Positions 1-64,000 of a DNA stretch of 64,000 bases are shown one piece after another (position 1 is the stretch's first letter; every line of letters starts with the position of its first letter). Both the position numbers and the translations under genes were made by a program. The DNA is from Escallonia rubra (Eukaryota; Streptophyta; Magnoliopsida; Escalloniales; Escalloniaceae). The DNA lies in the NCBI GenBank assembly GCA_033065855.1, contig JAVXUO010002567.1:1-64000 (forward strand). Reading direction: 5' to 3'. Under the pieces are notes generated by a model that was not told where the DNA came from, ran no database searches, and saw only the letters and a list, made by a program, of their open reading frames with translations.

Positions 1-160
1 ATTTTTAATTAGCGACGGATATTCCGTCGCTAATTATATTTTTAGTATTTTAATTTATTTTCTTTTTTATAAAAATTAGCGACGGAATATGTTTTTGCGA
101 CGGACTATTCCCTCGCTAAAAAGCTTATTTAGCGACGGATTTAATCCGTCGCCAAAAATC
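1..160. repeat. CACTA 3' subterminal hairpin repeats
   Basis: Several copies of AGCGACGGA and its complement TCCGTCGC occur here in inverted pairs, matching those at 9930-10225. In this superfamily such motifs bind the TnpA-type protein. Positions 160-411 are A/T-rich and then a G-rich 3' flank of the TnpA-like gene; I see nothing else there. Confidence 0.9.
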
Positions 161-411
161 AATTTTTTTTTGATTTTTTTTTTATTTTCAATTACCCAGA
201 CCTGTAATACAATTTTCATTTCTCAACAACAACGCGCAATAATCAATACAGAAAGAAATATATATAATCAATTATAAAAAATATTTCAATATAAAAAAGA
301 CTCATGTACAAGGGGAACCGAATACAGCCGGTTAGGGGAGGGGAGAAGAGTACAAGCCGGGCGCGGGGGCGGGGGGGGGGAAAGCTAGGAACGGGCACGG
401 GAAGGGGCTCA

Positions 412-2031
412 TCAGGGGTCGCCGAGTCCCGGATCTGGATGCTGCTGATTCGGGGCCGGCTCGGCATGTCCAGCAGTGCCCTGCTCCCTGATCATCCTCA
501 CCACCACTGTAGCAATGCGCTGGATCTCCTCGTCGTCCAACTGACGCTGAGGAGCCGGTGTCTGTGGAGGGGCAGCAGGGGGTGAGGACGCTCCTATCAC
601 GGCACGAGCAGTCGTGCTAGGCAGGCCGCGTATGCGGCCTTTCGGCCGATTCACGACCTCCGGCGTATCCAGCCATCGCTTCAACCCCCCAGTACTCGCA
701 GCCGTACTAGTGGACGCTGATGGCTGTCCGGACTGCTGCTCGGACCCCCTTAGCTGTTCATACGAGGCCTGCAAAAATAGTGGTTTAATGATACGTTAGG
801 GCATTAATTAACGAAACAGACATTGAGGATAGAAAGAAAAAACATTAACAGCTTAAATAAATTGACTCACATCGATCCGCCGGGCAATATCTGAAATATA
901 GTCGCCCGCCCGGTGCGCCTCGTCCTTGTCCTTCTTCCGCACGTGCGTCTGACTATAGGTCAGAGCTATGACCTCATCCTCCTCCAGATCCGGGTGCTCG
1001 ACCGCGTTCATGTGTCGGACGATGTCGTGTGGCACCGACCCCCCCGTGTGCGTCGGATCTCTGTTCTGTCTGTTCTCGGCCCCGCTCTTACTTTTGGCGT
1101 CGCAGCCTGGATCCGCAGCCCACCGATCTATCATCTCCCCCAGTAAACTGTGAGATATCCAATATGGGGGATATCTCGTCATCTCCGTCATCGGGGCACC
1201 CTCGGGCAGCAGCTTCTTTGCCCGGTCCCGTGCGTCGTGGAGCCATCGGCGGTAATTCTTGCCGATGTAGGCAAAGAAGGCCTGCTGCCCCAGTGCCTGC
1301 TGCTGAGGCGTGTCAAACGTAAACCCCTCCTGTAAGGCATTCAATAACACAAATTATGACCAGAAAACAAACTGTAATTAAACATTTACTAACGCTGAAA
1401 AAAATACTTCACCGTACCAGCCACTCCTCCCATAGGGCCTCCCTCGCAGCGGCATCCCAGTCCTTCCAGTACAGGCGTGGCTCGAAGAATCGGCCCTTCA
1501 CAAGAACGCCGATCTTCGTCCTCGCCAGATTCTCCAGGATCCTGCCAAAGAAGTAAATAAATTAATTAATACAGTTCAAATATAAATTAACATCCCAAAA
1601 TTTTAAATTTAAGGCATGAGGTGATATTTTTAGTACTTACAGGCCCTCCTGCGTGAGCGTAACTCTCTGTTTACGCTGGGGGTCGATGCGTACCCCGCGT
1701 GTCGGACCACGGCCTCGTCGAGATCCTACAAAACACAGACATTAATACAGTTCAAATATACTTTAAATATAAGGCTAGCGAAAATGTACTAAACACCGTT
1801 ATAAACTATACCTGAGGTAGAACCCACGGAAGATGGAGAATGCACGCGCGTGTGGGATGAATCTGCGTCGGGCTGGGGCGACGGCTCGGGCTGGGGCCCC
1901 ATCTGCTGTCCGCGATCACTCTGTGCCTCGTCATCAGTAGGCAATGACGAGGTGGGACCCACCGGGGAGGAAGCAGCTCGGCGTCCAGCCCGGCCACGAA
2001 TAGCCCGTATCCTATCCATATCTGACTTCAT
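412..2031 (-). CDS. TnpA-like CACTA protein (Transposase_24 / Ptta-En-Spm family)
   Basis: The second CACTA gene, probably the DNA-binding partner that recognises the subterminal repeats. Five exons with GT-AG junctions fit one frame: 2031-1812, 1725-1641, 1541-1418, 1329-871 and 768-412, giving 414 aa with the start MKSDMDRIRAI; an upstream in-frame ATG at 2058 would add 9 residues and one at 2019 would remove 4. The N-terminus is low-complexity Ser/Pro/Gln. The motif RGRGPTRGVRI near residue 77 introduces the family core (about 85-290: ENLARTKIGVLVKGRF, YIGKNYRRWLHDARD, RYPPYWISHSLLGEMIDRW). The C-terminal part has a short helical stretch (DDEEIQRIATVVVRMIREQ). No stops interrupt it. Family membership rests on motif and context; the repeat-binding role is known for the maize and snapdragon homologues and only inferred here. 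Confidence 0.82.
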
Positions 2032-2205
2032 ATAGATTATATACAAAGACATTAACACGTGAAAAACAATAATTTAGGCATAAATCATCATCGGCACTAT
2101 ATATATATATATATATATATATGAACGGATGTGCAAAAACACATCAATAAACACCAAGTTCTAAAATGTTACTACATTTTTCCCGTGATGTTACAACATT
2201 ACAAG

Positions 2206-5200
2206 TCAATCATTTTCAGTTTGCGAATCATCTTCATCACTTTCCTCGTCGCCCTCTTCTTCGTGGGACTCGTCGTCCTCTTCATCTTCTAATTCATCCT
2301 CTTCATCAGTAGACTCGGTCACATCATCTCCAACACTTTCCACGTCTTCCGCGTCATCATCTACGACTTCTTCTCCCACAAGAAGTGTTGTTGGAAGAGG
2401 AAGATCGTCCTCCTCGTTGTTGACCTCAACAGGGAACAAGACACGTGGTTGGTCGGCTTGAAAGGAGTCTAGCTCACTGTCATATGTCACGGGCAATTTC
2501 TTGGACTTGATAGTTGTATACCAATGAGATTTGGGATTGGCGACGTCCTCCGCGTAAAAGACTTGTACAGCTTGACTAGCAAACACAAAGGGCTCGTCTG
2601 ATGCAAGTCTTGACTTGACATTGACATCTACAATCCCTTGAGAGCTAACACGGATTCCTCTACTGCATGTGACATCGAACCACGTACACTTGAACATTAC
2701 CAGGCGGTTTTGGGAACCCAGATATGTTAGCTCAACAATCTCATCTAGCTCTCCGTAAAAGTCCATGCAATTCTCGGCATAACAGTCGCCGTTGACCAAG
2801 ACTCCACTGTTTTGGGTTTGTTTTGTTCGGTCATCATCTTTTACGTTAAACCTAAACCCGTTGATGATATAGCCTCCGTAACAGGATGTTTGTTTGTTAG
2901 GGCCTTCGGCTAGTAATTTCAAGCAGGAGGGCACTGGTCTATCCATTGACTGAACCTATTGTAGATGACGGTAAAAATTAAGGATAAATCAGTATACTAA
3001 TTGGCCACAGAACTGTATATAACACATAATATAATTTCGTTAAATAATCTTACACGGATTTTGAACCACTGTACAAATTGTGATTTCCGATGAGATTCAA
3101 GTCCAGCGGGATCAGTGATTAAAGATTCCGCATCGAACTCACTGCAAACCAATATGCATTTGACTCGCTTAACACACACTTTCAATTATGTACAGCAATG
3201 TAAGTGAATTAAGACTTTAACTTACTCAACGAATGCCGAAACTTCATCGCAATTTAGAAGGGCATATATTGTTGCAGCACTGTACTCTTCATCTGTTAGC
3301 CATCGAGTATACGTTCGGCCGAACGGACTACCTGACTGCTTGAATATTGACAATTGCCCTTCCAAATTTGTGCCTGCTCCGGGGTCATTTCGGCCTAGTT
3401 GATTTAACTTTGTACCAACATCAAGCCCGAAATATTGACTACAAAATTTTACAAGTTCTTCCATTACGTAAGCCTCCGCAATTGAGCCCTCAACCCGAGC
3501 CTTATTACGGACTTTTTTCTTTAAATGGAACATGAACCTAGAAGTTTAGCGAATCGAGTTAGGTGGAATATCAATGATAACAGATGTCGCATTAAGTGTA
3601 AACGAACAACTGTAACAATTTAAGGATTACCTCTCGAAGGGATACATCCACCGATATTGCACGGGTCCACCCATCTTAGCTTCATATGCCAAGTGAACAG
3701 GCAGATGCTCCATTGAATCAAAGAACGAAGGTGGGAAGATTTTCTCCAGCTTGCAAATCGTCACCACAATGTTCTTCTCAAGCACTTCCATGTTACTCAC
3801 CCGGATCGTAGAAGAGCATATATCTCGAAAGAAATGAGATAATTCAGTCAAAGTCTCGCAAACAACCCGTGGCAACAGTCCCTGGAAGGCAATAAGAATG
3901 GTCCTCCCACTGACTGTCCGAGGATGCAATTCACGGCGTACACCCAACTGTTGTAGATCCCTTCTCGCTTTAAGGTGATCTTTCGATTTGCCCTTGACAT
4001 TCATCACTGTGTTGAACACATTATCAAAAACGTTCTTCTCAATATGCATCACATCCATGTTGTTTCGGATAACGAGCGTCCTCCAGTAGGCTAACTCCCA
4101 GAAGATACAAAATTTTCTCCAGTTGTGCTCTTTCCCGAACCCTGCAATCTTCTGATCCGGCACACCCTTACCGTGTGGTATGTCAGTATCAAGTGCCTCC
4201 AGGTGTGAGAGTACTTCTTCACCAGATGGGTAGTCCAGTGTGACAACCTCACGCTCGATTGTCCCGTCAAATTTATCCTTCTGCCTACGAAACTGATGGC
4301 CCGGTGGCAAAAGCTTACGGTGACATCCGAACCACGAGGCCTTTCCGCCGTGCTTTAACGTATGACCGGGGTTCACGCCCATACAAGCAGGGCATGCTAG
4401 CTTCCCATGTGTGCTCCAGCCACACGTCATTCCCAATGCGGGGAAATCATGTATAGTCCACATCAAAGCAGCCCTCATCTGAAAATTTTGTTTAAGGGAT
4501 GCATCATATGTTTCGACTCCATGATTCCATAACTGTTTTAACTCATCAATCAACGGCCTTAAATACACATCTATGTCCTTACCGGGACTCTTCGGCCCCG
4601 GAATAAGCAACGACAAGAACATATACGGCTTCTTCATGCACATGCCTGGTGGAAGGTTGTAAGGGACAATAATAACAGGCCAACAGGAGTAAGGCGTGGT
4701 AGACTGACCGAAAGGGTTGAACCCATCGGTTGCCAGACCAAGTCTAACATTCCGAACTTCCTGAGCAAAGACTGGATGCCTGCGGTCAAACTCCTTCCAC
4801 GCCTCTCCATCAGCTGGGTGTGTCAGCACATCGGCATCGTTGCTGCGAGTCTCACGGTGAGCCCTCATATGTTCAGCCGTATTGGAGGAGTAGTACATTC
4901 TCTGAAGCCGTGGTGTGACCGGGAAATATCGCAATATCTTCCATGCAATGTTTTTCTTCTTCCCTTTGTCCGGTTTGTACCTCGAATGATCACATACTGG
5001 ACACCGTGACAAATCCTTATTCTCTTTCCAGAATAATACACAATCGTTATTGCACGCATCTATCCGGTCATAGCTCAACCCAAGTTTCCTCATCATCTTC
5101 TTCGCGTCATAGTACGACGGCGGTAGCTTTTCACTTTCGGGCAGTATTTCTTTGATTAAGGTAACAAACTCGTTAAAACCTTTCTCACTCAGCCCGTGGT

Positions 5201-5684
5201 CTGATTTCAACTGTAATAACCTACTAACCGCAGACAGCCGTGTGTGTTTCGGAGCTCCATCCCACAGCGGCTCTTCCGCAGCTCTCAACAACTCATAAAA
5301 CTGATGAGCCCCCTCGTTCGGCGGTTGTGGACTGTCGTTACCCCAGTCAACATTAGCATGCCCAGCATCCATAATCATATCTCGGTAATCATATCGTGCC
5401 TCCTCCCTAACTTCAGTTTGACTAGCCGGGTTGGACGACAATACTATCGTTTCCCCGTGCTGCGTCCACCTTGTGTATCCACCCATAAAACCGTACCGAC
5501 GAAGATGCCATTTTACTTCAATTCTTTTTCTCCAGTGCAACAACTCACATCTACCGCACGGACACCTTATCTTATCAAGGTCAACATGTGCAGGATGCGC
5601 ATAAGCGAAGTCGAGAAATTCGTCAACGCGACACTCAAAATCTTCAGCATTCTTCCTTTTCATCCAACTTCGATCGACTGACAT
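2206..5684 (-). CDS. CACTA transposase, TNP2 family (TnpD-like)
   Basis: The catalytic transposase of the element. Four exons, 5684-3631, 3537-3226, 3141-3054 and 2955-2206, join with GT-AG introns of 93, 84 and 98 bp into 3204 nt with no stop, encoding 1067 aa. Domains in order: an N-terminal Transpos_assoc zinc-binding segment (about 5-78, CPCGRC at 41-46, HLRRYGF following); the TNP2 core (about 200-560) with the conserved LGLATDGFNPFGQ (Asp near 321) and NNMDVMHIEKNVFDN (Asp near 542), likely catalytic; a DUF4218 segment crossing the first intron (PRVVCETLTELSHFFRDIC, VEGSIAEAYVMEE); DUF4216 after the last intron (YGGYIINGFRF, TQNSGVLVNGD); and a strongly acidic tail (last about 60 residues). 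Length and order match full-size plant CACTA transposases. It lies upstream of the TnpA-like gene on the same strand. Confidence 0.93.
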
Positions 5685-5828
5685 GACGACTGAATTATCG
5701 TACTGTATACCACCTTCAATAATGACCAGTGATTAGGCATTGCCGATGTAAATATGAATGCATGAATGTTACAACATGTCTACATATTTTCCCTCCACTC
5801 TTGAACAGGTAGTGGTCCTATCCCATTC

Positions 5829-6100
5829 AGAAAAGCACATGTTTATAAAACAGTGAATAACTCATGCTTAGTCCCATGTCTGTGGAAAATTCGGCAGCAC
5901 CTCCCCGCATTTCTCCAAGTACACGACATCGATTAGGTGTTCTAACATTCATCTAACCTTGCTCGGGAAGGTTTGACGGATGTTAGAACACCAGATCTGT
6001 ATGCACCAGGAGAAACACACGAGAACGTGTACCAAATATCCACGACATAGAACACAAAGCATGAGTCAAAACACTGTTTTATAAACAATTAGCTTTTCCA
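5829..6100. repeat. Long imperfect palindrome centred near 5964
   Basis: The innermost stem is 25 bp (5936-5960 pairing with 5968-5992) with three mismatches, two of them G:T-compatible, around a 7-nt loop. Pairing resumes further out: GTTTATAAAACAGTG at 5841-5855 is exactly complementary to 6072-6086, with the same centre of symmetry, and AACTCATGCTT near 5870 pairs with AAGCATGAGT near 6058. The arms total about 270 bp. It may be a foldback element or MITE nested in the CACTA element, or a small-RNA-producing hairpin; no terminal duplication was found. Confidence 0.8.
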
Positions 6101-6120
6101 AACTGTCCAAACTGGACATC

Positions 6121-6163
6121 CAAAGGCTCATTACAAGGCATTACTTTGTAATGAGTGCCTTTG
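6121..6163. repeat. Short hairpin
   Basis: CAAAGGC-TCATTACAA (6121-6136) pairs with 6146-6163 across a short loop, with a 2-nt bulge. It lies just outside the long palindrome. Confidence 0.75.
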
Positions 6164-6291
6164 AACGGGAACTAAGGGTTTCTATGCATGCATGCGTTCA
6201 AAAATTGATAAGATATGCGTAACTTTCCAAAATATCAAAACTGCAGAAAGATCGTTCCATATGTTACCAATTCCACATTAAATAGAATTCG

Positions 6292-6322
6292 TTGGCAACG
6301 AGTTGAACCATCTCGTTGCCAA
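6292..6322. repeat. Short perfect hairpin
   Basis: TTGGCAACGAG (6292-6302) is perfectly complementary to CTCGTTGCCAA (6312-6322) around a 9-nt loop, an 11-bp stem. Confidence 0.8.
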
Positions 6323-6470
6323 TGGACTTCTCAAAACAACAACTAATATAAAGAAGGCAGGGTTTGTAAACAACGAGTAATGGAACCATCTCTGGGCAAC
6401 ATGAAGTAATTATGGGATGTACAAGAGCTAATTAGGGCTAACTGGATTATTAGGGTTAATAACGAGTATT

Positions 6471-7100
6471 AATTATAGCTAATTAGGGTTGATTAGGACT
6501 AATTAGGGTTATTTAGTCCTAATTAGGGTTTAATTGTGCCGAGTAATACGTGATTAGTCGTAATTAGGGCTAATTAGGCTTAATTGGGTTATGTTAGGGC
6601 TAATTAATGTTAATGAGGGCTAGTTTCGGATAATTATAGCTGATTAGGGTTGATTAGGACTAATTAGGGTTATTTAGTCCTAATTAGGGTTTAATTGTGC
6701 CAAGTAGTGCTGATTAGTCCTAATTAGGACTAATTAGGCTTAATTGGGTTATGTTAGGGCTAATTAATGTTAATGAGGGCTAGTTTCGGATAATTATAGC
6801 TGATTAGGGTTGATTAGGACTAATTAGGGTTATTTAGTCCTAATTAGGGTTTAATTGTGCCGAGTAGTGCTGATTAGTCCTAATTAGGGCTAATTAGGCT
6901 TAATTGGATTATGTTACGACTAATTAATGTTAATGGGGGCTAGTTTCAGATAATTATAGCTAATTAGGGTTGATTAGGACTAATTAGGGTTATTTAGTCC
7001 TAATTAGGGTTTAATTGTGCCGAGTAGTGCTGCTTAGTCCTAACTAGCGCTAATTAGGCTTAATTGGGTTATGTTAGTGCAAATTACGACTAATTAGGCT
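6471..7100. repeat. 160-bp tandem repeat rich in TAATTAGGG
   Basis: About four copies. The anchor TAGTTTCGGATAATTATAGC recurs at 6621, 6781 and 6941, exactly 160 bp apart; the first copy (from 6471) is one base longer. Within each unit TAATTAGGGTT and GATTAGGACTAATTAG repeat at a finer scale, and looser copies run from about 6400 to 7280. It resembles degenerate telomere-like (TTTAGGG) sequence but never forms the exact telomeric heptamer array. Confidence 0.9.
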
Positions 7101-7380
7101 AACTATAATCAATATGCGCATAATTGGGTTCATTTGGGAAAATTTGGGGTAATTACAGCTAATTTGATTTTCATTAGGTTCTTAGGGTTAATTAAAACTA
7201 ATTAGGCTCGTTAGAGCTAATAAGGGTTAATTGATTTACTAAAATATTGTTAATCAGGACTAATTAGGGCTAATTATAGCCAGTGCTGGAGCCACGATGA
7301 GATTCTAGGGGCTGCATGCTAAAAATGTCGCATTAACCTAACTAACCTAAATTTAATGCACATTCAACAACCTCAATTCC

Positions 7381-7905
7381 GACACCTCATATAGGGTGTC
7401 AATATGGTGTTCGATACATGTCTGACACCTCTAGACACGTGTCCGACACATACCGACACGTGTCTGACGCCTCCAGACACGTGTCTGACGCCTCCGGACA
7501 CGTGTCCGACGCCTACCGACACGCACCTCCAGACACATCGGCATACGTTAATTTGTGTTTTAAATGTCGGACACCGTCGATCAGACGTGGTGTCCGTGTC
7601 TGCGCTAGCTAACAGGTATCTCAATCCAATTGGGTCCCATCCTCCGTCAACAACCTCAATTCTGACACCTCATATAGGGTGTCAATATGGTGTCCGATAC
7701 GTGTCTGACACCTCCGGACACGTGTCCGACACATACCGACACGTGTCCGACGCCTCCGGACACGTGTCCGACGCCCACCGACACGCACCTCCAGACACAT
7801 CGGCATACGTTAATTTGTGTTTTAAATGTCGGACACCATCGATCAGACGTGGTGTCCGTGTTTGCGCTAACTAACAGGCATCTCAATCCAATTGAGTCCC
7901 ATTCT
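7381..7905. repeat. GACACGTGTC minisatellite in two duplicated blocks
   Basis: Two blocks, starting GACACCTCATATAGGGTGTC at 7381 and 7663 (282 bp apart), each hold an array of about 20-bp units built on GACACGTGTC followed by (C/T)GACGCCTCC. Distance between the blocks' right parts is only 262 bp, so the second block has one unit fewer. The core ACACGTGT contains the CACGTG G-box palindrome recognised by plant bZIP/bHLH factors. Open frames on both strands here come from the repeat and are not taken as genes. Confidence 0.9.
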
Positions 7906-8014
7906 CCGTCAACAATCTCAATTCTCAATTCTAAAAGGCTCAATGCAATAAAAATTAACAAAAATCACACATTCAATCCAATTGGGTCCCATCCTCCGTC
8001 AATAATCTCAATAT

Positions 8015-8210
8015 CTCAAATGCTCAATGCACAATTAACAATCTAAAATCATCAATTAACAGCCTAAAATCATAAATTAATAATCGCAATTACTTCAAAT
8101 GCACAGCTAATAACCTAAAATCATCAATTAACAATCTAAAATCACAGATCAATAATCACAATTCTCAAATGCACAATTAACAACCTAAAATTATCAAACA
8201 AATTATCAAG
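8015..8210. repeat. A/T-rich repeat of about 68 bp
   Basis: Motifs such as AAATGCACAATTAACAACC and AAAATCATCAATTAACA recur near 8029, 8097 and 8166, giving roughly three diverged copies of a 68-bp unit. Confidence 0.65.
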
Positions 8211-8269
8211 GTTCAAATGGGAAAAAATTGTTCAAAATGCACATATCCGATGTGCTTGAATTATTTCAA

Positions 8270-8690
8270 TTTAGGGTTCGATTGTATTAGGCATTCAATT
8301 TAGGGTTCAATTAGTTTAATTTAGGGTTCGGTTCGATTAGGGCGGTTAGGGCATTCAATTTAGGGTTTAATTAGAGTTCAATTACATCAATTTAGGGTTC
8401 AATTAGGGGGTTCCATTGATTCAATTTAGGGTTCAGTTGATTTGGGGCATTCAATTTAGGGTTCAATTAGTTCAAATTAGGTTTCAGTTGGATTAGGGTA
8501 TTCAATTTAGGGTTCAATTAGTTTAATTTAGGATTCGGTTCGATTAGGGCATTCAATTTAGGGTTTAATTAGGGTTCAATTACTTCAATTTAGGGTTCAA
8601 TTAGGGGGTTCTATTGATTCAATTTAGGGTTCGGTTGATTTCGCTATTGCCCTTTATGCTTGAATTAGGGTATTCAATTTAAATATAGTT
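8270..8690. repeat. TTTAGGGTTCAATTAG array, about 207-bp higher-order unit
   Basis: CAATTTAGGGTTCAATTAG and variants recur every 20-40 bp, and a longer unit starting TTCAATTTAGGGTTC repeats at 8294 and 8501. It contains many TTTAGGG words like the plant telomere repeat but interrupted, so it is an interstitial degenerate array inside the CACTA element. Confidence 0.85.
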
Positions 8691-9647
8691 TGAAATGGGT
8701 CATACACTCGTACATACATATTTGTTTTACATTTTTTTTTTGTCCAGATTGACTATTGAATGATCAAGCCCTACCACAAATGACTACTAGTCAAATTAGT
8801 AGGTCAAGCAAGATTGTTTAATTTTGTAAAGTTGCTAGGAGTGTAGCAAATTCATTTGAAATTACTGATAACACAAGCATTGTACTAGGTGATGGGCTAG
8901 AATTTGTCACAGACACACAGGACTAGGCGTACTACTCTACTTTGGGTTCTTGGATACAACACAAGATGGGCCGAAGGAAGTTGCTCAGCCCCATATGTCC
9001 ATTTTGGATGTGCTGGGCCTTAAAGTACATGGACCATAAAATCTTACCGTAATAATGTGAGCGCAAGTGGCAACTACATGTTTCTAAGTTTTACGAAATT
9101 CCACATAAATTTCAAAATGGGGAATTAAACTTTATAATGTCGTTCAGTTGACTTGTCAAATAATACTTATATACTTAGTAATCTCAATTACTCTTTGCGT
9201 CGCAAGATTGTTATTTATCAAGGAGACAATATGGGGCGCCGCAAACCACCACCCCCTTCCCCATATTGCGTCATCTTAATTTTAATGTCCCTTGCCCAGT
9301 TCCGTCCCGTCCCATCCCATCTAGATCCAACGCCACTTAACCCGATCATTTACAATACGAGTCAACTTTTTTAGCTTCTAATTTATTTTCTTTGAAACTA
9401 GTCATATTTTTGGATGAGATTATTTTCATTATTCTAGTTGGTAGAGGCAGCGGACCAAGGTGGCTGCTGGAGTTGGAAGGCAGCGATGGTCGGTGGGGGA
9501 TGGCTATCGGAGTTTATCGTAGTGACTGTCGACGAGTGCTACAGAAAAGGAAGCAGAAAGGGCATTTAATTGTAACATAATAAAAGAAAAAATGGGTAGT
9601 GATATTAAACACTATAAAAAAAAATTACCTGATGGGAGTCGCCGGCG

Positions 9648-9815
9648 TCGAGGGAGGTCACCGCCGCATCGAGGGAAGTCACCACCGTTGTCGAGGGAGG
9701 TCACCGCCGGGGTCGAGGGAAGTCACCGCCGATGTCGAGGGAGGTCACCGCCGGGGTAGAGGGAAGTCACGGCCGGTGTCGAGGGAGGTCGCCGCCGGTG
9801 TCAAGGCTTTCGGTG
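9648..9815. repeat. GC-rich minisatellite, 21-22 bp unit
   Basis: About eight copies of CGAGGGAGGTCACCGCCGGGGT with small changes. It lies about 400 bp inside the CACTA 5' end, in what is probably the transcribed leader of TNP2 on the minus strand. A plus-strand open frame across it (9599-9928) encodes only repeat peptide and is not considered a gene. Confidence 0.9.
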
Positions 9816-9929
9816 GCGCCGAAGGTGGGGGGCAGGATGTGAGAACGGCGGTGGCACAATCGCCAGAAATGGGTTTTGGGATTTTCGAAGAGAGAAGCAG
9901 TGACATTCAAACTAGATCTGAGAGTTAAA

Positions 9930-10231
9930 TAGGTTTTTAGCGACGGAATAACTCCGTCGCTAAAAGTCCGTCGGTGAAGACCTATTTGTACCGACGGAAT
10001 AAATCTGTCGCTTAAATAATCTTTCACGACGGAGTTTTACTGACGTACGTTTCCGTCGATAAAACGCCTTTTCACCGACGGAGTTTTTTGCGACGGAATA
10101 AATCCGTCGCTTAAATAATATTTTACGACGGAGTTTTACTGACGGAGGTTTCCGTCGGTACAACTCATTTTAGCGACGGAATCTATTCCGTCGCTAAAAC
10201 TCCGTCGCAAAAGACGTCTTTTCTTGTAATG
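9930..10231 (-). repeat. CACTA 5' subterminal repeats and terminal inverted repeat
   Basis: Roughly twenty copies of CGACGGA or TCCGTCG occur in alternating orientation, several as perfect hairpins such as AGCGACGGAATA/ACTCCGTCGCT. The terminal repeat ends at 10231; the next bases GAT would be the 3-bp target duplication. Confidence 0.93.
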
Positions 10232-10439
10232 GATGTGCTGTTTCGATTAGCCACTTTGATTTGATATAAAAAATTCATTACTCATTAGAATTTTGTGATT
10301 ACTATATTTATGAAAATCCCAGCAAGTCTATTTTAAATTTTTTAATTTTGAGTTTTCTAAGATTCATTACGTTTCTGCCTCAAAATGGTCAATGTACAAA
10401 ATTAGGATTTGCTAAAAAAATGTTATTTCTAGAATTACA

Positions 10440-12526
10440 TATCAGTCCATTGTCCAAAATCTTTTAAGCCATTTCTGAATATATTTGGAAAAAGTTCAAA
10501 ACTAAAACTCCTCTTATTTTGCGAAACCTTCAATTTAGAATTTGTTCGGATTTTTCTAGGCATGTGAAGGACCTGAAATTATTTTATTTTGAAAACAGGC
10601 TTTTGAATTATTTGACATAGTAAACAAAATTATTTTTAGTCAAAACTTTTACAGTCATATGATCTTATTGAGACGCTTGAGCGTCTGAAATTTCACAGTA
10701 TTTCGGCACCATTCGATATGTTTTTGAAATAGGAACCTTAGTGCCCAATATAAGAAGCGGTTCAGGATTCCGAATAGAGAATTCCCAGAAAGGCCCTTTT
10801 TTTTGTCCGAAAAATATACCTAGTCATTTGAAAAGAAGTTTTGGATTATTGTTGAGCCTCGAATAGTGTGTCTGCTTCTTCTGATCAGGTTGGCCGTATG
10901 TGGGACTCGCTTTGAATTGTGTCATTCGGGATAAGAAGTGAACATTGTTTGGGTAGTTGATATTAGGTTTATAGCATAGTAGAATGTGTTCTGCTAAATA
11001 ATTTGCCTAATTTAGGTTAATGCAAAGGATTGTTGATCGAGGTTGTTTAACTTCATTTGCTTGGATCGAGGTAATGAATTCCATCCGAACCCTACTTCAT
11101 CGCTCTGATTTCAAATGTTTTATTTTATTGGTTTTTCTTGCATTTAAAAAAATTATTTTAATTCAAAAATATTCAAAAATTATATTTTTATTTCTTATGC
11201 TATATTAAGCCATAAAGAATTCTTAACGAAGATTAATATCATTTCTGGGTTATTTGTGAGCCTCGAGGAGTGTGTCGGGCCTTCTGGTTAGGTTGGTCGT
11301 GCGTGGGACCCGCTGTAGGTTGAGGGTCAGAAGTGAGCACAGTTTGGGTAGTTGATATTAGAGTACTTATGGTGTAACAATGTAGATTGTTTTCTAATAA
11401 ATGAATTGCCAATTTTGGTTAATTCAAGGATTTTGAATTGAGGTTGATTAGCTTCGCGTAGCTTGGATCGAGGTAAGGAATTCCATCCGAACCTACTTCA
11501 TCGCTCTGATTTCAAATGTTTTATTTATAAAGTTTTTACGAATTCTATTAAACTCTGATTTTATAATTTTCATTAAAGTGTAAGGGATTTTTATCCAAAC
11601 CTAGTTTCATTTATTTGTCCTCGTAAATATTTTTTTTTTAACTTTGTTATAGTTATCAAATTTTCTTTGAACTTTGTTATAGTTGTTATATGCATCGTTT
11701 GCCTTTAATGCCCTGTTTTGAGCGTTACATGTTTATTGAAAACTCTCATCAATGCTCAGTATTTATTACTCGTTGGGCATCAATTTATTCATTGCATTGG
11801 CGATTATTGCATTCTGTATATTGACATGAGATTCCGCATTTGTGTGTTTTGGCGGAGTTGGTGGGTATTGGAGGATTTGGTGTATTGGTGTGGGCTAGTA
11901 TCTTGTTGGACTTATCGGTGCATATGTAATTATCAGTGTTAGTGAGCATCGCCTTTGTGACTTTACTAAGTGATTTCCTTGCACTGCATGTGTGGCTTTA
12001 CAATTGCCCGTGTTCAATAATATTTGTAATTGTTTGCATCGTATCTGAAAGTCATTTAGATATCTGATCGAACTAGTTATAATCTTTGTGAAAGCTCTGG
12101 AAACTTTGGAAACCATTATCAAATTGTATCTCTGAACTAAACTATCGTCGTGTTGTATTTGTAAATTATTTTGTAATTTCTTCGTTTGAGCGACCTTAAC
12201 TGAGCTCTCAAAAGTTCATTCCCATTTGACTTCCTTTCCACAGGTGATAACGCCGAGTGAGCAAATTCATTTAAGTTTCAGTCTTTGTCATTAGAACCCC
12301 TGCGTGGGTTATTATTATTGTTATTTAGAATTGTTGACTTAGACTTGATGTTTCAACTATGACAGTACCATAGAGTATTATCTTATTCAATGGTTTAGTT
12401 GCTCTGACTGGCTGGTAGTACAAAATTAGTTGAGTTTGAGGATTTTATTGCCTTAGTATTTATGATCGAGTGAGTGTTAACGTTCCGGAAATTTCAGAAT
12501 GTTTCTGAAAATTTCGGGATGTTACA
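10440..12526 (+). mobile_element. LTR-retrotransposon relic (probably Ty3/gypsy type), old
   Basis: A broken fossil, likely LTR and leader sequence only; no coding domain remains. The right end closes with TTTCGGGATGTTACA, like many plant gypsy LTR ends. It contains a diverged direct duplication of about 280 bp (10850-11125 and 11247-11527), sharing CTTGGATCGAGGTAA and CATCCGAACC. The same motif appears inverted near 15745. The left boundary is uncertain. Confidence 0.5.
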
Positions 12527-14780
12527 TAAATGTTATATTATGTTGAAAGTAAAACAAGTATAATTCATGAGAAAATATCAGTAAATGCATTTAGTAGATA
12601 GAAAAACTATAACTTGGCGACAAATAATAGTCATAGAAGATATGGGAAATAATTCTAACACTCCAAAACAAGGACACGTCATTTTCATCAATACATTTTC
12701 TTCACTACTAACATCTTCAGAATTATATATATATTATGTTGTCGTCCTATCAAACTTATTTTTGCAAAAATTAGTAACTTATTTGAAAGTGATAAGGTGT
12801 TTACATAAGTCCTGTTAAATTTGAAAAGTAACTTTATTCTTTTTAGATTTCTACTTAATTATTATAATATCCTCAGGAACATATGTAATACCTTAAAAAC
12901 CCTCTGAAGTTAAAAAAGTAAATTCATATATAACATTTACAATTCAAAAGGTATACGTGGTAGCATCACCATTTTTTTTTATTACAATTACAATTGTATT
13001 CGCTATTTAACTCTAGATTGCACCGGCATGACTATTCTACTACTTTAAGTACTAAGGCAATATTCATTTGAAATACTACTTGACAATTTAAAATAAAAGC
13101 TTAAAGAAGGCAAGTATCTAGCAGTTCCACTTTGTCGCTATCTATTCATTATCTTTCAGCTTATAATATAGAGAAATTATAGGTAAAGAGACATGGATAT
13201 GCAAAATATGCAGCCTAATCAAACAAACAATGTTATTTTACAATCAAAAGTTAAGAGTAATTCAACTGAAATTATTTTTTGATATTTTACTTGAGTTGGT
13301 CGTATTCAATTTAGGTATTAAGGTTATTCTTTATAACAAAATAAGATGTTTTTAATAATGTTAATGTATTTTTTTGTCTGATGATATGTTTATGGTATAT
13401 CATATTTTATAAACCGGCCCGAGCTTGACTCGGATTACTGGGCTAGTAAAACTAATTAGGATAGCTTATTTGTGTGGCACCTTATCATATTATCATATTT
13501 TCAAGCTAAACAGGATCATACAAATTGTATATCAGAAATATTAGTGTCGTTAAAGGTCTCCAAATATTATCTTAAACAAGGTCTTATTTCTAAATTTTTA
13601 ATTAAATTCGTAGGACTAGTAAGGTATATTCCAGAAGGCTTAAATGATTTAAAGATTAATTTCGATAGTTTAAAATTCTATCTAATCGTATACATTAATC
13701 AAAATGTTAATCTTCACTTAAGCTTCGAACTGAGGCATATAAATTGCCTTAAAATTCTTGATATTATATAGGATATGTGGTGTTAAATTGCAACACATGG
13801 TTTGACTTAAATTGTGAAAAGCAAAAACTGTAGTTCTCTAAATCATGAAAAGCAAATTAAAACTTTCTAAAACTCTATTTTATGGATGTAATTACATATA
13901 TGATACATAGGTGTTATTTTTAACACTAAAACTCAATGTTTAGGTTCTTAAATTATGGCATGGGTTGGTCATTCTTGTAGGCGGTCAAACTTTCAGGGCT
14001 GCGGCTAACACGATCACTCTGCATGCTAACAGAAGTAAGACAAAAAAATCAAGTGTAAGATACTAACATAGGAATCACAGAAAGTGTACTTTCTCAATTT
14101 CAAACCTAAGGTGTATGAATGGACCAACCAACATTGAAGAACATAATTAAGTGTGGCATTCCACTGAACCAAAACAACGTGCTCTACTTTCCGTAAAGTA
14201 GGGCTAAAACCTCTCCTCTGTGATAGCTGCTAGCTTTCCTAGCTCGCTCTCCTGACAGTAGCTCTTCTCTTAGCCCCTCTTTAGCCTTCTATCTATGAGC
14301 ACGTTTTCTTAATAGGCAATGCGAATTTGAGTGAAAACATCGTATCTTCATTAACAGACTCTAAGTCTAACCTCAAATTACATCTACAACCTACGATATC
14401 GTCTGCAATAGACCCAGTTCGGCACCAACAACACAGCAATGCCTGCTGCAAAAAATCTAGTCAAGTTGCGGCGTGCGCGTGTGCTGGAAAAAAGTTTTCG
14501 TATGCAGGTTTTGGCTTCCTGTCAACCACAAATTCAGTAGAAAAAAGGCACCACTGGCTAATTCCAAATTACCGGACGAGGGTCTACTTTACCCCCACAG
14601 TAGAGAATGAACCTCCAAACTATTTGGTGAGGAGACCAAGTCTTTAATTACTAGCCAAGCCGTTTGATTGAAGTGCTTCATTCCATTGATGAAAACGTTG
14701 AAGTGGTTTATATTTTCTTGTAGACAAATATATCAAAGTTAGAAAGCTACTTTTTTTCTAATTGAAGATGTCAACGCTAA
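12527..14780. other. Gene-free A/T-rich interval
   Basis: No gene, clear repeat or RNA gene recognised. The longest open frame (13472-13771, 99 codons) has no recognisable motif and A/T-driven composition. A C/T-rich patch at 14150-14310 is followed by a compositionally ordinary stretch. Confidence 0.5.
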
Positions 14781-14799
14781 CAAGTTCTTCTTCTCGGGT

Positions 14800-14960
14800 A
14801 TACTATAAATACAGAACATGAGTGTTGTAGAGTTCAGATGGGGGAGAGAGAGAGAGAGCTTGTGTGACATAGAGCAATTCAATTAGACAACACGTAATTT
14901 TTTCCATCAGGTAATTCTCTCTGAACTCGTGAGTAAGCATTCCCTTTGTTTATTGGCACG
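14800..14960 (+). promoter_or_regulatory. Promoter-like island with no gene downstream
   Basis: A TATA-type motif TATAAATA (about 14805-14812) is followed after about 30 bp by a leader-like stretch with a (GA)n tract (about 14848-14861) and a possible splice donor ATCAGGTAATTC near 14911. No coding exon follows before degenerate transposon sequence begins near 15050. It could be the orphaned promoter and first non-coding exon of a lost gene or a transposon promoter. Confidence 0.3.
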
Positions 14961-15049
14961 GGCAAAATGTTACTCTCTTTGGTGACTCGTTATTGCAATC
15001 ATTTCAACACTCTAACTTTTGCAACCGTTAGCACCAGAAAATCCCTACG

Positions 15050-15240
15050 ATAGAAAAAAATTTGACAGATATCCGGACCCATATAGTGACAATTAATTGT
15101 CGTTAAATATTTTTAGTGACTTTACTCAGCGATGCTAAAAAGATGCGGTTAAGGCTTGTCACTGAAAGTGGTAACAGAAAAGCCACTAGAAATATTTAGC
15201 GATTATTAGTTGTCACTATATATATACGGGTTTGGAGAAA
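15050..15240. mobile_element. Degenerate CACTA-like subterminal fragment
   Basis: Inverted words such as AGTGACAATTAATTGTCGTTAA and GCGATTATTAGTTGTCACT resemble decayed subterminal repeats of CACTA elements (TTAGCGAC/GTCGCTAA). No terminal repeat is clear. Confidence 0.3.
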
Positions 15241-15699
15241 TATTTCTACAATTCGGATAGCAGCCAAAATTTATTGTTTTTTAAAAACAAACACTATCAA
15301 TGTAAACGATGCAGATGATATTAAACATGCGTAATTGCAAAGCCACATATGCAGGATAACACTTAGCAAGGTCACACAGGCAGTGCTCAATAACAATACT
15401 AGTTACATATGCATATGAATACTAGCTAGACCATTAAGGTATTAGTGTCTCCCGTAATAACAGACCATTCTTATATCACCTCCAATACAGACCATCATTA
15501 TAACACATCAACACTTTCTCATGTCAATATGTAAAATCAATAATAGCTAATGCAACATAAAAATCAATGCTCGATGAATAATAGTTAAAGAACATCGATA
15601 AGAATTTTGATGAAAGCTTAAGGCTCAAAGTGGTTTTCAAGGCAGGTGATACAATTCTCATTCCAAAACATAATCAGAGTCCAATGATATTCGATAACA

Positions 15700-16650
15700 A
15701 ATCAAAAATAATATACGAAATCAAATTTGATGAATTTGGGTTTCGGATAGAAACCCCTTACCTCGATCCAAGCTATGCTAGTCTTAACCGGATATACCTC
15801 AGTGTTTACCTAAACGGAACAATTATATTATCAGAATAAAATTTATTTTATGATATTGTAAACCTAGCACCAACTCACTCCTACTCTTAGAACAACCCAC
15901 TCGTAGGTTATGCAAAATTTTCAAAATACCCCTAGCACTGAAAATTAGCCAAAACGTCCCTCGTGTCTAAATCACAAAAATATCTACCTTATAAGTAGGA
16001 TCCGTAAAATACTCTAATTGTAGGTGAATTTTACCAAAATGGCCTTCTGGTAGTAAAATTACCAAAAAAAACCCCTATCGGGTGGCAAATTACCAAAACA
16101 CCATTCAGCCGCCCTCACTCCAAAAAATTTCCAAAAATACTTTAAAACACTCTTTTAAGCATACGGAAGTTATTTTTGGATTAAAAATCATTTTAGAAAA
16201 TTTCCGTTCAAAAATCCATAATCGCTAACCAGACCGAAAGTTCGGAATCCGGTTCTAGTAAAAATAGCTATCAGCCTCGAAACACTACAAAATTTTATTC
16301 ACTTAACCATTACCGTAATATAAGGCTCCACTAAAAATATCGGGTAAAAATGATCTGATTTGATTTCCTAATTAAATCGAGAACTTCTCATTATTGATAA
16401 ATTATTTAACACTCTTCGGGGTCATGGAAAAATCCCAAAATGTTTGACAAGGTAGATCTTCTAAAAATGATAGGGGTCTCTTCTTTAAACTTTGCCTAAA
16501 TAAGTCTCTAAAAAGCTTTTAAAAATCCCAACTGGGACTGCTAAAAGAAATCCTACTTTCAGCGACACTTACACTAATTATTCAAGATTAAACACACACT
16601 GAACCCACCTTTTCACACACACAGCCTTCTTCTTCACTCAGCCGAGACTC
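15700..16650 (-). mobile_element. LTR-retrotransposon relic, minus orientation, old
   Basis: A fossil that shares, in inverse orientation, the CTTGGATCGAGGTAAG motif of the relic at 10440-12526, so it is probably the same or a related LTR family. No coding domain is left; boundaries are approximate. Confidence 0.4.
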
Positions 16651-16899
16651 CTCCCCCATTTCTCACACACTCACACATTGCTACACATTAAGGCACACAC
16701 TAAAGCACCTAAATATATTATTCCACCTAAAGACACACACATATACACATCATACACACAACACATACTTAATACTTAATACTTTAGGTGATAAAAAACA
16801 TAATTAGGTACCAATAGTTTAGTTTATTAATTATGCGTAGCATAAAAGAATCTCCAACTTATGAGATATAACATTTACTTCAATATATAAATTTCTCTC

Positions 16900-18560
16900 T
16901 CATGTTTTTACATTATTTATTGGTTAGAGTTTTTTGAAAGCACGAGTAATCTAATTAAGTCTTATCAGTTATTTTATTGATGACGCACAATGCTTATGAC
17001 TTGATACTTATATTTATTTATTTATTTATTTAAAAGTAATAGTATATGATTTCAGTGAATTTCTATTTTGCCACTTTAAAGTTTTTTGAACATTAAGTCA
17101 AATAAGGTATGGTTTCTTTTCTTTGCATTTGTTAGGTGTATACAATTTTCATTTTAAAGATTGAGCTATTTAGGTAAAACTAATTTCTTAAATAAACATT
17201 TATTTTGATATTTTGACATTTTTCATTTTTTGTTTCTATATTGCTTCAGTAAAATAAAATAAAAACCTTTTAGTTTGTGAGTATAATCTTCAGTTTCATA
17301 CAATGATTGTCATAGTTTTATTTAATTTTTTAAAGTGCATTTGAGGTGTTAATAGTCAAATTAAAGCTTAATACGTAAGTATATGTCTATAGCATAGACT
17401 TTTAAAAGTTGTACAATTGATTTTCTAGCTTTATAGGATTTACAATTATCGGGACAATTATATCAATGGATTTTTCAGTAATAAAGTGTAGTAAAGAGTT
17501 AATAAGTAAGGGATGATTTTATTATTTTACGTTTGAAGATTTTATTTTGTTATTTTAAAGTACTTTAGAAGTGTTAAAAGTTAAAAGTATGACTTAAGTA
17601 TATTGATTAGATAGAGTTTTAAAATGTGTAGAATTAGTTTTCTAGCCTTTATAAGGTATACAAAAATTGGGCAAATTAGACCTATGATTCTTTTAATAAT
17701 AAATCATATTAACGTGTTAGAAAATTGGGGTAAAAAAAAGAAAAAAAACATAAAAATAAATAGAACGATGTGTCACATAATTAGAAGGGGTGAGATGTCG
17801 CATAAGTAGCGCCATGAACATTCATGTTTATTTATTTCTAATACATTAATCATAAAAATTATTTGTGAATTTAAAATGTTATTTATGTATTTTAACTACT
17901 TTTTAGAGTTAAGTCATATGCAGTTTGATCTTTTTTAGTTTACATTTATTGGTGTCTATGATTTCCAGTTTAGAAGTTGAGGTCACACAATTCAAATTAA
18001 TTTCTGAAGTTAATTGACATGTTGGTATTTTAAAATATTTTTAAAAATTAAGTTATATTCAATTTGTATATTATTTCCGTAAATAGAAAAGAAAAATCTT
18101 TATTTGTAAGTCACATATACGCTTTGGCACTCTTTTTGTTTGCATGTATTGGTGTGTATGATTCCCATATCATAATTTGAGGTTGACTTTGCGACAAGTC
18201 ATCATGTTTATTTTCGAATCCTTTTCCTTTTTTATCCATATTTATTATAATTACACATGCATCATAATTTTCTACTTTGATTTATCATTAAAAAACTCGT
18301 AGCTATTGTTGTCATAATTTTAGTTTACCTTATAGGAGTAGAAAGTCAATTGTACACCTTCTAAAACTCTACCTAATTAATGTATCAACATATTAGAACT
18401 TAATTGTAACTATTAACACCTCAAAATACTATAAGATAAGACAATAAACATTAAAAAATATATAAAAAAAAACGTAAGATATATTTAAAAATTAAGTCAT
18501 ATCGCTTTGTTATTTGTTTTCGAAAGATCTTAATTGGTAAATTGTTTATCTTTGATTTCA
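16900..18560. repeat. A/T-rich array of diverged repeats, one copy inverted
   Basis: Segments around 17120, 17310-17500, 17550-17730, 17940 and 18140 share motifs (TTGGTGT(C/G)TATGATT, TAGAATTAGTTTTCTAGC, AGTATAT..TAGATAGA) at a spacing of roughly 200-240 bp. 18330-18440 is an inverted relative: its complement reads GGTAGAGTTTTAGAAGGTGT, like 17605-17630. No gene is seen; it separates old transposon sequence from the P450 promoter. Confidence 0.5.
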
Positions 18561-18870
18561 TACATAATTTTCGCACTTTACACTTGTGCAAGGCCTATCA
18601 GAGGTACTTAGCAGTGTTTAGCGACTGCTAAACGTGATACTGGGCAGGCCTATACTATATTATCTTTAGGTTGGTAAGATATGATTCAGGAGGATTAGTG
18701 TAGAGTATAGCCACTGTTCATGACAATACTTTTTAGTTTCCCTTCTTCTTCTGGCGTACATCATTTCTCTTTCCTAATTAATCTTCCTGTGGACTTCTTT
18801 TTTTTGTGCTTTAATTACTAAAAGCAAGTGAATACTGCCATAAATAGTACGGTGCTCCTTTCCCAGCAGC

Positions 18871-18878
18871 TATAAATA
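18871..18878 (+). promoter_or_regulatory. TATA box of the P450 gene
   Basis: TATAAATA, followed by AGG, stands 80 bp before the ATG at 18951, the expected distance for a plant core promoter with a short leader. Confidence 0.75.
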
Positions 18879-18950
18879 GGAAGGCCATAACCTAAGAATT
18901 CTCATTCCTTGAAACCCACCCTCTTTTAAACAACTTCAAATAGTTCTGCC

Positions 18951-20661
18951 ATGGTGCTAGAATATTTCCCTTCTTTCGCTATCCTTTTAGTTTCCCTTCT
19001 GTTCTTGTACATGGTTGTCAAGCAATGGAAAGGATCTAAATCAACATTACCACCCGGACCAAAGAAGTTGCCCCTTATTGGGAACTTACACCAACTAATT
19101 GGCTCACCACTACCACACCATGCTTTAAGAGACTTGGCCAATAAATATGGTCCCGTTATGCACCTAAAACTTGGTGAGCTTACAACCATAATCATTTCAT
19201 CGCCAGAGGCGGCTGAGGCGGCCTTGAAAACACACGAGCACAGTATTGCGCAACGTCCTATATTTGCCACAGTACAGGCCGTTACTTCCGGCGGATTTGG
19301 AGTCATCTTCGCCCCTTATGGGGATTATTGGAGACAAATGCGAAAATTGTGTACATTGGAACTACTAAGCGCTAAGCGCGTCCGATCATTTAGACCAGTG
19401 AGAGAAGAGGTAGTTACCAAGTTTATTGAATCCATTCATGGTTCCTCAACGAACGGGGATTCCGTTATTAATATGACGGACAAGATATTCCAAATGATTA
19501 GTAGCATCACCTCAAGGGCTATGTTTGGTAATGAATGCCAGGGAAATGAATTTATTAAGCTAGTGAAGGAAGCGAACGTGTTGGCCGATGCGTTTGACAT
19601 AACCGAGCTGTTCCCTTCTTTCAAGATTTTTCAATTCTTTAGCAGCAAAAAATCTACACTGAAGAATCTGTTCCAAAGGCTGGATAAGCTTCTTGATAAT
19701 ATCATTGATGAGCACAAAGCCAAAAGGGCCTTGAATCATGACATTTCAGGGCATGAAGAAGAAGATCTAATCGATATACTTCTGAATCTTGTGGACTCAA
19801 CTCACTTTGAATCCCCGTTCACCACCACTGACATCAAAGCTATCACGCAGGTACGTACAACTGTAATTATGTTTCCTATTTTGTTTCTGTTTAGTTCTAA
19901 AATTTCTCACATTATTATAAGGCAAGTGCTCGAATCCACTCGGAACTAGATAACGGAACACCCTGGACTAGCAGAAATGAGCTACATTACTATCATATTT
20001 CTTCACAACATGCACAAGTGACTGATTACTCAATGCTAATTTTCAGGACATTTTTGGAGCGGGAACAGATACTTCGGCGACAACAACTGAATGGGCCATG
20101 GCAGAATTAATGAAGAACCCAAAAGTGATGGAGAGGGCACAAGTAGAGGTGCGGCAATGCCTTAAAGGCAGAAAAAAAATTAATGAGGAAGACATTCAGG
20201 AACTAAAATATTTGAAGTACGTAATCAAAGAAACATTAAGGTTACACCCGCCCGCTGCACTGTCCCCGAGAGAAGCCATTGAAAATTTTCAAATGGGTAA
20301 ATACAAGATACCCGCAAAAGCTAGATTTATCTTTAATCTCTGGGCAATAGGTAGAGATCCCAAACATTGGCCTGACGTGGATTGCTTCCGACCAGAGAGG
20401 TTTTATGAATCTGACATTGATTACAAAGGAACCAATTTTCAATACCTCCCATTTGGAGCTGGTAGGAGGATGTGTCCTGGCATAACATTTGGTATTGCAA
20501 GTATTGAACTTTCACTTGCCCAACTCCTGTATCACTTTGATTGGAAACTCCCGCATGGAATGAAGCCAGAAGAGCTCAGCATGACTGAAGGGTTTGGCGC
20601 GGCCGTGTTCAGAAAGGACCCTCTGTACGTCATTGCAACCCCAGTGTGCTCCACTGAATAG
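18951..20661 (+). CDS. Cytochrome P450, CYP71 clan, CYP71D-like
   Basis: Haem-thiolate monooxygenase anchored in the endoplasmic reticulum. CYP71D relatives hydroxylate terpenoids, alkaloids or flavonoids; the substrate here cannot be read from sequence. Two exons, 18951-19850 and 20047-20661, with a 196-bp phase-0 intron (GTACGT...TTTCAG) at the position typical of CYP71 genes, encode 504 aa, the usual length. Visible parts: membrane anchor (about 7-23), proline hinge LPPGP (33-37), oxygen-binding I-helix AGTDTS (305-310), K-helix ETLR (Glu362, Arg365), FRPERF (about 414-419) and the haem loop [11 protein letters not shown] with the Cys ligand at 443. All key residues are present and no stop occurs, so it is probably functional. 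It stands alone, with no terpene synthase or second P450 nearby. Confidence 0.96.
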
Positions 20662-20809
20662 AGATAAGTTAATAAGGCTTGAGAAAAGTCAAATGGCAGC
20701 CGTCACTAATCTGTGGGCAATACTAGTATTCGTCAAGTTCAGGAGATGTTAGTGTTACTATTTGATAGTAATCGTGTGTACTAAGTTTCCTTTGGTTTAG
20801 TTTAGTCTA

Positions 20810-20816
20810 ATAAAAA
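20810..20816 (+). terminator. Putative polyadenylation signal of the P450 gene
   Basis: AATAAAA about 150 bp after the stop codon, following a T-rich stretch. Confidence 0.45.
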
Positions 20817-20869
20817 CATCTTGTTTATGTTTCCCTCTTTTGTCCATGATACCTCTCAATCGAAAAGGG

Positions 20870-21768
20870 CACTTTATTAAGTGCCAAGTGCGACCTGCTC
20901 AAACTAGAGTGGAGGAATCCCCCAAATCAAATATAAGAGCATCTGCTTCCATGATAAAAAATTGCTACTAAAATTGTTTTGTAGGTGTTGCTAAATTTAT
21001 AGTGAAATTCTTCAGCCGCCGTAATGCATTTAACGACACTTGATTACAGAAGAGGATCCTAGTCCGGTCAATCTTGCCTTCAATGCTCAAGTTGACCACA
21101 TGTCGCTTTGTTCTGTAACAGCAACTATGCTGTATATGCTGGGAGACGTACAATCTCTTTGCTAGCCATAGTAGTAGGTGACCATACTTCTGATAAAAGT
21201 AGACAATCAACAAAAATGGAATCAGCAAGGCCTTTTAGTGTTTGCTTGCGTTCTGCCTATGTATGCACTAATATACAAGTGGTAGAGGTAGCTGTTTTTG
21301 GGTTGAAAGTTTTCTTTATCAGGGATTGGTAGCTTTCTTACTGTACTGTTAGCTGTAATACTATAATTCAAAAAATCAATATGCATAATAGAAGAAAAAT
21401 CTTGTGAAATGTTTTCTTCTCTGGATATCAAACTCGTTACGAGTTGCGATACTGGCTAACGGCTAAAAGTTTCAACCAGGAAAAGGGAAAAAAATGTGAA
21501 AGAAGCTTCTTTGTTAAGTCTCTATTGGTACTACTACATCTCTATCTATACCCGCCGAGTGTCACAGACTAAGATTAACTCTAACCCAATCCGCGCAGGC
21601 AAGTGCTTATGCTGCTTTGTCCGTAAGCACCACGCTAGTGCGCGCCGCGCATCTCCAGTGTTGGCCCCTCGGCTCTCACACTCACGCACAAAAGGCAAAG
21701 TTGGCTAAAAATGATTTATATTACAAGTACATATTACAAAAAATGGTGGGTCACATTTTAATTTTATC
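20870..21768. other. Intergenic sequence, nothing recognised
   Basis: Unique-looking sequence downstream of the P450 gene. Short open frames on both strands show no family motifs. Confidence 0.5.
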
Positions 21769-22161
21769 TTATGGGGCAATTGTTGGGTGTAGCTTCTCGA
21801 TGAAATAACACATGCCAACATATGTGAACTTTTGCAACAGACCTTTAGATTCGTCAGGTAGTGTGTGAAGTCCATCCCACGAATTGAGCATTGCACTGGA
21901 ATTCTCCATGAAGTTCATCCCAAGCATCACCCCGTGCTCATCAAAGTTGATGATGTTGAAGTCAGCCTTACCCTTCCATTCATTGATCCTCATATCGACG
22001 TTCTTGACAACCCCTTGAGTCAGTTGCTCCTCAGCATTCACGGCTTTGAACCAACTCCCATCGTTAGTTGGTTTGAGCCCCAGCTTCTCAGGAACCCTAG
22101 CACCCGTGTCCACCAATGCTTGTAGGGTCTTCCCACTAATGTCCATCGTTGCATAGAGCAA
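21769..22161 (-). mobile_element. Retrotransposon protease fragment (Ty3/gypsy-type, fossil)
   Basis: A broken fossil piece of a gypsy-type polyprotein: a retropepsin-like segment with LQALVDTGA (active-site D-T/S-G type motif) and GMNFM downstream. Only this fragment is left, with no linked reverse transcriptase; it is old and isolated. Confidence 0.7.
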
Positions 22162-22283
22162 GGCTTGTCCATTTTCTTCTTCTTGGTCTTGGCGGCATCC
22201 TCCTTTGACTCATTCTACACCACGACATCGAGCTTCTAGAACGCCCCCCATATTCACCTTCCTGTCGCTTTCGAAAAACCCCC

Positions 22284-22690
22284 CACTACACAAGAAAGAG
22301 CCTTTTAGCACAGTTTTTACCGATGGAAATAAACCAAGTTCTAAAAGTGCCCTTTATTGACAGATATGGCCATCGGTATATGTTCGTCGCTAAAAATATA
22401 TATCAATGAAAAAATTCTTCACTAAATATTATTAGTGATTTAACGAAGGGCATTTACCAATGGACTTTTAGTGACATAATTATCTGTCGGTAAACATGTT
22501 TTACGTATTTTCCCCCTTTCCCAATTTATTTTTGGCAGAATAGTTAGAAAAAGTTTTTAGGGATAGACTATTACCGACGAAACAAGTCTGTCGGTACAAG
22601 TTAGCTTTTTGTAATATTTTCATAGTCTTTAGTGACAAACTATTAGCGACGGCCAAAATCCATTGCTAAACACTGCTACATCAAAAAGAA
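22284..22690 (+). mobile_element. Degenerate CACTA terminal fragment
   Basis: Starts CACTACACAAGAAAGAGCC, a diverged CACTA terminus, followed by repeated TTACCGATGGAAA, GTCGCTAAAA and CGACGAAA...TCTGTCGGTA motifs like CACTA subterminal repeats. It is probably a truncated non-autonomous copy, unrelated in detail to the element at 1-10231. The other end is not clear. A poly-C run follows at about 22720-22735. Confidence 0.65.
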
Positions 22691-22899
22691 CTCTAATGCC
22701 CCTCTTCTTTGTCATCCTCGCCCCCCCCCCCCCCCAACACACCTTACTGCCCCTAGTGCGCTAGTTCGAAGCCTTTTGCATGAATTCATCCTCTTCTCGA
22801 ATCTCTCTCTCATGCTAAAATGTGAAGGAGAGAGAAACCAAATGGGTCTTTATATTCTCACGTTGGCAATCTTCTTAGTTCATACACTGCAACAGGTAG

Positions 22900-25115
22900 T
22901 CTAATGTATTATGTAATTAAAAGATTGTTATTATGTTCAGTGAGTGCATTTATAGTGGCAGGTGTATATGGCATATGGGCTTTTTGGAATAACCAGCAAA
23001 GCACGATGCGCTTGACTTTTAAAATCCATTTGTTTCCAACAGCCTTGCTCCCTGGCAGATGTTCAACCAATTCCCAGATCTGATTCTTCTCCATTAAGCT
23101 CAACTCATCCTTAACTGCAGCCATCCACTCATTACTAGCTGATGAAGATAAGGCTTCTTCCATAGAATTGGACTCATCTTCATCAGTTAGAGTGCACATA
23201 AGAATTTCTCCGTCAATCTCAAAACGAAGACGTGGAACTCTTCCCTGTGCACCTCTACACAATTGAGAATCGTGTTGACCCGATGGTACTGGTGGTGTGC
23301 TCCTACTAGGTTAAAGGTCACTTATACTATCTTTAGCGACAACCGGATGAGAAATTAATTCCCTACCTTCGCTTTGAGATGGTAAAGTAGCTTCAACCTA
23401 CTCTGACTCATAGAGGTCAAGATTCTTACTTGTATCTCCAATGTTAGGAAAATCACTCTCTATAAAATTGACATCGCGAGACTCTATTTCAATCCTTCCA
23501 CCATTTGGATGTTCACCATACATCACATAGCTAGCCTTTAAAGTTTTCAGAATACCTTTAAAAGATACTCTTTTTAGTTCTAGGCCCTAGTTTCCCATAC
23601 TTATGAAAAGTACTGTGAACATAACTTGCTGAGCCCCATGGGCGCAAGTTATCCAAATTTGGCTTTTGGCTATTCCAAAGCTCATATGGGTGGATTTGAC
23701 TGATTGTGAAGGCACACGATTAAGTATATAGGTTGCAGTCAAAAGGGCATTTCCCTAAAAAGATATTGGAAGGTTTGCTTGCACCATCATAGACCTAACC
23801 ATATCTAACAATGTTTTATTCCTTCTTTCTGCAACACCATTTTGTTGTGGAGTATTAGGAATATTAAGTTGCATGCATATCATTTTTCCTCACAAAACTT
23901 CTTGAAGTGATCGGACAAATATTCGCGTCCCCGGTCAGTGCGAAGAGTTTTTATAAACTCTTCTCGTTCTGATTCTCAACCTCTGCTACAAAGCGTTTGA
24001 AACAGTCCAAAGCTTCATAGCGGTGAGATATCAGATACACATAACCATATCGCGTATAATCGTCTATCTGTGTAAGGAAATAAAAGGCGCCATGGCGTGC
24101 CTTTACACTCATTGGTCAACATATGTCAGAATGAACTAGCTCAAGTGGCTAAGTTGCTCTCACAGCCTTTCCAAAAGGCTTTCTGCATGTTTTACCAGCC
24201 AAACAAGCCTCACATGTTACTAGATTGACTTTTACGAGTGGCCAAAAGGCTTTCTCTAGCCAAACGAGTCATTCTATCTTGCCCTATGTGGCCCAATCTT
24301 GCATGACAGGGGGTAGAATCATTCACAATATTATCATTCGATCACTACATAAGAATAAGAGGACTAAGAATCAATTAAATCCAATTGAAAAAGACTATCA
24401 TATCCATGCGAAAATCATGTCCGAACAAAACATCTTCCAAAAAGATTTTAACTTATTACCCCTAAAATTGAAGGAAAAATCATTGTCTAATAAAGCAGTA
24501 ACTAAAAGTAGATTAAGCCAAACAGTGGGTGCATATCGCACATCCTCAAGAAGCAACGTGCGCCCAGTGTGCAACTTGAGCTGGTAAGAACCAACCCTTA
24601 GCATCTCTTTGGAGCTATTGTTTCTCATGAAGATATGTTTGCTTCCCAGTGAAATCTGGTGATAATCTACGAATCCCTCTCGATCACGTGCTACATGTCT
24701 TGTTGCACATGTATCCACAAACCACACAGGTTGGGAATCAACAACCATCACCTGTGAGGAAACATATAACTGAGAGAGATTCTGAAGGTACCCTCTTCGA
24801 CTCAGCACAATCACGAGCGAAGTGTCATTGCTGTTGACAGTTGAAACATTTGATTTTAGACAAATCCTTTTTCCCACCACGTTTTCTTCTCTTGCGTTTC
24901 TTTATTTTCCCTTCCTTTGGCGCAGAAGTACTAGACTCACCTTTCTTGCCTTTCTTACTTTGTCTTTCACACTTGACATTTGCATTCCGTGATCCCCCTT
25001 AGGCGACGTAAGTAAGGGTCTTGTCAGCATCTCGAGTCTCAGCCTCAAGGATGACATGCTGTGAAACATCAGAAAAGTTATTGATTTAGAATTGCTTGTG
25101 GGTTTTCGCAACTCA
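22900..25115 (-). mobile_element. Ty1/copia retrotransposon, broken fossil
   Basis: Minus-strand remains of a copia polyprotein in the expected order: zinc-knuckle/gag end and gag-pre-integrase region (about 24400-25110, with PVWFVDTCATRHVA), integrase region (about 23550-24230) and the start of the reverse transcriptase (22909-23262, with EWMAAVKDELSLMEKN). It carries many breaks and no LTRs were recognised, so it is an old truncated copy. Confidence 0.8.
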
Positions 25116-25116
25116 A

Positions 25117-25363
25117 ATTGCTGAGAGTTAGATGGTTGCTGAAGTTGGAGGAGTTGAAGGTGGACGAAGGAGCCTTGTCAAGACTAGTTCATCTGAAAAT
25201 TTTGGGGTGCACAATCTTGAAAGGAGTAGCAGATGGATTGAGGTACATTAGCACCGTGAACTGAAAAAATTTAGACATCAGGCATACGCCTGAAGCATTT
25301 GCGAAGCCGCTTTGAATTGAAAAGGAGGGGAGGATTGCTCAAAAGTTCAATATGTGCCTTCCA
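25117..25363 (+). pseudogene. NLR leucine-rich-repeat C-terminal fragment
   Basis: Reads LLKLEELKVDEGALSRL, HLKILGCTILKGVADGLRYI and then, after a stop, RHTPEAFAKPL. This parallels the end of the larger NLR relic at 29255-29460 (WNVDEGAMMSLLHLVIEDC, KRIPEGLRFIS, MPEAFRNRL), and both are followed by a similar AT(A)TGTGCCTTCCATT. It is the 3' tip of a second resistance gene of the same subfamily. The copia relic begins at its left edge, so the rest was probably lost or displaced around that insertion. Confidence 0.8.
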
Positions 25364-26465
25364 TTACTACTGCTCAGCCCATGGGATGAACCAGCAGCAA
25401 TTTCTTTGCAACTGCTACATATTTTCCTTTCATTTTCATTGACCAAGTAGCCTCCGATTATAAATTTCTGAGTTAATAAATAACCAATTAGTGTGACATT
25501 TCCTTATGATTACTCGGGAATTCATAGCCACACCCTACCCTTACAAGCATTATTCTTCTTAGCCTTGTCTTGTTAAGAACAGACATTAGTTGTGACTTCT
25601 AAAGCCATCAAGACGTGCATTTGCTCTAAGCCATCAAGATTGCCCAATTGATTTTGTTCTAATCAACGCAGATTAATGACCTTACGTAGAGCAAATGCAC
25701 ATCTCTGCTGGGTTCTTGAGTTTGTATTGGAGTCTGTTCTTTGCTTTCTGAGCTTTTTCTGAATCTTGCTTCCCAATGGCAAAGAAAAAAAGATTACATT
25801 AGGGTACTTTTTGCCTTACAAAGAAGCTCGGGTGGTTGTCAACAGCCCGCGGCAGTTAGCATCATTATCAGAAGGATCAAAGTCAATAGGAAGCATACTT
25901 AAGTATGTTATGAACTAAGCCTTGCTAAAGCTTTCGATCACTCTAGTTTGCTAGCTGCGACATCTCATCTCCTAACACCCTTTTTCAATAGAGCCGAAGA
26001 ACTAAGATGGCCGTAGATGTGTAGTTTATACTGCACGCTGCTTCGGCAAACGCCAGTGATCGAAGCAAATGAAATTGGAATAAAGCAGCCTGGTAGTAGA
26101 GGCGTTTGCTATTGTAGGGTCAGGGGAAGGTCAGATCATTGAGGTACGTACGGTTCCGCATTCTAAATCAATGCCTCAAGGTTAGATCATACAACGGTTC
26201 TTAGGTTTCTTCCCTAGCAAGTATAATAAGAAGGAAACAAAGAACGTCTCCTTTTCAAGTATGATTTAATACCCATAATTGTCTTATCAGTTATGGTAAT
26301 TGCACAGAAAAGGATAATTTCACTTCCATGCCGGCCTTGTTATTTCATTATTATTACCAGGGAGCACATAGTCAGATACAACCAATGCCGACTGAAAAAA
26401 GTACAAAAACAGTATCTATAAACATGTGTTCTAGCAATCTCCTTGTTCTTCTCCTACTGTAAAAG
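25364..26465. other. Intergenic sequence between two NLR relics
   Basis: No gene recognised. It probably contains the former 3' flank of the left NLR and the promoter of the right one; I see no clear TATA motif at the expected distance. Confidence 0.4.
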
Positions 26466-29400
26466 ATGGAACAGGCTATTGTTCAATTGGCCTTGAGAAA
26501 GCTCGGCAGTTTGCTTATCGAAGAAGGAAAATTTTTATCTGGTGTTGGTGAGAAAGTTGGGGAATTGGAAAGTGAGCTGAAGTGGATGGATTGTTTCTTA
26601 AAAGATGCTAACGCAAAATAAGAACATGGCTATGAGAGAGTTCGCAACTGGGTTATGGAGATCAGAGAAGTAGCTTATGACGCAGATGGTGTTATCGATA
26701 ATTTCATTGTCAAAGTCTTGTTTAGAAGGAAAGGAAACATCCTCAAGAAGTATGCGTGTTTCTTTAGTGAATCCAGAGCCCTTCATAAAATCGGTTTGGA
26801 GATTGAGGCTATTAAAAGGAAAACCAACACTCTCGCGTCACGCTTACAAACTTCTGGTGCCAAATTCGACAGTGATGGAGAAGGTGGCTCAAATACAAGG
26901 CGGCAACCGCCAAGGCCCAAATGGTCTTATCCCCATATTATTGAGGAGGATATTGTTGGGCTGGAGGAAGACATAACCAAAGTGGTGGAACACTTGGTGA
27001 GAGTAGAAAAACAATACCAAGTTGTTTCTCTTGTTGGTATGGGTGGTATGGGCAAGACTACACTTGCTAAAAAGGTTTACCATCACGATGAAGTTAGGCA
27101 TCACTTCACGTGTTTTGCTTGGGCGTATGTATCACTAAAATTACCGAACAAGATATATTTTTGAGGGAATTCTTATCCAACTCATCTCTGCCTCTAGAGA
27201 ATAGAGGAAAGAAGTCGCGAGTTTGAGAGATGAAGAGCTTGTCGCAAAACTTTATCAAGTTCAAACAGAGGAGATGTTTGGTGATCATTGACGACATTTG
27301 GCAAGCTGAGGCTTGGGATGAGTTAAGTCCTGCTTTCCCTTGCACAATGTCAGGTAGCAAAATATTGTTGACTACTCGCAACAAAGAAGTAGCTTTGCAT
27401 GTACATCAGCGATGCTTTGTTCATGAACTCAGGCAGTTAAGTGAATGTGAAAGACGGGAGCTGTTTGAGACGAAAGCCTATTTGAGAAATGATGCAGGTA
27501 ACATCATTCCTCCATGGGTGCAATGACTTCTATTACTCCCTATGTTTGTCAGGATCACTAGTTTTTTCCCATCAAAGCACGCGAAGGGAGATTTCAAAAG
27601 AAAAAGGTCAGATGAGAAACTGCTAACAAGAAGGAATATAGAAACATTCCTGAATAACCATATACTAATGCTTAAATTGTAGGATTTGGTGCTTTTATCT
27701 CCTTATTCAACCTGTGGAGTACTCCTGTTCTATTGTTGATTCAGCACAGACATGCTGAGCTTGGGTAAGGAAATGGTTAGAAATTGCACCGGTTTGCCTC
27801 TAGCTATTGTAACGCTAGGAGGACTTTTGGCTACAAAACATACGCTAGATGAATGGTACCAGGATTTGCCGTATTATTTAAAAGCATGCTTTCTCCATTT
27901 AGGCCACTTTCCCGAAGATCATAAAATTGGTACTGAAAAGTTGGTCAGAATGTGGGTGGCAGAGGGGTTCGTGCCTCCTACCACGGTAGAAAGCTGTGAA
28001 GGCGGGGGGTTGCTTGACACAATGGTCAGTGTTGCAAAAAGTTACCTGCTTGAGCTGGTGGGGAGGTGCATCGTTCAAGTAGCAGAATACACAAAGTTAA
28101 GTGGAAGGGTTAAATCTTGTCGACTGCACGATCTAATGAGAGATGTATGCATATCAAAGGCAAAACAAGAAAATTTTCTTAGGCTGGTAATTGGCTATCT
28201 TCTTGGTAATAAGGTGTTCCTGGGCGACAACTTCTTGTTTACGTCATCAATCAGCTGTAAGGAAGATGTTAATCATCCATCTTTTGCTGTCCATGGGCAG
28301 GAATATTTCGGCCAGCATAGCCGCCTGCGCTCAGCTTTATTCTTTGGCGGAGAAGCAATTGACTGGCAATATGTTGAGCAAAAGATATTGAAACCGATAG
28401 TCATGGGTTTTACCTTTCTAAGAGTGTTAGATCTTGAGGGACTATACATGTACAAAGTAAGTTTGCCAGTGGAAATAGGAAATCTCTTTCACCTGAGGTA
28501 CCTAAATTTACGAAATTCAAGCTTCACCCGGTTGCCATCCTCAATAAGTAGATTGAGATACTTGCAAACTCTTGATTTAAGGGCTCAACGGGGACTAAAC
28601 TGGATTAAACGATTAATGGGATTTGATGTACCAAACGTACTGTGGAAATTGGAAGGGCTAAGACACTAGTATCTTCCAAGTCGAGTCGATGAAGGTAAAG
28701 CTAAGCTGAGACTAGACAAATTGAGCAATCTGGAGATGCTAGAAAACTTTGATTCAGATACATGTCATACCAATTGCATATCCCAATTGACCAATCTTCG
28801 AGAACTTAAGAGATGTCGGGTGCGTGTTGAAGAGTTGGGAGCAATCCTTTCAACCCCAAGCAGAACCAACTCCAACCAAAGTTGTCGCCTTCAACATTCT
28901 TCCTTCAGCCTTCAGCATTAGAGGGAGCATTTAGACGGAAGAAGAGCAAAACCTCCTACTGCAGCTATTAGCAAGTCACCATCTTCGTAAGTTAGAGATA
29001 GAGGATTGTCTGATAAAGTTACCAGAGTACCACCAGTTTCCTTCAGGGCTGACAAGGTTACTGTTTATTAATACTGAATTGAAAAAATGACCCAATGCCA
29101 ACATTGGAGAAGCTGCCAGACCTAAGAAGTCTTGTGTTACATAAAATCCTACCTCCGAAAAAAACTGACTTGTTCTGCAACTACACCTCTTGTCAATGCT
29201 GCTGGTGTTGGTGGATTTCCTCGACTCAAGTTTCTAATACTTACAAGCCTAAATAACTTAGCGGAGTGGAATGTGGATGAAGGAGCCATGATGAGTCTAC
29301 TCCACTTGGTCATTGAGGATTGCAAAAAGTTGAAGAGGATTCCAGAGGGACTGAGGTTCATCAGTAGCTTCAAGGAGTTAGAGATCATACGAATGCCTGA

Positions 29401-29503
29401 AGCATTCCGGAACAGGCTTCGAAGAGGAGGAGAGGATTTCCGCAAAGTACAACATGTGCCTTCCATTTCAACTTCTGCTGAATTTTATGCTGGAGATTAC
29501 TAG
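26466..29503 (+). pseudogene. CC-NBS-LRR disease-resistance gene relic (RPP8/RPP13-like)
   Basis: Intracellular immune receptor gene in decay. The start MEQAIVQLALRKLGSLLIEE is a typical Rx-type coiled coil. The EDVID-like REVAYDADGVIDNFI follows, then P-loop GMGGMGKTT (27036-27062), kinase-2 CLVIIDDIW, RNBS-B GSKILLTTR, GLPL motif CTGLPLAIVTLGG, RNBS-D ACFLHLGHFPED, the MHD-position motif RLHDLMRDV and leucine-rich repeats (LFHLRYLNLRNSSFTRLPSSI). Breaks seen: a TAA at codon 52 (26619); a frame change between about 27130 and 27235; a stop at 27526 followed by about 220 bp of unrelated sequence; loss of sequence between EWYQ and DLPYYLK (about 27860), where ARC2 residues normally stand; a stop at 28669; and scattered breaks in the LRR end (28721-29503). 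A full-length receptor cannot be made. Confidence 0.92.
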
Positions 29504-30853
29504 CTCGGCTAACTTACTGTTGAAGTATCCAACTCTTCAAGGTGGCATATAATATTTTCAGCACTTCCAGTTTCCCTTCTCTAATCTCCTGCTTATCGGA
29601 AAGTCGCTCATTTCTTCCCATACCAGTGACACTTCCCGTTTATTGATGAGCATTTCATCCAAGTGATTATTGGGCATGTAAGTGAGAGTTTCTAGCCATT
29701 GGACAACGCACTGGGCTCGTGTTTACTGCTATAGATCCTAAATAAATGTAAACAAGTGACTATTGTGCTGTGTGTTAAAGAACCAGAAGCAACCATGAAC
29801 CTACATATTACGTGTGTAATCTATGGCCTGTGCGGTCATCCATGGCCTCTATCTCTTACTGTTACTCTTTCAAGTGCTACTTACTCCACAAAGATGCTTA
29901 CACGTTACAACCAAAATTGTGAAAAACATTGAACCCCGTGCATGCCTATGCTGGTTTCTCGAAGTGGAACTTGCTTCCAGTGACTGCTGGGCACAATACA
30001 GCAAGGCTACTGTTCCAACGAATGTTCTACTAGTTTTGTTTTCTAAGCAAAATTCTGGATCACGTATACAAAAACAGTGCATAGCCAATAAATTTCTGGT
30101 AATCTGGATCTGGTCATCAATTTGAGTGGAATTTATGGTAATATTACGTTCAAGCACATTGCATGCGGTGTAGATATTCGACGTGGCTGGAAACAGCAGG
30201 AAGAGACCAAAGAAAAGAAGGGCAAGTGAACTCGATAGATGTATAGTACGATGATAGGCAAACAACAGTTGGCGGATAATTTGGGTTTACCTGATGATGG
30301 CAGTCCAAAGTTTTTGCAGATTTGTGGCGTTTGAAAGAGTCTCAGCCAGATAACTCAAGGTTGGGAAGCAATCTTGTGTCCTGTGCACGAGAGCAGAACG
30401 TTCAATGGTTGCAGCAACATTTTCTCATTGGGATCGCTTCAAAGAAATAGGAAGCACATGGAACTGTTCCGTGGCACTGAGTGGTGGTAGTTGGTCAATG
30501 TTTCTAAAGTAAACAAGTAACTCGAGTACATATGGCCCCCCGGAGATCCCAGCATATGCACACCGCCACACCCCCACAACATAAGGCAATCAGTAAAGAC
30601 AAAAAAAGCGCACAGGTTGATTCCTGCCCAAAATTGTATAGCCAACTCATATTGTGGAACAAGAAATCAGATGCATTTGAATCTGTTGAAACCATATGCT
30701 GCACTGTTTACAGCCAAACTTACAATTAAAGAATACTATACCTGTAAGGATATGCCACATTAATCTAAACTAGATTCTTCGAGGATCAGTAACAATTACA
30801 AAGAATAATCACAATACAGATGAAAGAATAGCGACATATAGCAGTACAAAGCT
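29504..30853. other. Intergenic sequence, nothing recognised
   Basis: Between the NLR relic and the isomerase gene. A minus-strand frame at 29870-30265 starts with a hydrophobic stretch but has no family resemblance and is treated as chance. Confidence 0.5.
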
Positions 30854-31029
30854 TCAAGAGCCGGCCAGAACAAACCCGGCAACGTGACAGTACCAATCAA
30901 GATACTCTGCAGACTAATGACATGCGAGGCTGCAGACCGATAACAGGCAAGAACTGAGCAGGAAATGGTAGACTCGTCTTATGCATTGCCCCAACAGCTA
31001 TTGCAACAGGAGTGATTGTCCTTGTGATC
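30854..31029 (-). pseudogene. Degenerate second copy of the isomerase terminal exon
   Basis: This stretch repeats exon 3 of the adjacent isomerase gene (31047-31203) at roughly 70-75 percent by eye, including the acceptor (CTCAG before GATCACAAGG) and the segments AGGACAATCA(G/C)TCCTG and CAGTTCTTGCCTGTTATC. It is 176 bp instead of 157 because of a small internal expansion around GTCTGCAG. Read in the phase of exon 3 it runs TRTITPVAIAVGAMHK and meets a stop near its end, with a changed C-terminus. Only 17 bp separate it from the true stop codon, so it would lie in the 3' UTR. It is probably a decayed tandem exon duplication; use as an alternative last exon is possible but unproven. Confidence 0.75.
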
Positions 31030-31046
31030 CTGAGACTGACAAATCT

Positions 31047-33437
31047 TCACAAGCCAGCCGAGACCAATCCATGCAATGTAACAATACCGATCAAGATGTT
31101 CTGCTGACTGATAACAGGCAAGAACTGAACAGGAGACGGTGGGGACTCCATCTTCTGCATTGCCTCAGCTGCCATTGCATCAGGACTGATTGTCCTTGGG
31201 CTCCTGAAACGCAAAAGAATGATGTAAATATACATTAGAAGACGGACATAACAAGTATGACATATAACAGCCCTATATGCCTGCAAACATTTGAAGTGTC
31301 TAGCTCATGGTTTTTTATCGCGGTATCAGGATACATAACTGACGCGATCGCCGTGAATGGTATTGTGAGTATCGAATGTTATGTAACGGGAATCGGCTAT
31401 CGAGACTGACTATTCCTTTTAAACTCTAGCAAAACACTAAAACTCGACGATACTCCCGTTCATTTACTCCAAAAGCTACTCTCTAAACTTGTAACGGTTT
31501 ATTATAAAAGTAGTATCACCTTAAATGTAAGAATATAAGTTTATCTCACTCAATACTTCAGTGGGGGTAACTTCAAGGCCCACAGGGAATGCAAAGGCTA
31601 AACATAGTAGAAGTCAACAAAGTTAACCAGACATCTACAAATTACACCAGCTTTGCAGAGTTCAGTCAAAGCCAATGGGAGAAGATGAGAGAACATCTTG
31701 CAAAATCTAAAAATGAAAACCCATGAAGCTTCGAGGCCCTTTGATCTATTTCTTGTCCTTGGATCCATAAATCTAAGCTTTAAATCATGTAAATCTGCTG
31801 TTTGAAAACCAATCTGAAGTTTCTAAGTGAGAAAGAGCTTTGATAAGGACCTAAGTTTAATATCCAGGTAGGTGCCTTAACGGCCGATATTAGACCGTAA
31901 CGGCTGTAACAGCTCTTTGCAACAACATTTAGCAGCTTAACGGTAGCGTAACGGCGATAAATTGTAGATTCATAACTATCAATATATTGGTCTGTAACTA
32001 CCAGGAGAATCTGATCATAACTGTTACATTAACATTTTCCTAAACATGGCGAAACTTTCACCACTGCACATATATAAGCCAACACAACTAATAATCTCTG
32101 GTTTCTCTTGAGATCTTGTGAAAGAAGTTACCTATTGCACATGTCTCCCACTGTGAGCTTGAAGATTCCCTCCCCGCTAGCTTTTAGTGTGCGCCGCAAA
32201 TCGCCATCAGTAAATGTGCCTATCAAGTGGTATTCGTCATCAATAACTAGGAGGCAACCACATCCTTTACTGGTTAGCTCTACTAGCTGATCCATTATCA
32301 AGTCTCCTTCTCTACAGACTGGAAGTTCCTCTTGTTTCTTCATAACGTCCTTTACCTGCAACACCCAAAATTCATCTATAAAAAAACATTTGTTTGCAAG
32401 AGACTATCCCCAGATATAACCTTCAGCGAGTATTCAACGGCAACAAGACGAAGACTCTCTGAAACTAGTCAAGTTTAGTACTATCACTTTAAGGTCAAAT
32501 ATATTCATACAGCGGTCTTTTCCCAGGTAAACCTCTAGATCAATGACTCTGATTCAAAACTCCATTCCTAGAAATGGTGAACTGGGTTGTGGCTGAGCCG
32601 GAAATCAAGTCGAGAAAAAAAATGAATAAATAGGCTTAACATAGCCAATCAACAATATGTCAAAGCCATGAGTCCGTCGCATACGACCCAATTGTATTTC
32701 TTTAATATGTGACCAATTCTATCTCTTCTACTTGGTCTAATCATAGTCCATAGATTAACACCGAAAAAGCAACATTACAAGCAAAAAGACGCAAAATCGA
32801 CCTTAAAGATCAGGCTCTTCCCGATCCGCCCAGCCGGATGATTCGCCGCGTACTGCTCCTTAGTCAACTTCCTGGCGCCCATAATCGCGACAGCCACCGT
32901 GTCCCCGAACACCATCTGTATCGCGGTGGACGTCACCGGGGCCAGATCAAACGGGCACAATTCCCTCTCCAAGGGCAAATGCACCTCCATATCGCAAACT
33001 CCGCCCAACAAACTCCCCTCCGCCGACGTCACCGCCACCAGGTACGCCCCCTTGGCCCTCGCGCAGGGCGCCAGTCGCAGGAGCTCCTCGGTGTTGCCGC
33101 TCTTGGAGAGGAAGACGAGGATGTCGGAGGAGGAGAGGGAGCCGATGTCGCCGTGGAGGGCGTCCAACGGGGAGAGGAAGGAGGACTTGACGCCGAGGGA
33201 GACGAGGGTCTGGGAGATCTTGTTGGCGACGAAGCCGGACTTGCCGACGCCGGTGAAGAAGATGGTGCCGGCGGCGTTGAGGAGGGTGTGGGTGAAGGCG
33301 AGGGTCTTGGCGAGGTCGAGGCGTTGGAAGAAGTGGTTGAGGTACTTCTGCTGGGACTTGAAGAGGCTGAGGAGGTCGTCTTGGTTGATCTTCTTCTCGG
33401 CTTCTTCTTCGGGTGGCGGAAGAGGGAGAGATCCCAT
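31047..33437 (-). CDS. Arabinose-5-phosphate isomerase (KdsD/SETH3-like)
   Basis: Interconverts ribulose-5-phosphate and arabinose-5-phosphate, the first step to Kdo, a sugar of the pectin rhamnogalacturonan II. Three exons, 33437-32802, 32355-32132 and 31203-31047 (introns 446 and 928 bp, GT-AG), encode 338 aa in one frame. The SIS sugar-isomerase domain (about 45-185) shows [13 protein letters not shown] (62-73), [20 protein letters not shown] (109-119) and [17 protein letters not shown] (His200) stands where the bacterial enzyme has its catalytic His. Two CBS modules follow: 213-270 ([25 protein letters not shown]) and 275-338 ([32 protein letters not shown]). Exon 1 is markedly GC-rich compared with its surroundings. 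No signal peptide is evident; the close Arabidopsis relative SETH3 is needed for pollen function. Confidence 0.95.
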
Positions 33438-34229
33438 GTCTCTGCTTCTCTGGTTTTCTAGGCTTGTCGGTGAAGGGAGTGTTGTTTATATGGTTGGATT
33501 GGATCTGATTTTGATTTTGGGAGGGTGCGTGCGAAACTCGTAGGAAATGAAGAAATGAAATGACCACTAATTTTTTCTAGGCACGATGCAGCAATAATAT
33601 AAAACCAATCGGTACTCTCGTCGTCTCGGTACACGCGGTGGCAAGAAACAAAATATCAACGTAAAAGTTATACCGAATGTTGTATTTTACACGTCTCTCA
33701 ACATCACCTACATGCAACATACGGTCAATTTTACCGCCACAAATTTAGAAGATGTTTGTTTTTATATTGTATCTGTCGTCTCGCACTTTCATACGTCGCT
33801 ATACGATTTAATTTGTTATTAGCGACAAAAATAAAGGGCAAATATGCACACCCAAAATTACAACAACCGTGTCCAAGTTACAATGGACAACTTTTTGGAC
33901 ACGTGAAGTTTAACTTGATGGTGTTATGGTGTCTTAATTTAATGTTGCGCAAGTGCGAGTCCGATATCAATTCTCAAAGTTTGACTTCATTATTGACCGG
34001 AACAATTATAGGCCAGCCAATTAGCCACAACGGAAAAGAAATTGAACCGGGGGTCACATCCACGACGCGTTCTCATTTGTCGGCAGCACGGATGGGGCGC
34101 ATCAGGCCTAGTAGACACAGCAAGTTAATGATAGATAGGCATGTCATGTGATGATCTGAGCCCATCCGTTCCTCTTTGTACGAATTTTTTTTTTTTTTTA
34201 ATTTTCTCTAAAGTAATTTTTTTCTCTCT
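33438..34229. other. 5' flank of the isomerase gene and intergenic sequence
   Basis: A TATA-like CATATAAAC lies about 50 bp upstream of the isomerase ATG (near 33484-33493, minus strand). Beyond it I see no gene; a poly-T run occurs at about 34188-34199. Confidence 0.35.
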
Positions 34230-34660
34230 TTTTGCAACAATTTCTTCTTATAATCTTTTCAAGACAGTGATAACTTTGCAATTATCGTACCAACTTTAAA
34301 AGATTTCAAAAAAATTTCATCAAGTTCACAAATTTTATCTTGCAATTCATGAACTTGGCAGAAAATTGGTTAGCGGTCTATCATGGTAAAATCATTATAC
34401 TCAGTAATAAGAACTTATTCGTATCTTCTTTGTCTTGAACTTTACATTTATCCTCCAATGCCTTCCAAATTTCTTTTGCGAATCAAATGACTTGTAATAG
34501 TTGTAAAGACGATCAGAAAGTACATTGAGAATATAGCCGCGACACATAACTTCATCATCGTTCCGCTTTTGACATTCCTTCTTTTCATTTTCCCTAGCAT
34601 TATCAAAATGAAGCCTACCATTGTCGTACACATAGCCATAGAGTAACTACTGGGATGGTG
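34230..34660 (-). mobile_element. Ty1/copia gag fragment (fossil)
   Basis: Short minus-strand pieces resemble the UBN2/gag region of copia elements. The fragment is broken and old, without pol sequence or LTRs nearby. Confidence 0.5.
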
Positions 34661-36953
34661 GAAATCAGATCTTCCAAATTATTGCATCAATTCTCTGTAG
34701 ATTCTGGGTGGTTATACGTACTTCATCTGGGTACCTGTGAGTGATCTGATTAAAGGGATGACTTCATGGATTTGTCCAAATTCTAAACCGTTACTGCCAA
34801 GGCGTGAGAACCACTTGATGCAACAGGTCCAGACAGTAAAGACGCTGTCACGGGTTGAAGCATCCGTTAGCATCTAAGTCAAAAATAATCGTGGAGACCA
34901 TCCCACACAGATCGAGCAGAAGCGAAATGGGTGTATTTGTTTAGAGGACACGGAGATGCCCCCGTTAAAATACTTCCTCCGTTAAGGGTGTCATGGCCGA
35001 AATAAACAATTTCTGAAAGAAAGTTAACCAGAAATAACTGAAAATTGATTAGCAAAAAAAGTATGCGTTACTTACAAAGTTAGAACAAGAATAAAGCAAA
35101 AGTGGGCTTCAGGCTACACACAGCAAATAAGTGGGATCCATGAATGTCCACTGCTGCACCTGACAAAATAAGGAGAGAGCTCACGTACCGCTTTAAAGGG
35201 CGAACAGCTCATGGTCGCCTTTACAAAACTGATTCCATCATCTATGATTGAGATGCGAAAACTTCTGAATAGCTATCTTACATCTGAACCGCAGGAAAGA
35301 GGGGGGGAGAAGAGAACTATTATAGTTTGTGTCTATAGTAGCACTAAAAAGCATAACTAGTGAGATCCTCGAGCTCTTACATGAGAGCAGTGGAAACATA
35401 GTTTCTAGGAAAAGTAAACTCACCGTAGTGGTAAGAAAAGATTTATAGATCTGCACATTGATGAAAGAAAGATTAGGATGACTTCATAAACGCTTGATCC
35501 ACTCGGATGTGTTGCAAAAACATGGAAATTGCAGTTGGGCCATATGCACATATCTTGTATAGACGATTGATTCTTTTCTTGAAAGCTTGTGCCAGAAGTG
35601 AAATGGGTTACAAGCAGCACGCCAGGGTATAATTTATCTGGCAAATCAAACATTGATATTGTCCGGGCAGATGAGAAACTGTTTCGCAGGCAAAAAGATA
35701 GTGCAAGTCAACAGTATGCAAGTTCAAAAGGATTATCATAGCTTCCTCACAGACAGAAACCTGAACACGGAGATGCTATAAATTTAGTGGTGATTCAATA
35801 CAGTTCAAATAAGAAAATCGAGTTGACAAAGCATTTAAGTGCTATAATTGCAACGAAAGCAGAACTAAGGAGCCAAATAGAAAGACAACATGCCTGACAT
35901 AGTTATACCAACCATTAACAGACCATGTCAGCAACCACTAGGCTCGGCATGCCCTTCAAGAAACTTCAGAAGATGCAAGTGCTTTGCAGTACACTGCTCA
36001 GCTAATTTTTGCTCCTTGGCTTCTGCATCCTCCTCCTCAATCCCTGTTCTCTTTGTTCAGACTCAGTCCATGTCAGAACCTTGTGCTTTTTCCGAAAAGC
36101 TTTTACCTTCCAAGAGAATCTGTTGATAAAAACTGAAAAAGCATGGGGATTAATGGTACGGTAAGCAGTACCAGCCACTTTCAATGAAAGAGATGATATG
36201 ATACATACTCCAACTTTGCCTAAAAGATCAGAATTGAGTTTTGATTGCAGTAATATAAATCAACCTGTATGTTCAGTGTTCCTCGCATTTAAAATAAAGG
36301 TGAAAGGGTTCTGGCTTCAAATGGCTTACTTAGACTTAGCGCACATTAAATCCCTCTCTCTCCCTACCTCTTCTAAGGTAATATATAAAAATTAAAAGCA
36401 TTCCAGCTTCAAACGGTTTAGGCTTATACGTCTAATTTACCCAAGCACATTAAAGCACATATCATCATCATCACTGTGACATCGATAGGCATTTAGAAAG
36501 GTTGTCTGTGGTCCACCCGTCTATCTCGTGATTAAAGATACCATAGTTCAAGAGACAAGAATGAACCAATGGAGTTAATGGGTACAAGTCAAAAGATCGA
36601 CTTTTTGCACAGGCACCATAGAGGATATAAATAGCTTGTTAGGTGTAAAACCGCGCTCTGGACCCGATCTAAAATAACCTTGGTGTAAATATTCGTGTTC
36701 AATGTGATATTGTAATGTCACAAATGCAATTACGGTTCAACTTACCTAATCGTGCTAGTTATTCAATCTGCCCTCATTTACCTTAGAGAACAAAAATCTC
36801 TAGCATTAAATTGTTAAAAGCACTTACCTGATGTGGGATCAGAGCCACAAGAAATATGTATATTAAAGTGTTATTTACTATTCCCAACGTGGATTTATAT
36901 TCTCAACAGATCACGCATGCTATAAGGCAGTAGAACTTACCACCTCATATTCA
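34661..36953. other. Gene-poor interval, nothing firmly recognised
   Basis: Short open frames at 35420-35653 and 36002-36184 (minus) have non-repetitive composition but no family motif I recognise. No tandem repeat or transposon end was seen before the Helitron terminus at 36954. Confidence 0.4.
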
Positions 36954-38545
36954 CTAGTTTTAATCCCGTGCGTTGCACACGGGGAAGCGTTGTGTAACAA
37001 CTATGATAATACATGTTCAGTTGGGTTATTTCAGGAATTATCTTTTTCTGCCTAGCATATTTCAATCTTGCCTAAGACTCTTACGCAGATAGATCCAACT
37101 TTCCCGGAACGGAAGTAGCCATATCACGGGCTCAATTACACTAAAGCCCTATCTGCAAAATGAAATAGAAATTATAAAATTTAGCAACATTAACATAGAA
37201 GTCTAAAGGAGTGAATACGCATAAAATTTGCAATAACCAAGAAGATTGATAATTGAAGCGATTTAAAAACGATCAAAAGCAATACTAAAATTAAAATTTA
37301 GATAATAATTGAAGCAAATTTTCCTTTGAGAGGCTTACCCCACAACTCTAAGCCCGTGACTATAAAACTTGTGATTTGGCCGCACCAATTGAAGCATAGA
37401 GAAAGATATGGCAACATAAGTGTAATTTATTATAAAGAAAGAAAAAAGGTTACTCTAAGTAACATATTGCAATGGGCAAGTGATTGAGAAGTTACCTAAA
37501 GTACATCTTAAAATTTAGGATAGACTTGAGGAATCTGCTCAGTTTTTTAAAATTTTGAATAACTTGAATGTCGAAAAAGCAAAAGAAATGGAGAAAAAAA
37601 TAGGTTACAGAAAAAATTAAAGAGAATGTCTAAATTGACAAATGGAGAAATGGCAAGATTTTAGGGACAGATAAAGGAGATAGATTGAGAAATGGCAAGA
37701 TTTTTGGAGTAGATAGAGGAGCTGGATTGAGAAGTGGCAAGATAAAAGATGTGACAAAAAAAGGTGAAATAATATACACGAATTAAATTTTTTTTATCCA
37801 CGTGGCAAAAGGAGTGTCCCTGTAGGTGGTGACGTGTCCACTTTCTCTCAGCTTCGACTTTCATATATATACTAGTTTTTTAACCCGTGCATTGCATACG
37901 GAAATGAATTTTAAGAAATGCCACATAAAATTAGAATTAAAAAATCGTATGCAAAAGAACTACTCTAGGAGCAAAGATGAGAGAGAAAATAGGAGATTTG
38001 AATTTTGATTTCACTTAGGATATGAAATTACCCTGATTGAGGAGATAATGATTGAGAGATAATATAGGAATCAATTTTAAAAGAGAGTAAACAATAATGG
38101 CCTAGGTTGGAAGTTCTAACCGTACACAAAGTATTATATATTGAAAAGGAAAGAGAATATTTGTGTCAAATAATTAGCATTTCTTATATGACACGTGGCA
38201 AGCGGAGAGAACTTGATTTTGGGCAAAAAAATTTGGGAATAATTGTGGAATAAGATATTAATTAGATTAATGAGATAATAATAATTATAAGAACTTGATT
38301 AAGGTGCAATAATTACAAATTACTTTTAAATTTTAAATTTAAACTGATAAGAAAAATTTTAACTGATTGGAGAGAGATAACTGAATTCAAAAATTAAAGT
38401 GATAATGGTAAGTAATTAAAGTTAGTTTATATAATAATAAATTAAATCCACATGGCGAAAAGAGAGAATGTCCACGTAGGCGGTGACGTGGCAATATTCT
38501 CTCAGCTTCGCCTTTCATATATATATAATTAGATATATAGTTAGA
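36954..38545 (-). mobile_element. Non-autonomous Helitron A, interrupted by Helitron B
   Basis: Read on the minus strand the element ends in CTAG (36957-36954) followed by host T, and about 8 bp before it there is the classic Helitron hairpin CCCGTGTGC...CACGGG (36965-36983). Its 5' part is split: TATATATATGAAAGTCGAAGCTGAG lies at about 37870-37846, and upstream of Helitron B the minus strand reads ATCTAACTATATA (38546-38534). Removing B restores TCTAACTATATATATATATG, a typical 5'-TC end after host A. The element is about 930 bp without B and has no coding capacity. The 5' end could alternatively be at 38550. Confidence 0.8.
37872..38533 (-). mobile_element. Non-autonomous Helitron B, inserted in Helitron A
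   Basis: A 662-bp element on the minus strand from TCTAATTATATATATATG (5', 38533) to CTAG (3', 37872), with the hairpin CCGTATGCAATGCACGGG just before the 3' end (37884-37901). It sits between host A (38534) and T (37871), the Helitron target rule. Both termini are close relatives of those of Helitron A (shared GAAAGNCGAAGCTGAGAGAA and a (G)TCACC(G/A)CC block), so the two belong to one family. No Rep/helicase is encoded. Confidence 0.82.
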
Positions 38546-38550
38546 TTAGA

Positions 38551-40854
38551 TTTCTCATTCGACAATGAGTGTTGACAGTTCATTGCTGAAAAAAATTCAT
38601 TTTAACTTGCGTCAAAGTTTAAGCCGTTAGGTACATGATTGAGGTTTTTAGGTAAGATTGACAACATCCCTTCAAAAAGAGCATTCGTGCTTAAATAACT
38701 GGAAGGATGGAGGATAAAAAATTTGAAAGGTACACAAGTAACAAAGCATTTTGCCTTATTTCATGGAAAAAGATCCACGCTTTTGTTTATTTTTGCTTCT
38801 TTTTTTTTTTAATGCGATTGGAAGGATCCATCTTGGAATTCCTACGGCTGATTTTCTACAGATTTTTTGCTGTTTTTAATTGGAAAAAAATGTGAAATCA
38901 AGCTGGCTCCTCAATTTCATCCCTTTTCTATCTTTATGTCTGCTCTAGTTCTCCTTCACAAATCATGTACAAGCTATGTAAAAGAAATGGAAGCTAATAA
39001 GAAATTCCAGTGTTTTTTCAATGTCCGATTCATCATCTTCTCTGGGGTGTGATGCTCAAGAACCTAGGTGCGATGCCTAGGTATTTTCTTTTGCGTGATG
39101 CCTAAGAACTCGGTGATGCCTAAGTTAGTTTGTTTATCTGTCTCTTCCTTTAATTTTTAGCTTGCACAGTTCCACCCTAAGCCTAAGCTTCAACCTGAAC
39201 AGCACATTTCCTTGCCCTTTTAACTCTCAAAGACTTGATCCCTTCTTAAACCCGAAAGACTAGATAATCAGACCCAAATGTCCTCCTCCTCTGCGTCAAG
39301 AGTCTATGCTGCTCTCCACCGACGAATTACATAAAGAAACTCCACAATGGGTTAAAGAGATGATTGAGCTTCTAGCTGATGAAACTACAGTTCTCCTGAA
39401 GCATTTCACGAGGAAATTGGAATGAACTTTGGCATCTTTTCTTCTTATGGGGTCACATGGGAATTCTATTGTAGCTTATTTTAGAGGCTCCCAATTTCAC
39501 AGAAAACATGGAAGCAACCAAGTGAAAGACAAACGTCTGAGCAGAAATAGGATTTCCCCACAGGAGAACCCAGGTTATAGACCTTACGACACCCAACAGT
39601 GCCAAGTGCCTGAAAACCTTTAATTTATGAGACTTCCAAGTGTTTGTGAATTAGCTTTAAAATATGAGCTTAAGTCTGTAAAAGAAAAAGTGACTTACTT
39701 AATCTGCAGTAAATGAGGCGTGGAAGATTTTTATCCCCGAAGCATCTTTTCAATGTTTGCTTGCTCCTCTCTCTCCTCCAAAGCTCCCCCTGCAAATTCT
39801 GGCAACCCAATACCAAACATTAAAGGATACAGAACAACAAGTAGAGAGATATAGATACGTGCTTAAACTTTGAATAGCATATGATTTCAAATACGGTACC
39901 TGCTCATTTAAGTTATGGTAAACACACAGTGCGTGAACTTTTTAGAATGGTTAAACGAAAAAGCAATGCAAGCTAGATAGCCTACACAGTTCTGTAATCA
40001 GAGCTACCAAGGGGTAGGGTCAGTTTTAGACAAATGGTTAGCAACAAGCACTGAAGGAAATCAGGTATAACAAATGGCATCATGTTACCTTTTTAACTCG
40101 TATGACATCTTAAGAAAGAATGCATTAACGAACTTCAGCACTCCTCTTGACCCTTGATATCATGTGCATAAAAGAGCAAACTAGAAAGATCTTATCAATT
40201 TTTCCTCCTCTCATATTTATATATAGCTAACTAAAAAGCATCGCTGTAGAGTGTGCATAAAAGTAGACAGATCCCCTTCTCCAGACAGCAAGTTATCAAG
40301 TATATTGGTAGTACACCACCTCCAAAATTTTCTCTCATAAGCTCTGCCCAAAGTAAAACCTTAAGTCTACACAATGACTGCCCAAAAGGTCGCTGCAACT
40401 TGACTTTGTTAAATCCTACTTAATGTCATGCCAACACAAGATTCGATATATGCTTAACAACAGCAACTACTTTAAATCCAGACTCCCGCCCTAGGCAGAA
40501 GTACATATCACATGGCCACAAACAGTGTCGAAGTTCATTTTCATTACGAATCAATTATCCTTCAAAAACCTCTTCAGTTCTCAATGGTAAGGCTAACCCA
40601 GTAAACCCCAACTTAATATAGGTAGACAAAAGTAAAGAGATTTTAAGGGATATTAAAAGATTGCCTTTAGCTTAGGCTTGCTTGTTAGGAGCCCATTCGA
40701 GATCGATTCATTAGATGAGTAGATTAAATTTCGTTAAGCACAGATTTTAGCCTGACCAGCTATAGACCATCCGACTTTGTAAGAAACGTCCGGTTGGGAA
40801 AATTTCTGACATTGAACTGTAGCATAAACAAGTAAAACTCAAGCTTCAAATTTT
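38551..40854. other. Gene-poor interval
   Basis: No gene is supported. A possible terminal exon on the minus strand (39727-39790) is described under findings. A plus-strand frame near 39300-39422 (TPQWVKEMIELLADETT...) looks protein-like but has no start or recognised family. Confidence 0.35.
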
Positions 40855-40859
40855 CGCCC

Positions 40860-41345
40860 AACAAACTTTTGCTCTGAGCTTGAGCAATCCAGCACTCCGC
40901 TCAACTCAATTTGGCTCGTCTAAACCTCAACTTATTAAGATAACGTACAAGCCTGAAAGGTCAATTTCTAAGTATGCTGGGATAAACTTTTAGAAGAGAG
41001 ACACTGCATGATTCAACAAGAGAACCACAACCTCCAGCTTGCTCCAACGAATCAAATCACTTTCTCCGTATTCCGAGACAACCTAGAAACTCAATAGAAT
41101 TTTGCTCCGACCTTGAGCAAGCCAACACGCTGCTCAACTCGACTTGGCCTGTCCGCACCCCTACTTATTAATATAAGTTACAAGCCTGAAAAGCTAACTC
41201 TAAAAAGGCTAGAATAAACTTCTAGAAGAGAAACGACCGCATGATCCAAATTGTTTACCAAGAGAGCCACAACCTCCAGCTTGCTCCAGCGAATCAACTC
41301 ACTATCTCCAAGTTCCCAGACAACCAAGAAACTCTTGCAGGCCTT
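40860..41345. repeat. Tandem duplication with a unit of about 240 bp
   Basis: CCTCCAGCTTGCTCCAACGA at 41031 recurs at 41273 with one change, and the GCTCAACTC...TTGGC(C/T) block near 40900 recurs near 41137. Two diverged copies with a spacing of 235-242 bp. A minus-strand frame (41178-41375) arises in the second copy; no family recognised. Confidence 0.7.
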
Positions 41346-41399
41346 GAACTGGGCATAATCTAATCCTGCCTTCACCGGCCTTCCATACTAAAGGTGTCT

Positions 41400-43208
41400 C
41401 TCCAATACCTACCGGCCCTAATCTTTAGTGATAAGTGCGCAAATCAAGCATCGGTAGAGATGTTATCTCTTCAGCTAATACTTTCATAATAAATGGTGAA
41501 AAAACCAGATGAAAGGAAACCTATAAACAGCTACTTGTTCAATAATCCTTGTTCTCTTCCTTTATATGCTAAAATCATCTCTTTTACCGGCTCCCTATAC
41601 ATGTCCAAGCAATTTCATTCGTAGAGATATCTTCTTGAAGGCCCACTTTGCACTTAATATAATTCAATTATATCTTTTCATCCAAACCATTTCCCTTACA
41701 AGTAGAGAATCCTTTCTGGTTACGAATTCCAACACTTGGTGTTGCTTTTGCCAAATGGGTCATAAATTATGATCCGGCTGGCATGTAGCAAACCGCCATT
41801 CATGTAGACATATCTGACCTTAAAACGTTTACTTTTTATGCACTTGGGTCCCTTTCCGCTGCTTTCAGCAACATCCACACAACACTGAAAAAGACCACAA
41901 CATTATAGCCAACTCATAAATGGAACATATAATTTCATCAATTCCTCCCACATCTTACACATTCAGAACTACTCAATTAAAATCCTTCCTAGAATCCTAA
42001 AATTGTATAACATCCACAGAATCCTAAATGACAAATCCAAATCTATAAACGACGTAATTTCCTCTGAAATGTGGTATGGTATACAATGAGCAACCATAAT
42101 TTAAAAGAAAAAGTGAAATGTCGTCACATTTTGCATTTCTGAAAATGCAATAAATAATGGGTTCATCAGATTTAATAACTTACAATGATAATACGAAACG
42201 ACATACTCTATCACAATGATCTTGACATACAACTGCGAAATATACGCTGCTTTATATTTCAACGACGAGAAAACTTGTATATGCTGTGAACCAGTTTAAG
42301 TTCTTCCTTTTGCCACTTTGGCTACATGTATCCCATCATCTTCCCACCATTCTTTCTCCCAATTCAATTCTTTGGATTTTCCTTTCATAACATCAGTCTA
42401 CTTTTCTTTTAATCAGCTTGTTTGCTTTTTCCACGTCCTTACTAGAATATATGAATTCAAGAACATTGTCTCCTAAACCGTGTTGGTTTAACAAGGTAAA
42501 CACTCGATTTGGAAACTTTTTACATACTAATTGTAATTTCACCAAAAACCGGAAGGAAAAGCACAAGATGGAATGTACATATAAAGTTTCTTTCATAAGT
42601 TAACTCGCGTACACTTCTATACCATGCATGTCAATTACATGATTGTAAGCAATTAAAGTACAAAACAATAGCAAATTCACGCATTAGTATTTCAGGAAAC
42701 ATTATACAAGTCAGATTAGAGATCTTTATATTCTGTTATTACTGTTTCGTCAAAGTTAAAACTCAGTCCAAGTAAAATAACCTGGAACATATAGTTAGTA
42801 ACAAGTTAACTATTAGGTATATGTTTTACATTCACTGTGAAAAGAAAGGACAGGTGAGTCCTGTGCTTTTGTTAACGGAATATTTTTCTACACTATAGCC
42901 ACTTGTGCGTAGTCATGGAATGAAATAGGCAAGGGATTAAATGCTTTTAAACATATTTTCAGTTTCTGATAGAAAATAGGGCTTGGTGGAGAGTGGAGCA
43001 TGATCTGTGCATAATCGTAACGTCATTCCTTGAGAAAATGTCACAAAACTAAAACCCGTTAACCGTAAGGTCAGTGGAATTATCCGTGTCTTTGATGCCA
43101 TTGTCGCCTGATGTTGCCATTGCCTTCATTTAATTATCAACACAATGAGATACTCTCACGCATAAACTAAAGCGACCATTTGCAAGCATAACTAGTTACC
43201 AAACCTAC
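41400..43208. other. Intergenic sequence, nothing recognised
   Basis: A/T-rich unique-looking sequence; the short frame 42393-42596 (minus) has no recognisable motif. Confidence 0.4.
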
Positions 43209-43214
43209 TTAAGG

Positions 43215-43560
43215 GCTATGTTACATGGACTCTTCGGTTTGCGTGAAGTACCCGTGTCGGACACTCGACATTTGGACATGGGTATGGGATATGTGTCCGA
43301 CACATCTCATAGGATATGACATTATCAATACTATAAATAGTTTTTTGTTTAATTAATTATTGCTTTGATAGGAGACAAGTTGTCAATTAAAACCAAGTAC
43401 ATCACACAAAACACCTTTTTACCTTCGAAATAACTGAAAAGCAATAACAAATATGAACATTTTGCCGTGTCCCCGTGTCTTGCATTTTCAAAATTAGACG
43501 AGTCCGACACTTGGACACGTATCCGATCCGGACACTTGTACCGAGTCCATGTAACATAGC
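43215..43560. mobile_element. MITE with 18-bp perfect terminal inverted repeats
   Basis: GCTATGTTACATGGACTC at 43215-43232 is exactly inverted at 43543-43560. The flanks share TTAAGG (43209-43214 and 43561-43566), a 6-bp target duplication. The interior is rich in GTGTCCGACAC-type words. It is 346 bp long and non-coding. A similar GTGTCCGACAC vocabulary occurs at 7381-7905 and 50905-51000. Confidence 0.88.
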
Positions 43561-43566
43561 TTAAGG

Positions 43567-45868
43567 ATAAGAAAGAAAAACCAAAAAACATAGATTTAAG
43601 CACTACGGCAGCACTTTGTGAAAATAAAGGCACGAATGGGAGCCATGTGCTGGCTGGAAATGTATCAGAGCACTTCCGAAGTTTAGAAATGTATTCCAAG
43701 GTTTTTCAGTTTTCACCATATCCATCAACTAAGAGTACGCAGCTGACACAACTTCATAGCTCAGCAAACATGAGACAATTATCTCTCGAGGTCGATGTAT
43801 AAAAATTCTTCGTTGTAAAAAATAAGTACTACTGGTTCACAGATTCTGGGGGGATTTAATTAAGGCTATGTCGTTATATTGGATGATTAGGGACAAGGAA
43901 GATTACTTCAACAGTTGGGCACAGGGCAAGATTTTCATCACAACTGAGGAGAATTGTGCACATAAGTAGTACAATTCCCCTCATCCTATACAGCGCATTT
44001 CATGCAATCGTTGCAAAGTGTATTAACAACGCAGGTACTAACATTAGTTAAATGAACTATTTTATTTTTTTTCTATTCTTTGAAATCTTTTACTTTCCTC
44101 TTCTTTCAGCCAGCCAATTTTGGTAAATCCGGAAATTTCGACTTGCATTAATACAATTTGACCAAGCATTTTGAACTGCACAATTTAATGGCGAACTAGA
44201 TCAATTTCACTTTTATAATGTCATCTTAGAAACCGGTGAGAGGGGCATGTATAATCTGATTTTAGAAGAGCAGGAAAAACAAGCAATAGGTATTTATGAC
44301 ATCTTAAACTGTCTTTTACCGATATCGAAGGCAAGTAATAAACAATTATTGTCTAGGAGGGAAACAATAAAAAAGTTCAAGAGTGACCAACCACTTGTAG
44401 AGATTTTAGTCTTTGTTGACATCTATTTCTCTGCATACAATTTTGAACGCAAAATCTCTTGAAACAAAGAGAGAGAGAATCATTAGTGTGGGCATAATTG
44501 CAAGATATCCTCTCCAAAAGAGCATAGCTCAAAGTTCATGAACCTTCGTCTAGATGTGCTTCTCCATCACCTTACGTGTTTACTTACAAGATCATTCATA
44601 AGTCACTTTTTATCATTTGCAAAACCTTATAAGTTCACATTTATCCATATTTCTTGAAGAATGCACAACTTTAGCTTGTTTATGTCTGTTTATGCTTCTG
44701 ATTTTAATGTGCTAAAGGAATTTAAGAAGGAAAGTTGAGTATATAAAGCAATATTATGATCTGGCTAAGTTCTTTCTTGTTTACGTAGGCATTTGTACTA
44801 TGTGACATTTCTTGGAGATAAATGTTTTACATCTTTATATGGAGACTCAGTATGACACTGGTGAGCTTTTTTGTACTTGCCGCTTGCTATATGTGTGAAA
44901 GATAGCTCTACAATGCCTACTATGAGATTGTCAACAATTGTGGCAGAAAGTTTTGAAGAGTAGCACTAGAATTCTTGGAAGTTGGACTCCGCAACCAGAT
45001 GGTACACATAAAATGCTGCAAAAGGATTTCTGTCGGATAGGTGGCCTTGAAAATGATTTTAAAGTCTAGTTACACTGGAAAATAATTTTCTTTTTCGCTA
45101 CTGAAACGCCATTCAATACAATAGGAGCTTGAGGTATATGAGGAAGGATTTACCCAACTAATTTATGGGAAGAAAGGATTTACCCGACTAATGTTTATGT
45201 ATGAAGACCAGAGGTTAAATCATTATTTTTTTATGTAAGTTATCCTTCTATTCTTCTCTTAGGCTTTTCTACTAGCTTTGTCTATGAAGAGTACAAAATG
45301 ACAGATGGACCTGATAGAAGACAGACGATGTCAGCTTTATAAAATGCTAAAGGATCTAGCCTTTCACTTATATGTTTCTATACAGAACAGTAACCATGAT
45401 AAGTGTTACAATATATCTTTTTTAAACTGCCCACTACCGAGGGCTTACTCCTTACAAAAGTTGGAAAATTTCTGTTACATTTTGCACTAAGCAAGGAGCA
45501 AGGGAGGGCAAAAAGAACAATTAACAGCTGTGCATAGGCAAGGCAAAGCTCTAGCCATAAGCAAATCAAAGATTCCACAAAAGAAAGAATAACAAGCATT
45601 CCATAAGCAAACAGCATGAGCTCGCCTTCAAATTAACAAAGGTACCACTTAATTTGAACAAACAGTTTGAAAATGCTATGTGAGACAGCTAATCAGTCTA
45701 AACTTACTACTTGAACTTCTGATGGCACCCCAACTAAGGCTGCACATTGCGCATAGTTGGCAGTGAACAAGATGACTGCAACCTTGAGCTACTTCACACC
45801 AGTGCAGGTACATTGGGGCATAGAAAGATAGTTTCTCAACCTCCACAAAATTAGATGAAACGGCTTTA
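43567..45868. other. Intergenic sequence and 3' flank of the F-box gene
   Basis: No gene or clear element recognised. A small imperfect duplication of AAAGGATTTACCC(A/G)ACTAAT occurs near 45145-45200. Confidence 0.4.
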
Positions 45869-47020
45869 TCAGCTTTCAAGCGATACAAAACTATCATAGT
45901 AAAGACATAGCGAAGCAGGACCCTGTTTATCCAACGGTTCCACTGATATCAAACTCCCACTCTTAATGTTATAATGACAGACGACATTTTCTCCTTGTAA
46001 CCAAACTAATATCTTCCCGTCACAATCACTCAACGGGATATAACCGACCACCTGAATATGAGCATCAACCGGATACAGATGAATGCTGCACTCCATATTC
46101 CACAAGCATTTTGCACGGTCCTTCAGAATCCATATCTCCATAGTCGAAACATCCTTCCGATGGTTAACAAGACATAAACGCCCTTTCAACTCCACCAACT
46201 CCATGACACAGACAGGCGGAGCAAACACATTGCGCGGGAACAGAATCGTCGCAAACTCCTCGTCACCCAAACTCATCACAACAATCCTCTTGTCCAAATC
46301 TCCATCGCTATCCGCCAACGCCATCCAATAAATCTCCCCATCCACACACACCCCGTTCTTCTTCCACGCCAAACACGGCAAATCCCCCACATCCCTCCAA
46401 GCACCCGACACCGGCTCCCCTTCCCTAATTGTTAACACTTCACACCCCATATCGTACGCCTCATCCGGATTCTCCTCTCCGAAGTCGAACAAATCGTCAT
46501 CGAAAAACCCCCGAACCGACAAAACCACGAGCTTATAAACATTCTCCGACGCCAAATACCCGAACCCCATAATCGGATCGTACGGGCGGTGGCGATTGTC
46601 TGGAAGCCTAACAAACTCCTGCGTGCTGGGGTTACACACATGGATCGCCTTGTAAGTCACCAAACACATCAAATTACAGCACGCAATCGCCACGCAGCCC
46701 GCATCAGCAACGCGCTTATCAAACTTATTATAAACAGTTCTATCAACGGCATCGACAGTTAAGAAGTGAACGTTGGACTCGAAGCTTACGGTTTCGAGGT
46801 TGAAGACGTAGTCGTACCTCGAGAGGAGCAGCTTGGGGACTCTGGCGGAGCGATTGCGGTGCAGCTTCTTGAAGTGCGGGTCGGAGGAGATGAGCGAACG
46901 CCATTGCTTCGAGACGGCCTTGAAGGTGCAGAGGACCTTCACGGGGAGCCTTGAGAGGATGTCGATTATCAGGTCACGGGGTAAGGACCCGATGCCTTCG
47001 ATTGGCTCAGCATCATCCAT
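45869..47020 (-). CDS. F-box protein with F-box-associated domain (CPR1/At3g06240 type)
   Basis: Likely substrate-recognition subunit of an SCF (SKP1-CUL1-F-box) ubiquitin ligase. A single exon encodes 383 aa. The F-box is at about 11-52 (GSLPRDLIIDILSRLPVK, AVSKQWRSLISSDPHF), and an F-box-associated beta-propeller-like region follows (about 90-340) with the characteristic IHVCNPSTQEFVRLP, MGFGYLASENVYKLV and CVDGEIYWMA. Length, intronless structure and domain order are usual for this large plant family, whose members regulate turnover of immune receptors and other targets; the target here is unknown. The ATG at 47020 is the first in frame and is preceded by short TGAG/TTGGCT repeats. Coding sequence is clearly more GC-rich than the flanks. 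Confidence 0.95.
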   Translation of the reverse strand: MDDAEPIEGIGSLPRDLIIDILSRLPVKVLCTFKAVSKQWRSLISSDPHFKKLHRNRSARVPKLLLSRYDYVFNLETVSFESNVHFLTVDAVDRTVYNKFDKRVADAGCVAIACCNLMCLVTYKAIHVCNPSTQEFVRLPDNRHRPYDPIMGFGYLASENVYKLVVLSVRGFFDDDLFDFGEENPDEAYDMGCEVLTIREGEPVSGAWRDVGDLPCLAWKKNGVCVDGEIYWMALADSDGDLDKRIVVMSLGDEEFATILFPRNVFAPPVCVMELVELKGRLCLVNHRKDVSTMEIWILKDRAKCLWNMECSIHLYPVDAHIQVVGYIPLSDCDGKILVWLQGENVVCHYNIKSGSLISVEPLDKQGPASLCLYYDSFVSLES

Positions 47021-47039
47021 TGGAGTGAGTGAATGAGTG

Positions 47040-47788
47040 AGTGAGTGAGACTAGGCTTTGGCTTTGGCTTTGGTTTTGGTTTATGGAAAAGGAGGTGGCG
47101 TTAATTACTAAGAGGAGGAGGCGTTAATTACGTGGGCAACCCGGGAGCGTGTACGGCAAGGACGGATCGAAGGAGTCTAACCGGGAGATCAAAATGTCAT
47201 GTGAAAAATTAACGACTAACATAAAAGAATTCGCGTCACGGTTGAATACGTTAAATGCAATATGAATTATTCAATTTGACTAATAATCATATAATTTTAC
47301 TATTTATAATAATTTATTTAACTTGTAAAGTTAGTGAACAATAAACTACTAATCTTGCATGAAAGAAACTTTACTCTTATTGTATATATGTATTATTAGT
47401 GCGATTATCAATTGTATAATGGCAATAGTCACGTATAAGTTAACATACTATAACAATTTAAATTAAAAAAGAAAAAAAATAACCTTGATATATTAGTGTG
47501 TACTTTAAAATTTGGAGATTTAGAATTTGGAAGAATGAAAATGGACAAGAAAACGAAAAAGATAAAGATTACGACGGCCGATGGCACAAAAAATAAAAAA
47601 CATTACAAAATGAAATCTAATACATTGATATATAATATGGTGGCATTTTAGTAAATATATTAAACATAACTTCCTATTATTTAAAACAACTTAAAAAAAA
47701 TTTCTCAAACATTAAGGGGTGTCATGCCCCCCCCCCCCCTGGTCATGCTTGGGCTCCGCCCCTGATGCAGGGCGTGGGCTTAGTATTA
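47040..47788. other. Upstream flank of the F-box gene
   Basis: Contains the F-box gene 5' region, then A/T-rich sequence and a poly-C run near 47729-47741 followed by TTGGGCTCCGCCCCTGATG, a phrase common at decayed transposon edges in plants. No gene seen. Confidence 0.4.
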
Positions 47789-47790
47789 TA

Positions 47791-48159
47791 CTCCCTCCGT
47801 CCCTTTTTAAGTGACTCTTTTTATTTTGCACGTATATTAAGATTTTAGTTTTTATATTATTTCTTTCTCATTTTATCCTTTAGAGAGAGGAGGAAGAGAG
47901 TGGGCCATGGGAAAAAAAATTGGTTGGTAGAGTATTAAATGTGGTGAGAAATAGAATAAAAAAGTGTAAAGTGGTGGGCCATGAGAGAGAAAATGAGTTG
48001 GTAGAGAATTAAATGTGGTGAGAGAAATAGAATAAAAAAAGTATAGAAAGGGTAAATATGTAAAAATACCTAAAGAATCTTTCCTAATTTGGAAGTGATC
48101 ACTTTTTTTTTGGACGACCCAAAAAGAAAATATAATAACTTAAAAAGGGACGGAAGGAG
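47791..48159. mobile_element. Stowaway-type MITE (Tc1/mariner)
   Basis: Terminal repeats CTCCCTCCGTCCCTTTTTAA at the left and its complement with one change at the right (to 48159), flanked by TA on both sides (47789-47790 and 48160-48161). The 369-bp length and the CTCCCTCCGT start are hallmarks of Stowaway elements. Internal imperfect repeats (AGAGAG...GTTGGTAGAGTATTAAATGTGG) occur twice. Non-coding. Confidence 0.92.
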
Positions 48160-48889
48160 TAATAGTTAACTCCAGCAAGAAATCCATGCACGTAATACTT
48201 GCTGACTTTTGTGTAATTGGTTATGGCAAAGATGATATGCAATTAGTGGTCATCTGCCTTCCACCTACTTATGTCAAAATGCATGTTTTTATTTAGAGGC
48301 CAAAATAGAAACGTACTTTCTATTGTCATGGGGTAGAATGGTGTGCTTTTGTAGAGTAGATAACTTACCGGCAACCCAAAAGCACCATCAAGTTACGGAA
48401 TAATCGGCTTTAACCATCCCAAATTTGTCATGCATTGACTTTAGAACGGTGAAACTAGCTTAAATCTTGCTAAAATCAAGTAGTTTGGTGATTAAAAATT
48501 ATATTACATTGGCCTCGAATAGCTAAACGTTGATTATTTTGGGATAAACCCCAAGAAATGCAAGTGTGAAGATTGCAAACAAGAAGGCGAGATATTTGTT
48601 GAGGTGGTGTATAGTACTTCGGGAGTGCCTCGGGAATACCAAGTGTGCAAATTTAGCTATGGAGCCTGACTCGGGGGATCCGAAGGTGGTTGTGCTTGTG
48701 TGGGGTATACGGAACCAACGATGGTGATTCCATCATCCTTCCATCCTTAGCTGCTCGCACTAAGAAAAAGACCCCAGAAATTACTTTTATACTATTTTTA
48801 AAAAAATAGAATATATACAATCTATGTATAGTCCTCTCATTTAGTCTCCTTATACAAAATGTGTTGAACGTGGGTCTGACTCCTCAAAA

Positions 48890-49440
48890 CAATGTTATTG
48901 ATTCGGGGGCCTAGTGGTGTAATTTCAAACCGTACAGTGCAATAAATCCAGAATGAGGTGAGAAGATGGCGAGTTCGTGATGTCACTTTGAGGGCCAGGT
49001 GGCGTGATTCAAAATCAAGTAACGCGATATTCTTGTAATTATGTGAAAGATAACGATCATGCTATGTCTATTTGAGGTGTGATTTTGAACCAAACGACGC
49101 AACCTCTCAAAACGATGTGAAAAGATGACAAATTTGTTACGCTGATTCAAGGGCCCGGTAGTGCGATCGCCATTCGAGTGGAGTGATCTCTCTGAGTTTG
49201 TGAAAAGATAGAGAACGTCTGATGTCAATTCAAAGGGCTGACAGTATGATTCCGAACCACACGGCACAATCTTCTTAAAATGGTGCAGAAAGACAACAAA
49301 TTTGTAATGTTGATTCAAGAACATGACGAGATGATCGGGAATCGAAAGACATGATTTCTCAAAGTTGATGTTGAAAGACAACGAACCTCTGATGCCGATT
49401 CGAGGGCCTAGTTGCGTGATCTTGAGTAAGACAACAGGTT
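48890..49440. repeat. Diverged tandem repeat, about 82-bp unit
   Basis: A phrase like GAT(T/G)CCGATTCGAGGGCCTAG followed by GTGATTTCGAACC and GTGAAAAGACAACGAA recurs near 48895, 48978, 49062, 49140, 49222, 49308 and 49390, spacing 78-86 bp. Seven degenerate copies; a minus-strand open frame (48983-49381) is a product of the repeat. Confidence 0.8.
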
Positions 49441-50900
49441 TACAAGGTTTCTGGCAAGCAATTGCCTTGAAATCGAAATTTTGAAGCTTTTTTTAGTCTG
49501 TTTTAAATAGATAATAATTCATGTTCTTTGTTTTCTTGAAAAGAAAATGTCACGTGAAAATATAATAAATAAGACATTTCTTATCCCTTTTTTTATCTTT
49601 TAATTATTTGTGACTTGACAACTTTCGATTTTGGCAATTTAAAAAGAGTATGCCAAAACTAAAAACGTCGCACATTACAATTTTCAATTGCCATGAAATA
49701 ATGTTCACGAACCAACTAAATGCTACAAGGCACTGTACAATTGGTTCAAAATTTACTCCTCCAAACATATTTTTGGATCTCCTCAATGACCTAATTTAGT
49801 AACCTCAGCCACGCCACTGGTGCATATAATCTCGGCAGGATCATGGGTAGCTCAATACTTCATAAAAGATTGTGACTGAAGCATTACACTGAGTGTACAT
49901 ACATAATCACCTCACCGACAAAGTTCTTGCCAAACCTTGTGGATGTCGCCGTAAACATAAACCACTGAGCAGAGACTGTGTATCTCATAGAGATGATTGT
50001 ACACTTCATACAACCAAGAGTCTTGAAACAAGAAATGAAGAACATGGGTTCTCATTGAGCTTTGTAGTAGCGGACCAGACTGGAATAGAGGTTATATGCA
50101 TTCTCATTGTGAGAACTGACCAGACCAGAATAACGTTATATGCATTCTCATTGTGAGAATGGGTCATTTGAGCGTACCTAGACATGTGGTTCTTTAGTTC
50201 TAGGCGAATTACATTACCATTGCGGTCTTTACGACATGGTGATCATATCGCATATCGTCTATGACTATGACAACCTCACCCAAAGGGAAGACCACATCAG
50301 AAGCACACAAGTATCTTTTATCCACCTTCGATTTTGGCTATGGAGGTTTGACAAGCTACTGCACAATCATCTTCACTCTGAGAGAGGGGTGTGAATACCG
50401 AAGGGCGGAGTTGGGCTGTGGTCGTAAACCAATTGGGATGGTGTGGGTGGCGTTGGCCATGGGAGGTGGTGGCCTGGTACCATGGAAAGAAAGAAGTCAA
50501 AAGCAGGAAAGAAAAAAAAGTGACCAATGGGATATGAGCACAAGCATGCGAAAGCAATCTGGTTTCCTGAACCAAATTTCAAACAAGTTCCCTTGTATAC
50601 ATAGACGATACAAGACCTTAAATCCTCAAGAGTCCGAGAAGTGAAGTAGAATAAGAGTGGCTCACTAGGTTGCAGTATCACGGATGAGTAAGATGTTCGC
50701 AGCAAACTTACTGTTAGAATCGGGATTAACTGACGATTAAAGAATGCAGGGATGATTTCCATCAGGATCCAAGACAAATTAAAACATGTTTCCCCCCTCT
50801 AGAACATCGTGCAGGATCAACGGGGTCAGCCATGATGAGTTTGCTGCTCATGAGAAAAATAGATTGAATTTATTAGTAACAACCAGGACTAAGCATGACA
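49441..50900. other. Intergenic sequence with a small duplication
   Basis: A roughly 50-bp tandem duplication (GTTATATGCATTCTCATTGT) lies at about 50072-50160. Frames at 50261-50644 and 50373-50777 overlap on opposite strands without recognisable motifs. Confidence 0.45.
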
Positions 50901-50904
50901 GCTA

Positions 50905-51000
50905 GGTAGAACGGACACGGACACCGTGTTCGACACCGACACCGACCGGGACACCAGACTCCGTAATTTTCAAAAAATTAGATTTTGGACACCGCTGAAT
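50905..51000. repeat. Dispersed GACACCG/GTGTCCGACAC-type repeat fragment
   Basis: GACACGGACACCGTGTTCGA and TTTTCAAAAAATTAGA resemble the interior of the MITE at 43215-43560 (CCGTGTC..., TTTTCAAAATTAGAC). Probably a truncated relative. A (TA)n tract at about 50998-51020 follows. Confidence 0.5.
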
Positions 51001-51119
51001 ATATATATATATATATATATGAGGGAGCTGATCCGTTGATAGTGTGGGCAAAATAGGAGAAGTTGCCAACGCGATCTGGCCGTCAGATCTTTTTTTTTAA
51101 GTTTGTCAGTCATCCGTTA

Positions 51120-51452
51120 TAGAGTGAAGCGGACGGAATTTTTTACCCAATTGCCCCTCCCACGTCGTCCGCTACACAGTCTAGCGGATGACTTTTTAAC
51201 ACTGACAACCATCAGGCAAAAAGTAGTTCAATACACTGTGTAACGAACGACTTTTTGCCTGACGGTTGTCACATCAGTCCACATTCCCCCTGACAATTGT
51301 CACATCAGTCATGTCCCCCCACGACTGTTACTTTGTCCTTATTCCCACTGTCCGCTATATTATGTAGCGGACGAGCTTTATAAATAAATATTGTCTGCTA
51401 CATTGTGTAGCGGACGGTCTTTACTGTCCGCTATACTATGTAGCGGATGGTC
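51120..51452. repeat. Diverged stem-loop repeats at the MULE left side
   Basis: At least four variants of (G/T)TC(C/T)GCTA...TAGCGGA(C/T) with loops of 6-8 nt (for example near 51167-51189, 51350-51371, 51399-51416 and 51427-51448). They match the hairpin core of the satellite at 61390-62590. Confidence 0.8.
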
Positions 51453-51831
51453 CATATATATACACAAATCCTAACTTCGAAACTCTTCTCCATTCTTTCT
51501 TCTCACAAATTTTCTAGTGGCGTTGGCAAGCAAATCTACGCAATTTCTTCCCAAGAAATCATTTAATCATCTCATTAATCACGTAAGTTCACAAACCAAT
51601 CCTTTATTTGTTCATAATCTAGCGTTGTTATGAGTATTGCGTCTTATGCATGGTTTTGATTATGTATTGAGCATGTGCTAGCGTTGGTAAAATCCGACTC
51701 TGTGTATATATATGCGCGTTGAGCATGTGCTAGCGTTGTATGTATTATGCATGTGCTAGCGTTGGTAAATTGCGAGCGATTGATAAAAGCTTCCAAACTT
51801 GACATTTTTCCATAATTTCAATTGCAAAAAA

Positions 51832-53780
51832 ATGAACTTTAACCCTGGACCAGAAGATCCCTCCGTATTATACGACTAAGCAAACCATATCAGTACGCTC
51901 ATATGGGATGGTGGAGTAAGATACTTATTTTATCAACTTTCTTATTCTCACGAACATTGTATACCGTTTGCTTTGCTTAAATTGTATTTATTATTAATTC
52001 GTAGGAAATAGCACTCCTCAACAGTAGAAGTATCCGATAATTTTGGACTGTGGAAATTGAACAAATACCAGAAAAAATTGTTGCGTGGAATTGGGTTTGG
52101 GGTTGTCACGCACGGGCAGATCTTTCAACAACTTGATCGGAACTTAATAGGTGCCCTTGTTGAGATGTGGAGAAGTGAAACGAATACGTTTCACTTCCCT
52201 CTTGGAGAGATGACAATTATCCTAGAAGATGTAGGGTTCATCTTAGGGTTATCGGTGACGAAGCGGCCGGTAATTGCTTCGGAAGTAACGAATAAGAGAG
52301 CCGCTAGGGACTTATTTACTTCCATACCTGAAGATCAATTTAGCACTGGTGGGATAAAGTTGAAGTGGTTGCTAGATACCTGAAGATCAATTTAGCACTG
52401 GTGGGATAAAGTTGAAGTGGTTGCTAGATACCTACAGGGTTCTGCCGGAAAACTACACGGATGGGATGCTTGTGCTGTACACAGAGCTTTCCTCTTGTGG
52501 GTGATGTGGGCAATTCTAGTCCCAACGACGTCAAAGAATACGGTCAGCGTCAAATATTTACCATTGTTGGGTAACCTGCAAGAGGTTGGGGAGTATGCCT
52601 AGGGTGCAGCAACTCTTGCGTACCTGTACCGAGCATTGCACAAGGCAACGAGACCCGACTCCAGAGCTATATGTGCATGTCTCTCGCAGTTGCAGGTATA
52701 TCATATAAGTCTTGATTACGTTATCAATATTTTTTTATTAGTCGGTGGACAATAAATTTTCATGATACTATATATAATTTGTCTTTGTTCTCAGGTGTGG
52801 TCTTGTGAACACATTGCTACCGGCGTACCCAAGCATAGGGACGGAACCGATAATGTGTGGTCTCGGTTATGCGCTTGGGAGTACAGCCGGAGGCTGAGCC
52901 ACTACCCGCCGAGAGATGATCCCCATCACAACATTACGCTCTATCGGGGGGAGCTCAACTCGTTATCTCCAGGCCAAATGTGTTGGGCACCGCACGAGCG
53001 TTTGGAGCGACGGGTGGCAGAGTCGTTCATCTTCACACTCTCTGGGTTATAACGCACACCCCTGATCCACTTTGAGGTTATGGAGTGACAGCTGCTAGAT
53101 TGCGCAATGCGCCATTTTGACTGCCTGCGGGGGTTGCCAGCCGATGCCCCAGCTATGAGGGTTAACAGGAACCCACCGGGTGTCGGACGATTTGGCAAGG
53201 TGAATGCACAACTTGTGTGCACGAGAAATTGAGGTTTACAATTCTTTGCAGGACACGCTGGCGGCCATTGTGTCGGAGCCTGACCCGTCGATCAGTATCG
53301 AGCAGTACAACGAGTGGTACTACCGCATCACGCGGAAGAGAGTAGCCCCGATAAGGTTTGAACGGGGGCAGAGGTACCACCCTAGAGGTCAGATCGATGA
53401 GCGTAGGGCATTTGAGCTCGTAAGTTGCCTAACCAATGCTTTTAATTGGATTTAATTATTCTTGTTTTACATTCAATCTCGTATGTTTTGTGGTTATGCT
53501 TATTATCTCTTTGGATGTAGGTTAATGCCTCGCTCGTTTATTCTAGAAGCTGAGTGAGCGGAATGATCTGGTGAATGCCATGGGATTGGAACTTCGCCAA
53601 CGGGCTGATGCATTGGTCCAAGGCTGCGGGGAGTTTATGCGCCATTGTACGGGATCTGCTTCGGGCTTCCCCCCGGGAATGAACTATCCGGGGTGGCAGC
53701 CTCCCCATGTGAGCGAGGGATACAGTGATCCCTCGGGGCAGACATCGGGGGTGAGCGAGGGAGTTGGGGTTCCTCCGTAG
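51832..53780 (+). pseudogene. Plant mobile domain (PMD / MAIN-like) gene, decayed
   Basis: Transposon-borne relative of the host MAIN/MAIN-like proteins. It starts MNFNPGPEDPSVLYD, then meets TAA where family members have Gln. After a short intron-like gap (GTAAGA...TCGTAG) the PMD core follows: GIGFGVVTHGQIFQQLDRNL, WRSETNTFHFPLGEMTIIL, DVGFILGLSVTKRPV, and later YLPLLGNLQEVGEYA and VWSCEHIATGVPKHRD. Breaks seen: a 52-bp tandem duplication (52327-52378 repeated at 52379-52430) that shifts the frame, a TAG for Trp near 52600 and a stop at 53050. The C-terminal part (NEWYYRITRKRVAPIRF, then LRQRADALVQGCGEFMRH) continues to about 53780. The gene is not functional. Confidence 0.85.
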
Positions 53781-53929
53781 CGGGACAGGCTCAAGCGCCA
53801 TGGGACGATTACAGTGTCCTCTCGTTTTCTTTGCTTTCAGACTTGGAACCAATACCCCTCTCTTAGAGTCAAGTCACACATGACTGGCAATACACAAACA
53901 TCAATCTCTCTGAGTCAATGCCCATCATC

Positions 53930-54155
53930 CCGTGGGCGGGACATTCTGCCCCCCCCCCCCCGAAGGGCAATATCAGTCGGTCGAACCCCCAGGAGGGCAA
54001 TATCCCCTTCCCCCCCCCCCCGAAGGAGGATATCCCCCTATCGACCCGCTTGGAGGGCAATATCAGATGGTCGTCCCCTCCCCCCGGTGGGAAATTTCCC
54101 CCGGTCAACCCCCCCGGAGGACAAAATCCGCCGGTCGACCCCTCTCCCCCCCCTC
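53930..54155. repeat. C-rich minisatellite encoding Pro/Gly/Gln/Tyr repeats
   Basis: Units of roughly 40-60 bp built on CCGAAGGGCAATATC or GGAGG(G/A)CAATATC alternate with runs of C up to 12. In one frame they give PEGQYQSVEPPGGQY-like low-complexity peptide, probably the linker between the PMD and protease parts of the original product; in other frames simple Pro/Arg. Confidence 0.8.
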
Positions 54156-54730
54156 TCGCTTATCGAAAAGGGCATCCGTTGAAGCCTTTGCACGTTGTCA
54201 AATCCGAGCTAATCCATCAGCATTACTTTAGCGGGGCCATTCGGGACAAAGCGTCATATAGTGTGGATTGCCCGAATAGCATGTATTACAATTTTTCGTG
54301 GACGAAATGTCCACCCTAGCTCCAGGGGCTTGGTTGAGCAACAGTATCATCTCTACCTACGTGGAGATTCTGCGGCTAAGGAGTCAAGACACCCGGAATG
54401 AGTATCCACACATTTTTTTTATGGATGCATTTTTTCATGGCATTCTCGTAGGTGAATGACATGCTTGGGTCCATTGTAGGAAGTAGAAAACCTTACAACA
54501 GTGGAAACAGTCTGATGCGCTCCTTGCATTTCTTAATAGGGATAGTCCGGTGAGCGCATGTGATGCGGACATGTTCTTAATACTATGTTGGGGTAATAAC
54601 CACTGGTACTTGATTTGCTATGAACCAACTCAGAAGGTCGTATCAGTCCTCAACAGTCTCCACGATGATACCAAGCAAATGCCCGTGAAACGGCTTTTCA
54701 AATACCAGTTGGATGCACAGCAGAAGTAGA
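54156..54730 (+). pseudogene. Ulp1-like C48 cysteine protease remnant
   Basis: Transposon-captured SUMO-protease-like domain. Readable pieces include YVEILRLRSQDTRNEYPHIF, WKQSDALLAFLNRDSPV and, best, MFLILCWGNNHWYLICYEP followed by SVLNSL. The NNHWYL motif carries the His of the C48 catalytic triad, and the D/N-S position follows. The C-terminal Cys motif is not recognisable, and stops interrupt the frame (for example after FSWTKCPP at 54317). PMD plus C48 in one element is a known plant transposon arrangement. Confidence 0.7.
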
Positions 54731-55109
54731 AGCCTTTAGATATAGAATAGCCTGGCAAATTTATAGAGGCCGGCCTAGAACAGTTAAGTTCATTCTACAT
54801 CCGTCTAAGGACGAGAATCCGGCTCAAGATGAGGCCCAATGATTACTTATTATAAACGATTATTTTTAAGACAATAATTTTATTTTAAATACTAATTTAA
54901 TCGAGTTTTGATTGAGACATATATTGTGGTGCAGTGGTTTATTTGTGTTGTGAATTTTTGGCCCTTATTGAGATAGGTTTGATGGTGGTAAGAAAATGTT
55001 ATGGTGTGGTTTTTTTTGCCTTCATTGAGAAAGACTGATGGTGGCAAAGAGAACGAAGGTAATATCTTTGTAGCTATACTGATACTCCAAAAAATTACTA
55101 AGTGTTGAG

Positions 55110-55174
55110 GACTGATGTTTCCGTTAGGCAGTCCGCTAGATAGTATAGCGGACAGTCTAAACAACAACAAAAAA
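55110..55174. repeat. Single hairpin-satellite unit left of the Harbinger insertion
   Basis: Contains TGATGTTTCCGTTAGGCAGT then CCGCTAGATAGTATAGCGGACAGTCTAAACAA, a good copy of the satellite unit whose array resumes at 61338. The Harbinger element cut the array here, leaving at least one unit on the left. Confidence 0.9.
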
Positions 55175-55199
55175 TTAGGTCCCGTACGTTTAGAGTATT

Positions 55200-56081
55200 T
55201 GTTTTCCGTTTTTTGTTTTTTGTTTTTGTTTTCTATATTCTTGTATTCAGTTCCAAAATTTGATCGTGTACTTTTATCAATTTTTTCAGTTTTTCGTTTT
55301 TACTTTTTTCACTTAATCTTGTACGTTTACCATTTTCATTTTCATTTTCAGTCACTTTCTTGAATCCATTCTTGTATGTTTAGCATTTCCTACACTATTT
55401 GTACCCATATTTTCCCATTTTAACCCTACTTTTAACCTACCAAATTATTTTTATACCCTTTACATCTTCTCACTAACTCCTCCATGGATGTTATATGTAA
55501 CAAAGGACATCATTTATATGTAACAAAGGACAAGATTATTGTGAAGTATAGTGCCTTTAAACAGCAATTACCTGTTTCTTAGTGGCAGTTTCTTGATGAA
55601 AATGATGCAATTTTCTTCTTTACCTTGCATTTTCCTTTGAATCACTACAGTTGCTATCTGTCCTATAAAAGGGTTTCTACCGTGGTCAGTCATTTACCAC
55701 ATGCGCTGCTTTCAATTTCCTGCTTATAGCCTCCTTTAGTCTATTGGCGAGGTCCTTGGCGCTGTTTTTGTTCATTGTGCTACTGGATGAAAGCATTTTG
55801 GAGAGTTAGGGTCTTTATGCTTTGGGACTGAGTGTCATACATGCATGTCTCACTGAGTACGCACTCGGATTTAGGAACGATAATAATTCTGGAGTAAAGG
55901 AAAAGCCCACGAATAAAAAAATGAAAACACATACAGGCTAAAAACACAGTTCACATTCAACTTTGGCGCTATCAAGCATTGTCATAGTACATCCGTTAAT
56001 ATTCATAATAAAGCATACCAAATTTAAATCATAACACATACTAGCCATAGCTCTATGACAATCAATACCCAATAATCACGT
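55200..56081. other. Non-coding left end of the Harbinger element
   Basis: T-rich start followed by unique-looking sequence; on the minus strand it is the 3' end and 3' UTR side of the transposase gene. No further gene seen. Confidence 0.5.
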
Positions 56082-57494
56082 TCAATGGCGGCGATTAGTA
56101 GCAGCCATATGATCCCTCCATATATGATCAGCCAACCCATCCCTGAAGTTGGCCATGCGGTTACACGCTGCTTGCGACAAGTCGGGAGCTGCAAAAACAG
56201 TTGCCTCATCCCCAAGTACGCGAGTCCCTTCTGCCATGTACTCGTTGAAAATAGGGTCGTCTGGCGTATTCAGGCGGATGAAGTTATGCAAAACAAAACA
56301 AGCGTTGACGATACTGTTTTGCCTGATCAGGTTGTAGTTTGACATTAACTTTAAAATTGAAAACCTGGCCTTTAGAGCTCCGAAGCATCGTTCAATAACA
56401 TTACGCAAAGATGCGTGTCTGTAGTTAAACATTTCCCTAGGTCCTCTCGGTGCATTCCTTGCTCCCTCAAAGTCGTGAAGGTGGTAGCGCTCGCCACGAA
56501 ATGGGGCTAAATAACCATCCACATTACTGTATCCACTATCGACGACGTAATATTTATCTGCAAATCAAATTTCGTGAAGGTCATCACATTGTATTTTGAC
56601 GCATAAGTAATGAGAATATAATCATAATGTGGTAATCTCATTTTCTTACTCGGAGGGGGTCGAGGGAATTCAACCTCCGCTGATGTGATGACCTCGGCAT
56701 GAACTCTTGAATCATTCGCACTTCCCTCCCATCCCACATTGACAAATGTGAACATCATGTTAAAGTTACATGCAGCCATCACGTTTTGGGATATATTCCC
56801 TTTTCTTGAACGAGATGCATTCATCTTCGACTTGGGGACAACGGCCGCCACAATTGTACCGTCAATCGCACCAATGCAATCCTGTAGAAACATTGCCAGA
56901 TTAAATCACGTTAGTAAGCGGTCCAACATTAATCTGAATTACAAAAACCATAGCCATAACTGAAGGTTATACCTTGAAGTACGGGTAGTACTTCGAACTG
57001 TTTCGTATGTGTGGATCGACTCCGTCAGTAACCTGCGGCTTTATGATTAACATTCCAAGATAACCCAAAGCCCGAGCAACACGCTTAATGGTTCGTCGTA
57101 TGGTATCAAGGGAGCGTTGAAACCGTTCACACAGTTGACGCATTCGTTCTGTATGACTAACACAATTCAAGAAAATGCCCAAAGCCTCTTCAACACCGAC
57201 GTGAGAGTGTGCGTCATCAATAAGCCATCCGTTATTCCTAAGAGTCGCTGCCAACGTTCTAAACGCATCTGGATACATCCTCATTACATTATACATTCTA
57301 GACGGATGACCATTTAATAATTCTTGCACATGATCACTCCCAGAGAGTACAGATGTATACATAGGCCTTGGGACCCTATCTAATGCTGCACATCTCCGTT
57401 CTATTTCCTCTAACATGTAAATGTCATGAAGGTCATCATCTGACGATGACGTGTCACCATTATCCCATGTAGCATTGGCTTGCGAAGATGACAT
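56082..57494 (-). CDS. PIF/Harbinger DDE transposase (DDE_4 family)
   Basis: Catalyses cut-and-paste transposition of the surrounding element. Three exons, 57494-56973, 56881-56650 and 56557-56082 (introns 91 and 92 bp, GT-AG), give 1230 nt in one frame and 409 aa without stops. The N-terminal part has the helix-turn-helix-like region of the family (VGVEEALGIFLNCVSH, RFQRSLDTIRRTIKRV). The catalytic residues are all visible: first Asp in CIGAIDGT (Asp181), second Asp in YYVVDSGY (Asp258), Glu in RNVIERCFGALK (Glu307). LAPFRGERYHL and ACFVLHNFIR are also family signatures. Length is typical. It works with the Myb/SANT-like protein encoded just upstream on the same strand. Confidence 0.94.
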
Positions 57495-57792
57495 TGCAGT
57501 ATAATAACTATGAGAATGGTAACTTCAATAACCTGTTACTAAATGAACAATATATTTGTCAAGCATCTTGTTTACACATACAGGCATCCTAAAATACAAC
57601 AGAACATTGCATAAATTTCAAAGAGTCAATATATGGTACAAACCATAATCTATCACACCGATGGTTTCAAAATTGCCACTGATACACAACAGTGGACTTG
57701 CCCAACACAAATGTTCAGGTAGTAAAAGTAGCAGAAACTCACACATAGCATGACTTGAGAAAAACACAGTTCATCGTTACCAAACACAGATA

Positions 57793-58787
57793 CTAGGGAA
57801 CCAAAGATGCCAACCACTGCAAACGGCGAAAATCAGGCATTTCAATGAATATGATGCGGTTATCCCTCTCTTTAAAACATTGCACTGCAGCCATGTATTG
57901 CTCACCAGGAATGTCCGTAATTTGATTGAGCTCCTGCATGCACCTCGCCATGTTGTACACATCATCGACCGAGTCTTCTTGGAATCTGGAGTTGCCCTCT
58001 CGATGATATTTCTGTGCTCTGGCCTTGGAGCACTCCGTCCAAGCATCAAGTGCAATGTCCATTTTCACCGACTTGGACTCCTTGCTAGAACGCGCGGTAT
58101 TAGGGGTACCCTCTGACCTACGTTTCGTCCCCACATCCGTAACAGGAATATCATCATCAAGGTCAATAGTAGCACCCCTCCTACTAGAACCTCCGACATA
58201 CGCATGGTATTGCTCATCCTCCTCAGCACTATTCAAAGGTCGCTGTGTTGATGAACGTGCCAATTTACCGGTTGCCGTGGACTCCGAGAAAATCAATGCC
58301 AGATTGTCGTAATTTGCACACCCTTTCCCTCGGAACTGCCTAGCCCCTTTGTTTGCCTACATAAAATTTGGTTATACGGTATAGTTACTATGGTTATAAG
58401 GTATAGTTAAGATGAGTGTAGTACCATTAAATAGTTATCCCAAACGTCGTCCAAAGCAGTGCATGTTTGGGTTGCGTGATCCCATCCAAAACCGGTGTGA
58501 TTCCGTAACTTGGTAAACTCGCGATACTTCGCACGCAGCCTATTGTACTTTGACGTTAACTGTGACCGTTTGAACATAGTGCCGACCCTCGCAAACATGT
58601 CATTCGCAAGCTCACCCCACTGTTTCGAGTTAAATGTGGAAGACTGATGGGGACGTTTCTGTTTCAGCTCCGCCATTAAATTGACAAATAATGTTTCTAC
58701 ACGCGGAGGCCACAAAGCCGCATCGAGTTTTTCGTCATCTGTAAGTCCATCTCGAAGACCAGAAATGTCCACAAACGAATCGGCCAT
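57793..58787 (-). CDS. Harbinger ORF1, Myb/SANT-like DNA-binding protein
   Basis: Partner protein that in PIF/Harbinger systems helps bind the transposon ends and bring the transposase to the nucleus. Two exons, 58787-58425 and 58356-57793 (69-bp GT-AG intron), encode 308 aa. The Myb_DNA-bind_3 trihelix-like domain spans about residues 24-135 (ALWPPRVETLFVNLMAELKQ, FNSKQWGELANDMFARVG, LTSKYNRLRAKYREFTKL, GFGWDHATQTCTALDDVWDN, then ANKGARQFRGKG after the splice). The middle has a basic patch with KRRSEG; the C-terminal part is helical (VYNMARCMQELNQI, AVQCFKERDNRIIFI). No breaks were seen. It lies head-to-tail upstream of the transposase, the usual arrangement. Confidence 0.9.
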
Positions 58788-59125
58788 CTACAATTATGCA
58801 CGTAAACATATTTACACGTCTCATTTGTCCGGTCTCATGTCATGTAGCTACTTTACATCATGCAATAGTATATGATAACGTCACATTGTATTTAATTGCT
58901 CTAATTGAACGATAGTGTGTCGGCTTCAACAGAAACACGGGCTATACAGACGTGCATGTCTAATGTAAATATGTAAGATAACAGTATACAGTACGCAATG
59001 ATTAATGAAGATACTCAACATGTCTGCAGCATACAAGAGTCTAATAACAATCTTCACAATAAGTGTTCAAAACACATTGAAGCATATAACATTACAGTAC
59101 ATGTCTCATTAACAACAAATGACAG

Positions 59126-59485
59126 CTAAAAGGATGCGGGTTCACTTCTTGGGCCACTATTGGCCCTCATCCATGCCATCGGAGGCATTGGGGGGAAGGG
59201 TGCTAGAGACTCGTTGTGCAATTGTGTTTCGATTGGTCCACCAAATCCTTGCGAATGAATTGCTAGGTCTGCCATGGGAGGCACTGCCGGAAGGGGTTGT
59301 TCAGGAGGTTCAACATGTCTTTCCCAACGAGATTTGTAAAGTACATAAGCAGTACTGGCTTCACTACGTTTACGGTATTTTTTAAAAACGCAGTTACGAA
59401 ATCCCGACACTTGCAGTTGACATTCTTCCCATGTGTCGTAAATGCCGGGCACTCGACCGACAAATACAACGTACCAGCTTGGCAT
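59126..59485 (-). CDS. Small ORF with RNase H1 N-terminal (viroplasmin-like) domain inside the Harbinger element
   Basis: A 119-aa open frame beginning MPSWYVVFVGRVPGIYDTW and continuing EECQLQVSGFRNCVFKKYRK. This is the pattern of the RNase H1 N-terminal hybrid-binding fold (consensus-like YVVF.GR.PGIY.SWEEC..QV.GF...YKKF). The rest (residues about 62-119) is Pro/Ala/Met-rich with no catalytic RNase H domain. It stands on the same strand as, and upstream of, the Harbinger Myb-like gene, between it and the 5' terminal repeat, so it appears to be a third gene of the element. The domain binds RNA:DNA hybrids or dsRNA in RNase H1; its role here is unknown. Whether it is spliced to further exons upstream could not be settled. 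Confidence 0.65.
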   Translation of the reverse strand: MPSWYVVFVGRVPGIYDTWEECQLQVSGFRNCVFKKYRKRSEASTAYVLYKSRWERHVEPPEQPLPAVPPMADLAIHSQGFGGPIETQLHNESLAPFPPMPPMAWMRANSGPRSEPASF

Positions 59486-59574
59486 TTAATATCCCTATCA
59501 TAAAAAAGGACATATACGACATGAGATTCATTAGATTTTAATGTTATGATCAAACCGTAATGCATGGATGTTGC

Positions 59575-59780
59575 CTAATCTTAGATCCAGAGAGCGGAGA
59601 GAATTAAAACAAATTTTGTTAGCATTACCTAGACCTGATAATCCAAGATCAAATCAGATCATATGGACTCAACATCCCAGTGGCAGCTTTACCACTAACA
59701 TAGCATGGGAAGCAATAAGAACCAAAGCACCTGAGAGCCCTTGGTGGAAATTACTCAACTATCAAGTTCTGAACAACAAT
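59575..59780 (+). mobile_element. LINE fragment (zf-RVT-proximal region)
   Basis: A plus-strand frame reads WTQHPSGSFTTNIAWEAIR and PWWKLLN, like the segment between reverse transcriptase and the C-terminal zinc-knuckle of plant L1 LINEs (W...G.F....AW..IR....WWK.LW). The fragment is too short to place further and has no visible poly-A tail. It lies inside the Harbinger element. Confidence 0.6.
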
Positions 59781-59849
59781 GGCTCAACTGATGGGCGCAT
59801 GAGGCACTATATAAATACCATGACAGCTAAACTAGTCCTAGCCCTCTAG

Positions 59850-61277
59850 TGAAAATTTAACTCCAAACCATTACAAGAAAGCTATCATCTTATAGGCTGA
59901 GAGCTGAATGCCATTTTAGGGTTGCATGTGACTAGTGAAGAAAATATAGCAAGTGACTAGTGAAGAAAATATAGCGCAAGAAGATTGTAGGAACTCCCAC
60001 AACCTCAGAAGTCACAACAAACTGATTTTGGACTCTGCTTTGGGCATGTTCTTTTCCATATCAGTAAATGTTGGAACAAATAACTCCACCAAAACAGCAT
60101 TGAGACACAGACAATATCGTTCTTCAGAAACAGTCCTATTTCCTGCAAGCACTTGAAAGAGATGTGCAAGTACCACGCTACTGTAGCATCAGAAAAGTGT
60201 TCGAGTAGTAGTTCTGCATCTAATTTTACCCTGAATGTATCGACCAATTGATCCTTTAGATAATAACACTATAACTAGTCCTCAAAGAAACTCAGCTAAT
60301 TTTTCAAATGCAGAAGCACTTTATAAAATTCCGCGTAAGACAAAGTTAGCATTTGAAGCTTTCGCAGCAATTTACATTATCAAATTCTCTTCCGTGCCAT
60401 TCATGGGTCTGAATCTGAGGTTTTTCACATTTGAGCTTTGATTATTCTTTATTTCAAGAAAGAATTTTAGAAGCAGTCATCGTGCCACCCAGAAATGGAA
60501 ACCCACCACCGTCGGTGAGTGGCCCACCCCACGAAGACAACCCACGACCACCCACAACCACACCGGCGCACCCAAGGCCGCCAACCGCACCAAGTGCCAC
60601 CCAGAAATGGAAACGGAGGGTACCATCTTCAATCAATCAACCCACAAACAAAACTCAAAGAGAAAACAGAAACAGCAAGGAGAATAACAGATCGATCGAC
60701 AGAAGAATAAAGTGAGAAATTGGGGAAAACCTTTGACAACTGTATTGGCGATAGGACGTCGTTCTCTCCGGTCACGGATCGTTCGGTGCTTGTTAGGGAG
60801 ATGATAGGTACTCGGCAGGAGGAAAGATGCTCCGTTTTGACAGATCTGCTGGATGGAAGGGAAATACGTTGACGAACTGGAGATGGCGTCTCCGTCTTCT
60901 CTGTGACGTGTCTCCGGCAGCTAAGGGGAGACTCGACCGCAGCTTCAATTTCTTCGGCAGCTTGAGCTTGAGAAATGGAGTGAGAGAGAGTTGTTGGGGA
61001 TCTGCTCATTGAAAATGGAGATGTGCAATGAATCAGGCAGAGAGGGACGGGGAGAGAGGACAGCTTCACGTGACTAGGCTAGGCTTCGTAGAGCTTGTAA
61101 GAGAGAACAGTGAACAGTGCAACCATGCCTTGTTTCTTCAGAGTATTCTCTGACAATAGTTGCGGCGTTTTGGAAAAAGGTGAAAACACCTCAAAGGTGT
61201 TTTCACGTTTTCAGCACTGTTCATTGTTTTTGGATCCGATACAAATACAAAAAATGGTAAAAGTACACGAAATATTC
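59850..61277. other. Non-coding 5' part of the Harbinger element
   Basis: No gene accepted. TGCCACCCAGAAATGGAAAC is repeated directly at 60483 and 60594, either side of a Pro-rich-coding CCACC stretch. Around 60700-61080 there is GC-rich leader-like sequence (minus strand), a plausible promoter and leader region for the element's genes. A minus-strand open frame there (60629-61069) shows no family motif. Confidence 0.5.
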
Positions 61278-61306
61278 CCGTTTTTTGTAATCATTACAAA
61301 AAACGG
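61278..61306. repeat. Perfect 14-bp hairpin next to the right terminal repeat of Harbinger
   Basis: CCGTTTTTTGTAAT, one base, then its exact complement. It overlaps the inner edge of the right terminal repeat and has no equally perfect counterpart at the left end. Confidence 0.85.
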
Positions 61307-61337
61307 AAAACAAATACTCTAAACGTACGGGGCCTAA

Positions 61338-62590
61338 GTGTTGAAGCCAAATGTTTCTGTTGAGTGTTGAATACTGATGTTTCCGTTAGGCCGTCCGTTA
61401 GATAGTATAGCGGACTGTCTAAACAACAAAAAAAACTAAGTGTTGAAGACTGATATTTGTGTTACGTGGTCTGCTAAATAGTGTAGCCGGCATTCTATAA
61501 ATAACCAAAAAAAAATTAAGTGTTGAAGTCTGATGTAGCTGTTAGACCGTCCGCTAGATAGTATAGCGGACAGTCTAAACAACCAAAAAAACTCTAAGTG
61601 TTGAAGACTGATGTTTCCGTTAGGCCGTCCGCTAGATAGTATAGTGGACAGTCTAAACAACCAAAAAATGTAAGTGTTGAAGACTGATGTTTCTGTTACG
61701 TGGTCCGCTAGATAGTGTAGCGGACATTCTATAAACTACCAAAAGAAAAAAAACTAAGTGTTGAAGTCTGATGTAGCTATTAGACCGTCCGCTAAATAGT
61801 GTAACAGACAGTCTAAACAAAAAAAAACTAAGTGTTGAGAACTGATGTTTCTGTTAGGTAGTCCGCTAGATAATATAACGGACAGTCTAAACAAAAAAAA
61901 ATTTAAGTGTTAAGGACTGATGTTTCTGTTAGGCCGTCCGCTGGATAGTATAGCGGATAGTCTAAACAACCAAAAAAACTAAGTGTTGAGGACTGATGTT
62001 TCTGTTACGTGGTTTGCTAGATAGTGTAGCGAACATTCTATAGACAACAAAAAAAACTAAGTGTTGAAGTCTGAAGTATATGTTAGACCGTCCGCTAGAT
62101 AGTATAGCGGACATTCTAAACAATCAAAAAACTAAGTGTTGAGGACTGATGTTATTGTTAGGCCGTCCGCTATATAGTATAGCGGACAGTCTAAACAACC
62201 AAAAAAACTAAGTGTTGAGGACTGATGTTTCTGTTAGGTCGTCCGCTAGATAGTATAGCGGACAGTCTAAACAACCAAAAGAACTAAGTGTTAAGGACTG
62301 ATGTTTCTATTATGTGGTCTGATAGATAGTGTAGCGAGCAGTCTATAAACAACCAAAAAAATACTAAAAAAATTCTAAGTGTTGAAGCCTAATGTTTCGA
62401 CTGCACCGTCTGCTATACTATGTAGCGGATGGCCTAAAACTTAGAAATAATTCTAGTGTTGAACTCTAATGTTAGGTGCCCTAAACCACCAAAAACATTC
62501 TAAGTGTTGAAGTCTAATGTTTCTGTTGCGCCGTCCGCTATATAGTGTAGCGGATGCGTCCATTAGACTATGTAGCGGACGGAAGAAAAA
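61338..62590. repeat. Hairpin satellite, about 76-bp unit, about 15 copies
   Basis: Units of 73-85 bp read CTAAGTGTTGAAGACTGATG, then TTTCCGTTAGGCCGTCCGCT, AGATAGTATAGCGGACAGTC and TAAACAACCAAAAAA. Each carries the inverted repeat GTCCGCTA/TAGCGGAC with a 7-nt loop. Cores lie near 61391, 61469, 61547, 61624, 61701, 61786, 61859, 61934, 62011, 62087, 62163, 62239, 62316, 62406 and 62530. Three sub-types can be told apart: A (TAGGCCGTCC...CAGTCTAAAC), B (ACGTGGTCC...CATTCTATAAAC) and C (GTTAGACCGTCC), in the order A B C A B C A A B C A A B, a higher-order pattern. Confidence 0.93.
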
Positions 62591-62662
62591 AATCACCAAA
62601 ACAAATTGAGACTTGATGGCTCACAAAAGATTATTACAACAAAATTATTACAAAAAGTCCAA

Positions 62663-64000
62663 CTAAAGGTCCACTGCATCTTCTTCTTCCTCATCTTCGG
62701 CATCATCTTCTTCCTTGTCTTGCAAACCCCCTGGACTTATCCCCAATGCCTTGTAATGGTTCCGCTTGTCATGATTGGTCATTTTGTTGCACAGTGCACA
62801 CCTTCTCAGCTTTTTAGGTTGAGTTGCTTGTTCAATAGTTCTCTTCATCCGCGTAAATTTCTTGCAGCCTTTCGTTTGCGATATAATTGGATCCAAAGGT
62901 CGGATATCATTGTCCTCTTCCTCAACCGGGTCATCATCTTCTGATCCCTGTGTAGGCTCAGTGTCAACCCCATTGCTGACTGAAGCTACTTCAAATTGGT
63001 CGATGATGAGCTCTTGCTGATGAGCTATCTCGAGGAAATGTTTATACCCGGTCATTGTAGCAGCACCCTTTACGGGATAAACGGATAAACATTGTCACCA
63101 GATGATTATACCGCAACGTCTCTGATTCTTCAAAGTTAGTATACGGATGCTCCGGAAAGGCAATGGTACCGGGCAACCTGTTTGCAACCTTCGCCCACCA
63201 CAGCAGGACGTATTTATCGGGGATTGCCTTGATATTCTTCTGGGTGAAAAAGCGCAGAATGTGTCTACACAGGATGCCATGGAACTCAAACTTCTTGCAA
63301 ACACATGTCACCGAATCCGGTAATGTGTCATGGCTCGCCGTATACATTCTATGTAGCTTCTCAGGGACGAGGTCATTCATCAGTGAATAAACCTTGAACT
63401 CACGTTTAGACTTTGCTGCCACCGTGTTTATAATGTATCGTCCTGATTTTTGCAGCTCCATTTGGTATTGCATGAATATCTCCTTCGTATAGACTTTTGC
63501 ACCGTTCAGCTCCAACGAGGTCTCAAGCAACATTCTCCTTTGTTTGTACGTGCTTGCAAAGTCTGCATTCCTTTCTTTCACGAATAACGAGGCAACCGCT
63601 TTTTTGGCGGACGTGGCGAAACTCTTCAAATTGGTAGTTGTACCTACATAACTATCGAACCAGGCATTCATAAACTCACTCCTGCCCGTTGTTTTCATGC
63701 CCGCAGAAAAATATTGTTTTCGTGTAAATGTCAATCCATTACTCTTTGAGCTCATACAAGTGTTGGAGCCACTCGTGGTCTTGCAATGAGTAATCCTCAA
63801 CAAGTTTTTCCCACCTCTCCTTAAAATCCTTAATCGTTAACGACTTGTTAACGCACTTGTCAAAATCATGTTTAAAGTCTGGATACGTTGCATACATGTG
63901 ATGCAGACGTTCAGGGTATTTGTTTCTTATGTGCCAAGTGCACAAGTTGTGTCAAGTATCTGGGAAGATGTTAGCAATAACCTTCTTCATTGCCAAATCT
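62663..64000 (-). pseudogene. FAR1/FHY3-type MULE transposase, decayed and cut by the window edge
   Basis: Mutator-family transposase of the outer element; the N-terminal part lies beyond 64000. Visible on the minus strand: the end of the MULE catalytic domain (MCTWHIRNKYPERLHHMY, then FKERWEKLVEDYSL, about 63945-63739), the region FSAGMKTTGRSEFMNAWFDS, and the SWIM zinc finger CVCKKFEFHGILCRHILRFF (about 63300-63240; Cys-x-Cys and Cys-x-His). The C-terminal tail has an acidic stretch and CALCNKMTNHDKRNH, a second Cys/His cluster. Breaks seen: a TAA after YELKE (63739) with a nearby one-base shift, and a frame change near 63055. It is oriented against the PMD and protease genes, with the hairpin satellite between. 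Confidence 0.85.

Follow-up and report, generated by a model that had tools for sequence, protein, structure and literature searches.

A probable third gene with a nuclease-free RNase H1-type domain in a PIF/Harbinger transposon lineage of Escallonia rubra

Plants carry many PIF/Harbinger elements, along with the MITEs that these mobilise, and the elements are described as transposons with two genes. In a window of 64,000 nucleotides from Escallonia rubra (contig JAVXUO010002567.1; the whole stretch of DNA analysed here), one such element holds a third small ORF. Is this ORF a gene of the element, and what could its product do? An earlier note, made from the sequence alone, had described it as uninterrupted, on the same strand as its partner genes, and inside the terminal repeats of a complete element. 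We find all of these parts, as listed below.

55178..61334, minus strand: complete PIF/Harbinger element, 6,157 bp (inverted repeats, C3183 copy, terminal 24-mer)
61335-61337, no strand: other flank, TAA (sequence)
61296..61334, minus strand: 5' terminal inverted repeat in transcription sense, 39 nt (inverted-repeat search, copies)
60731..60816, minus strand: putative untranslated leader exon, 3' part (alignment of 20 copies; predicted splice sites)
59486..59494, minus strand: putative exon start of the third gene (predicted from the alignment)
59126..59485, minus strand: third gene, 119-aa ORF, ATG to TAG (ORF list, Pfam, copy alignment, codon tests)
Residues 4-44 of the third ORF, minus strand: RNase H1 N-terminal (Cauli_VI) domain (Pfam PF01693)
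58425..58787, minus strand: Myb/SANT ORF1 exon 1 (PF12776, alignment)
57793..58356, minus strand: Myb ORF1 exon 2, predicted GT-AG intron (alignment)
56973..57494, minus strand: transposase exon 1 (ORF list, genome matches)
56650..56881, minus strand: transposase exon 2, predicted intron limits (DDE_Tnp_4, E 3.6e-6)
56082..56557, minus strand: transposase exon 3 (DDE_Tnp_4, E 5.4e-10)
55178..55216, plus strand: 3' terminal inverted repeat, 39 nt (inverted-repeat search, copies)
55175..55177, no strand: flanking TTA, target site (sequence)

Transcription of the element runs from high to low coordinate in the order leader, third ORF, Myb/SANT, transposase, all on one strand, with a gap of 338 nt between the third ORF and the Myb ORF. 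The inverted-repeat arms as detected (55170-55216 and 61296-61342) are 47 nt long and 94% complementary, with 39 nt per side inside the element. Since its flanks read TTA and TAA, the target duplication of the window copy is not exact. Among the nine copies with both ends found, the 3-bp flanks are identical in seven (six TWA, one GAA) and unequal in two, the window copy being one of these. The hallmarks of a PIF/Harbinger element are present: identical TWA flanks in six of the nine measurable copies, a Myb/SANT second ORF (58787-58407, minus strand; PF12776, E 3.9e-19 in the Pfam scan), and a Harbinger-type transposase, with DDE_Tnp_4 in two exon ORFs. Plant_tran is also among the matches of the Pfam scan. 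Transposase exon 2 presumably holds the first two catalytic Asp residues and exon 3 the catalytic Glu. Known two-gene elements (PIF, Ping/Pong, Harbinger) share the DDE transposase, the Myb/SANT ORF, the terminal inverted repeats, and the TWA duplications; the difference is the extra hybrid-binding-domain gene that lies here between the leader and the Myb gene.

What does the third ORF encode? The earlier note had recognised an RNase H1 N-terminal (viroplasmin-like) domain, and a profile search of the 119-aa product bears this out: PF01693 is matched with 62.4 bits (E=4.8e-17), against a curated cut-off of 21 bits. The domain occupies the first ~45 residues and is followed by a Pro-rich linker and a conserved C-terminal motif, PFPPMPPMAWMRANSGPRSEPASF. 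In the PDB, sequence matches at E 0.1 or better comprise three distinct sequences, all of them RNase H1 (yeast 1QHK, 2.5e-7; human 3BSU, 9.3e-5; 6VRD, 0.0024). The predicted structure, of modest confidence (mean pLDDT 62.5; 62-82 across residues 1-50), follows the order E-E-H-E-H. Its top six Foldseek matches, headed by 3BSU, all fall on hybrid-binding domains of RNase H1; five are to chains of 3BSU, a structure with RNA/DNA, at probability 1.00 and TM to target 0.71-0.76, with E 0.01-0.07 and none below 0.001.

The residues expected to touch the hybrid are retained. Y5, W19, K35, and K36 of the third ORF align with Y, W, K, and K of 3BSU, and they are conserved in 25, 26, 26, and 26 of 27 copies, broken copies included. 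We take W19, K35, and K36 to be W43, K59, and K60 of human RNase H1, in which Y29 is presumably also a hybrid contact. W43A, K59A, and K60A are substitutions in the “non-binding” (WKKD) mutant of RNase H1 (PMC6868509). In line with the earlier claim, no nuclease was found: the Pfam scan gives no RNase H catalytic domain in the nine ORFs scanned, taken from the element and its flank, and the 53 RNase_H places found in the 566-Mb genome include none on the window's contig. The same nine ORFs contain no pararetrovirus gene (reverse transcriptase, movement, coat) such as an endogenous caulimovirus would carry beside the domain. We reject an RNase H1 pseudogene, since the catalytic part is absent and the third ORF has its own tail.

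ORF length alone is weak evidence. In 300 simulated elements (first-order Markov versions of the element), 62 contain an ATG ORF of at least 119 amino acids in some frame, so it is the match to the profile, the copies, and the test for selection that bear the weight of the case. These three, the last through constraint in the true frame, lead us to reject a chance ORF.

We are interested in whether the third ORF belongs to the element or merely sits in it. The 566-Mb genome has at least 59 matches to the third ORF, at least 58 to PF01693, at least 90 to the Myb exon, and at least 150 to transposase exon 1. Merging ORF and PF01693 matches gives 62 Cauli_VI places among the matches listed. A Myb match lies within 8 kb of 33 of them, Myb and transposase of 32, and neither of 29, as counted on a subset of the Myb and transposase matches among those listed. 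Fifty transposase places were typed that have no Cauli_VI match within 8 kb; 22 have a Myb match, and one of these 22, C582, retains the third-ORF tail. Harbingers with two genes are therefore common here, and those with three make up a single lineage. In that lineage a full-length 6,157-bp three-gene copy, C3183, is separated from the window copy by 11 substitutions; its two flanks both read TTA, from which we conclude that a three-gene element moved recently. Allowing at most 2 mismatches, the element's terminal 24-mer matches the genome 91 times, against none in the reversed control. Five terminal-repeat pairs 313-314 bp apart (C848, C1375, C1378, C2227, C2890) are likely MITEs of the element's family; other pairs are 1.1-1.3 kb apart.

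The third ORF is fully intact, with the same start, the same TAG stop, and the 119-aa frame, in 16 of the 27 copies examined. Two more (both C2930) are open with a different C-terminus, and nine are broken; in the automatic tally one C2930 copy counts as broken, since its tail fails to align. All six coding segments are open in half (8/16) of the closest copies, and C1514 and C1993 each have a single broken segment among the six, namely the third ORF. Absence of the ORF from all related Harbinger copies, with its presence elsewhere in an unrelated inserted element, had been named as an outcome that would count against the gene. This is not the case: across the carrier copies retrieved the ORF occupies the same position upstream of Myb, for which reason we reject a later insertion of an unrelated element. 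Pairwise divergence of the third ORF follows that of transposase exons 1 and 3 (Mantel r=0.94, 17 copies; 0 of 2000 permutations as high), and on the strength of this co-divergence we reject recurrent independent capture. We have little doubt that the third ORF is a real gene of the element.

Some copies depart from this regular picture. The two loci L012 (C1331) and L019 (C1514) resemble the window copy (98-100%) in the 5' region and just upstream of the third ORF, and another subgroup in their coding exons. These apparent mosaics suggest recombination between copies. The two C2930 loci (L031, L033) keep the Cauli_VI domain with a common different C-terminus, at 156 and 158 amino acids in total, and have no Myb or transposase match nearby. 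Searches elsewhere gave 14 pattern-matching stretches for the third ORF in viral contigs and 16 for the transposase in genome contigs, none of which was confirmed.

Is the gene under selection? Codon models were run with branch lengths fixed in proportion to the concatenated tree. A single omega is 0.87-0.94 for the third ORF, and 1 is not rejected (2dlnL 0.2); the same model does reject neutrality for exon 1 of Myb and for exons 1 and 3 of the transposase (2dlnL 10.3, 7.1, and 8.5). On internal branches, omega is 0.48 for the third ORF (2dlnL 11.7) and 0.27 for its domain (2dlnL 14.7). The corresponding values are 0.60 for exon 1 of Myb and, for transposase exons 1-3 in turn, 0.41, 0.07, and 0.54; neither the third-ORF tail (0.78) nor Myb exon 2 (0.92) reaches significance. 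On terminal branches the third ORF has an omega of about 1.65. The constraint is confined to the true frame: in the two wrong frames, internal omega is 1.60 and 1.04 over the ORF, and 1.59 and 1.64 over the domain. Removing the two mosaics and copy L025r changes little (ORF 0.47, 2dlnL 12.0; domain 0.24, 2dlnL 16.5). Without five partial copies, known only around the third ORF, 2dlnL falls to 4.6 for the ORF and 2.1 for the domain. The contrast of internal and terminal branches is noisy, as one wrong frame of noncoding spacer reaches 2dlnL 7.1 in the opposite direction (omega 2.65). Pairwise A-versus-C omegas (0.39 ORF, 0.23 domain) are not read against 1, because three noncoding-spacer frames also give 0.61-0.76. 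Dead copies dilute selection, which makes the one-omega model and pairwise counts inadequate on their own.

These findings suggest that the internal branches are under purifying selection and that the gene may have travelled with the element for long, kept by selection. Neutral decay across copies, which the earlier note had held up against its own proposal, does not seem to apply throughout, judging by the internal branches for the ORF and its domain, but the one-omega model does not reject neutrality and the tail alone is not significant.

How old is the association? In two distant loci the gene has left traces. The transposase and Myb of C1503 are about 48-49% identical to ours, and its decayed Cauli ORF, about 43% identical, lies 5.5 kb from its Myb match, as against the usual 0.7 kb. 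In C582 (transposase 52%, Myb 32% identical) the tail motif remains, upstream of Myb by about 430 nt; the domain was not found there. A search of eight loci with the third-ORF tail matches 13 of 24 residues in C1503 (E 3e-6) and 16 of 24 in C582 (E 1.7e-8). Since such decayed relatives, with transposases ~50% identical, still keep the ORF or its tail, we consider the third ORF to be old.

In subfamily D (C159, C441, C1803) the conserved leader region and the Myb exon are both present with no third ORF between them; in the same eight-locus search none of the three D loci matches the tail, even at E up to 10. When a tree is built from Myb exon 1 and rooted on the distant copies, D groups at 100% with carriers C2269 and C858, some other nodes being poorly supported. 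As D is nested in the carrying clade, the third ORF was probably lost there. The three D copies examined are about 91-98% alike over aligned pieces and so seem to have multiplied without the third gene, perhaps helped in trans. D lacks the ORF and yet has several copies, which indicates that the third gene is not strictly essential. This loss and the one-omega result qualify the earlier note's interpretation, which is otherwise supported.

The splice signals suggest how the gene might be expressed. The leader block closes with a conserved ..AAG/GTT donor in all 20 copies that have the block, including 3 without the third gene; in the alignment it was not found in more divergent carriers. An acceptor, ..ATGATAG, lies 9 nt upstream of the third-ORF ATG and is kept in most copies. 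Of the 19 copies with sequence at the start of Myb, 18 have a second acceptor, ..TAG, abutting the Myb ATG (C3120 is the exception), and it is present in subfamily D sequence as well. With this conserved donor and two conserved acceptors, the third gene would be an exon inside the leader intron of the Myb gene, and one promoter could feed either the third ORF or the Myb ORF.

It is tempting to ask what such a product would do. The predicted fold and the conserved hybrid-contact residues lead us to favour an accessory role in binding hybrids or dsRNA. Our main reading, to which we give a probability of about 0.6, is that the third ORF is a genuine gene of an old PIF/Harbinger lineage, whose nuclease-free product would bind hybrids or dsRNA and shield element RNA from silencing. 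Its ligands would be element-derived RNA:DNA hybrids or dsRNA, e.g., R-loops of nascent transcripts and sense-antisense duplexes. Once bound, these would be kept from host RNase H and small-RNA silencing, and element expression and copy number would rise. The third gene would thus serve outside the core cut-and-paste reaction. Judged from sequence, binding to an RNA:DNA hybrid or dsRNA is quite probable; that shielding from silencing is the main role may be put at somewhat under even odds. That the gene was kept for hybrid binding, as the earlier note proposed, would fit the conservation of the contact residues. We hold more tentatively the fullest form of this idea, in which the transposon lineage's own nuclease-free hybrid-binder coats R-loops and duplex RNA, evades small-RNA silencing, is produced from an alternative exon in the Myb leader intron, and amounts to a counter-defence on the domain of caulimovirus P6.

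Two proteins offer parallels. Caulimovirus P6 (viroplasmin/TAV) has the Cauli_VI domain without RNase H, likewise in a mobile or viral entity of plants, whereas the product here has only 119 amino acids, lies inside a DNA transposon, and is accompanied by no pararetrovirus gene in the nine ORFs scanned. In CaMV P6, residues 80-110 lie outside the Cauli_VI domain. The silencing-suppression region named in the available text on P6 is residues 80-110 (PMC5670102). ANKLE2 also has a Cauli_VI-like domain without RNase H, reported to matter for interaction with PP2A; it is an animal host protein, in contrast to a transposon gene (PMC13179284, as excerpted). With the P6 function named for residues 80-110 and the ANKLE2 domain tied to a protein partner, we treat both parallels only as leads.

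A different role, which we consider unlikely, is that of a transposition cofactor: the product would act at the transcribed ends, or with Myb or transposase at R-loops, and aid excision or target choice. The third gene does adjoin the transposase and co-diverge with it, and internal branches show about as much constraint on its domain as on the transposase exons. However, subfamily D persists without the third gene, and in rice Ping/Pong, ORF1 and transposase suffice for transposition.

We think it improbable that the product is a translation or RNA-handling factor that, as the 5'-most ORF of the array, translates or stabilises the multi-gene transcript in the manner of P6. To our knowledge no TAV activity has been described for an isolated Cauli_VI domain, and the conserved acceptors before both ORFs suggest separate spliced messages. 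Speaking for such a factor are the order leader, third ORF, Myb, transposase on one strand, with 338 nt between the first two ORFs, and the mini-TAV translation domain and dsRNA-binding region of P6 (PMC5670102, partial text).

The acceptor abutting the Myb ATG, together with in-phase GT codons read in the third ORF, would also allow the Cauli_VI part to serve as an alternative first exon, spliced in frame to give a hybrid-binding Myb fusion. A fusion would not need the tail, but most copies run to the same TAG with the conserved C-terminal motif, and this motif survives upstream of Myb in C582, where the domain was not found; we therefore give the fusion little credence. A neutral, drifting passenger, captured as a host or viral gene fragment, could draw on the near-neutral one-omega result, the tolerated loss in subfamily D, and the other Cauli_VI genes of the genome as possible donors, but it is already disfavoured by the internal-branch constraint in the true frame only, the co-divergence with transposase, and the presence in very divergent relatives.

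Returning to an accessory hybrid- or dsRNA-binding gene, the novel part is the third gene in an otherwise known kind of PIF/Harbinger element, and that gene is well supported. As far as their available text goes, a 2015 superfamily survey reports two ORFs in most autonomous candidates (PMC4482050) and a fish survey of Harbinger two ORFs throughout (PMC9179366). We found no Harbinger with a Cauli_VI gene in the PMC literature searched. The passages retrieved describe no third Harbinger gene; one “third ORF” in them is that of a retrotransposon. If a third, selectively kept hybrid-binding-domain gene is confirmed, the PIF/Harbinger superfamily also acquires accessory functions. Such a gene would offer a way of testing whether DNA transposons influence R-loops or small-RNA silencing, and its natural loss in one subfamily is a built-in comparison.

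Among known systems, the ISL2EU group of the PHIS superfamily is also a DDE element with a non-transposase accessory gene. There it is the second ORF, with a YqaJ exonuclease domain (PMC4482050, in part), whereas here the extra gene is the third and has no nuclease. The Helitron gene capE of Pleurotus is a Cauli_VI gene within a transposon as well, described in the accessible part of the source as a captured gene of a fungal Helitron (PMC4289320), in contrast to a conserved gene of a Harbinger lineage. The hybrid-binding domain of eukaryotic RNase H1 shares the Pfam family, the predicted fold, and the hybrid-contact residues; what differs here is the lack of a catalytic RNase H domain, the short Pro-rich linker, and the C-terminal motif of its own.

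The E. rubra genome has a further set of genes with this domain, combined with a GRF zinc finger (C1068, C161, C2551, C2976, C881). In these a Cauli_VI exon is followed by a GRF-like exon, and no Myb or transposase match lies within 8 kb. Identity to the third ORF is 47% over 47 residues for C1068 and 52% over 42 residues for C2976. The GRF match in C1068 is weak (E 0.005, below the Pfam cut-off), and GRF in the other four was read by eye. These multi-exon genes are repeated (L034 in C1068, L035 in C161, L036 in C2551, L037/L044 in C2976, L038 in C881); over the ~600 bp compared, C1068, C161, and C2551 are 94-99% alike, and C2976 and C881 88%.

Two observations concern the surroundings of the element. 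Direct-repeat families on both sides form a ~78-bp repeat array around it (window 61352-62560, further units seen by eye), and the empty site of the element would fall inside this array. Beyond it, at 63042-63803 on the minus strand, an ORF with a SWIM zinc finger (PF04434, E 9.2e-6) is probably part of a MULE-type transposase that runs past the end of the window.
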